Source of the DNA: Nitrososphaerota archaeon
Lineage (GTDB): Archaea > Thermoproteota > Nitrososphaeria > Nitrososphaerales > Nitrosopumilaceae
DNA: 38,478 bases
Direction of reading: 5' to 3'
Assembly: GCA_022573895.1 (NCBI GenBank)
Contig: JACZTB010000013.1
Location: forward strand, 1 to 38,478
Positions 1-38,478 of this stretch are shown piece by piece. Position 1 is the stretch's first letter. Each line of letters starts with the position of its first letter. Below the pieces are notes generated by a model. It was not told the DNA's origin. It ran no database searches and was given only the letters and a program-made list of their open reading frames with translations. The translations under genes were made by a program, and so were the position numbers.

Positions 1-84
1 TTTTCCACAAGAGATATGCATTTTTTTGTTAAATGTTTTTTGAATCTCTATTTTTGACTTACATTTTGGACACGAAAATTTCAA
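1..84 (-). CDS. Possible zinc-ribbon protein, partial (cut by window start)
   Basis: Reading the minus strand from a TTG codon at 84 gives 28 open codons running off the window edge. The peptide begins MKFSCPKCKSKIEI and reaches a second cysteine-glycine (ISCGK) about 18 residues later. A CPxC followed by a CG is what the first half and start of the second knuckle of a zinc ribbon look like. A stop codon lies two codons before the TTG, so TTG is the only possible start in this frame. The rest of the gene lies outside the window, so neither length nor function can be given. It would be divergent from the restriction-modification genes. Confidence 0.35.
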   Translation of the reverse strand, partial: MKFSCPKCKSKIEIQKTFNKKMHISCGK

Positions 85-154
85 GATCTATTTGATAAGA
101 AATGATTACTGATTTATTGTTTAATTACCATATTTTTTAGATCGTTGATCCATG

Positions 155-186
155 TTAAGTCAATATTTGACAAAAATAAGACTTAA
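155..186 (+). promoter_or_regulatory. Nested inverted repeats over the promoter of the restriction-modification genes
   Basis: TTAAGTC at 155-161 is matched by its exact inverse GACTTAA at 180-186. Nested inside, GTCAA at 159-163 and TTGAC at 167-171 form a perfect inverted repeat with a three-base spacer. An A/T-rich TATA-like stretch (about 182-191) follows, 25-30 bases before the GTG start at 212. The site therefore overlaps or abuts the BRE/TATA region, where a repressor would act. That it is an operator is inference. Confidence 0.4.
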
Positions 187-211
187 AAATAAAATTTAAT
201 GAAACATTACA

Positions 212-1606
212 GTGTCCAAAAAATTCATTTTAAATGATATAGTTTGTGACGATAGTAAGAAACTCAGCGATTTTATCAAGCCTAACAGTGTTTCACTCAC
301 AATTACCTCGCCTCCATATAGAAACGCAATAAACTATTCACAACATGTTAAAAATAAGAAAAAGAAATCAAACGAACAATTCCGTGGTAATGTGGGAATT
401 TCTACTCCTGATTATCTCGATGAAATGGAAGCAATATTTTCTGAAGTGTATAAAGTAACTAATGATGGTGGAATTTGTTGTATTGTAATAGGTGATGAAG
501 TTGTTAATGGAAAATTAATTCCACTTCCTAGCCTTTTAATTTCTAGATTAGTTACTGAAGAAGATGATGGTTGGAATTTAAGAGATATAATTATTTGGAA
601 TAAAATTACTGCAGGTCGTAATGGTGCTGGAAACAGATTTGGAATTTTTATCCAACACCCTTTCCCACATTATTATCGAACCAACATAATGCATGAATCA
701 ATTATTGTACTTCAAAAAGGTAATAAAATTCCTGAAAACATTAGAATTCCAAAAAACCGAATTCCACTAAATCGTGCTATGAAAAGACAGGTTTCTCTTT
801 CTATTTGGGATTTAGAATCTGATGTTGAAAAAAAATTAAAAGAAGAATCAAAAAAATCTGTTTGGGATATTACTCCTGTCCCTCCACGAGTAATTGATCA
901 TCCAGCTGTTTTTCCTGAACAAATTCCTTGGAGATTAATTACCTTATACTCGAAAGAAGGAGATGTTGTACTAGATCCTATGAATGGTAGTGGTCAAACC
1001 ACTAAGGTTGCCAATAAATTAAATCGTCAATTTATCGGAGTTGACAAAAGAAAATCATATGTAAATTTGGCTAAAAAACGACTAACACAACAATTTCAAC
1101 TATCAAATTTTATGATTCCTGTTTATTATCCAATTAAATGGTCACAAAAAGATCAATCTGGTAAAAAAGAAGATACTGAATTAGATATCCCAATCCCTGA
1201 AGGATATGAATACAAATTTCAAGAAAAATCTGATAAAGAGGTTCTTGGTGTTAGAGGAACGTATGTTTATTATAAAAATAAACAAGGTAACTGGCTTTGT
1301 CATATTTATGCTAGAAGTTCTACTCCTACAAAGAAGAATTTAGGAAATCTTTCTAATCCTCAATCTGATCTACAACAAGTCTTACTTGCAATTCCTAAAA
1401 ACAGAATTTTTAGAAAAGCTGAATTGAATAATGAATTACCTTTACGTTTAGTAGAAAATAGACAACCTATCAAAGCATTAATTGATGTTTTGGTTCATGA
1501 AGGATTTTTGAAAAGAGAAGACAAAGAATACCAAACCACTGAATTATTCAAAAAAATTCTTCCTAAAGATTCATTAAAAACAAAAAAAATTGTAATGAAA
1601 TCCTAA
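212..1606 (+). CDS. DNA methyltransferase of a type II restriction-modification system (beta class, SPPY type)
   Basis: This 464-residue protein transfers a methyl group from S-adenosylmethionine to an exocyclic amino group in DNA. The catalytic motif TSPPY is at residues 32-36. The SAM-binding motif comes later, at 255-263 (DPMNGSGQT), preceded by HPAVFPEQIPWRLI. This order, catalytic motif first, is the beta arrangement, and SPPY is more usual for N4-cytosine than N6-adenine enzymes. Residues from about 340 to the end form an extra domain whose last part resembles a winged helix and may help target recognition. The start is GTG at 212. The next gene begins on the base after the stop codon, which fits a restriction partner. 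The target sequence cannot be read from the protein. Confidence 0.88.
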   Translation: MSKKFILNDIVCDDSKKLSDFIKPNSVSLTITSPPYRNAINYSQHVKNKKKKSNEQFRGNVGISTPDYLDEMEAIFSEVYKVTNDGGICCIVIGDEVVNGKLIPLPSLLISRLVTEEDDGWNLRDIIIWNKITAGRNGAGNRFGIFIQHPFPHYYRTNIMHESIIVLQKGNKIPENIRIPKNRIPLNRAMKRQVSLSIWDLESDVEKKLKEESKKSVWDITPVPPRVIDHPAVFPEQIPWRLITLYSKEGDVVLDPMNGSGQTTKVANKLNRQFIGVDKRKSYVNLAKKRLTQQFQLSNFMIPVYYPIKWSQKDQSGKKEDTELDIPIPEGYEYKFQEKSDKEVLGVRGTYVYYKNKQGNWLCHIYARSSTPTKKNLGNLSNPQSDLQQVLLAIPKNRIFRKAELNNELPLRLVENRQPIKALIDVLVHEGFLKREDKEYQTTELFKKILPKDSLKTKKIVMKS

Positions 1607-2275
1607 ATGATTACTCCTAAACCCAAAGATGAGGCATTAGAAATAATTGAAATTATTGACAAATATTTTCCTAAAATTTTTGAGGCTCATCGTTCAATTG
1701 AATGGTTACATAAACACACTAGACAAGGAAAACAACCTGAATGGCAGGGTTTCTTTTTTGAAGAATACTCTTTTCCATTACTTACAAATTTTTTAGGTGG
1801 TTGGTATGGAGTACGAATAATAAAAGGTAGTAGAATAGATTATCAACGACATTATAATTGGGATCTTAAAGTTCATTCCCTCAAAGATAAAAATGGTAAA
1901 GCACAAACTGGTATCATCTTAAATGATAAAGCCGCTCTTGACAGAATTATTAAAACAGAATCAGGAATTGGCTTCATTATCTGTCTAGTTGATTTTACAT
2001 TTGACACCTCTGGCAGATTACAACTATGGAGAGATAAACTTGAAAATCGAAAAAAACCTCATTCAAAACCTCATGTGATGAAGAATATTGGTAAAGTAAA
2101 ATCAATTATTGCTTTGTTTATTAAAGATGAAAAAATGCTTCAACAAGGTCTAAAAACTGGTTGGATAGAAATTCACAAACAAGGCAAACAACTAACTGGT
2201 CAACCAAGGAATTTAAAATATAGTATCAATCTTAAAAAACTGCCTAAAAACTTGATAATTTCACAATTTTCTTAA
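1607..2275 (+). CDS. Putative type II restriction endonuclease
   Basis: This 222-residue protein starts at an ATG directly abutting the methyltransferase stop codon (TAAATG), so the two are translationally linked. I do not recognise a specific family. A candidate PD-(D/E)xK nuclease core is visible: glutamates 52-53 in an N-terminal helix, Asp78 (SRIDY) and a strand with Asp86-x-Lys88 (NWDLKVHS). Position beside a solitary beta-class methyltransferase is the main reason for the call. The gene is rich in AAA/ATT codons and ends four bases from the convergent tatA. Such cassettes are often gained by transfer, but nothing here proves it. Confidence 0.65.
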   Translation: MITPKPKDEALEIIEIIDKYFPKIFEAHRSIEWLHKHTRQGKQPEWQGFFFEEYSFPLLTNFLGGWYGVRIIKGSRIDYQRHYNWDLKVHSLKDKNGKAQTGIILNDKAALDRIIKTESGIGFIICLVDFTFDTSGRLQLWRDKLENRKKPHSKPHVMKNIGKVKSIIALFIKDEKMLQQGLKTGWIEIHKQGKQLTGQPRNLKYSINLKKLPKNLIISQFS

Positions 2276-2279
2276 ATTT

Positions 2280-2624
2280 TTAATTGTTATTTTCTGAACC
2301 GTCTTTTTTCTTTTGACCCATCTTTTCAGAAATCATTTTTCGCAACTCATCATCCGATTTTTTCACATTTATCCCAACTGACTTGGCAATAGTTTCTAAC
2401 TTTTCTCGTTCTGTTTCAACAGGACCTGAAATTTTTGGTGCTTGATCTGATATTTCCTTCACCTGAACTTGAATTTCATTTTTTGCTTTGTTGTATTCAT
2501 TAACAGCTTTTCCAAGTTTTTTTGCAGCACCCGGAAGCTTTCCTGTTCCTAAAATCAAAACTATTGCAACAAAAATAATGATCATCCATTCGCTTCCAGC
2601 TATATTCAATGAATAATTAAGCAT
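2280..2624 (-). CDS. tatA: Sec-independent translocase subunit TatA/TatB-like
   Basis: The protein has 114 residues. A short N-terminal membrane helix (about residues 12-27) is followed by the hinge and amphipathic helix typical of TatA (GKLPGAAKKLGKAVNEY). A charged, Lys/Glu-rich cytoplasmic tail follows. TatA-family proteins form the pore of the twin-arginine pathway, which exports folded proteins across the cytoplasmic membrane. Family members are 60-170 residues, so this is complete. TatC is not in the window. The tail (about 75-105) has a small helical segment I cannot assign. TatA and TatB cannot be separated with confidence from sequence alone in archaea. Confidence 0.85.
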   Translation of the reverse strand: MLNYSLNIAGSEWMIIIFVAIVLILGTGKLPGAAKKLGKAVNEYNKAKNEIQVQVKEISDQAPKISGPVETEREKLETIAKSVGINVKKSDDELRKMISEKMGQKKKDGSENNN

Positions 2625-2688
2625 ATTCTGTTATCCTCTAATTTGAAATTAAATGTAATGTTAAAGATTTATGCCTAAACAATCTATT

Positions 2689-3843
2689 TTATTCTTGGAT
2701 TCTTTGTGGCTCTAGCTTTTTTCTAGACATTATAGCAAGAAGTGTAACTCCTATTCCTATTACAGAAAATATCAAATATGGTGTTTCATCCCCAAATGAC
2801 TGTGTTATTGGACCACCAATAATTGGTCCTATTGCCCAACCTATTCCAAAAACTGTTTCATATGCACCAATTATTTTTCCTGAAATTGTTTTTCGAGTTT
2901 TACTCAAAATTATTTCTAAAGTCAAGGGAAAGAATATACTAAATCCAAATCCCATTAGAACCAGTGAAACTGCAAAAGTAATGATTGAATCTGCAACAAC
3001 TGACACGGCTAATCCAATTGATACAGCAATTGTTGCAGCAATCAAAGTTTGACTTGTTTTTCTTGCAAACTTTCCAATTAACGCAAGTGATATTACACGT
3101 GATATTCCAAAAATAAAATACAGTAACAAAATATCAGTAGCTGCCATTCCCTTGTCATTTAGAAATGCTGGATAAATTGAGAGAATTATTCCAAAAGATG
3201 ATGTACAGAAAATCAATAAAATTATCACTTCTGGAAATTTTTTCATTTCCTTAATTGATGAAAAAGAGAATCGTTCGTAGTTAGTTCTGACCCTTTTTCT
3301 TGAGATTATGAGTGCAGACATTATTGCAGTAGCTAGAATAAACGCTGTAATCTGGAATAGAATTCTGAAGGTAATATCAAGACCATCAAGAAATACTGTA
3401 CCAAGTAATGGACCTACCATAAACCCAATAACAAAAAACATTGTAAACCAGGAGATATTTTTGACTCTGTTTTTCTCTGTACTTTCATTAGCGATGATAG
3501 CCTGGCATGGTGGCCAAAAAAATGCATGAGCTACACCTGTCATCATTCTGAATCCCATGATTTCTGGAACTGATTGTGCTATTGATAAAAGATAGATTGA
3601 TGCTGAATTGATAGCAACTCCTAATGCAAGTAGATATCCACTGTTAAATCTGTCAAGGAGAATTCCTACAAAAAGTGGAATGAACATGTAGGGAATGAAA
3701 TTGCTTAATCCAATTAATCCAAGTTCAGAATATGTAGCACCAATTACATTCTTTGCAAAAATGGGCAGAATTGGTCCATGCAGTCCATATGAAATTCCTA
3801 TGATTAAAGCAGTAATGTTGACTAGTATCAGAACTCTATTCAT
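2689..3843 (-). CDS. Major facilitator superfamily transporter
   Basis: The protein has 384 residues with about twelve hydrophobic segments in two six-helix halves. A glycine-rich MFS loop motif lies between the second and third helices (GILLDRFNSGYLL), which is the usual A-motif position with Asp-Arg present. It is a secondary transporter of the cytoplasmic membrane; nothing in the sequence fixes the substrate, and drug or metabolite efflux is possible. Its ATG overlaps the stop of the upstream methyltransferase by four bases (3840-3843), so the two are co-transcribed. A second, distinct MFS gene occurs at 27318-28430. Confidence 0.85.
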   Translation of the reverse strand: MNRVLILVNITALIIGISYGLHGPILPIFAKNVIGATYSELGLIGLSNFIPYMFIPLFVGILLDRFNSGYLLALGVAINSASIYLLSIAQSVPEIMGFRMMTGVAHAFFWPPCQAIIANESTEKNRVKNISWFTMFFVIGFMVGPLLGTVFLDGLDITFRILFQITAFILATAIMSALIISRKRVRTNYERFSFSSIKEMKKFPEVIILLIFCTSSFGIILSIYPAFLNDKGMAATDILLLYFIFGISRVISLALIGKFARKTSQTLIAATIAVSIGLAVSVVADSIITFAVSLVLMGFGFSIFFPLTLEIILSKTRKTISGKIIGAYETVFGIGWAIGPIIGGPITQSFGDETPYLIFSVIGIGVTLLAIMSRKKLEPQRIQE

Positions 3844-4529
3844 TTGTATGCGGCAACCATTATTGCCCCGCCCATAAGATCTTTCTCAAATTCTACTCTA
3901 GAGAATTTTTCTAGCAACAGTCCCTCTAGCTTTTTGTTTTGAGGCCATCTTTTGTATGTACCATACAGTTTTCCAAACTTTAATCCAAGTCTTCCTCCTG
4001 CAATAAATGCAAGAATGGGAAGAATGCATCTTAGATAAAACGAAACACCTGCTCTGATAAATACCCCATCTGGTTTTCCCAAATCAACAATAACAAATCT
4101 ACCATCTTTTTTCAACACTCTGTGAATTTCAGAAATTGCAATTCTTAAATTGATTGCATCTCTTAATGAGTATCCACACAAAACTACATCAAACTCATTA
4201 TCTCTAAATGGAATATGTTCAAAAACTCCGTTTGCCATGTCTGGTGATTTTTCAAAATGTATGCTTGTGTTTTTGAGCATGGGAATTAGAGGATCAAAAA
4301 GTGTGATTGAAATTTTTCCATCAGTATGTTTTAGTGCAGTCTTTGACATATTACCAAAACCAGAACCTGCATCTAGAATTTTATTACCTGGAAATACTCT
4401 TTGTGAAATTCCTCGATTTCTGTGCTCATCATCTTTACCCAGCGAAATGATAGAATTTACTTTATCATAAACGGGAATAATCTCTTGAAGTACCTCCATT
4501 ACTTCGCCCCAATAACTTCCTAAACCCAT
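3840..4529 (-). CDS. UbiE/MenG-like class I SAM methyltransferase
   Basis: The 229-residue protein carries two motifs of the UbiE/MenG quinone C-methyltransferases: an N-terminal YDKVNSIISLGKDDEHR and a central YSLRDAINL...EIHRVLKKDGRFVIVDLGKP. The SAM-binding glycine motif is LDAGSGFGN near residue 55. Thaumarchaea contain menaquinones, so the last methylation of demethylmenaquinone is a sensible role, although this is inference. The C-terminal third has hydrophobic stretches (CILPILAFIAGG) that may bind the membrane or the isoprenoid tail. Translation is coupled to the downstream MFS gene by a four-base overlap. Another ATG at residue 11 is a possible start. Confidence 0.75.
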   Translation of the reverse strand: MGLGSYWGEVMEVLQEIIPVYDKVNSIISLGKDDEHRNRGISQRVFPGNKILDAGSGFGNMSKTALKHTDGKISITLFDPLIPMLKNTSIHFEKSPDMANGVFEHIPFRDNEFDVVLCGYSLRDAINLRIAISEIHRVLKKDGRFVIVDLGKPDGVFIRAGVSFYLRCILPILAFIAGGRLGLKFGKLYGTYKRWPQNKKLEGLLLEKFSRVEFEKDLMGGAIMVAAYK

Positions 4530-4579
4530 AATCTATCGTCTCTGAATACTTGGTTGAATAGTTTTCAAATCTAAAACTT

Positions 4580-5305
4580 TTATTCTGAAGCAAACTTTGA
4601 TGCGTTTTGAGAATAATTATTTAATTCCGATTCAGAAACTTTCTCGAAAACTTTTGCTTCAGTTGTAATCTTTGCCATTTTTATGTCCTCAATTCTATCT
4701 TTTTGTTCATTTTTTAGATTAATTGCAGCAATAGCTAAAGTTGCTGTATCATCTATACTCATATCTGACTTGTAATTTTTTTCTAAAAATGTATTTACAT
4801 CATCAGAACCTGCTCCAATTGCAATTGCTGCATATTGTACATAAGTTCCACTAGGATCAGTTACATAGATTGATTCTCCTTTTTGATCAATCCCTGCAAC
4901 TATCAAGGAAACTCCGTTTGGACGTACTCCTGAATATTGTGTAAATTGATGAGATTGATCTGCCAAATATTTAGCAACTGTTGCGATTTCTACAGATTCA
5001 TCATATGTCAATCTATTTCCTTGTGAAAAGAATCTTGCACTATCTACTTGAATACGTGCATCTGGGATGTATCCCGCAGCGGCAATCCCTATATGAAAAT
5101 CTACTTGAAAAATTTTTTGTGTGATATTTTTAGTCTGTAACGCTCTAGGTTTTTCTTCTACTGCCATGATAACTCCTTCTTTGCTACAAATACCAATTGC
5201 TAAAGTTCCTCTTTTTACAGTCTCCATGGCATATTCTACTTGGTATATTCTACCATCTGGAGAATACATGGTAGGAGTCATATCGTAACCGCGTGATGTC
5301 ATCAT
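4580..5305 (-). CDS. psmA: Proteasome alpha subunit
   Basis: The 241-residue protein builds the outer rings of the 20S proteasome, which gate substrate entry and dock the regulatory ATPases. The alpha signature is clear at the N-terminus (YSPDGRIYQVEYAMETVKRG), following the GYD gating segment (SRGYDMTPT). Two adjacent ATGs occur at 5305 and 5302. A TATA-like sequence at 5331-5339 (minus strand) lies about 28 bases upstream, so the message is probably leaderless. It is divergently transcribed from the winged-helix gene at 5425. No beta subunit is in the window. Confidence 0.95.
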   Translation of the reverse strand: MMTSRGYDMTPTMYSPDGRIYQVEYAMETVKRGTLAIGICSKEGVIMAVEEKPRALQTKNITQKIFQVDFHIGIAAAGYIPDARIQVDSARFFSQGNRLTYDESVEIATVAKYLADQSHQFTQYSGVRPNGVSLIVAGIDQKGESIYVTDPSGTYVQYAAIAIGAGSDDVNTFLEKNYKSDMSIDDTATLAIAAINLKNEQKDRIEDIKMAKITTEAKVFEKVSESELNNYSQNASKFASE

Positions 5306-5330
5306 AATATCACGAGTTCATCCTCAGTCA

Positions 5331-5339
5331 ATTTAAGGG
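5331..5339 (-). promoter_or_regulatory. TATA-like box for psmA
   Basis: CCCTTAAAT on the minus strand is centred about 28 bases before the first psmA ATG, the spacing expected for a leaderless archaeal transcript. Confidence 0.45.
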
Positions 5340-5424
5340 TAATTGTCTTGCATGAAATCTACAATATGGAAAAGATCTGGAAATAGAGTTTTAAACAAAA
5401 TTGGCCTTAAATTCTTTAGATAAT

Positions 5425-5808
5425 ATGACTGATCAACTCCTAGAATTCAAAGAAATTATTAGATCAAGACCAGTTTCTGCGCAAAGAAAACCCGACAAAC
5501 AGACTAGAAAGCTGTTACTTTACTTGTTTACAAGTACTAGAGGTGGATTTACCAGATTACGTATTATTATGCAATTACTTAACCAACCATACAACACACA
5601 TCAACTAGCTAAAGTACTTCATCTTGATTACAAAGCTGTTCAGCATCACATGAAAGTACTAGAAAAAAATAATATGGTCTTAAAAATTGGCGAAAAATAC
5701 GGAGCAATTTTTCACTTGTCAAATTTCCTTGAAATTAATATCAGTGCTCTTGATGAAGCAATTGAGAAACTATACAGAAAGATGAATTACAAGAAAGTCT
5801 ATCTATAA
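5425..5808 (+). CDS. Winged-helix (ArsR-like) DNA-binding protein
   Basis: The protein has 127 residues from the ATG at 5425. The core has a helix-turn-helix read as RLRIIMQLLNQPYNTHQLAKVLHLDYKAVQHHMKVL followed by a wing (KIGEKYGAIFHLS). This matches ArsR/MarR-type winged helices in which HHMKVLEKNN is the recognition helix and its flank. No metal-binding cysteines are present, so it is not a classical metal sensor. The frame stays open to a TTG at 5401, but GTTTTAAAC at 5388-5396 suits transcription starting near 5418, which favours the ATG. The regulated genes are unknown; psmA is divergent. Confidence 0.75.
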   Translation: MTDQLLEFKEIIRSRPVSAQRKPDKQTRKLLLYLFTSTRGGFTRLRIIMQLLNQPYNTHQLAKVLHLDYKAVQHHMKVLEKNNMVLKIGEKYGAIFHLSNFLEINISALDEAIEKLYRKMNYKKVYL

Positions 5809-5850
5809 TTTAATATTCTGAAATTGCGATCAGAAACTTTCAACCAAACT

Positions 5851-5858
5851 TATATAAT
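5851..5858 (+). promoter_or_regulatory. TATA box for gdhA
   Basis: TATATAAT lies about 28 bases before the TTG start codon at 5883. This supports that start and predicts a leaderless message. Confidence 0.6.
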
Positions 5859-5882
5859 CTGAGACCAATAAATACGATCAAC

Positions 5883-7157
5883 TTGTTCAAGAGTGATCCT
5901 TTTGCTAATGCAACTAAACAAGTTAATGATGCATGTGATATTCTAGGGATTAAAGATAAAGGATTGCGTGAATATCTTGCAATGCCAAACAAAGTTTTGA
6001 GAGTAAAGATTCCAGTAAAAATGGATAATGGTAAAATTAGAATTTTCACAGGTTTTAGAAGTCAACATAACAATGATAGAGGTCCATACAAAGGAGGTAT
6101 TCGTTACTTTAATCCAGAAGGTGGAGTTGAATATATGGAACGTGAAGTTATGGCACTTTCTTCATGGATGACTTGGAAATGTGCAGTTGTTGACATTCCA
6201 CTAGGTGGTGCAAAAGGTGCAATCTATGTAAACCCAAAAACAGAAAAAATTAGTGATGCAGAATTAGAGAGATTAACAAGAGGATATGCATTTAAAATTT
6301 CTGAAATTATAGGACCTGAAAAAGATATTCCAGCACCTGATGTTTACACAACAGGTAGAGAGATGACTCAAATCATGGATACATTTGGCAAACTAAATGG
6401 AAATAAACATACTCCAGCTGTAATTACTGGAAAACCAATTTCAATGGGTGGCTCCCTTGCAAGAAATGTTGCAACAGGATTAGGAGCAGCATATTGTGTA
6501 AGAGAAGCAGCAAAGCAATTGAAACTGAATCTAAAAGGTGCCAAAGTTGTTTTGCAAGGATTTGGAAACGCGTCAACATTTGCAGGAGAATCTCTTGAAA
6601 AGATGGGTGCTAAAGTAATTGCAGTTAGTGATTCTAAAGGTTCTATTTCTATTCCAAATGGTGCAAAGGTTAGTAAAATTTTAGAACACAAACAAAAGAA
6701 AGGCACTGTAGTTGGATTTCCTGGAAGTAAAAAAATCTCAACTGAACAATTACTTACTACTAAATGTGATATTTTAGTTCCTGCTGCTCTAGAAAATCAA
6801 ATCAATGCAAAGATTGCCAAGAATCTTAAATGTAAAATTATTGCAGAGGCTGCCAATGGTCCAACATTGCCAGAAGCTGATCCAATTATTTATAAAAAGA
6901 AAATTTTGGTAATTCCTGATATTTTAGCAAATTCTGGTGGTGTTTGTATCTCATACTTGGAATGGGTACAAAACAATATGGGTTACTATTGGACATTTGA
7001 TGAGGTTGCAAACAAGATGGAAAAAAACATCACAAAAGGTTTCGATGATACATATGCCATTTCTAAAAAATACAAAATCGACATGAGAAAAGCTGCTATG
7101 GTTTTGGCTGTTGAAAGAGTAGTAGAAGCCTTTAATCAAAAAGGTATTTGGCCCTAA
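5883..7157 (+). CDS. gdhA: Glutamate dehydrogenase
   Basis: This 424-residue enzyme interconverts glutamate with 2-oxoglutarate and ammonia using NAD(P), the direct entry of ammonia into amino acids. Visible motifs: the substrate loop GPYKGGIRYF, the catalytic-lysine region MTWKCAVVDIPLGGAKG, the Asp of PAPDVYT, and the nucleotide-binding GFGNAS loop near residue 225. Length matches hexameric archaeal/bacterial GDHs. Translation probably starts at the TTG at 5883, supported by the TATA box; the next ATG in frame would remove conserved sequence. It is convergent with the Toprim gene, two bases apart. Glutamate made here feeds the LysW/ArgX pathway further along the window. Confidence 0.94.
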   Translation: MFKSDPFANATKQVNDACDILGIKDKGLREYLAMPNKVLRVKIPVKMDNGKIRIFTGFRSQHNNDRGPYKGGIRYFNPEGGVEYMEREVMALSSWMTWKCAVVDIPLGGAKGAIYVNPKTEKISDAELERLTRGYAFKISEIIGPEKDIPAPDVYTTGREMTQIMDTFGKLNGNKHTPAVITGKPISMGGSLARNVATGLGAAYCVREAAKQLKLNLKGAKVVLQGFGNASTFAGESLEKMGAKVIAVSDSKGSISIPNGAKVSKILEHKQKKGTVVGFPGSKKISTEQLLTTKCDILVPAALENQINAKIAKNLKCKIIAEAANGPTLPEADPIIYKKKILVIPDILANSGGVCISYLEWVQNNMGYYWTFDEVANKMEKNITKGFDDTYAISKKYKIDMRKAAMVLAVERVVEAFNQKGIWP

Positions 7158-7159
7158 AC

Positions 7160-7537
7160 TTAGGCTAGGTACGATTCATAACAAACTAGTTGCTCAATAA
7201 ACATTATCTTACCTTTTGTTATTTCCCGAAGTCTTCTTTTGTAAGAAAGATCCAGCTTGGTTCTTCTTTGCAATAACTGAATTATTTTCCCAGTAAGGCA
7301 TCTTCCTTTTTTATCTCTATCAAAAAGTATTATGAGATTTTTATATTTTGCAACAGAATCGGTAAAGTTTATCATTCCTCCAAATCTATGAAATTCTAAA
7401 ACTTTTCCCGTGTAACCAAGTTTTTTTAATGCAATAGAATCTCTTTTTCCTTCAACTACTACTACACTATCTTTCACAAAGTTTAACTGAAAAACAAAAT
7501 TCTTTAATTTTGTTATTTCTTGTTGTGTAACAAGCAC
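7160..7537 (-). CDS. Small stand-alone Toprim-domain protein
   Basis: The 125-residue protein is little more than a Toprim fold. It has the conserved glutamate in VVVVEGKRDSIAL (Glu29) and the acidic DxD pair in ILFDRDKKGR (Asp73, Asp75), the metal-binding residues of primases, topoisomerases, OLD nucleases and RNase M5. Small archaeal Toprim proteins of this size are widespread and mostly uncharacterised; an M5-like RNA-processing nuclease or a DNA-repair role are both possible. It lacks any zinc or helicase-binding domain. Its C-terminus has several arginines and lysines (RRTKLDLSYKRRLREITKGK) suited to nucleic acid binding. Confidence 0.75.
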   Translation of the reverse strand: MLVTQQEITKLKNFVFQLNFVKDSVVVVEGKRDSIALKKLGYTGKVLEFHRFGGMINFTDSVAKYKNLIILFDRDKKGRCLTGKIIQLLQRRTKLDLSYKRRLREITKGKIMFIEQLVCYESYLA

Positions 7538-7556
7538 ACTATTTGATTTATTTTAA

Positions 7557-7566
7557 CATATTAATC
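7557..7566 (+). promoter_or_regulatory. TATA-like box for the glutamine amidotransferase gene
   Basis: CATATTAATC is centred about 26 bases before the ATG at 7587, as for a leaderless transcript. Confidence 0.45.
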
Positions 7567-7586
7567 ACTTTTCTCAATAGAAAATA

Positions 7587-8270
7587 ATGTCCGATGTTTT
7601 GTTTGTACAAAATTCTAGAACTGAAAGTTCTGGATATTTGGGTGATCTTCTCAAAAATGATGGCTTTGAGATTACTTCAGTCAATGCAAAATATGAACAA
7701 CTTCCTGAAAAAGATTTCTCCCTAGTTGTAATTTTAGGAGCCTCTGAAAGTGCAAATGATGATTTACCATATCTTAAAGCAGAACAACAACTTATCAAAA
7801 ATTGTGTTGAAAAAAATATCCCTGTTCTGGGAATCTGTTTGGGTTCTCAACTAATTGCTAAAACTTTTGGTGCTAAAGTATACCGTGGACCACGAAAGGA
7901 GATTGGATTTTACAATGATTTGAAAATTTATAACGGCACTGCATTTTTTTCTGGTTTTAAAAATCCCTTTACTGTCTTTCATTGGCATGACGATACTTTT
8001 GATTTGCCTGAAGGTGCCGTTAGATTAGCCTCGTCTGAGCATTATCTGAATCAAGCCTTTCAATACAAAAGCGCAGTTGGATTACAATTTCATTTGGAGG
8101 TAAATGAGGAGATGGTAAATTTGTGGCTTGATAATACGGCTGAAAAACTGCAAAAAATTCCTCATATAGATCCAAAAAAAATTCGCTTAGATATTGATGA
8201 AAATATTTTAACTGTAAAATCAAATATGAAGAATTTTTACAACAACTTCAAATCATCATTCAATCTTTGA
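7587..8270 (+). CDS. Class I glutamine amidotransferase domain protein (GMP synthase-like)
   Basis: The 227-residue protein is a stand-alone GATase1 domain. The nucleophile elbow is LGICLGSQLIA with Cys84, and the His-Glu pair of the triad is in LQFHLEVNEE. Such domains release ammonia from glutamine for an acceptor enzyme, or act as hydrolases of gamma-glutamyl compounds. KVYRGPRKEIGF after the elbow and the HWHDDTFDLPEGA stretch resemble the GMP-synthase-like GATase family found beside varied genes. No synthetase partner lies next to it, so the acceptor is unknown. The gene is transcribed alone. Confidence 0.82.
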   Translation: MSDVLFVQNSRTESSGYLGDLLKNDGFEITSVNAKYEQLPEKDFSLVVILGASESANDDLPYLKAEQQLIKNCVEKNIPVLGICLGSQLIAKTFGAKVYRGPRKEIGFYNDLKIYNGTAFFSGFKNPFTVFHWHDDTFDLPEGAVRLASSEHYLNQAFQYKSAVGLQFHLEVNEEMVNLWLDNTAEKLQKIPHIDPKKIRLDIDENILTVKSNMKNFYNNFKSSFNL

Positions 8271-8276
8271 CCAAAG

Positions 8277-8286
8277 TTTAATATAC
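8277..8286 (+). promoter_or_regulatory. TATA box for the acyl-CoA synthetase gene
   Basis: TTTAATATAC is centred about 30 bases upstream of the ATG at 8313, consistent with a near-leaderless message. Confidence 0.5.
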
Positions 8287-8312
8287 TTAGTTTTGATTTT
8301 ATCGATCGAACT

Positions 8313-10430
8313 ATGGTTGCAGTAAAGAAAATTTTTGAAGAAATTATTCAAACAAAACACAAAGTAATCACCGAAGAATTATCAAAATCTTTCCTCAAAA
8401 GTTATGGTGTTAAAGTTCCACCTTTTGCACTTGTAACTACCGCTGAAGATGCAGCAAAGCAAGCAAAAAAGATTGGTTTTCCACTTGTAATGAAAGTAGT
8501 CTCACCACAAATCTTACACAAAACTGATGTTGGTGGAGTTAAAGTTGGATTAGAGAATATCAATGATGTAAAAAAGACATTCAATGACATGTATGGTCGC
8601 CTTTCTAAAAAGAAAGGGGTAGAAGTTAAAGGAATCCTTCTTGAAAAGATGGTTTCAAAAGGTGTTGAGCTAATTGTTGGTCTTCAAAATGATTCTCAAT
8701 TCGGTCCTGTAATTATGGTTGGACTAGGTGGTATCATGACTGAAGTTATGAAAGATGTTGCATTTAGAATGCTTCCAATTACAACTTCAGATGCAAAATC
8801 AATGATAAATGAACTCAAAGGTTCAAAACTTCTCAAAGGATTCAGAGGAAGCCAACCAATTGATCTTAACATGGTTTCAAAAATGTTGGTTCAAATTGGA
8901 AAGCTAGGAGTTGAAAACGCTGACTATTTCAATAGCATTGACTTTAACCCTGTAATTGTTTATCCAAAATCCTATTTTGTAGTAGATGCAAAAATCCTTC
9001 TTAATGACAAAGTAAAGAAAAACTCTATTTCTAAAGCAAAACCCAACAAAGAATTTATGGAGAGATTTTTCACTCCAAAAACAGTTGCTCTAGTTGGAGC
9101 TTCTAAAACTAAGGGTAAAATTGGAAACTCTATCTTAGATAGTCTTGTAAATTATAATTTCACAGGCAAAGTTATACCAATTAATCCAAAAGCAGACAAA
9201 ATCTTTGGACTGAAATGTTATCCGACAGTTGCAGCAGTTCCTGGAAATGTTGATCTTGTTGTAATATCAGTTGATCTTTCTATAACTGCACCTGTCTTAG
9301 AAGACTGCGCCAAGAAGGGCGTTCACAGTGTTGTAATTGTTTCAGGTGGTGGAAAAGAACTAGGTGGAAAAAGAGCAGAATACGAAGCTGAAGTAAAGAG
9401 GCTTTCTGCCAAACATAAAATCAGAATTATTGGTCCGAACTGTATTGGAATGTTCAACGCTGCAAATCGTTTAGACTGTGCATTCCAAGGACAAGAAAGA
9501 ATGATCCGAGCAAAACTGGGCAATGTCGCATTTTTGTCACAAAGTGGAACAATGGGAATTAGCTTTTTGGAAAGTGCAGATTCATTTGGGTTATCAAAGA
9601 TGATCAGTTATGGAAACCGTTCTGATGTTGATGAAGCAGATATGATTTGGTATCTTGCAAGTGATCCTCAAACCAAAGTAATTGTATTGTATGTTGAAGG
9701 ATTTGGTGATGGACGAAAATTCATCAATACTGCTAAAAAAGTAATGAAAGAAAAGAAGAAACCAATAGTGATTTGGAAGAGCGGTAGATCTATACTTGGT
9801 GCAAAACAAGCAGCATCTCACACTGGTTCACTTGGTGGAGCTAATGCCATTATTATGGGTGCATTCAAACAAGCAGGAATTATCTCAGTTGATAGTTATC
9901 AAGAATTAGTTGCCGTATCAAAAGCACTTGCATGGCAACCAGCAGCTAAAGGAAACAGAGCTGGATTGTGTAGTAATGGTGCAGGACCTATGATTGGCGC
10001 AATTGATCAGTTTGAGAGATTAAATCTTTCACTTGCCAAAGTTTCTGAGAAGACAAAAAACAAAATGATAAAGCATTTCCCACCAACATATGTAATTGGT
10101 AATGGAAACCCTGCTGATGTAACAGGTGGTGCTACGGCAGATGACTATAGATTTACAATTCAAGCTCACATGGATGATTCGGGTGTTGATATTCTCATGC
10201 CATGGTTTGTCTTTGCAGATGATCCACTTGAAGAAGTAATAATTGATTATCTGGCAGCATTTTCAAAAAAGAGAATAAAACCAATTTTAGTTGGTGGAAA
10301 TGGCGGTCCATACACTCAAAAGATTTCAAAACTAATTGAGAAAAAAGGTATTCCAGTTTATGATGACTTGAGAGATTGGTGTGCAGCAGCATCGGCACTT
10401 TACCAATGGGGAAAACATCTAAAAAAATAG
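8313..10430 (+). CDS. ADP-forming acyl-CoA synthetase, probably 3-hydroxypropionyl-CoA synthetase
   Basis: This 705-residue enzyme joins an organic acid to CoA with ATP cleaved to ADP. An ATP-grasp domain comes first (about residues 10-235, with [21 protein letters not shown]). It is followed by a CoA-binding Rossmann domain ([20 protein letters not shown], about 245) and the ligase domains, with the phospho-histidine loop [10 protein letters not shown] at about residue 503. The ATP-grasp half precedes the CoA-binding half, the reverse of classical acetyl-CoA synthetase fusions. Thaumarchaea use enzymes of this type for 3-hydroxypropionate and 4-hydroxybutyrate in carbon fixation. The neighbouring hydratase supports the 3-hydroxypropionate assignment; 4-hydroxybutyrate is the alternative. 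Confidence 0.85.
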
Positions 10431-11228
<798 letters not shown>

Positions 11229-11277
11229 TTATTTTCACCTTCGTTCTTATTTTATTCAACTTGAAAAATTAGAAAAT

Positions 11278-11350
11278 TATCAGTGAGCGATGATGACAAA
11301 GTCATTAGAATAACACCTCAAATGATCTAATCAAATATTCTGAGGATCAC
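11278..11350 (+). ncRNA. Candidate C/D box sRNA
   Basis: Between two genes, a perfect C box ATGATGA (11290-11296) is followed 54 bases later by a D box CTGA (11340-11343). AGTGA just before the C box (11282-11286) pairs exactly with TCACT after the D box (11346-11350), giving the closing stem. Weak internal boxes (CTCA at 11317, ATGATCT at 11322) could be D' and C'. A TATA-like CTTATTTTATT at 11246-11256 sits about 27 bases before the stem. Size and layout match archaeal 2'-O-methylation guides. The C to D' interval is longer than usual, and I did not identify a target. Confidence 0.45.
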
Positions 11351-11419
11351 TAGAAACTATTGTAACTATGGCAAAATGTGCTGATTTTTTGAATTCCTAG
11401 TGTGTTGGGGGGGAAAAGC

Positions 11420-11429
11420 TTATTATAAT
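11420..11429 (+). promoter_or_regulatory. TATA box for the A-type Fe-S carrier gene, preceded by a G7 run
   Basis: TTATTATAAT is centred about 28 bases before the ATG at 11453, predicting a leaderless message. Seven consecutive G residues at 11407-11413, unusual in this AT-rich DNA, lie just upstream. Confidence 0.55.
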
Positions 11430-11452
11430 TTGAACCGGCTTTTTTGTTTATA

Positions 11453-11803
11453 ATGGCAACTGAACAAACAGAAAAGTTGATCACAATCACTGTGAAAGCA
11501 GCTGAAAAAATCAAAGAATTCATGAAAGAAGAAGCAGAATCTCCTGAATATCTTAGAGTATATGTTCAAGGTGGCGGTTGTTCTGGTCTATCTTATGGAA
11601 TGGGCTTTGAAAAGGCACCTGAAGAGGATGATATCGTCATGGAAGAAAATGGAGTAAAATTCCTAGTTGACAGCTACAGTGTTGAACATCTTAAAGGTGC
11701 AAACGTAGACTATATTGAAAGCCTAATGGGTTCTGGATTTAAAATCAATAATCCAAATGTTACAAAATCCTGTTCATGTGGTCACTCATTTAGCACTGAA
11801 TAA
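11453..11803 (+). CDS. A-type iron-sulfur cluster carrier (HesB/IscA/ErpA family)
   Basis: The 116-residue protein from the ATG at 11453 carries the three family cysteines: one in VQGGGCSGLSYGM and two in the C-terminal CSCGHSF. These bind and hand over Fe-S clusters to target apoproteins. The protein has the full family length and no signal peptide, so it is cytosolic. The frame is open three codons further upstream to a TTG, but the TATA box position supports the ATG. It stands alone, without SUF genes beside it. Possible clients in this window include the radical SAM methylthiotransferase. Confidence 0.93.
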   Translation: MATEQTEKLITITVKAAEKIKEFMKEEAESPEYLRVYVQGGGCSGLSYGMGFEKAPEEDDIVMEENGVKFLVDSYSVEHLKGANVDYIESLMGSGFKINNPNVTKSCSCGHSFSTE

Positions 11804-11831
11804 ACAACTCATTATTTTTCATTTTTAGATT

Positions 11832-11841
11832 TCTCTAGAGA
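11832..11841 (+). other. 10-base perfect palindrome between the Fe-S carrier gene and dnaG
   Basis: TCTCTAGAGA is self-complementary and lies about 30 bases after the stop codon at 11803. It could be part of a transcription end or a protein site; nothing more can be said. Confidence 0.2.
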
Positions 11842-11904
11842 TTTCTATGCAAGCATATTTCTTGAAAAATTTCATATCTTTAATGCAAATTTTTGCGATA
11901 CCCT

Positions 11905-11914
11905 CATATATCTA
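11905..11914 (+). promoter_or_regulatory. TATA-like box for dnaG
   Basis: CATATATCTA would start transcription near 11936, leaving a leader of about 20 bases that contains a Shine-Dalgarno sequence. Confidence 0.45.
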
Positions 11915-11942
11915 AAACAAAAACCCAAATTATGATAATTAA

Positions 11943-11950
11943 GGAGATGA
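11943..11950 (+). promoter_or_regulatory. Shine-Dalgarno sequence of dnaG
   Basis: GGAGATGA matches seven of eight bases of the archaeal consensus GGAGGTGA and lies about eight bases before the ATG at 11958. Most first genes in this window lack such a site, so dnaG stands out. Confidence 0.6.
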
Positions 11951-11957
11951 ATAATCT

Positions 11958-13100
11958 ATGCCTCAATCAGGAATTGTCAAATATCATGTTAAACTTTCCT
12001 ATGAAGTTGATGGACTCGTTGAAAGAGCAGATATAATTGGAGCGATCTTTGGCCAAACAGAAGGACTGTTAGGCCCAGAGATGAATCTAAATGAACTGCA
12101 ACGAGTTTCTAAAGTAGGACGCATTGAAGTTAATGCAAAATCTACAGCTAATACTACATCTGGTGATGCTTTAATCCCGATGAGTACTGATATTGATACT
12201 TGTGCATTAATTGCTGCAGGAATTGAAAGCATTGACAAAGTAGGTCCCTTTGATTGCAAATTTACATTAGATGACATTGATGATGTTAGAGCTGCAAAGA
12301 AAGACGAGATTGTAAGACGTGCAAAAGAAATCAAGCAAAAATGGGCAACAAAAACTGCTAGTGAAGGAGAAAGTATGCTAAATGATGTTCATCAAGGTGA
12401 TTCTGGAAAACTATCAACATATGGACCATCAAAACTTACTTGCAGTTCTGGCGTCTTTGATTCTACTTGGATTATCCTAGTTGAAGGAAGAGCAGATGTA
12501 ATCAATCTTCTAAGAGCAGGATATGATAATGTTCTTGCAATTGAAGGTGCAAAAATTGATGAATCTATTAAAGAAATATGTAATTCAAAAGATACTGTTG
12601 TTGCCTTCCTTGATGGAGATAGATCAGGCGGATTTATCCTCAAAGAACTAAAATCTGTTGTTTCAGTAGATTATGAACTTAGAGCAGACAACGATGTTGA
12701 AGTTGAAGAATTAACTCCACAAAGAATTGATGAAATTCTAAGTCCTGTTGCTGATGAAATTAAAGGTGGACAACCAACACCATCACTCAAAAATGAAGAT
12801 GATAAACTAATTGTAGATGTAGCATCAAAGATTTTCCCGAATCTAAATGAAACACTTGAAGCAGTTGCACTAGACAGTGATCAAAATGAAATTTTCAAAG
12901 TTCCAATCAGTGAAGTTGTTAGTAAATTGTCAACACAATCCGGAATCAAATATCTATTACTAGACGGAATTATCACTCAAAGACTAATAGAAAGTGCCAA
13001 AAATGTAGGCATTGAATGTGTTATTGGCCATAGAATTGCTAAACTATCTAACTCTGATGGAATGACACTTAAAACATTTAGTGACTTGGGCTTAGCATAG
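11958..13100 (+). CDS. dnaG: Archaeal DnaG-type protein (Toprim)
   Basis: The 380-residue protein has the conserved archaeal DnaG N-terminus (KYHVKLSYEVDGLVERADIIGAIFGQTEGLLG). The Toprim domain sits at about 170-250, with Glu in WIILVEGRADVINLLRAGY and the acidic pair in VAFLDGDRSGG. The C-terminal part (IKYLLLDGIITQRLIESA) is typical of the family. Archaeal DnaG can synthesise primers in vitro but is also a core subunit of the exosome, where it helps recognise poly(A)-rich RNA. It lacks the bacterial zinc-binding and helicase-binding domains. The RibK gene follows nine bases later and is probably co-transcribed. Confidence 0.95.
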   Translation: MPQSGIVKYHVKLSYEVDGLVERADIIGAIFGQTEGLLGPEMNLNELQRVSKVGRIEVNAKSTANTTSGDALIPMSTDIDTCALIAAGIESIDKVGPFDCKFTLDDIDDVRAAKKDEIVRRAKEIKQKWATKTASEGESMLNDVHQGDSGKLSTYGPSKLTCSSGVFDSTWIILVEGRADVINLLRAGYDNVLAIEGAKIDESIKEICNSKDTVVAFLDGDRSGGFILKELKSVVSVDYELRADNDVEVEELTPQRIDEILSPVADEIKGGQPTPSLKNEDDKLIVDVASKIFPNLNETLEAVALDSDQNEIFKVPISEVVSKLSTQSGIKYLLLDGIITQRLIESAKNVGIECVIGHRIAKLSNSDGMTLKTFSDLGLA

Positions 13101-13109
13101 GCTTTCTAG

Positions 13110-13793
13110 ATGACTGAACTGAAGATTCAGCACATCCAAACTCTCTCTTATCTTCTCTCTAAAGGAGCAAAATACAACTTTGTTACTATCACTACTTCAT
13201 CTCTTGGAAAAAAAATTAAAAAATCACAACAAGCTGCATCAAAACACCTGCTTGAGTTAGAACAAAATAATTTCATTGAAAGATTAGTAAGCGGAAGAAA
13301 TATTTCAGTAAAAATTACCACAAAAGGTTTTTCAGAAATGATAAAACTCTTGACCATTTTACAAAAAAGCCTTAATTCTTCTCCATCTTATGTTGAACTA
13401 AAAGGAATTTTGGTTTCTGGAATGGGTGAAGGTGCATACTATATGGGATTAAAAGGATACACAAAACAGTTCAAACCAAAAATTGGATATATTCCGTTTC
13501 CAGGAACCCTTAATGTTAAACTAGATCAAAAAATTCATCAACAAGCAATTAAACAATTTGAAATTTTAGAGGGTATTAAAATTAAGAGCTTTTCAGATGG
13601 CAAGAGAACCTATGGATGGGTAAAATGCTTTCCAGCAAAACTCAACAATTCAATAAATTGTGAATTAATCATACTTGAACGAACTCATCACGATGATTCT
13701 ATTGTTGAGTTAATATCAAAAATTTGTATAAGAAAAGCTGCAAAACTAAAAGATGGTTCAAAAATTTTAATCAAGATTCCAATAAATTCCTAA
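13110..13793 (+). CDS. ribK: Riboflavin kinase with N-terminal winged helix (RbkR-type regulator)
   Basis: A winged helix-turn-helix (about residues 24-75, including IKKSQQAASKHLLELEQNNF) is fused to an archaeal CTP-dependent riboflavin kinase (about 95-225). Kinase motifs include the nucleotide loop VSGMGEGAYYMG at 102-113 and PFPGTLNV at 129-136. The enzyme makes FMN from riboflavin using CTP. Proteins with this two-domain form are known in archaea as RbkR, which both makes FMN and regulates riboflavin genes. It lies nine bases after dnaG and overlaps the end of the convergent FAD synthase gene by four bases. Its operator is not evident here. Confidence 0.92.
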   Translation: MTELKIQHIQTLSYLLSKGAKYNFVTITTSSLGKKIKKSQQAASKHLLELEQNNFIERLVSGRNISVKITTKGFSEMIKLLTILQKSLNSSPSYVELKGILVSGMGEGAYYMGLKGYTKQFKPKIGYIPFPGTLNVKLDQKIHQQAIKQFEILEGIKIKSFSDGKRTYGWVKCFPAKLNNSINCELIILERTHHDDSIVELISKICIRKAAKLKDGSKILIKIPINS

Positions 13794-14407
13794 ATTCCGT
13801 GAATAGCTTTCCCATACTCTTTTTCTATTTTAGAGCTAGAGCTTTCAGGAATTGGAGATTGTAATCTTGCAACTTTTGCATCAAGCTCGATCTTCTTACA
13901 TCCATCTATGATGAATTTCTCTTGATGAATTTGATCATAACCTAATGCAATAATTTGTGGCCTAACAAGATTAACTGTCTTAAAAATATCATCTTCTTGT
14001 CCAATTAGACAAAGATCTACCATTGAAAGTGAATTTACTAATTCTTGTCTCTGTTTTTGAGTATGTAGCGGTCTTCTTTTCTTCATCTTTTCAGATGTGT
14101 TGTCAGTTGCTACGACCACTACTAGAACATCTCCTAATGCTTTTGCCGCATTAAGTGTGTAAATGTGACCTGGATGAATGATATCAAAAACCCCTCCAGC
14201 TAACACCACATGTAATGAATTTCGCCCAATTTCAGTAAGTGTATTTCTGTCCTCGTTTACAAGTTGATTTTTTATTAATTTGTCAATTGTTGAGTTAATC
14301 ACATCTGACGAAAGCATACTTTTTTTCTTAATTATCTCAAATGCTGATTTTCCGTTAATTTGGCATACATACATGGCAGAAAGAATTGCCTTTTCACTTA
14401 TTTCCAA
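13790..14407 (-). CDS. ribL: FAD synthase (RibL-type cytidylyltransferase family) with N-terminal winged helix
   Basis: The nucleotidyltransferase domain (about residues 66-205) has the family HxGH motif in GGVFDIIHPGHIYTL (78-81), followed by LVVVVATDNT and an ISSTKI-like ESSSSKI near the end. Archaeal RibL enzymes convert FMN to FAD and are about 150 residues. Here some 65 extra N-terminal residues form what looks like a winged helix (AFEIIKKKSMLSSDVINSTI as the HTH and NTLTEIGRNSL as the wing). The gene ends inside the last four bases of ribK, so the two FMN/FAD enzymes face each other. Glycerol-phosphate cytidylyltransferase is the alternative; context favours RibL. Confidence 0.85.
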   Translation of the reverse strand: MEISEKAILSAMYVCQINGKSAFEIIKKKSMLSSDVINSTIDKLIKNQLVNEDRNTLTEIGRNSLHVVLAGGVFDIIHPGHIYTLNAAKALGDVLVVVVATDNTSEKMKKRRPLHTQKQRQELVNSLSMVDLCLIGQEDDIFKTVNLVRPQIIALGYDQIHQEKFIIDGCKKIELDAKVARLQSPIPESSSSKIEKEYGKAIHGI

Positions 14408-14451
14408 TATTCTTCTTTTTCTAAACCCTCTCTTTAATACATCGCAAAAGA

Positions 14452-15489
14452 TTACATCTTTCGATCAAGACCTTTTGCCAATCTTAATGCATCTACAAGA
14501 CCATCTGCATATCCAATACTCAAAATTGCTACCTCATCTTGACCCTCTTCTAAGAATTTCTCTGCATCTTGTATGTACAATTCTGCATTTTCTAAAATTT
14601 TTTGAAACTCTTTTTGATCTTTATAGTATGATTCAACTTCTGCAAGTGCCTCTTTAACCATTGGAACGTACTTTTCTATCATCTGAATTGAAATCTTCTT
14701 TGTTTTTTCAGAATTATCAAATGGCTCATCAATACATTCTACTAATATCTTCAAAGCATCTGATTCAGTAAAGTGTAATCTACCTGGAATGATTACTGTA
14801 TGTGGTGGTTTTCCAAAATCTTTTTTCTTCAAACTAGATATTTTACCTGAAATAATTGATTGATCCTTGAATCCAATTCTTGATGCGACAACAGCATATG
14901 TGGATGAACTTATAACATTTCTTCTTTGTCCTTTTTCTGTTTCTAATAATCCAGTTAATGCATCTTTAGGATCCAAGAAAAAATCTTTATCCTGATTGTA
15001 CTCTAATAGAAGTACTGTATGATTTCCTTCTATGAGATTTTTGTAAATTAGATAATATGGTGTTGTGAGCGATTTCATTTCACTCATTATTGTTGCAATT
15101 CTTCCAATTTTGTAAAAATGTAAACCACATTCCCCTATCATTGCAGTAAGTGATGATGAAGCATGAATGGAATATGTCTTTATTTTCTCTTTAATTGCTC
15201 TTGTTCTTAATTCAATGTGTGTAGTTGCAATGTATGGATCTCCATATGAGAGTAAAACTACTTTCTTCTTCTTTGCATTTTGTAAAATTTCATTTCCATC
15301 TTCTACTAACCATCTCTTTGCAGGCTTGAATTCTCCTTTTGTTGCATTTTTGATTTTGACAAAATCAGATTTTCCGATTGGACTAGTAAATTGTTCAAAG
15401 TAAACAATATCTGCTTTTGATAAAATATCTAGCGCCTCAAGGGGAATCGATTTGAATCCAGAAATTCCTAAACCCACAAACCAAAGCAT
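14452..15489 (-). CDS. dphB: Diphthine synthase fused to a C-terminal DUF357-like domain
   Basis: Residues 1-262 are a SAM-dependent methylase of the precorrin-methylase fold. Motifs: MLWFVGLGISGFKSIPLEAL, the SAM loop LLSYGDPYIATTH, and SIHASSSLTAMIGECGLHFYK. It trimethylates the modified histidine of elongation factor 2 on the way to diphthamide. Stand-alone archaeal DphB is about 260 residues; here an 80-residue helical domain follows (about 265-345, with EALAEVESYYKDQKEF and YIQDAEKFLEEGQ), which resembles the small archaeal DUF357 family. The start overlaps the lysK stop by one base, so it is the last gene of the lysine operon. The DUF357 assignment is from memory of the family. Confidence 0.9.
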   Translation of the reverse strand: MLWFVGLGISGFKSIPLEALDILSKADIVYFEQFTSPIGKSDFVKIKNATKGEFKPAKRWLVEDGNEILQNAKKKKVVLLSYGDPYIATTHIELRTRAIKEKIKTYSIHASSSLTAMIGECGLHFYKIGRIATIMSEMKSLTTPYYLIYKNLIEGNHTVLLLEYNQDKDFFLDPKDALTGLLETEKGQRRNVISSSTYAVVASRIGFKDQSIISGKISSLKKKDFGKPPHTVIIPGRLHFTESDALKILVECIDEPFDNSEKTKKISIQMIEKYVPMVKEALAEVESYYKDQKEFQKILENAELYIQDAEKFLEEGQDEVAILSIGYADGLVDALRLAKGLDRKM

Positions 15490-16616
15490 TACTGCATCTT
15501 TTTATCATGAAGTCTTTTTAAATGCTGGAGGGTTTTCTTAAGAATTTCTATTCCTCTTAGATACTCATCAATTGAAACCTTCTCGTCAATTGTATGAGCC
15601 TCATGTGGGTCTCCTGGACCATATGTAACAACAGGAATCTTCCACTGATTTCCAAGAACATTCATGTCACCTGTACCTGTTTTTCTGATTAGAGTTGGTC
15701 TTGAATGTTCTATATCCATAATTCCAAGGGTAAATGCCCTAACTAATGGTGAATTATGAGATGCTTCAAAAGGCTCTGTTTCATCAAGAATTGAATAAAA
15801 TGCCTCTACCCCTCTTTTCTCCGCAATTTCTTTTACTAATGTTGCAATTTTTTGTTCAGTAGATTTACAGTTCATGTCTACGGGAATTCTAATATCAAAA
15901 GTAGTTTCACATTCTTTTGGAGTTATGTTGTGACTAATTCCTCCTTTAATTTCAGTTATAGTTACAGTCAGTAACATTCCTTTAGTTTTACCATCTTGAC
16001 CTACTTCTAACCCTTCTTTGAGTTCTTTTGCAAAAATCATTGATTCTTGAATAGCATTTTTTGAAAGCCATGGTGCACTTGCATGAGAGCTATCCTCAAC
16101 ACTGATTTTAAGATTAATTGCCAACCTTCCTTTGTATGCAATTGTGACTTGTTTAACTCCACTTGGCTCTCCAAAAATCGCATAATCAATATTCATCTCT
16201 TTTTTTACAAGATTTTTTATTCCTGTAGCACTTCCTTCTTCATCTACAGCTGCTACAAAAATTATAGTTCCGTTGTTATTTTGAATTGATGCTGCAGCAA
16301 ATAACATTGCAATTAATGGTGCTTTTGCATCTGATGCACCACGTCCATAAAGTAAATCTCCCTCTTTTCTAACTTTGACTTTTCCTGGAACAACATCCAT
16401 GTGTCCACATAACATAATTTTTGGTGAACCCGTTCCTTTCTTTGCAATTAAATTCCCGACTTCATCAATTTGAATATCTTCAAATCCTAAATCATCACAT
16501 TTATCAGCTAAAAAATCTGTCATTGGTTTTTCACTAAGAGATGGTGTATACAATCTGAGTGCTTTCTCAAGTGTTTTCACTGCAAAATCTGGTGTTATTG
16601 TAAAATGAGTATTCAA
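15489..16616 (-). CDS. lysK: [LysW]-lysine/ornithine hydrolase (M20 metallopeptidase)
   Basis: The 375-residue enzyme releases the finished amino acid from LysW by cutting the bond to the carrier's C-terminal residue. All M20 metal ligands are visible: His in MLCGHMDVVPG, Asp in GRGASDAKAPL, the Glu pair in VDEEGSATG, Glu in GEPSGV and the last His in GPGDPHEAHTIDE. It lies three bases after lysX. Only one hydrolase is present for two LysW carriers, so it probably serves both lysine and arginine (ornithine) synthesis, as known for Sulfolobus. ArgE or DapE would be alternative names, but the LysW context decides. Confidence 0.9.
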   Translation of the reverse strand: MNTHFTITPDFAVKTLEKALRLYTPSLSEKPMTDFLADKCDDLGFEDIQIDEVGNLIAKKGTGSPKIMLCGHMDVVPGKVKVRKEGDLLYGRGASDAKAPLIAMLFAAASIQNNNGTIIFVAAVDEEGSATGIKNLVKKEMNIDYAIFGEPSGVKQVTIAYKGRLAINLKISVEDSSHASAPWLSKNAIQESMIFAKELKEGLEVGQDGKTKGMLLTVTITEIKGGISHNITPKECETTFDIRIPVDMNCKSTEQKIATLVKEIAEKRGVEAFYSILDETEPFEASHNSPLVRAFTLGIMDIEHSRPTLIRKTGTGDMNVLGNQWKIPVVTYGPGDPHEAHTIDEKVSIDEYLRGIEILKKTLQHLKRLHDKKMQ

Positions 16617-16619
16617 TTC

Positions 16620-17468
16620 TTACTTGCCTATCTTTAGTGCATAATCTAGCATTAAGGAAGGAATATCTACTTCACATACTCTAACTGTATTTTTGTATTC
16701 TGTTGTATTGTTAACCTCATGGACAACTAATCCCTTCTCATCACTTTCCATCAAATCTACACCTACGATATCTCCCTGAACTGCATTTTTTGCCTTAATA
16801 CACATTTCTTCCATTTCTGGTGTGACTTTACATGGATCTGCTACTCCTCCAAGTGCCATATTTGTTTTCCAATTTCCATTTCCAGAAGTCCTGTAAATTG
16901 CTGCAACTATTTTATCTCCTACCATTATAGCTCGAATGTCTCTTGGTGGTCTTTTTACAAATTCTTCTAAGTAATGAATTTGGTAAATTGGGTACATATT
17001 TTCTCTACTCTCAATAATTCCTTCAGCAGACTCTTTATCGTTTAATTTTGAAATTAATCTGCCCCAACTACCAATTGTTGGTTTGATTACTCTGGGAAAT
17101 CCCTGTGTTTCTAATGCTTGCAAAGCTGCTTCTTTTGAAAAAGCAACTGTTGCATCAGGTGTTGGCACTCCAAATTTCTTTAGTAACATATGTGTGAATA
17201 ATTTATTTCCTGCAAAAATACCTGTATTGAGACAATTGATTACCTTGACCCCAAGTCCTTCTAGAGCTGCAGTTGAATGTAAATTTCTATAGTAACTCAC
17301 ACATCTTTGAATAACTACGCCATAATCTTCAGGCTTTTTTTCTAAATTCAATGCTAGTTTTTTACAATTAACCATCTGAATGTTGATGTTATTTTTTTTA
17401 CCGGTTTCTAGTAGAGCTTTTTCTTCCCAACGGATGGTATCGTAAAGAATAGTAACGTCAGGACTCAC
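16620..17468 (-). CDS. lysX: LysW ligase 1, probably alpha-aminoadipate-LysW ligase
   Basis: An ATP-grasp ligase of about 282 residues that attaches an amino acid through its amino group to the LysW C-terminus. Motifs: VTILYDTIRWEEKALL at the start, the ATP-grasp KPTIGSWGR, and the end VVHEVNNTTEYKN. I chose the GTG at 17468, which gives a four-base GTGA overlap with the lysW1 stop; the ATG at 17477 would add three residues and a 13-base overlap. Homocitrate synthase and lysW1 just upstream point to aminoadipate and lysine. The paralogue at 22400-23257 ends NNTVEFKG instead; this difference may mark substrate choice. Confidence 0.88.
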   Translation of the reverse strand: MSPDVTILYDTIRWEEKALLETGKKNNINIQMVNCKKLALNLEKKPEDYGVVIQRCVSYYRNLHSTAALEGLGVKVINCLNTGIFAGNKLFTHMLLKKFGVPTPDATVAFSKEAALQALETQGFPRVIKPTIGSWGRLISKLNDKESAEGIIESRENMYPIYQIHYLEEFVKRPPRDIRAIMVGDKIVAAIYRTSGNGNWKTNMALGGVADPCKVTPEMEEMCIKAKNAVQGDIVGVDLMESDEKGLVVHEVNNTTEYKNTVRVCEVDIPSLMLDYALKIGK

Positions 17469-17632
17469 TGTCCCCAATCCTCACCAACCGTTTGGGCAGG
17501 CTTTAGATTGAAACCATCTGAACCTTTTGCTAATTCAAAACTTGAGCCACATTCCGGACATGTTACAATCTCTCCTTCAAGTGCATCACTTGGTAAGGAA
17601 ATATCTGCATCACATTCTTCACATTTTGACAT
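17465..17632 (-). CDS. lysW: LysW-type amino-group carrier protein 1, with C-terminal Gln
   Basis: This 55-residue carrier starts at MSKCEECDADISLP (ATG at 17632), 22 bases after the lysS stop. The zinc knuckles are CEEC and CPEC, followed by an acidic tail. Typical LysW ends EDWGE, and the gamma-carboxyl of that last Glu carries the amino acid. Here the last codons read GAG GAT TGG GGA CAG, so the protein ends EDWGQ. The paralogue LysW2 has the normal Glu. An in-frame ATG at 17665 would add eleven unrelated residues. A purine-rich AGAGAAGAGAAGAGAAA lies just upstream and may act in ribosome binding. Confidence 0.93.
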   Translation of the reverse strand: MSKCEECDADISLPSDALEGEIVTCPECGSSFELAKGSDGFNLKPAQTVGEDWGQ

Positions 17633-17654
17633 GTTTTCTCTTCTCTTCTCTTCT

Positions 17655-18821
17655 CTATTTATCATTAATTATCTTTTTTTCAAGTCTGTCTTCAAGTGGA
17701 ATATCGATAAGATCACCCATCCTAAGATTCTTCAATCCAACTGCAACTGCTTTTGCACCTTCATTGTCTTTTTCAAGGCCTAATAGTGACATTAGATACG
17801 CAGCTCCTGTTTTTCCTGCCAATTCTCCAAAGACAATTCTTCTTCTGTTTCCAACTGCTCTTGGTGGTATGGGCTCATAGGCTGCAGGATTTCTGAGAAT
17901 TGCTGCTAGGTGTGTTCCTGCTTTGTGTTTGTATGCAGACGATCCTACAATTGGTTTTGAGTCATATGGTTTGATTGATGTGTAGTCTTCAATTAATCTA
18001 GACAAATCCAGTAACATATCTAATCTGAAATCGTTTTGTGATTTGTATAGATAAGTAAGTGCTACTGCAACTTCTGCAAGAGGTGGAATTCCTGTTCTTT
18101 CCCCAATACCATCAATAGTAGTATGAATCTGATCAACTCCTGCATCACATGCTGAAAACGCATTTGCTACTGCAAATCCAATATCATTGTGAACGTGTGC
18201 ATCTAACGGTACATCTACTACATCACTAACTTTCTTAACAAAATTATACATTCCAATTGGACGTAAAATTCCAACTGTATCTGGAAGACTGATTCTATCA
18301 ACTCCTGCTTCTTCAATTGCCTTGCAAACTTTGAGTAAAAATTCAGGCTCTGTTCTACTTCCATCTTCTACTGTAAATCTAATTTTGAGACCGTGGGATT
18401 TTGCATACTCTACAGTTTCTACAGCTCTGTCAAGAGCTTCTTCTCTTGAAATACGTAGTTTATCTTTTAGATGAATGTCTGAAATTCCTAAATACGCAGC
18501 ACACCATTTTGCATCACAAGCTAGTGAAATATCAATATCTTCTTTGAGAGCACGTCCATGAGAAACAATGTCCGCCTTTAATCCTTGTTTAATGATTATC
18601 TTAGTTGCTTCTTTGTGATCATTTGATATAACTGGTGAAATTTCTATTTGATCTACTCCAAAATAATCTAGCATCCATGCAATTTGAATTCTTTGTTTGT
18701 TCGTAAACGAAACTCCTGGATGTTGTTCTCCTTCTCTTAAAGTACTGTCTAGGACTTTGATCTTCTTTGGATTTTTGTCAGATGTGTTGTAGATGTTTGC
18801 ATAGTGATTCGGATCTTTCAT
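17655..18821 (-). CDS. lysS: Homocitrate synthase (2-isopropylmalate synthase family)
   Basis: A 388-residue TIM-barrel acyltransferase. The signature LDSTLREGEQHPGVSF holds the catalytic Arg and first metal Asp, and the metal-binding HVHNDIGFAVANAF and GIGERTGIPPLAEV follow. HVHND and the GERTGI form resemble homocitrate synthases rather than LeuA (HDHND, GERAGN). It condenses acetyl-CoA with 2-oxoglutarate, the first step of lysine synthesis through alpha-aminoadipate. At 388 residues it has no C-terminal LeuA regulatory domain of full size. First gene of the operon with lysW1-lysX-lysK-dphB. Citramalate synthase is a less likely alternative. Confidence 0.85.
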   Translation of the reverse strand: MKDPNHYANIYNTSDKNPKKIKVLDSTLREGEQHPGVSFTNKQRIQIAWMLDYFGVDQIEISPVISNDHKEATKIIIKQGLKADIVSHGRALKEDIDISLACDAKWCAAYLGISDIHLKDKLRISREEALDRAVETVEYAKSHGLKIRFTVEDGSRTEPEFLLKVCKAIEEAGVDRISLPDTVGILRPIGMYNFVKKVSDVVDVPLDAHVHNDIGFAVANAFSACDAGVDQIHTTIDGIGERTGIPPLAEVAVALTYLYKSQNDFRLDMLLDLSRLIEDYTSIKPYDSKPIVGSSAYKHKAGTHLAAILRNPAAYEPIPPRAVGNRRRIVFGELAGKTGAAYLMSLLGLEKDNEGAKAVAVGLKNLRMGDLIDIPLEDRLEKKIINDK

Positions 18822-18847
18822 TACTAAAATCGTTGGCCCAAATTGAG

Positions 18848-18855
18848 AATATAAA
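18848..18855 (-). promoter_or_regulatory. TATA box for the lysS operon
   Basis: TTTATATT on the minus strand is centred about 30 bases before the lysS ATG. The 117-base gap to the Lrp gene therefore contains a second promoter, separating the two lysine/arginine operons. Confidence 0.5.
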
Positions 18856-18938
18856 CATATTCGTACTAAGTTCGTTGAAAATAACTAATACTGATCCTAA
18901 TTTAGTTTTGAATTGAAATAATGAAACGAAAGTCGTTT

Positions 18939-19358
18939 TTAGATTACTTTTTTCAAAATAATTACAGTATTTGTATCAACTACCCCTGTAATCTTTCTTA
19001 ATGCATCAATACTATTATTAATTTCAGCAATCGTTGCTGCACTGATAATTACTGTAATGTCGTATTGACCTGTAATTTCATAAACTGTTTTTACTCCTTC
19101 TAATTTGACAAGTTTCAGAGAAACTTTAGATGTATCTGTTGCAGAATCTACTGAAACTAAAACAATTGCACTAGTGGCATTTTCTTCACCAAGTTCTAAA
19201 GTAAATTTTTTGATAGCACCACTACCTAATAGATTTTTTACACGTCTTCTTACTGCTGATTCAGAAAGCTTCAGTTTTTTGCCAATATCTACAAATGATT
19301 CTCTAGAGTTTTCTTCTAGATATTCAATAATCTTTTTGTCTACCTTATCCTTGTACAT
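18939..19358 (-). CDS. Lrp/AsnC-family regulator (LysM-like)
   Basis: The 139-residue protein has an N-terminal helix-turn-helix (about 5-55, with FVDIGKKLKLSESAVRRRVKNL) and a C-terminal RAM effector domain (about 65-139, with VYEITGQYDITVII). Lrp proteins form dimers or octamers and respond to amino acids. It is the last gene of the argG-to-lysJ operon, overlapping lysJ by 14 bases, and lies directly upstream of lysS. Sulfolobus LysM, also Lrp-like, controls the LysW-dependent lysine genes, so a similar job with lysine or arginine as the signal is a fair inference. Confidence 0.85.
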   Translation of the reverse strand: MYKDKVDKKIIEYLEENSRESFVDIGKKLKLSESAVRRRVKNLLGSGAIKKFTLELGEENATSAIVLVSVDSATDTSKVSLKLVKLEGVKTVYEITGQYDITVIISAATIAEINNSIDALRKITGVVDTNTVIILKKVI

Positions 19359-20532
19359 TTCGTTTTTGCTCCTCTTTTGTTAATATGGAATCAAGAGCAT
19401 GTAAAACTTTTGTTACATCGTCCTCAGATATTACTAATGGTGGAAGAATTCTCAGAATATTTCTTCCAGAATATAACATTAGAACCCCTTCTTTTATCAA
19501 CCCCATTAGAATATCTTTGATTTCAAATTTCATTTCTATTCCTATCATAAGTCCTTTTCCACGAATCTCTCTAATCATAGTGTGTTTTTCTTTTAGTTTC
19601 TCTAATCCTTCTCTGAAAATTTTTCCCATTTTCTCAGAATTTTCAATCAATCCATCATCAGTTAATGCTTTGAGAGATGCAATTCCTGCTGCACAAGATA
19701 GTGGGTTTCCACCAAATGTTGAAGAATGTTCTCCCTTACTCATTGAAGCTAGAATGTCAGGTCTTACAAGAGTTGCACCCATTGGCACTCCTCCTGCTAT
19801 TCCTTTTGCCAGACACAAAATATCTGGTGCAGTATTCCAATGATCACAAGCCCATAATCGTCCAGTTCTACCTAAACCAGCTTGTATTTCGTCAAAAATT
19901 AACAGAATTCCTTTTTCATCACAAAGTTTTCTCACTTGTTGTAAAAATCCTTCAGGCGCAACAATAATTCCACTCTCACCTTGAATTGGTTCTAAAATTA
20001 CAAAAGCTGTATCATCATTAATTACCGAACGAAGCGATTCAATATCTCCAAAGGATGCAAAAGAAACTTTCTCAACAAGTGGTTCAAATGGTTTTCTATA
20101 TTTTGGACTAAACGTTAATGATAATGCACCAAAAGATTTTCCGTGGTAGGACCCTTTCATTGCAATCATTTCTTTTTTGCCAGTAAACTTTCTTGCAAAC
20201 TTTATTGCGGCTTCTATTGCTTCTGCTCCACTATTGTTTAGGTGTACTTGTGTGAGTCCTTTTGGAGCTAATCCGATAAGTGTTTTCAAAAATTCTTCTC
20301 TTGTTTTGTTGTAGAATGAACTATGAACTGTAATAATTTTATCAAGTTGTTCTTTTATTGCTTTGTTAACTCTTTGATTTTGATGACCTACTAACGCTAC
20401 ACCATATCCGCCCATACAGTCAATGTACTCTTTTCCATCAGTATCCCATACATGAGCTCCTACTCCTTTTTCAATTGTAACTGGAAATCTTTGATAGAGA
20501 TTTCCCATAAATTGATCTTCACTAATGCTCAA
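19345..20532 (-). CDS. lysJ: [LysW]-aminoadipate/glutamate semialdehyde aminotransferase
   Basis: A 395-residue class III PLP aminotransferase. It shows the cofactor-binding sequences HLNNSGAEAIEAAIK and FDEIQAGLGRTGRLWA and the Schiff-base lysine in ILCLAKGIAGGVPMGA. It converts the LysW-bound semialdehyde to LysW-lysine or LysW-ornithine, using glutamate as donor. Being the only copy beside two carrier/ligase pairs, it probably works in both pathways. The start overlaps lysZ by 11 bases and the end overlaps the Lrp gene by 14. ArgD and GabT are related alternatives, ruled against by the operon. Confidence 0.9.
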   Translation of the reverse strand: MSISEDQFMGNLYQRFPVTIEKGVGAHVWDTDGKEYIDCMGGYGVALVGHQNQRVNKAIKEQLDKIITVHSSFYNKTREEFLKTLIGLAPKGLTQVHLNNSGAEAIEAAIKFARKFTGKKEMIAMKGSYHGKSFGALSLTFSPKYRKPFEPLVEKVSFASFGDIESLRSVINDDTAFVILEPIQGESGIIVAPEGFLQQVRKLCDEKGILLIFDEIQAGLGRTGRLWACDHWNTAPDILCLAKGIAGGVPMGATLVRPDILASMSKGEHSSTFGGNPLSCAAGIASLKALTDDGLIENSEKMGKIFREGLEKLKEKHTMIREIRGKGLMIGIEMKFEIKDILMGLIKEGVLMLYSGRNILRILPPLVISEDDVTKVLHALDSILTKEEQKRNVQG

Positions 20533-21322
20533 TCACCGTACAATTATCATGTGCAATTGCAGAAGATATTGGATTTTCTTTCTGACCATTTGCAATCAAT
20601 ACTTCTTTGACACCCATGTCCAATGCTTCTGTAGCTGCTAAAATCTTCTTCTCCATTCCTGGTCCTATTTTTGGTCTGATTTCTTTTGCTTCTGCCAATG
20701 TTAGTTTAGGAACAAGTTTGTCATCTATTAAAAGTCCATCAACATCTGTAATGAATAATACTTTATCACTACCTACTTTTCCAGCTATATATGCTGCAGC
20801 TCTATCTCCATCAACATTTAGAAATTCTGACTCTTCACTAATTGCTATGGGTGAAATAACAGGTGTAAGTCCTTGTTCTAAGAGTAATTTGATGAATCCA
20901 GAGTTTATTTCTTTAATTTTTCCAGTATATCCACCATCAATTGCTTGTTTTCTACCTTTTTCATTAACTATCAGAAGCTTCTTTTTTCTGTCAGCTACTA
21001 TTACTCTGGCATCAACTCCTGAAAGACCAATTGCGTTAATACCATTTTTCTGAAGCATCTGAACAATCGTCTTGTTTATTCTACCTGACATTACCATTGT
21101 AAAAATCTCGATAGTCTCTTTGTCGGTATATCTACTTTTGATTCCACTAGGTGATGTTACAAATTTTGGTTCTTTTCCAAGCTGTTTACAAACTTTTGTA
21201 ACTTCTTTTCCACCACCATGAACTATGATTACCCCCTCTGATTCTACTATTTTTTTAATGTCTGTAATTGTAGATGGATGTAAATTATCTACCACACTTC
21301 CACCAATTTTGATTGTGATCAT
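20522..21322 (-). CDS. lysZ: [LysW]-aminoadipate/glutamate kinase
   Basis: A 266-residue amino acid kinase of the ArgB family. The N-terminal MITIKIGGSVVDNL and the nucleotide loop VIVHGGGKEVTKV bind ATP, and FLNVDGDRAAAYIAGKV is the ArgB-type substrate region. It phosphorylates the side-chain carboxyl of the LysW-bound aminoadipate or glutamate. A two-base gap separates it from lysY upstream and it overlaps lysJ downstream by 11 bases. ArgB is the close alternative; carrier genes in the operon favour LysZ. There is a single copy in the window. Confidence 0.9.
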   Translation of the reverse strand: MITIKIGGSVVDNLHPSTITDIKKIVESEGVIIVHGGGKEVTKVCKQLGKEPKFVTSPSGIKSRYTDKETIEIFTMVMSGRINKTIVQMLQKNGINAIGLSGVDARVIVADRKKKLLIVNEKGRKQAIDGGYTGKIKEINSGFIKLLLEQGLTPVISPIAISEESEFLNVDGDRAAAYIAGKVGSDKVLFITDVDGLLIDDKLVPKLTLAEAKEIRPKIGPGMEKKILAATEALDMGVKEVLIANGQKENPISSAIAHDNCTVIEH

Positions 21323-21324
21323 TT

Positions 21325-22371
21325 CTAAACAGGAGTTAGTGGAGTATATCTCAATCCATCCATTTCATCAAAACCACACATTATATTCATATTTTGAATG
21401 GCAGAACCTGCTGCACCTTTCATCAAGTTATCTGATGCAGATAACGCAATCAATCTATTATTATCTTCGTCTATTTCAAATCCTATATCACAAAAGTTTG
21501 AACCAACCAAGAACTTTGGATCTGGGAATTTATACAAGCCCTTTTTGTCTCTAATAAGTCTGATAAATTTTTCATTACCATAAGCTTGACGATACAATTT
21601 CCATAATTCTTTCTCATCTATGTCTTTTTGCATAAATGTGTGGTTTGTACATAAAATTCCACGAACTACATCAACTGCATGTGGACTCATTGAAACATGA
21701 ATCTTCTTTCCTGCAATTTCACTAAGTTCTTGTTCAATTTCACCAGTATGTCTATGCCTTGCTGGTTTGTATGGTCTAATTACACCTGCTCTCATTGCAT
21801 GTGCAGTTCCAGAACCCGAACCTGCCCCAGAAGACCCAATCTTTGCATCTACAATGATATGTTCTGTCTCAATAATGTTATTTCGAATTAATGGTGCAAG
21901 TGCTAATATTGATGTTACTGCCATGCAGCCTGGACAAGAAACAAGTTGTGATTTTTTGATTTCTTCTCTGTGTAATTCTGGTATTCCAAAAACTGATTTT
22001 GATAAATAATCTGGATGTGGATGTTCCCATCCATACCATTTGTCATAATCTTTTTGATCATGTAATCTATAATCCGCACTCAAATCTATTATTTTGATAC
22101 CTCTATCATAGAGAGACTTTACAATTTCAGTTGCAGTACCATGAGGAACAGCTGTGAAAATCAGATCACATTTGTCAGTTAATTTATCATAATCTAATTC
22201 TGAGAAAGTAAGATCTGTAAATCCTTTCAAACTTGGTTGTACTCTATGAATATATTTACCAGCATGCTGTCTTGATGTAACCATAGTTAACTCAACGTCT
22301 GGATGGTTAACAAGAAGACGAAGTGTCTCTCCACCTACATAACCTGATGCTCCTACAATACCTACTTTCAT
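21325..22371 (-). CDS. lysY: [LysW]-aminoadipyl/glutamyl phosphate reductase
   Basis: The 348-residue NADPH-dependent enzyme reduces the LysW-bound acyl phosphate to the semialdehyde. The Rossmann start is MKVGIVGASGYVGGETLRLL and the catalytic cysteine is in SCPGCMAV (Cys149 by comparison with NPGC of ArgC). A conserved HRHTGEIEQEL follows near residue 215. Length matches ArgC/LysY. It lies 28 bases after the ArgX-like gene, where a GGAGG-like stretch (GAGGAGGTT, minus strand of about 22376-22384) forms a Shine-Dalgarno site. Confidence 0.9.
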   Translation of the reverse strand: MKVGIVGASGYVGGETLRLLVNHPDVELTMVTSRQHAGKYIHRVQPSLKGFTDLTFSELDYDKLTDKCDLIFTAVPHGTATEIVKSLYDRGIKIIDLSADYRLHDQKDYDKWYGWEHPHPDYLSKSVFGIPELHREEIKKSQLVSCPGCMAVTSILALAPLIRNNIIETEHIIVDAKIGSSGAGSGSGTAHAMRAGVIRPYKPARHRHTGEIEQELSEIAGKKIHVSMSPHAVDVVRGILCTNHTFMQKDIDEKELWKLYRQAYGNEKFIRLIRDKKGLYKFPDPKFLVGSNFCDIGFEIDEDNNRLIALSASDNLMKGAAGSAIQNMNIMCGFDEMDGLRYTPLTPV

Positions 22372-22399
22372 AATAAACCTCCTCGTAAGGAAGTATAAT

Positions 22400-23257
22400 T
22401 TATTTCCTAACGTAGTTTAGAGCAAATTCTATCATTTCTCTTGGAATGTTTCGTTCTGCAACTTTTGCTAATCCCTTGAATTCCACTGTATTATTAACCT
22501 CGTGCACAACTAGACCCCTTTCATTGTCTTCCATCATATCTATTCCTAAAATTCCTCCACCCATGGCCTTTGATGCTTTCACTGCCAAATCCTCCATCTC
22601 TTTTGTGATCTCACAAAGTTCTGGATCTGCTCCAAGTACTATGTTTGTCTTAAAACCACCTGATGATTTTCTGTACATGGCTGCAATAGGTTCATCACCA
22701 ATCGTGATTACTCTGATATCCCTTGGTGGTCTTTTGATTAATTCTTGCAAGTAGTAAATTCTATCGTGGGGGCTATCTGTAATATTTCTTATTTCAAGAA
22801 CTGCATCCATTGTATCTTTATCTTTAATTGGCATTACTCCTCTACCCCAACTTCCTATCACTGGCTTGATCACTAGAGGATATCCAACTTTTTCTAAATT
22901 CTCTGCCGCACTTTCACTAGAAAATGAAAAGTATGTTTTTGGTGTTGGAATATTATTTTTTTTCAAAAGTAAAGTCATGAACATCTTATTTCCACAAACA
23001 TTTGCAACATCAAATTTGTTAAGAACTGGAACGTCCATAAATTCCAGACTTGCAGTAAAGTGAAGTCCTCTAAAATAACTGACACATCTTTCTAAAACAA
23101 TATCTCCAAAGTCATAGTCTTCTCTTTTACTATCGGTGTTAATTTGAGTAATCTTTGCATCTAACATTACTGCATCATGCCCAAGATCTAATGCCTCTTT
23201 CTGAAGCATCTTTTCTTCTGTTCTTAGGCGATCAAATACGATACATACTTTTGACAT
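22400..23257 (-). CDS. argX: LysW ligase 2, probably glutamate-LysW ligase
   Basis: A 285-residue ATP-grasp ligase paralogous to the gene at 16620-17468. It starts CIVFDRLRTEEKMLQKEA, has the ATP-binding KPVIGSWGRGVMP, and ends VVHEVNNTVEFKG. It sits directly after lysW2 with a one-base TAATG overlap and two genes after argG, so its likely substrate is glutamate, for ornithine and arginine. Sequence alone does not settle ligase specificity, and I do not see a clear ArgX-only signature; the assignment rests on gene context. Confidence 0.82.
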   Translation of the reverse strand: MSKVCIVFDRLRTEEKMLQKEALDLGHDAVMLDAKITQINTDSKREDYDFGDIVLERCVSYFRGLHFTASLEFMDVPVLNKFDVANVCGNKMFMTLLLKKNNIPTPKTYFSFSSESAAENLEKVGYPLVIKPVIGSWGRGVMPIKDKDTMDAVLEIRNITDSPHDRIYYLQELIKRPPRDIRVITIGDEPIAAMYRKSSGGFKTNIVLGADPELCEITKEMEDLAVKASKAMGGGILGIDMMEDNERGLVVHEVNNTVEFKGLAKVAERNIPREMIEFALNYVRK

Positions 23258-23424
23258 TACTCTCCCCAGTCTTCGCCTACAGTTTCTGCTTGCTTAAGCT
23301 CAACATTTGATCCGTCTTTTTTTGCGATTTCAAAGTCAGCGCCACAATCAGGACAGGAGATAATTTCTCCAACTGAGGCATCGTCTGGGATGTTTAATGT
23401 TGCATCACATTCTGGGCAGTTCAT
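23257..23424 (-). CDS. lysW: LysW-type amino-group carrier protein 2
   Basis: A 55-residue carrier, the same length as LysW1. It begins MNCPECDATLNIPDDA, with zinc knuckles CPEC and CPDC and an acidic tail ending GEDWGE, the normal LysW terminus whose last Glu carries the amino acid. Its ATG overlaps the argG stop (ATGA) and its TAA overlaps the argX ATG (TAATG), so translation of the three genes is tightly coupled. The argG and argX neighbours suggest it carries glutamate for arginine synthesis. It is identical to LysW1 in only part of its length. Confidence 0.93.
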   Translation of the reverse strand: MNCPECDATLNIPDDASVGEIISCPDCGADFEIAKKDGSNVELKQAETVGEDWGE

Positions 23425-24620
23425 GTTTTTGTTGACCTTTTCTTTTGTAATTTATTAGCTTCTGTTGTCTGCATTCCCCATAATTCTACAAATCCTTTGG
23501 CTAATCTCTGGTCAAATGTGGACTCTGAACCATAAGTGGCAATATCATGATTGTATAATGAATTCTTAGATTTTCTTCCAACTACCCTTAGACTTCCTTT
23601 ATACAGTTTGATTTTTACACTTCCTGATACTGGCTTTTGTGATACCTCGATAAATCCATCCAAATCCGCTTTGAGAGGGTCCTGCCATAGTCCTGAATAT
23701 ACCAAATATGCCCATTCATCATCAATTAGGGACTTGAACTTGTTTTCGTGTTTAGTATGAACCATCTTTTCTAAATCTGCATGTGCTTCAATCAAACAAG
23801 TAGCTGCTGGAGTTTCATACACTTCACGGGATTTGATTCCGATTACTCTGTCTTCAATATGATCAACTATTCCGACACCTGCTGCACCTGCTTTTTTGTT
23901 TATGTATTCAATCAGTTTTTGAGAATCCATTACTTTGTCATCGACTTCAACTGGAATTCCTTTCTCAAATTTAATTTCTAAATACGTTGGTTTGTCCGGC
24001 AAGTTTTTTGTTTTAACCCAAATGAATACATCATCCGGTGGTTCATTGTATGGATCTTCCAATATTCCTCCTTCAATTGCACGTCCCCACAGGTTTTGAT
24101 CAATACTGAATTTTTTTGCTACAGAATCAATTTCAATTCCATGTTTCTTTGCAAACTTTAATTCAGTATCCCTATCCAAGTTTTTGTCTCGAATTGGAGC
24201 TATAATTGGAAGGTCAGATCCAGAGCGTAATGAAATGTCAAATCGTACTTGATCATTTCCTTTACCTGAACATCCATGTGCTAGTGATGTTGCTTTTTCT
24301 TTTTTTGCAATCTCTAAAACTTTTTCTGCAATTAGCGGTCTTGCAAGTGCTGTTGCAAGACAATATTTTTTCTGATAAAGTGCATTGGCTTTAATTGATG
24401 GAAAAATGTAATCTTTGACAAACTCTTTTCTTGCATCAATATTGTAGTGTTTTTTTACACCCAGTTTTTTTGCTTTGGCTGCAATTTTTTTACTATCATC
24501 ACCTTGTCCAACATCTACTGTTACTGTGATGACATCCATGTCATATTCTTCTTGTAGATATTTTACAACCACTGAAGTGTCAAGTCCTCCAGAAAATGCA
24601 AGAATTCCTTTTTGAGTCAT
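23421..24620 (-). CDS. argG: Argininosuccinate synthase
   Basis: The 399-residue enzyme joins citrulline and aspartate with ATP, the penultimate step to arginine. The PP-loop is at the start (GILAFSGGLDTSVVVKYL). GCSGKGNDQVRFD and YEQ/YNEPPDDVFIW-like segments of the synthase family follow. Length is standard. It is the first gene of the operon argG-lysW2-argX-lysY-lysZ-lysJ-lrp and overlaps lysW2 by four bases. argH, which finishes the pathway, is not in the window. Upstream it faces the ABC importer genes across 130 bases. Confidence 0.93.
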   Translation of the reverse strand: MTQKGILAFSGGLDTSVVVKYLQEEYDMDVITVTVDVGQGDDSKKIAAKAKKLGVKKHYNIDARKEFVKDYIFPSIKANALYQKKYCLATALARPLIAEKVLEIAKKEKATSLAHGCSGKGNDQVRFDISLRSGSDLPIIAPIRDKNLDRDTELKFAKKHGIEIDSVAKKFSIDQNLWGRAIEGGILEDPYNEPPDDVFIWVKTKNLPDKPTYLEIKFEKGIPVEVDDKVMDSQKLIEYINKKAGAAGVGIVDHIEDRVIGIKSREVYETPAATCLIEAHADLEKMVHTKHENKFKSLIDDEWAYLVYSGLWQDPLKADLDGFIEVSQKPVSGSVKIKLYKGSLRVVGRKSKNSLYNHDIATYGSESTFDQRLAKGFVELWGMQTTEANKLQKKRSTKT

Positions 24621-24697
24621 GAAACATCTTTTTCGTCTTATTTTGGAATTTATCTTTTTGTGTTAGGCTGGGCTCTTTTTTTTAAAAAATTTTTGCC

Positions 24698-24709
24698 TAG
24701 CTTAAGCTA
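24698..24709. promoter_or_regulatory. 12-base perfect palindrome upstream of the ABC importer
   Basis: TAGCTTAAGCTA is a perfect palindrome, ending 11 bases before a TATA-like TTATTTAA (24721-24728) which itself is about 27 bases before the importer ATG at 24751. A dimeric regulator bound here would touch the promoter from upstream, as archaeal activators do. It lies in the divergent region shared with argG. Confidence 0.35.
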
Positions 24710-24750
24710 AAATTCGATGATTATTTAACCGCCAAATATAACGCTGTTTT

Positions 24751-25782
24751 ATGAAAACTCGATCAGCACTTTCTGCAGGTATTGTTGTAATTGTATTGTT
24801 GTCTGTATTGGGAATTCTCAGTTCTAGTGATACTACGCATGAAAATAAGATCCGTATTGCCTATTTTCCAAACATTGGTCATGCTATTCCAATAGTAGGA
24901 ATAGAAAAAGGATTTTTTGAAGAAAGCATTGGAGATCAAACTAAAATTGAAACCAGAGTTTTTGATAGCGGACCACAGGCCATAGAATCTCTATTTGCCA
25001 ATTCTATTGATCTTGCATATGTTGGACCCGGTCCTGCAATTAACGGATTTTTGAATTCAGATAATCACAACGTAAAGATTCTTGCAGGTGCTGCAAGTGG
25101 CGGTGCTAGCTTTATTGTTCATCCAAACTCTGAAATTAATTCAGTTTCTGACTTTGCAGGAAAAAAAATTGCCGCTCCTCAAATTGGTAACACACAAGAT
25201 GTATCACTACGTCATTATCTCTCTGAAAATGGATTGAGGCCAGCTGAAAAAGGAGGATCAGTAATTATTTATAATATTTCAAATCCTGATATCTATACCC
25301 TATTTGTAAAAGGAGATATTGATGGTGCATGGGTTCCAGAACCTTGGGCCACAATTTTAGAAACCGAACTTGCCGGAAAACGATTATTCTATGAAGAAGA
25401 ACTATGGCCAAACAAAGAATTTGCATCTGTTCTTTTAATTGCAAATGTAGATTATGTAGAAAAAAATCCAACAATCATTGCTAATTTTTTACAATCTCAT
25501 AACGAAACAGTAGCTTGGATTAATACAAATCCTATTGAAACTAGAATTGTCTTTAATGATTTTCTAAATTCACATTTTGGTCAATCTTTGTCTGATGATG
25601 TTGTGGATATCGCATTATCTAATCTTGTAATTACTGCAGATCCTTTGAGTGATTCTGTTTATTCCTTTGCTGAAAAAGCTGACGCTCTAGGATATTTGGG
25701 AAGAAACAGTTACAACTTATCTGGAATTTTTTATTATTTTGATTCAAATTCTAGTTTGGAGGTTGAGAACATAGATGACTAA
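24751..25782 (+). CDS. ABC transporter substrate-binding protein (NitT/TauT type)
   Basis: The 343-residue protein has an N-terminal hydrophobic segment (about 8-24) that acts as a signal or membrane anchor; there is no lipoprotein cysteine. The rest is an SsuA/TauA/NMT1-like binding protein: IRIAYFPNIGHAIPIVGIEKGFFEE at the start of the mature part is written in this family as the first ligand-contact strand, and LAYVGPGPAINGF and DGAWVPEPWAT follow. Relatives bind sulfonates, nitrate, taurine or thiamine precursors, so the ligand is open. The promoter predicts a leaderless message. It is first of three coupled genes. Confidence 0.85.
   Translation: MKTRSALSAGIVVIVLLSVLGILSSSDTTHENKIRIAYFPNIGHAIPIVGIEKGFFEESIGDQTKIETRVFDSGPQAIESLFANSIDLAYVGPGPAINGFLNSDNHNVKILAGAASGGASFIVHPNSEINSVSDFAGKKIAAPQIGNTQDVSLRHYLSENGLRPAEKGGSVIIYNISNPDIYTLFVKGDIDGAWVPEPWATILETELAGKRLFYEEELWPNKEFASVLLIANVDYVEKNPTIIANFLQSHNETVAWINTNPIETRIVFNDFLNSHFGQSLSDDVVDIALSNLVITADPLSDSVYSFAEKADALGYLGRNSYNLSGIFYYFDSNSSLEVENIDD
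25758..25763 (+). promoter_or_regulatory. Shine-Dalgarno sequence of the ABC ATPase gene
   Basis: GGAGGT lies 11 bases before the ATG at 25775, inside the end of the preceding gene. It decides the ATPase start. Confidence 0.6.
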
Positions 25783-26539
25783 ACTAGAAGCAAAAAATAT
25801 TGTAAAGTACTTTTATCATGACTCTCACAAACTTGAGGCACTAGGAGGAATTAACCTAAAAGTTGAGGCTGGTGATTTTGTATGTTTGATAGGTCCATCA
25901 GGGTGTGGTAAATCGACATTTTTACGAATAATTGCAGGCTTGGAGAAACCTGATGAGGGACAAATTATGTTTGATGGTCATCCCATAACTGAGACTGGAC
26001 CTGAAAGGATTATGATATTTCAAGAGGGTGCTTTATTTCCGTGGCTTAAGGTTCAAGATAATGTTGAATTTGGATTAAAGATGGCTGGTATTCCAAAAAA
26101 CGAGCGAGCAAAGATATCCAATAGATTTCTGGATATGATGCAACTAACAAAATTTGCAGATTCTTACACTTATCAACTTTCAACTGGAATGAAACAGCGT
26201 GTAGCTATTGCTAGAGCACTTGTGATGGATCCTGATGTATTGTTGATGGATGAACCCTTTGCAGCACTTGATGCACAAACTCGCGATTTGTTATTAGTTG
26301 AGATGCAGCTAATTTGGGAAAAGACAAAGAAAACAATTTTATTTGTAACTCATAATGTTACAGAAGCTACAGTTCTTGGAAACAAAATAGTTATTTTCAG
26401 CAACCGTCCATCAATTATCAAAAAACAATTTGAAAATAATTCTCCACGGCCTAGAGTTACTGAAGATGAATCACTACTCAAACTCCAACAAGATATCTTA
26501 GCAGAACTTAGACCTGAAGTAAAGAAAAGTAGAGGATGA
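25775..26539 (+). CDS. ABC transporter ATPase (SsuB/TauB type)
   Basis: The 254-residue protein powers import. Motifs in order: Walker A GPSGCGKST (about 38), Q-loop MIFQEGALFPWL, signature LSTGMKQRVAIARAL, Walker B VLLMDEPFAALD and switch histidine FVTHN. The signature reads LSTGM where most relatives have LSGGM, a small but tolerated change. It overlaps the binding-protein gene by eight bases and the permease gene by four (ATGA), so the three subunits are made together. Confidence 0.92.
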   Translation: MTKLEAKNIVKYFYHDSHKLEALGGINLKVEAGDFVCLIGPSGCGKSTFLRIIAGLEKPDEGQIMFDGHPITETGPERIMIFQEGALFPWLKVQDNVEFGLKMAGIPKNERAKISNRFLDMMQLTKFADSYTYQLSTGMKQRVAIARALVMDPDVLLMDEPFAALDAQTRDLLLVEMQLIWEKTKKTILFVTHNVTEATVLGNKIVIFSNRPSIIKKQFENNSPRPRVTEDESLLKLQQDILAELRPEVKKSRG

Positions 26540-27303
26540 TTATGATGGGAAAAAATTTCATACCTCATAGAATTGCATTTTATATTGGAATTATTGTAAT
26601 TTGGCAAATTATTTCAATGGTGGGAGTTTGGCCTGATAATATTTTTCCATCGCCATATGAAGTAGCTGAAGACTTGGCATATGGTGCAGCAGATGGTAGT
26701 TTGTTTTATGGAATTGCAACTAGCATGTGGAGATTATCTATTGGACTGACAATTGCAATTGCTGGTGGAGTCGTCTTAGGAATTTTCATGGCAAGAGTTG
26801 AAGTAATCAATCAAACTGTTGGTTCTCTAGTTTTAGGGTTGCAATCAATTCCTTCAGTTGCATGGGTTCCACTCGCAATTCTTTGGTTTGGACTAACAGA
26901 TGCTGGTATTATCTTTGTTACTGCAATTGGGGCAATTTTTGCAGTTACAATCAATACCTACACTGGAGTCAAAAACATTGATCCTCACTATATTGAAGCT
27001 GCAAGAAATATGGGTGCAAAAGGTGGTCAACTAATTACTGCTGTGTTGATACCTGCAGCATTTCCATACATGATTTCTGGCTTCAAACAGGGTTGGGCAT
27101 TTGCATGGAGAGGCGTAATTGGTGCTGAACTGTTATTTTCTTTCCTAGGACTAGGATTTCTGCTTAATGCAGGACGATCTCTTAATGATGTCTCCCAAGT
27201 CATTTCAATAATGATTGTAATAATGGGTATTGGTCTTGTAATTGATAGTGTTGTCTTCAAAAGACTCGAAGACAAAGTAATGTCCAGATGGGGATTGAGA
27301 TAA
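26536..27303 (+). CDS. ABC transporter permease (SsuC/TauC type)
   Basis: The 255-residue membrane protein has about six transmembrane helices. The cytoplasmic coupling loop is recognisable as EAARNMGAKGGQLITAVLIPAAFPYMISGFKQ, of the EAA family, which docks on the ATPase. It forms a homodimeric channel with the preceding ATPase. Three methionines crowd the N-terminus (MIMMGKN); the first, overlapping the ATPase stop, is chosen. The end is 14 bases from the convergent MFS gene. Confidence 0.9.
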   Translation: MIMMGKNFIPHRIAFYIGIIVIWQIISMVGVWPDNIFPSPYEVAEDLAYGAADGSLFYGIATSMWRLSIGLTIAIAGGVVLGIFMARVEVINQTVGSLVLGLQSIPSVAWVPLAILWFGLTDAGIIFVTAIGAIFAVTINTYTGVKNIDPHYIEAARNMGAKGGQLITAVLIPAAFPYMISGFKQGWAFAWRGVIGAELLFSFLGLGFLLNAGRSLNDVSQVISIMIVIMGIGLVIDSVVFKRLEDKVMSRWGLR

Positions 27304-27317
27304 TCTCAACAATAATT

Positions 27318-28430
27318 TTATTTTTTTACCTTTATTGATACTACAAACGCACATACAATTATAGCAATTGCAAAATACATGACTGGAATAAAGCCAAATG
27401 TAAATGCAATACTTCCTCCAATTACAGGACCAACTACTGACGCAATTGATAATGTAGAGCTGAAAATTCCAGTTGATGTGGAACGTGGATTGTTCTTCAT
27501 TAAATGAAAGTTTCCTCCAATGAACAAAAATGCCCAAGTTCCCCCAACAAGTGCCATAAACGGCATTGCCATCCACCAGTCTGTAATCATTGATAATCCT
27601 ACAAATACAAATACAGTACAACCAATTCCAATTTTGAATTTAGTTATATCTGAAATATTAATTCTACTTGCCATCAAGTTCATCAAGATAAATGCAGTCA
27701 ATGTATTTGCAACATACACAATTGATATCTGATAAAGTTCTGCACCTAACTTTTCCATTAACATTATTGGAAGAATAGTCCACACAGATGCAGCTCCGAT
27801 ATGTCTTAGTAATAATGACAAGAATAGAAACTTGTTTTTTGAAATAATTTTCTTTGTAGTTCCTGGTTCTAACTCTTTTTTTTGTGTTGGGTTTGGTAAC
27901 TTGATTGTAAACATTAATCCAATGATGAATGAAGCTGCACTAATCAAGAAAATCAACTTTAAATCATTTGTAAATCCGGCTGCTACAATTCCTGCAAGCC
28001 ATCCTAATGCATGGAATGAAATTACAGTTGCAGCTCTCTTTTTCTGAACATTTATCTCATATGTGTATGCAATCATTGCAGGAACCATAATTCCACTTGT
28101 AATTCCTGCTCCTATTCTTGCCAGAAATAACAAAGTCATGTCATCTGCAAAATAATGTAATCCAAAGACTACTGCGCATCCAATGAAGCCAATTCTGATG
28201 AATTTGAGTCTGATTCCCTTCTTGTCTGAATGTCTGCCAAAATAAATTTCAGATAAAATCTGAGCAAAGCTAAATGAGGCTATCAGAAGACCAATCTCAA
28301 AGATAGACTCTGTAACACCTTTTGCAATAATAGGCATGAATACAAAGACAATTGCGATTCCAGCATGCTGAAAAAAGATTGCACTACGAACTAAATTGTT
28401 TATTTGCAGCTTTAGCATAAATCTACACAA
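27318..28430 (-). CDS. Major facilitator superfamily transporter 2
   Basis: A 370-residue protein with about twelve transmembrane helices and an MFS A-motif-like loop after the second helix (YFGRHSDKKGIRLKFI). Substrate unknown; it is not closely similar to the MFS protein at 2689-3843. An ATG at residue 5 (28418) is also possible and would start at MLKLQINNLV. It is transcribed alone, convergent with the ABC importer and divergent from the methionine synthase genes. Confidence 0.83.
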   Translation of the reverse strand: MCRFMLKLQINNLVRSAIFFQHAGIAIVFVFMPIIAKGVTESIFEIGLLIASFSFAQILSEIYFGRHSDKKGIRLKFIRIGFIGCAVVFGLHYFADDMTLLFLARIGAGITSGIMVPAMIAYTYEINVQKKRAATVISFHALGWLAGIVAAGFTNDLKLIFLISAASFIIGLMFTIKLPNPTQKKELEPGTTKKIISKNKFLFLSLLLRHIGAASVWTILPIMLMEKLGAELYQISIVYVANTLTAFILMNLMASRINISDITKFKIGIGCTVFVFVGLSMITDWWMAMPFMALVGGTWAFLFIGGNFHLMKNNPRSTSTGIFSSTLSIASVVGPVIGGSIAFTFGFIPVMYFAIAIIVCAFVVSIKVKK

Positions 28431-28530
28431 AATTACATTTTACCTAATTTCAACATACGTATCAATCACCTTACTGTTTGTGGATTTTTCTGAAAAGAGT
28501 TAAACTATGTTATGACATTTTGAAATTAAA

Positions 28531-29493
28531 TTGACAGAAAAAGAACCATTTTTAGATGCATTGCAAAATAGAATCTTACTTTTTGATGGCGCAATGGGAA
28601 CTGAAATTCAAAAGTATGATCCAAAACCAGAAGACTTTCCAAACAATCAAGATGGTTTTAATGATGGTTTAGTGTTGACACATCCAGAATGGATTAAAGA
28701 GATTCACCGAAATTATTTGGATGCAGGAGCTGATTGTATTGAAACAAACTCTTTTGGTTCAAATAAAATAAAATTAGAGGAATATGGTTTTGGTGATCAG
28801 ACAGTTGATTTTAATAAAAAAATTGCACAACTAGCATCTGAGGTTTGTGAAGAATATTCAGATGAACCACGATATGTGATTGGCTCTATGGGCCCATCAG
28901 GGTTTCTTCCTAGTTCAACTGATCCTGACTTGGGACGAAAACCCCTTGATGAAATTAAAGAAGCATTTGAGCTACAAGCAGAAGGGTTGATTCTTGGAGG
29001 TGTTGACGCATTACTGATTGAAACAAGTCAAGATGTCTTAGAAATAAAATTAGTAATTGAGGCATGTCATAGTGCCATAGAAAAGACTGGAAAGAAGGTT
29101 CCAATCATTTCTAATACTACTTTGGATCAATACGGAAAAATGTTACTTGGAACAAATATCCAAGCTGCGTACACAACTGTTTCTCAAATGGGGATTGATG
29201 TGTTTGGATTGAATTGCTCAACTGGTCCGATTGAGATGACCCCAAGTGTACGGTGGCTAGATGAACAAAATGAACATAGTCTCTTGGTAGTTCCAAATGC
29301 AGGTATGCCTGAAAATCAAGGAGGAAAAGCAGTCTACAAGATGACTCCTAAAAAGATGAGTGATGCATTAGGTGATTTTCTTGATAAATACAAAAAAGTA
29401 CGAATCATTGGCGGCTGTTGTGGAACAAATCCTGAACACATCAAAGCTCTAAGAAAAGTAATTGACGAAAAAGCCAACTCTCTCAAGGGTTAA
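28531..29493 (+). CDS. metH: Methionine synthase, homocysteine-binding module (split MetH)
   Basis: A 320-residue protein equal to the first domain of cobalamin-dependent methionine synthase. It starts RILLFDGAMGTEIQ and has the zinc-binding cysteines in LNCSTGP and GGCCGTNPEH. It activates homocysteine as a zinc thiolate for methylation by methylcobalamin bound to the next gene product. The start is TTG at 28531; ATG codons further in would remove family sequence. A TATA-like TTAAACTAT (about 28500) suits a leaderless message. On its own it could be read as a homocysteine or betaine S-methyltransferase, but the adjacent gene completes MetH. Confidence 0.88.
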   Translation: MTEKEPFLDALQNRILLFDGAMGTEIQKYDPKPEDFPNNQDGFNDGLVLTHPEWIKEIHRNYLDAGADCIETNSFGSNKIKLEEYGFGDQTVDFNKKIAQLASEVCEEYSDEPRYVIGSMGPSGFLPSSTDPDLGRKPLDEIKEAFELQAEGLILGGVDALLIETSQDVLEIKLVIEACHSAIEKTGKKVPIISNTTLDQYGKMLLGTNIQAAYTTVSQMGIDVFGLNCSTGPIEMTPSVRWLDEQNEHSLLVVPNAGMPENQGGKAVYKMTPKKMSDALGDFLDKYKKVRIIGGCCGTNPEHIKALRKVIDEKANSLKG

Positions 29494-29525
29494 GTATTTA
29501 GAAAAACTGAGATGATTTTATAATA

Positions 29526-32024
29526 TTGACTATTCCTCGAGTAAGTTCTGCACTAAAAGCAGTTGATCTAAAACAGATTCCTACCCCTCTAATCATTGGA
29601 GAGAGAATTAACACACAAGGTTCTCGTAAAGCAAAACAACTAGTTCTTGCTGATGACTATGATGGTTTAGTTAATTTGGCAAGAGTCCAAGTTGAAGATG
29701 GTGCCCATTGTCTTGATGTTTGTGTTGCAACTACAGAACGTTCTGATGAACGAGAGTTTATGTTGAATCTTGTAAAAAGATTAAGCTTTGAAATTGATGC
29801 ACCTCTTGTAATTGATTCAACTGATCCTGAGGTTATTGAAGCATCAATAAAACAAATTCCTGGCAGACCAATAATTAATTCAATTAATCTTGAAGGTGAT
29901 GGAAGTAGATTTGAAAAGTTAGCACCACTGATGGCAAAGTATGGATTACCTTCTATTGCATTGTGCATTGGACCGAATGGGATGGCAAAAACCCCCCAAC
30001 AAAAGGTAGAAACTGCTGAACTCCTTTATGAAACTGGAAAAAAATATGGATTAAAAATAGAACAATTTATTTTTGATGTTCTTACATTTACTTTAGCTAC
30101 TGGTGAAGATGAATTTCTTGATGCAGGAAAAAATACTCTAGAAGGAATTCGTCTTGTTAAAGCAAAATTTCCAAACTCGTTTACTACATTAGGCCTCAGC
30201 AACATCAGCTTTGGTCTTGCTCCATATGCAAGAAAAATTATCAATTCAGTATTTCTGTATCATGCTCTAAAGTCAGGACTTGATACAGTTATTGTAAATG
30301 CTAAAGAGATTATTCCTTATGGTGAGATTGATGAAAAGGAGAAAAAACTTACAGAAGATTTAATTTTTAACACCCATCCAAATGCATTGTCTGAATTAAT
30401 CTCCTATTTTGAAAAGATAGGTACAAAAAATGGTACTTCTGCAAAAAAGGTCGACGTTGATCCTTCTTGGCCTCCTGGAAAGCGTGCTTACTTTAGAATT
30501 CTAAATAGACTAAAAAATGGTATTCAAAATGATGTTGTATCTGCAATTGCAGAAAAGCTAGGTAAAAATGAATTAATCAAAGACAACAACGGAATTTTGT
30601 CTTTGGATGCTACTCCCGAAGTTACACACGATGGTGCAATTCAAACTCTCAATGATGACTTGCTTCCTGCAATGAAAGAGGTTGGTGACAAATTTGGTGC
30701 AGGAGAATTAATCTTACCGTTTGTTCTCAAATCAGCTGAATGTATGAAAGCTGCAGTTGATGAACTTGAAAAGTATTTGTTAAAAAAAGAGGGAGTAAGT
30801 AAGGGTAAGCTTGTTTTGGGGACAGTTTATGGTGACGTGCATGATATTGGGAAAAATCTGGTAAAGACAATCTTTCAAAATAACGGTTACACAGTATATG
30901 ATTTAGGAAAACAAGTTCCATTACAAAAATTTTTAGAAAAAATTGATGAAGTTAATCCTGATGCTATAGGCTTGTCTGCATTATTGGTTTCAACTTCAAA
31001 GCAGATGCAGTTTTTCGTAGAACATGCAAGAAAAAATAAAATGACACTTCCAATTCTTTGTGGGGGGGCTGCAATTAACACTAATTACATTAATAGAATT
31101 GCAAAAGCAGATGGAATCTACGAACCTGGTGTATTTTACTGCAATACAATGTTTGAGGGACTCAAAACAATGGATGTTTTGGTTTCAGATGAAAAACCAA
31201 AACTTTTAGCTACATGGAAAGAAAAGATAGAAAATTGGAAAGAAAAAACTGTAGCTTCAATAGATTCTGCTAACATTCCTAAGAGTGACATTAAACCCGT
31301 TAAGGCTTCAACCTCTAAAAGTATTGGAGAGCCGATCCGTCTAAAGGCTGATCAAATAAAGATGGACGAAGTTTGGGAAATGATTGACAAAAAATCATTG
31401 TTCAAGTTATCTTGGGGTCTTAGGGGGAAAGCCGGCTCTGAATCTGAGGAAGAACATAAAGATTTGTTAAACCAATGGAAGATTCGAATTATAAGAGAAA
31501 AACTCTTCGAGCCTGAGATTGTCTATGGATACTTTAGATGTCACAATAAAGATAGAAAATTACTTGTTGAAAATCCTACAGGTGATGATGTAGAATTTGA
31601 TTTTCCACGTTCTTCAAAACTCGAACATCTCTGTCTGACTGATTATTTTGGAGAAGATGACATTGTTGCATTCCAATCTGTAACTGTAGGCAACAAAGTA
31701 GTTGAAATAATTGAACAATGGAACAAAGAAGACAAGTATACTGATGCTTACTATCTACATGGATTAGCAGTTGAAATAGCAGAAGCCTTGGCAGAATGGA
31801 TTAACCAAAAAATTAAATCTGAACTGAACCTAGAACAAGGTGGACTAAGATACAGCTGGGGATTTCCTAGCTGTCCTGACGTATCACAACACCATTTAGT
31901 TTGGAAACTTTTGCAACCAGAAAAATCTGGAATGACATTAACTGAATCTGGCCAAATTATTCCTGAACAATCAACTGCGGCAATTGTCATTCATCATCCA
32001 AAAGCAAAATACTTTGTACTTTAA
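29526..32024 (+). CDS. metH: Methionine synthase, folate-, cobalamin- and activation modules (split MetH)
   Basis: An 832-residue protein with the remaining MetH domains in order. The pterin-binding barrel (about 20-290, LIIGERINTQGSRKAKQLV) comes first. The helical cap and cobalamin domain follow, with the cobalt-ligand motif DVHDIG at about 436-441 in GTVYGDVHDIGKNLV. The SAM-dependent reactivation domain (about 610-832, ending in RYSWGFPSCPD) is last. It moves a methyl group from methyl-tetrahydrofolate/pterin to cobalamin and on to homocysteine. The start is TTG at 29526, with GAGATGAT nine bases upstream as ribosome site; the frame is closed just before it. The 3' end overlaps the convergent MetF-like gene by four bases. 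Confidence 0.92.
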   Translation: MTIPRVSSALKAVDLKQIPTPLIIGERINTQGSRKAKQLVLADDYDGLVNLARVQVEDGAHCLDVCVATTERSDEREFMLNLVKRLSFEIDAPLVIDSTDPEVIEASIKQIPGRPIINSINLEGDGSRFEKLAPLMAKYGLPSIALCIGPNGMAKTPQQKVETAELLYETGKKYGLKIEQFIFDVLTFTLATGEDEFLDAGKNTLEGIRLVKAKFPNSFTTLGLSNISFGLAPYARKIINSVFLYHALKSGLDTVIVNAKEIIPYGEIDEKEKKLTEDLIFNTHPNALSELISYFEKIGTKNGTSAKKVDVDPSWPPGKRAYFRILNRLKNGIQNDVVSAIAEKLGKNELIKDNNGILSLDATPEVTHDGAIQTLNDDLLPAMKEVGDKFGAGELILPFVLKSAECMKAAVDELEKYLLKKEGVSKGKLVLGTVYGDVHDIGKNLVKTIFQNNGYTVYDLGKQVPLQKFLEKIDEVNPDAIGLSALLVSTSKQMQFFVEHARKNKMTLPILCGGAAINTNYINRIAKADGIYEPGVFYCNTMFEGLKTMDVLVSDEKPKLLATWKEKIENWKEKTVASIDSANIPKSDIKPVKASTSKSIGEPIRLKADQIKMDEVWEMIDKKSLFKLSWGLRGKAGSESEEEHKDLLNQWKIRIIREKLFEPEIVYGYFRCHNKDRKLLVENPTGDDVEFDFPRSSKLEHLCLTDYFGEDDIVAFQSVTVGNKVVEIIEQWNKEDKYTDAYYLHGLAVEIAEALAEWINQKIKSELNLEQGGLRYSWGFPSCPDVSQHHLVWKLLQPEKSGMTLTESGQIIPEQSTAAIVIHHPKAKYFVL

Positions 32025-32758
32025 CTAAATGATTTTTCTAAAAATTCATTCAAGCCTTTAAAATCATTAGGTGATGTGATCAACACATCTCCTGTAATTT
32101 TATGCACATCTTTTACAAATTTTTCAAACTCCTGACTGTATGATGAAAACTCTAAATTCAAAAATTTAGCAGATTTTTGATTTTTTTCAGAAGGAAATAA
32201 GATGATTGGAATTACTGAAAATCCTTTTAGATTGTCAGAGAGATTTTGCACTTGTTCTATATTTTGAATCACCTGTGTTATGAATCCCTTAGGATTTGCT
32301 TCTAATTTTTTTCTAATTTTAGAAAAATTGGGTTTATTTGAAATTGAAAGATACAAATCAATTTTTGAATCAATGCCTTGTTCTCCAAGTCTCTTTACAA
32401 TTGTACTTGGAATCTGACCCAAATCTGGTTTCCCTGTTTGTGATGGGTCACCCATGAGTAACAAAATTCCTGAAAAGCCTACGGAGATATAATTCTCTAC
32501 AAACTCTGAAATCTCTTTTTCGCTCTTGTCTCTAACTCTTAGACTAACTGTAATTGGAATATCTGGAATTTCTTTTCTAATGATCTTTCCAACTTGAATT
32601 GGTGCTACTCTTTGAAATCCTAACACATTTTCAGTAAGATGTATTGCATCACATTTTTTTGAAATAATTTTTATTTTTTCGATAAATTTTACAATTGATT
32701 CATTTGTATCCACATCAGACAAAATCTTAGGTGGATTAGCTTCATACCTGATTGTCAT
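32021..32758 (-). CDS. MetF-like methylenetetrahydrofolate reductase family protein
   Basis: The 245-residue protein begins TIRYEANPPKILSDVD, the family start in which the Glu acts in catalysis, and has CDAIHLTENVLG and ILLLMGDPSQTGKPDLGQ, the flavin/folate-binding parts of the MetF barrel. MetF supplies methyl-tetrahydrofolate, the donor for the methionine synthase encoded convergently. It is shorter than typical MetF (about 290) and divergent at the C-terminal half. Because thaumarchaea may use modified pterins, the precise cofactor is open. A TATA-like GTTTTAAC lies about 27 bases upstream. Confidence 0.7.
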   Translation of the reverse strand: MTIRYEANPPKILSDVDTNESIVKFIEKIKIISKKCDAIHLTENVLGFQRVAPIQVGKIIRKEIPDIPITVSLRVRDKSEKEISEFVENYISVGFSGILLLMGDPSQTGKPDLGQIPSTIVKRLGEQGIDSKIDLYLSISNKPNFSKIRKKLEANPKGFITQVIQNIEQVQNLSDNLKGFSVIPIILFPSEKNQKSAKFLNLEFSSYSQEFEKFVKDVHKITGDVLITSPNDFKGLNEFLEKSFS

Positions 32759-32832
32759 ATTGTCATTTTTTCTATCCTTGGTTAAAACCTTTGAATACCA
32801 AAATCAATATGGAATTGTAGGAAAGAAACAAG

Positions 32833-33381
32833 ATGCTTTTAGAAGATTTAAAACCAATACTTTCAAGATCCATAAACCCTATGATAAAAACTGATGGACA
32901 ATACAAATTGGCATCAGTTCTTGTAATAATTTATGGTAAAGAACCAATTGTTATAATGACTGAAAAACCTAAACATATGAAATTTCATGCAGGCGAAATT
33001 TCATTTCCTGGTGGAAAATTAGATGCTGATGATTCAGATCTCTTAGAAACAGCATTACGTGAAACAAATGAAGAAATTGGACTTGAAATTACAAAAGAAC
33101 AGGTAACTGGTCAACTGGAACCTGTTGTTACTTTGAATTCTGGTTTTTTGATTTTACCTTTCGTCTCAGTTATTGATGAGATTCCAACACTTGCAGCAAA
33201 CTCTGAAGTTGAAAAAATTTTTCATATTAAACTAGAACCCTTTTTGAAAACAATGGCAAATGATCCAAATCCATCTCACAACATCATTCAAGAAATGTAC
33301 ACTTTTGAATATCAAAACCAAATAGTGTGGGGTGCTTCTGCTAGAATTCTAAGACAAATAAAGAATCTTCTAAAACCCTGA
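32833..33381 (+). CDS. Nudix hydrolase (CoA pyrophosphatase-like)
   Basis: The 182-residue protein has a Nudix box in FHAGEISFPGGKLDADDSDL followed by LETALRETNEEIGLEI, where the REXXEE metal-binding glutamates are present as RETNEE. The preceding HAGEISFPGGK is typical of the CoA-pyrophosphatase branch, which splits CoA into phosphopantetheine and 3',5'-ADP. A CoA-related role would sit well with the CoA-based carbon fixation of these organisms, but substrates of Nudix proteins are hard to read from sequence. It starts at ATG 32833. Confidence 0.82.
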   Translation: MLLEDLKPILSRSINPMIKTDGQYKLASVLVIIYGKEPIVIMTEKPKHMKFHAGEISFPGGKLDADDSDLLETALRETNEEIGLEITKEQVTGQLEPVVTLNSGFLILPFVSVIDEIPTLAANSEVEKIFHIKLEPFLKTMANDPNPSHNIIQEMYTFEYQNQIVWGASARILRQIKNLLKP

Positions 33382-33386
33382 GATTC

Positions 33387-33395
33387 ATTTAAAAA
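33387..33395 (+). promoter_or_regulatory. TATA box for the eL39-eL31 operon
   Basis: ATTTAAAAA is centred about 28 bases before the eL39 ATG at 33419, predicting a leaderless ribosomal-protein message. Confidence 0.5.
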
Positions 33396-33418
33396 GAGCT
33401 CTTCGTGCCTGAAAATCT

Positions 33419-33577
33419 ATGGCCGCACGCAAGTCTTCTCCAAGAAAGATTCGACTACTAAAAAAAACAAAGCAGGCAGTACCTGTACCAGCTTGGATAA
33501 TTCTCAAAACAAAGCGAGATGTTAGAACAAATCCAAAACGTAGAGCTTGGAGATCAACTGATGTGGAGGTAGGATAG
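33419..33577 (+). CDS. rpl39e: Ribosomal protein eL39
   Basis: A 52-residue, strongly basic protein. It begins MAARKSSPRKIRLLKKTKQA and continues VPAWIILKTKRDVRTNPKRR to a final AWRSTDVEVG; the motif PAWIILKT...NPKRRxWR is that of eL39, which lies in the exit tunnel of the large subunit. The stop codon TAG directly abuts the eL31 ATG. This eL39-eL31 order is common in archaea. Confidence 0.95.
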   Translation: MAARKSSPRKIRLLKKTKQAVPVPAWIILKTKRDVRTNPKRRAWRSTDVEVG

Positions 33578-34057
33578 ATGTCTCAAGAATTAGAAAGAGT
33601 TTACACAATTAATCTTGGTAAAGTTTTACTCTCACAGTCTCAACATAGAGCTGTTAGAGCAATTAACATGATTAGAGAATTTGCTCGACATCATATGAAG
33701 GTCGAGGAAATTAAAATTGAAGAAGAACTTGCTCATCAAATTTGGGCAAGGGGAGTCAGAAGTCCACCAAGAAAAATTCGAGTTAGAATGAGTAAGACCG
33801 ATGAAGGTTACGTTCTTGTTTCTCAATATGTTGAAGAAGTAGAATCCAAAGCAACTCCTGAAAAAGATACCAAGAAAGTTGAAGATAAAGTAGAAAAACC
33901 AACTAAAGAAGCACCAAAGAAAGAAAAACCAACTAAAGAAGCACCAAAGAAAGAAAAACCAACTAAAGAAGCACCAAAGAAAGAAAAACCAACTAAAGAA
34001 GCACCAAAGAAAGAAAAACCAACTAAAGAAGCACCAACGAAAGAATCAAAAAAATAG
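33578..34057 (+). CDS. rpl31e: Ribosomal protein eL31 with a repeated Lys/Glu/Pro-rich tail
   Basis: Residues 1-90 are a normal eL31 (ERVYTINLGKVLLS, then RAVRAINMIREFARHHMKVE and a WARGVRSPPRKIRVRM segment), a protein near the tunnel exit of the large subunit. Archaeal eL31 normally ends at about 85-95 residues. Here about 65 more residues follow, mostly five copies of EKPTKEAPKK (about 106-155). The tail is highly charged, low in complexity and probably unfolded. The repeat is also near-perfect at the DNA level. The gene starts on the base after the eL39 stop. The translation factor aIF6 often follows in archaea but is not here. Confidence 0.95.
   Translation: MSQELERVYTINLGKVLLSQSQHRAVRAINMIREFARHHMKVEEIKIEEELAHQIWARGVRSPPRKIRVRMSKTDEGYVLVSQYVEEVESKATPEKDTKKVEDKVEKPTKEAPKKEKPTKEAPKKEKPTKEAPKKEKPTKEAPKKEKPTKEAPTKESKK
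33893..34042 (+). repeat. Five tandem 30-base repeats within the eL31 gene
   Basis: The 30-base unit begins GAAAAACCAACTAAAGAAGC and is repeated five times without spacing; the first four copies look identical and the last has one change (AAG to ACG). The unit is ten codons, so copy number can vary without shifting the frame. Confidence 0.95.
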
Positions 34058-34076
34058 TTTCTTTCAAAAAATTATT

Positions 34077-35027
34077 TTATTCTAATTGGTATAGATCCAA
34101 TTTACAATCAATACTGCAATCTGGCGTATCCCAATCAAGTGTATCTTCTTGTGGAATCATTCCCAAGGGATCATAGTTGTCAAACTTTGTCATTCCTTGA
34201 ATAGAAGATAACATTACTACTTTGGATTCCTCAGAAGTTGATGTCATATCTACTTGTGAATTACTTTCATTTAGAATTCCCCTAGAAAGATTTGTAATTG
34301 AGTTTATGACTCCAACAGGAATATTGTTTCCTCCAACTACATATAACATTGAACGTTTTACTGCATTTGGTGGAACGTTTCCATAGAGCATTTTCAATGA
34401 ATCTCTTAGTGAATCTTCAATGTTTTGTCCATCTTTGCTTGTTGTGAGAATGTTTATCTCAGAAGATATTTCAGATGAACCCAGTGATTCTACTACGTGC
34501 ATTATTGCAGAGTTTGCAATATCATAACATGCTTTAGGACTTAAATCTGGGTTGCTCTCAAGTAACGAATCATTATCAAGCACAATGGTACATCCAGAGT
34601 TTTCTCTAACTCTTTTTAGGGATACTCCAGAATTGAAAATTCTATCTTTTTCATACTTGAAAGGCATAATTGCAAATGAAATCAATCCTTTATCCATCTC
34701 TTTACACATCTCTGATACCACAGGTGCTATAGCTGAACCTGCTTTCCCAGCCAAGTTACTCATTAATACTATTGTGGAATAACCTGCAATCTTTGATTTT
34801 ATTTCATCAGTAACCTTGTAAGTTGAACCTCTGATTAATTGAACAGATGGATTAACAACTGAATCTGTTGAAACGTGAATAGATGGATTCTCTGACGAGA
34901 AATCTTTTACATCATTGCTAATTATTAGACAATCTGAATGAATGTAATCTTTGGCTTTAACTGCCAATTTTGAGCCTATACCACCTAAACCTATGACTAG
35001 AATTGGTTCTTTCATTTGAAAACTCAT
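34077..35027 (-). CDS. Divergent FtsZ/tubulin-like protein with degenerate GTPase motifs
   Basis: A 316-residue protein that follows the FtsZ fold. The N-terminal nucleotide loop GLGGIGSKLAVKAKD (13-27) and the base-contacting region IVLDNDSLLESNPDL (148-162, compare IPNDRLL of FtsZ) are recognisable. The tubulin signature GGGTGTG is replaced by NLAGKAGS (91-98). The T7 loop NxDxxD that triggers hydrolysis in the next subunit is not seen (about 191-200, INILTTSKDG). Thaumarchaea divide with Cdv/ESCRT proteins yet keep such an FtsZ relative of unknown role. A C-terminal DWDTPDCSIDCKLDLYQLE has two cysteines. ATG at residue 5 is an alternative start. Confidence 0.75.
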   Translation of the reverse strand: MSFQMKEPILVIGLGGIGSKLAVKAKDYIHSDCLIISNDVKDFSSENPSIHVSTDSVVNPSVQLIRGSTYKVTDEIKSKIAGYSTIVLMSNLAGKAGSAIAPVVSEMCKEMDKGLISFAIMPFKYEKDRIFNSGVSLKRVRENSGCTIVLDNDSLLESNPDLSPKACYDIANSAIMHVVESLGSSEISSEINILTTSKDGQNIEDSLRDSLKMLYGNVPPNAVKRSMLYVVGGNNIPVGVINSITNLSRGILNESNSQVDMTSTSEESKVVMLSSIQGMTKFDNYDPLGMIPQEDTLDWDTPDCSIDCKLDLYQLE

Positions 35028-35101
35028 TTCCTAATCCTCTTCTTTGATTTAGATAAAAAACCTTCTCACGTTTTTTTAATCAAATTTTAGATCTAAAAAA
35101 T

Positions 35102-36370
35102 TTAGCTTGCGATCTTTCCAAGAAGACTGTTAATAGTAACATCTGTAATTTCAATTGTGTGAGATTGGCCAATGTCTACTTCATTTCGGACAAAGACAGG
35201 CTTGTAAGCAAAGTTTCTACCTTTTATGCCTTCATCTATCTTTTCATCAAATAGAACTTTACCTATCCAACCGATCCACTTTTTGTTATTTTCAAATGAT
35301 ATTTTGTTGATCTGCTCAAAAATTTCCTTACTTCTTCGTTTGACTTCTGTAACATCAATCTGTTCCCATTCAGCTGCATCTGTACCTGGTCTTGCGCTGT
35401 ACTTTGATAGATTTACCACATCTGGTCTTGTTTCGTCAAGCAGATTTACTGTTTTTTGAAAATCCTCTTCAGTCTCTGAAGGAAATCCAACTATAACATC
35501 CGTTGAAATGGTAAAGTCCCCAAATCTTTCTTTTACTTTTTTTACAATTTCTCTAAAAGTACTCACAGTATGACCTCTTTTCATGTCGTGAAGTACTTTG
35601 TCGCTTCCGCTTTGTACTGGAATGTGGAGAAATTTGAAGACTTTGTCATTATCAAAAGATTCTATCAGATCTTCTTTGATTCTTGGCATGTACATTGGGT
35701 TCATCATGCCAATTCTAATCATAAAATCATCTGGAATTTCTACAACCGCATTTACTAGTGATGGTAGATCAGTTCCAATGTCAAATCCATAGCATCCGTT
35801 ATCTGTAGATGTCAGCCATACTTCTTTACACCCTTCGCTGATTTCTGTTTGAACTTGTCTTACGATATCTCCTAATCTATAACTTGAAAGATCTCCTTTG
35901 GATAATTTAGTCTGGCAAAATGTACATTCGCTCATACATCCACTAGCAATCTCTACTATTCCCACTACTGGATTTAATCTGACCTTTGGAAGTCCTACCT
36001 TTGATAAATCAGAGTCTTCTAACGAAATCTGTTTTCTGCCGTTTAATGTTGAATCAATTACTTGAAGTGTTTTTCCTAATGAGTTAGGTCCTAGCATACT
36101 AGCATTTTCTGCGAACTTTTTGATAGTTCCCTGTTCTGCTTTTGGAAAGCATCCTGCCACAACTAATGGTTTTGATTTTAATGATTTTATTCTATGAATC
36201 ATCTTGTTTGCAGTAGCATCTTTGACAGAGCATGTAACTATAATATTTAGATCAGACTCTGAAGAGTTATCAACTAATGTATGTCCGCCATTTCGAATTA
36301 GCCCTGAAATCATCTCTGAATCTGCAAAGCTAGCGGAACATCCGTAAGCTTCTACGAAAATCTTTGCCAT
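35102..36370 (-). CDS. tRNA methylthiotransferase (MtaB/CDKAL1-like radical SAM enzyme)
   Basis: The 422-residue enzyme has the MiaB-family order. An N-terminal cluster domain comes first (Cys11 in YGCSASFADSE, Cys47 and Cys74), then the radical SAM site SGCMSECTFCQTK with Cys145, Cys149 and Cys152, then a C-terminal TRAM-like RNA-binding domain (about 365-420). It adds a methylthio group to a modified base in tRNA; archaeal and eukaryotic members act on t6A37 to give ms2t6A. It lies three bases after the lyase gene upstream, so the two are probably co-transcribed. The Fe-S carrier at 11453 could serve it. Confidence 0.88.
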   Translation of the reverse strand: MAKIFVEAYGCSASFADSEMISGLIRNGGHTLVDNSSESDLNIIVTCSVKDATANKMIHRIKSLKSKPLVVAGCFPKAEQGTIKKFAENASMLGPNSLGKTLQVIDSTLNGRKQISLEDSDLSKVGLPKVRLNPVVGIVEIASGCMSECTFCQTKLSKGDLSSYRLGDIVRQVQTEISEGCKEVWLTSTDNGCYGFDIGTDLPSLVNAVVEIPDDFMIRIGMMNPMYMPRIKEDLIESFDNDKVFKFLHIPVQSGSDKVLHDMKRGHTVSTFREIVKKVKERFGDFTISTDVIVGFPSETEEDFQKTVNLLDETRPDVVNLSKYSARPGTDAAEWEQIDVTEVKRRSKEIFEQINKISFENNKKWIGWIGKVLFDEKIDEGIKGRNFAYKPVFVRNEVDIGQSHTIEITDVTINSLLGKIAS

Positions 36371-36373
36371 AAT

Positions 36374-37735
36374 CTATCCAAATAGAGAATTGATTTCTTT
36401 GTTACTCAATAGTTTCTTTGAAACAACTAATTCTCTGATAGTCTTTCCAGTTTTTAGTGATTCTTTGAAGAGTTCTGCAGATTTTTGATATCCTATTTTT
36501 GGAGTCAGTAATGTAACAATCACTGGACTATTTTCAATGTCCTTGCGTAATTTGTCTTTGTTTGCACTAAGTCCATCAATTAGATTTGTAGAAAATATTG
36601 GCAAGAAATTTTTGAGCATATCTGTTGATTCTAGTATACACTTTAGCATTCCAGGTAACATGACATTGAGCTCAAACTGACCACTTTGTGCTGCATAAGA
36701 AACTGCCGTATCATTTCCAATTATGTTAAAACAAATCATGTTCATACATTCGGCTAAAGATGGATTCACTTTTCCAGGCATAATAGACGAACCTGCGTGT
36801 ACTGCAGGAATTCCAAGTTCAGCCAATCCTGCAATTGGACCTGATGCCATTAGTCTGATATCATTTGCGATCTTTCCAATCTCAAGTGCCATGTTTCGTA
36901 AAGAGCCAGACAAATTTGCAACTGCAAACCTACTTTGCAAACCATATTGCATATCTTTTTCAGGTTTTAGTGATAGTTTAGAAATTTTTCCAAGTTCAAC
37001 TATTGCAATTTTTCTGTAACCTTTTGGTGTATTTGCACCAGAACCTACAGCTGTTCCTCCAAGAGCAACATTTTGTAATTCTTTTTGTGATGCAACAATT
37101 TCATTTCTTGCTTTGGTAATTGATGTTACATAAGCTGCAAATTCACTACCTAGTGTTACTGGTAATGCATCCATTAGATGTGTTCTTCCAATTTTCTTAA
37201 ATGATGAAAATTGTTTTGCTTTTTTAGATAGTGACTTTATCAAAATATCAATAGCAGAAATTGTCTCTCTGAGATTCATCAAAATTGCAACATGCATAGC
37301 AGTTGGATATGTATCGTTACTTGATTGTGACATGTTTACATGATCATTAGGATGCAGGAATTGATATTGTCCTTTCTTTTTATGTAGTACTTCAAGTGCA
37401 ACATTTGCGATAACCTCATTAGAATTCATGTTAAATGCAGTACCCGCACCAGAATTAATCATATCTACCACAAATTGATCAACATATTTTCCAGCCAAGA
37501 TTTTGTCACATGCAGAAACTATTGCTTTTCCACGTTTTGTATCAATGGCCTTTGTCTTCATATTTGCTAATGCGGCAGAACGTTTAATCATTACAAATGA
37601 CTTGATCAAATTTTCATGACTTTTGTTTCCTGTAACGTGATACTGTTTTATTGCTCTTCCTGTAAATGCTCCATAGTATGCGTCAACTGGGATTTTGACT
37701 TTTCCAAGTGAATCTTGGTCTAATCTAAATTTCAT
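36374..37735 (-). CDS. Fumarase/aspartase superfamily lyase
   Basis: A 453-residue homotetrameric-type lyase. It has HPNDHVNMSQSSNDTYPTAM, KIGRTHLMDALPVTLGSEF and the catalytic loop GSSIMPGKVNPSLAE with the serine that starts catalysis. It interconverts fumarate with malate (class II fumarase) or with aspartate (aspartase). SSNDTYPTAMH is fumarase-like, while GAGTAFNMNSNEVIANVALE resembles aspartase, so the choice is open; fumarase is favoured because thaumarchaea need it in their oxidative branch. Starts at ATG 37735, divergent from nirK. Confidence 0.8.
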   Translation of the reverse strand: MKFRLDQDSLGKVKIPVDAYYGAFTGRAIKQYHVTGNKSHENLIKSFVMIKRSAALANMKTKAIDTKRGKAIVSACDKILAGKYVDQFVVDMINSGAGTAFNMNSNEVIANVALEVLHKKKGQYQFLHPNDHVNMSQSSNDTYPTAMHVAILMNLRETISAIDILIKSLSKKAKQFSSFKKIGRTHLMDALPVTLGSEFAAYVTSITKARNEIVASQKELQNVALGGTAVGSGANTPKGYRKIAIVELGKISKLSLKPEKDMQYGLQSRFAVANLSGSLRNMALEIGKIANDIRLMASGPIAGLAELGIPAVHAGSSIMPGKVNPSLAECMNMICFNIIGNDTAVSYAAQSGQFELNVMLPGMLKCILESTDMLKNFLPIFSTNLIDGLSANKDKLRKDIENSPVIVTLLTPKIGYQKSAELFKESLKTGKTIRELVVSKKLLSNKEINSLFG

Positions 37736-37814
37736 ATTGATTTTCTAACAAATTATCTCCTATTATTCATTCTTTTTCAGATAATTTCTTAATTACATAA
37801 GATGAGAATGCCAA

Positions 37815-37824
37815 TTATTATATA
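37815..37824 (+). promoter_or_regulatory. TATA box for nirK
   Basis: TTATTATATA is centred about 28 bases before the ATG at 37848, the spacing of a leaderless archaeal transcript. Confidence 0.6.
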
Positions 37825-37847
37825 GTAATCATAAATGATCGGTTTTA

Positions 37848-38478
37848 ATGAATAAGCGTTATACTATGCTCTTTACAATTGCAGCAGTAGCTGTAATGGG
37901 AGCAACCTTATTCGGAAGCACATACACACAAACCCAAATTGGCGGACAATCAATTGACATGTCTCAAATGAAACATGATATGATGGACAAAATCCGCGAT
38001 ATGGGAGGTTTACAGCTAGTAATGCCACAAGCATTCGCAGAAACTGATTGTGGTGCACTTGAAGATACTGGACGCAAAGTAGTTGAGTTTAATCTGACTG
38101 GTACAAGTGTCTCACTTCCAATTATGGGGGGAGAAACTTACAACGCCATGACCTTTAGTGGACAAGTCCCAGGACCAACACTAAGAGTTACACAAGGCGA
38201 TGTTGTAAAAATGACACTTACCATTCCAGAAGATGAAATTGTTGCACACGGTAACGACATGCACGCATCACAAATTTCAGCTTTGGAGTTTGACTCTATT
38301 AATCCTGGAGAATCAAAAACATTCTGTTACATTGCTGAATCCGCAGGTGTTTTCAAATACCACTGTTCTGGTGTCCACTTAGCTGGAATGGATGCACATG
38401 TACTTTCCGGCATGTACGGAATTGCAATTGTTGATCCAATCAAAGGATACAAGAAATTAATGGTAGAGAAAACATCAA
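37848..38478 (+). CDS. nirK: Copper nitrite reductase-like multicopper oxidase, N-terminal part (cut by window end)
   Basis: The first 210 residues are visible. A signal/anchor helix (about 6-25) sends it across the membrane. A Met/His-rich stretch (about 37-54) separates it from the cupredoxin domain. Copper ligands: HGNDMH with His134, Asp137 and His139, then YHCSG with His172 and Cys173, His184 in MDAHVLSGM and Met189. These make a type 1 site and half of a type 2 site, as in NirK. In ammonia oxidisers NirK is abundant and proposed to handle NO or nitrite. The C-terminal domain lies beyond the window. Confidence 0.9.
   Translation, partial: MNKRYTMLFTIAAVAVMGATLFGSTYTQTQIGGQSIDMSQMKHDMMDKIRDMGGLQLVMPQAFAETDCGALEDTGRKVVEFNLTGTSVSLPIMGGETYNAMTFSGQVPGPTLRVTQGDVVKMTLTIPEDEIVAHGNDMHASQISALEFDSINPGESKTFCYIAESAGVFKYHCSGVHLAGMDAHVLSGMYGIAIVDPIKGYKKLMVEKTS

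Follow-up and report, generated by a model that had tools for sequence, protein, structure and literature searches.

Many archaea make lysine and arginine by an established route in which amino acids are loaded onto the C-terminal glutamate of the carrier protein LysW. The window analyzed here, a stretch of 38,478 nucleotides that forms positions 1 to 38,478 of contig JACZTB010000013.1 (GenBank assembly GCA_022573895.1) from a Nitrososphaerota archaeon of the family Nitrosopumilaceae, contains two such carriers, and the gene for one of them, lysW1, specifies glutamine where the carrier glutamate is expected. The chemistry of LysX, phosphorylation and loading by the Glu gamma-carboxyl route, is impossible for an amide. 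The question is therefore how a carrier that is encoded with a terminal Gln (hereafter Q carrier or Q-LysW) might be loaded.

The lysW1 gene and its operon

Translation of lysW1 gives MSKCEECDADISLPSDALEGEIVTCPECGSSFELAKGSDGFNLKPAQTVGEDWGQ followed by a stop codon (TGA, 17467-17465), and confirmed what a sequence-only reading of this locus had reported, namely that LysW1 ends in EDWGQ (last codon CAG) and LysW2 in EDWGE. The stop codon overlaps the GTG start of lysX1 (GTGA). Both carriers scored above the NCBIfam cut-off of 75 bits for the LysW/ArgW profile NF041070 (Table 1), and LysW1 contains a zinc ribbon with two CxxC pairs (PF21344, 46.4 against a cut-off of 27). It differs from characterised LysW/ArgW carriers in the encoded EDWGE tail, whose C-terminal Glu, the loading residue, is replaced by Gln. 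The gene adjoins that of a LysX/ArgX ligase and lies in an operon with lysZ, lysY, lysJ and lysK. Considering that a Q carrier is the sole carrier in other genomes (see below), LysW1 is probably a working amino-group carrier that becomes covalently loaded.

Table 1. Features of the lysine/arginine biosynthesis cluster in the window
Feature	Position	Strand	Assignment	Basis
lysK	15489..16616	-	M20-family [LysW]-lysine/ornithine hydrolase (isopeptidase); candidate LysW-Gln deamidase	TIGR01902 272.9 bits, cut-off 163.1; PF01546
lysX1	16620..17468	-	RimK-type ATP-grasp ligase LysX, probably alpha-aminoadipate specific	TIGR02144 325.8 bits, cut-off 275.6; PF08443, PF22626
lysW1	17465..17632	-	Amino-group carrier LysW1, 55 aa, terminus EDWGQ	Translation; NF041070 87.6 bits; PF21344 Zn_ribbon_LysW
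lysW1 last sense codon	17468..17470	-	CAG (Gln), Glu carrier codon expected there	Sequence
lysS	17655..18821	-	Homocitrate-synthase-like, assigned by context	TIGR02146 374.7 bits, below cut-off 413.55
lysM	18939..19358	-	Lrp-type regulator	NF040947 184.1 bits, cut-off 180
lysJ	19345..20532	-	Aminotransferase, common to both branches	TIGR00707 441.1 bits
lysZ	20522..21322	-	[LysW]-aminoadipate/[LysW]-glutamate kinase, common to both branches	NF010662 310.8 bits, cut-off 194
lysY	21325..22371	-	[LysW]-phosphate reductase, common to both branches	TIGR01850 421.2 bits
lysX2/argX	22400..23257	-	Second LysX/ArgX ligase	TIGR02144 290.6 bits
lysW2/argW	23257..23424	-	Second carrier, terminus EDWGE	NF041070 92.9 bits
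argG	23421..24620	-	Argininosuccinate synthase, cluster head	ORF; named from sequence and neighbourhood

The cluster is complete, in the order argG-lysW2-lysX2-lysY-lysZ-lysJ-lysM-lysS-lysW1-lysX1-lysK that relatives share, and the window holds a single set of lysZ, lysY, lysJ and lysK for two carriers and two ligases. The solved structures nearest to LysX1 are 3vpd, 5k2m and 3vpb. The lysS product scored below the cut-offs for homocitrate, citramalate and isopropylmalate synthases, and its substrate is set by context alone. Past argG, a plus-strand gene (24751-25782) was read by eye as the substrate-binding protein of a nitrate/sulfonate-type transporter, and is followed by two more ORFs (25775-27303).

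Conservation and distribution of the terminal glutamine

All 30 close LysW1 orthologues retrieved by protein search end in Gln, and 219 of 250 Nitrosopumilaceae-type genomes were found to encode a Q-ending EDWG tail; in this survey, a LysW1 ending in Glu was found in five genomes only (G114, G147, G148, G169 and G161). The sequence-only reading would have taken the codon for an error or a strain-specific trait if all orthologues ended in Glu, and the orthologues were instead found to retain Gln. When LysW sequences were fetched without selecting on the tail (n=90), 64 ended in EDWGQ, 26 in EDWGE and none in any other way, and across all 165 genomes with LysW in hand the sole further ending was EDYGE. 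The Gly codon preceding the terminal Gln uses all four letters at its third base, and Gln itself is encoded by either CAG or CAA, which indicates that the terminal residue is under selection at the amino-acid level. Although CAG differs from the Glu codon GAG by a single base, it is extremely improbable that the terminal Gln is a sequencing error or marks a non-functional, decaying carrier, both of which the sequence-only reading had considered, since more than 200 genomes keep Gln, synonymous exchange of CAG and CAA included, and Q-LysW is the only carrier, serving two ligases, in several complete genomes.

The possibility that the overlap with lysX1 forces Gln was examined and ruled out. GAGTGA would retain the GTG start, and lysW1 ends precisely in GAGTGA in an E clade (G114, G147, G148 and G169); genes with Gln that end in CAA TAA, without such a GTGA overlap, also exist.

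The LysW survey covered the phylum of the window (Thermus-Deinococcus, haloarchaea and Thermococci lie outside it). In a pattern search of 400 genomes of the class, Gln was found in families f1, f2 (g23) and f3, and Glu in the other families listed. Q-LysW genera among the matches listed were Nitrosopumilus, Nitrosopelagicus, Nitrosotalea, Nitrosotenuis, Nitrosarchaeum, Cenarchaeum, Nitrosocaldus, Nitrososphaera, Nitrosocosmicus and Nitrosopolaris. Beyond Nitrosopumilaceae, Q-LysW occurs in Nitrosocaldus, Nitrososphaeraceae and four further families of the phylum, with Ignicoccus hospitalis among their members; true Q-LysW genes in f32, f37, f55 and f58 adjoin lysX, mostly with lysZ, lysY, lysJ and lysK as well. 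Pattern matches in Chloroflexi, Anaerolineae, Streptacidiphilus and genome G456 proved on reading not to be LysW. Even within Ignicoccus the last residue of LysW differs, being Gln in I. hospitalis (G546) and Glu in its sibling G511. In both of these genomes the lysW-lysX pair (L343, L391) is separate from the remaining lysine/arginine genes.

The carrier that bears Gln also varies. Nitrosopumilaceae have Gln on LysW1 and Glu on LysW2 very strictly, and groups g30 and g36 show the reverse arrangement. Gln is present on both carriers in g28, g25, g46, g48 and two Cenarchaeum-like g21 genomes, and Glu on both in G161, G147, f2/g31 and f5. In Cenarchaeum-like genomes G244 and G245 (L153, L155, L162 and L163), lysW2 is on a different contig from argG-lysX2 and ends in Gln. 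Mapping of the E/Q label onto a tree of 148 LysX partners required at least 14 switches, and strongly supported branches leave no alternative for eight of these. The switches affect both LysW1 and LysW2, and occur in distant families. Judged from these sequences, the Gln terminus is a conserved swap of many independent origins. For the most abundant ammonia oxidisers, and for other archaea that acquired it independently, a Gln-encoded carrier would mean that loading either follows another chemistry or is preceded by an as yet undescribed deamidation. Our literature search, which left subscription journals mostly outside, found no paper on a Gln-ending LysW.

Ligases and downstream enzymes of Q carriers

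Six Nitrosocosmicus-type genomes, three of which are single-contig, contain LysX1, LysX2 and the full operon without lysW2, and their lone LysW ends in Gln. With lysW2 lost, this single Q-LysW must serve both ligases. In the Nitrosocosmicus-type loci (L121-L126; G288, G293, G296, G299, G302 and G350), lysX2 is still located beside argG. One LysW with terminal Gln and two full-length LysX-type ligases were also found in f32/g90, f37/g96 and I. hospitalis, which is an obligate autotroph and for which lysine synthesis via the aminoadipate route has been predicted (PMC2614490). The mirror case is G005 (L159 and L416), a genome of the family Nitrosopumilaceae in which lysW1 is gone, lysX1 is kept beside lysS, and LysX1 and LysX2 operate with LysW2-E alone. 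The same enzymes thus work with either an E or a Q carrier, and one kind can replace the other.

The ligases showed no sign of adaptation to the carrier that they use. The LysX motif GSWGR, reported to recognise the EDWGE tail (PMC10433800), is retained in 75 of 77 LysX proteins with a Q carrier and 68 of 71 with an E carrier. No LysX residue tracks Glu versus Gln: the best of 921 column tests on independent pairs reached 3.3 versus 0.6 of 8 pairs, and none of the 33 near-invariant LysX positions is altered in nine close E/Q contrasts. LysX1 of the Nitrosopumilus clade that has reverted to Glu is 96% identical to that of its Q sister, and has no private or diagnostic residue relative to it. 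The proposal, made on first reading of the locus, that LysX1 uses another group found no support, as no ligase residue follows the E/Q change and GSWGR is kept. Similarly, no LysK residue consistently tracked Q carriers in a comparison that included 12 E-only genomes. Gene order was equal for E and Q genomes; the comparison revealed neither an extra operon gene in Q genomes nor a dedicated deamidase gene linked to the operon.

Possible routes to a loaded LysW1

LysX forms a bond between the aminoadipate amino group and the gamma-carboxyl of the Glu at the C-terminus of LysW, and replacement of this Glu by Ala (E54A) in the carrier of the haloarchaeon Natrinema gari J7-2 abolished arginine synthesis (PMC10433800). 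LysW1 resembles the characterised LysW/ArgW proteins of Thermus, Sulfolobus, Thermococcus and haloarchaea in its zinc-ribbon family, its EDWG tail, its LysX/Z/Y/J/K partners and the GSWGR motif of its ligase; however, those carriers end in Glu and are loaded on its gamma-carboxyl, whereas the lysW1 gene of the window encodes Gln. The best explanation, which we consider somewhat better than evenly probable, is that LysW-Gln is a pro-carrier. LysW1 would be translated with a C-terminal Gln, and a cellular activity would hydrolyse the side-chain amide to give Glu. LysX could then ligate alpha-aminoadipate (or glutamate) to the new gamma-carboxylate as normal, and LysZ, LysY, LysJ and LysK would meet an identical gamma-linked substrate whether Glu or Gln had been encoded.

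Several observations are consistent with such a deamidation. No residue other than E or Q was seen at the end of the tail, which implies that the side chain matters, and a single LysZ/Y/J/K set for both carriers favours a single linkage chemistry. A Gln-to-Glu conversion that precedes loading agrees with the E/Q-only tail, the swaps without a change in the ligase and the one downstream set. On the other hand, many LysW lineages keep Glu, while a generic deamidating activity would predict Gln wherever LysW occurs, and the strict LysW1-Q/LysW2-E arrangement of Nitrosopumilaceae is not explained by plain interchangeability. The question is directly testable by a single C-terminal peptide (the tryptic one of the window LysW1 is GSDGFNLKPAQTVGEDWGQ), as cultivated strains and proteomes exist for Nitrosopumilus, Nitrososphaera, Nitrosocosmicus and Ignicoccus.

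The likeliest deamidase may be LysK, which hydrolyses the gamma-glutamyl amide LysW-CO-NH-Lys/Orn. LysW-CO-NH2 would be a truncated form of this substrate, and each carrier molecule would need no more than a single turnover. LysK is the leading candidate because it is a LysW isopeptidase and PafA/Dop homologues are absent (no PF03136 match over the cut-off in 17 genomes). All 21 genomes checked, of which 19 encode a Q carrier, contain LysK above the TIGR01902 cut-off; its occurrence in the two E-only genomes means that its presence is not specific to Gln. With no LysK residue tracking Gln, the assignment comes from chemistry and presence, and M20 enzymes usually require a carboxylate on the leaving group, which counts against it. 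That LysK itself performs the deamidation appears possible but rather doubtful. Another candidate, the glutamine deamidase CheD, was rejected: PF03975 was found in 4 of 24 genomes, and none of the Nitrosopumilus, Nitrosocosmicus and Ignicoccus genomes tried contained it.

The proposed maturation has a parallel in the protein modifier Pup with its enzymes PafA and Dop. All Pup proteins end in G[EQ] (PMC2588565), and Dop, the depupylase (an isopeptidase), also deamidates the Gln of PupQ (PMC8599861). Both Pup and LysW are small proteins with E- and Q-encoded forms among relatives (EDWG[EQ] or EDYGE in LysW), and in both attachment takes place at the gamma-carboxylate of the last Glu. The deconjugating isopeptidase of the Pup system also deamidates; its counterpart for LysW is LysK, for which deamidation would be the analogous second activity. 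The two systems differ in that fold and enzymes are unrelated, and Pup tags proteins whereas LysW serves amino-acid biosynthesis. Of the ideas put forward in the sequence-only reading, Pup-like deamidation probably fits best, but no Dop/PafA homologue was present. We tentatively suggest a Pup-like maturation in archaeal amino-acid biosynthesis, in which the Gln pro-form of LysW may be made loadable by LysK or another deamidase. If true, the Dop logic would have been invented a second time in an unrelated system, and might serve to gate lysine or arginine synthesis.

An unlikely alternative to deamidation is that LysX leaves the side chain of LysW-Gln unused and loads the alpha-carboxylate at the C-terminus instead. 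RimK is thought to use an alpha linkage on ribosomal protein S6, and LysX is likewise a RimK-type ATP-grasp ligase that acts on a protein C-terminus; alpha loading would also account for a LysX1 that is indifferent to Glu versus Gln. However, unlike RimK, which extends the C-terminal end of S6, LysX loads a side chain, and the sequences gave no hint of a switch. GSWGR is unaltered, as are the near-invariant positions of LysX. In addition, an unused side chain should permit residues other than Glu and Gln, none of which appears, and in genomes with both E and Q carriers one LysZ/Y/J/K set would need to handle alpha- and gamma-linked substrates.

Deamidation might also act as a switch, in which Gln keeps newly made LysW1 inactive until a regulated deamidase acts, and which would separate lysine from arginine synthesis or couple it to nitrogen status. 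The strict LysW1-Q and LysW2-E arrangement across Nitrosopumilaceae suggests that Gln is selected and not merely tolerated. However, the carrier with Gln is not constant: Nitrosopumilaceae have it on LysW1, and g30 and g36 on LysW2; g28, g25 and two g21 genomes have it on both carriers, and G147, G161 and f2/g31 on neither. Nitrosocosmicus runs both pathways with one Q carrier. A regulatory role of the Gln pro-form is possible, although a switch of this kind seems quite unlikely.

Finally, LysX could activate the Gln amide directly, with the aminoadipate amino group taking the place of ammonia (or with formation of an amidine), so that no deamidation would be needed. Activation of an amide is chemically possible, as the side-chain carbonyl of the C-terminal Gln of Pup has been proposed to attack ATP in Dop (PMC8599861). 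We consider this route improbable for LysW1. Direct amide exchange has, to our knowledge, no precedent in ATP-grasp enzymes. Alpha loading and direct amide exchange both explain the E/Q-only rule and the common downstream enzymes less well than deamidation does; against direct exchange in particular, LysX is an ATP-grasp carboxylate-amine ligase whose near-invariant residues are equal for Q and E partners.
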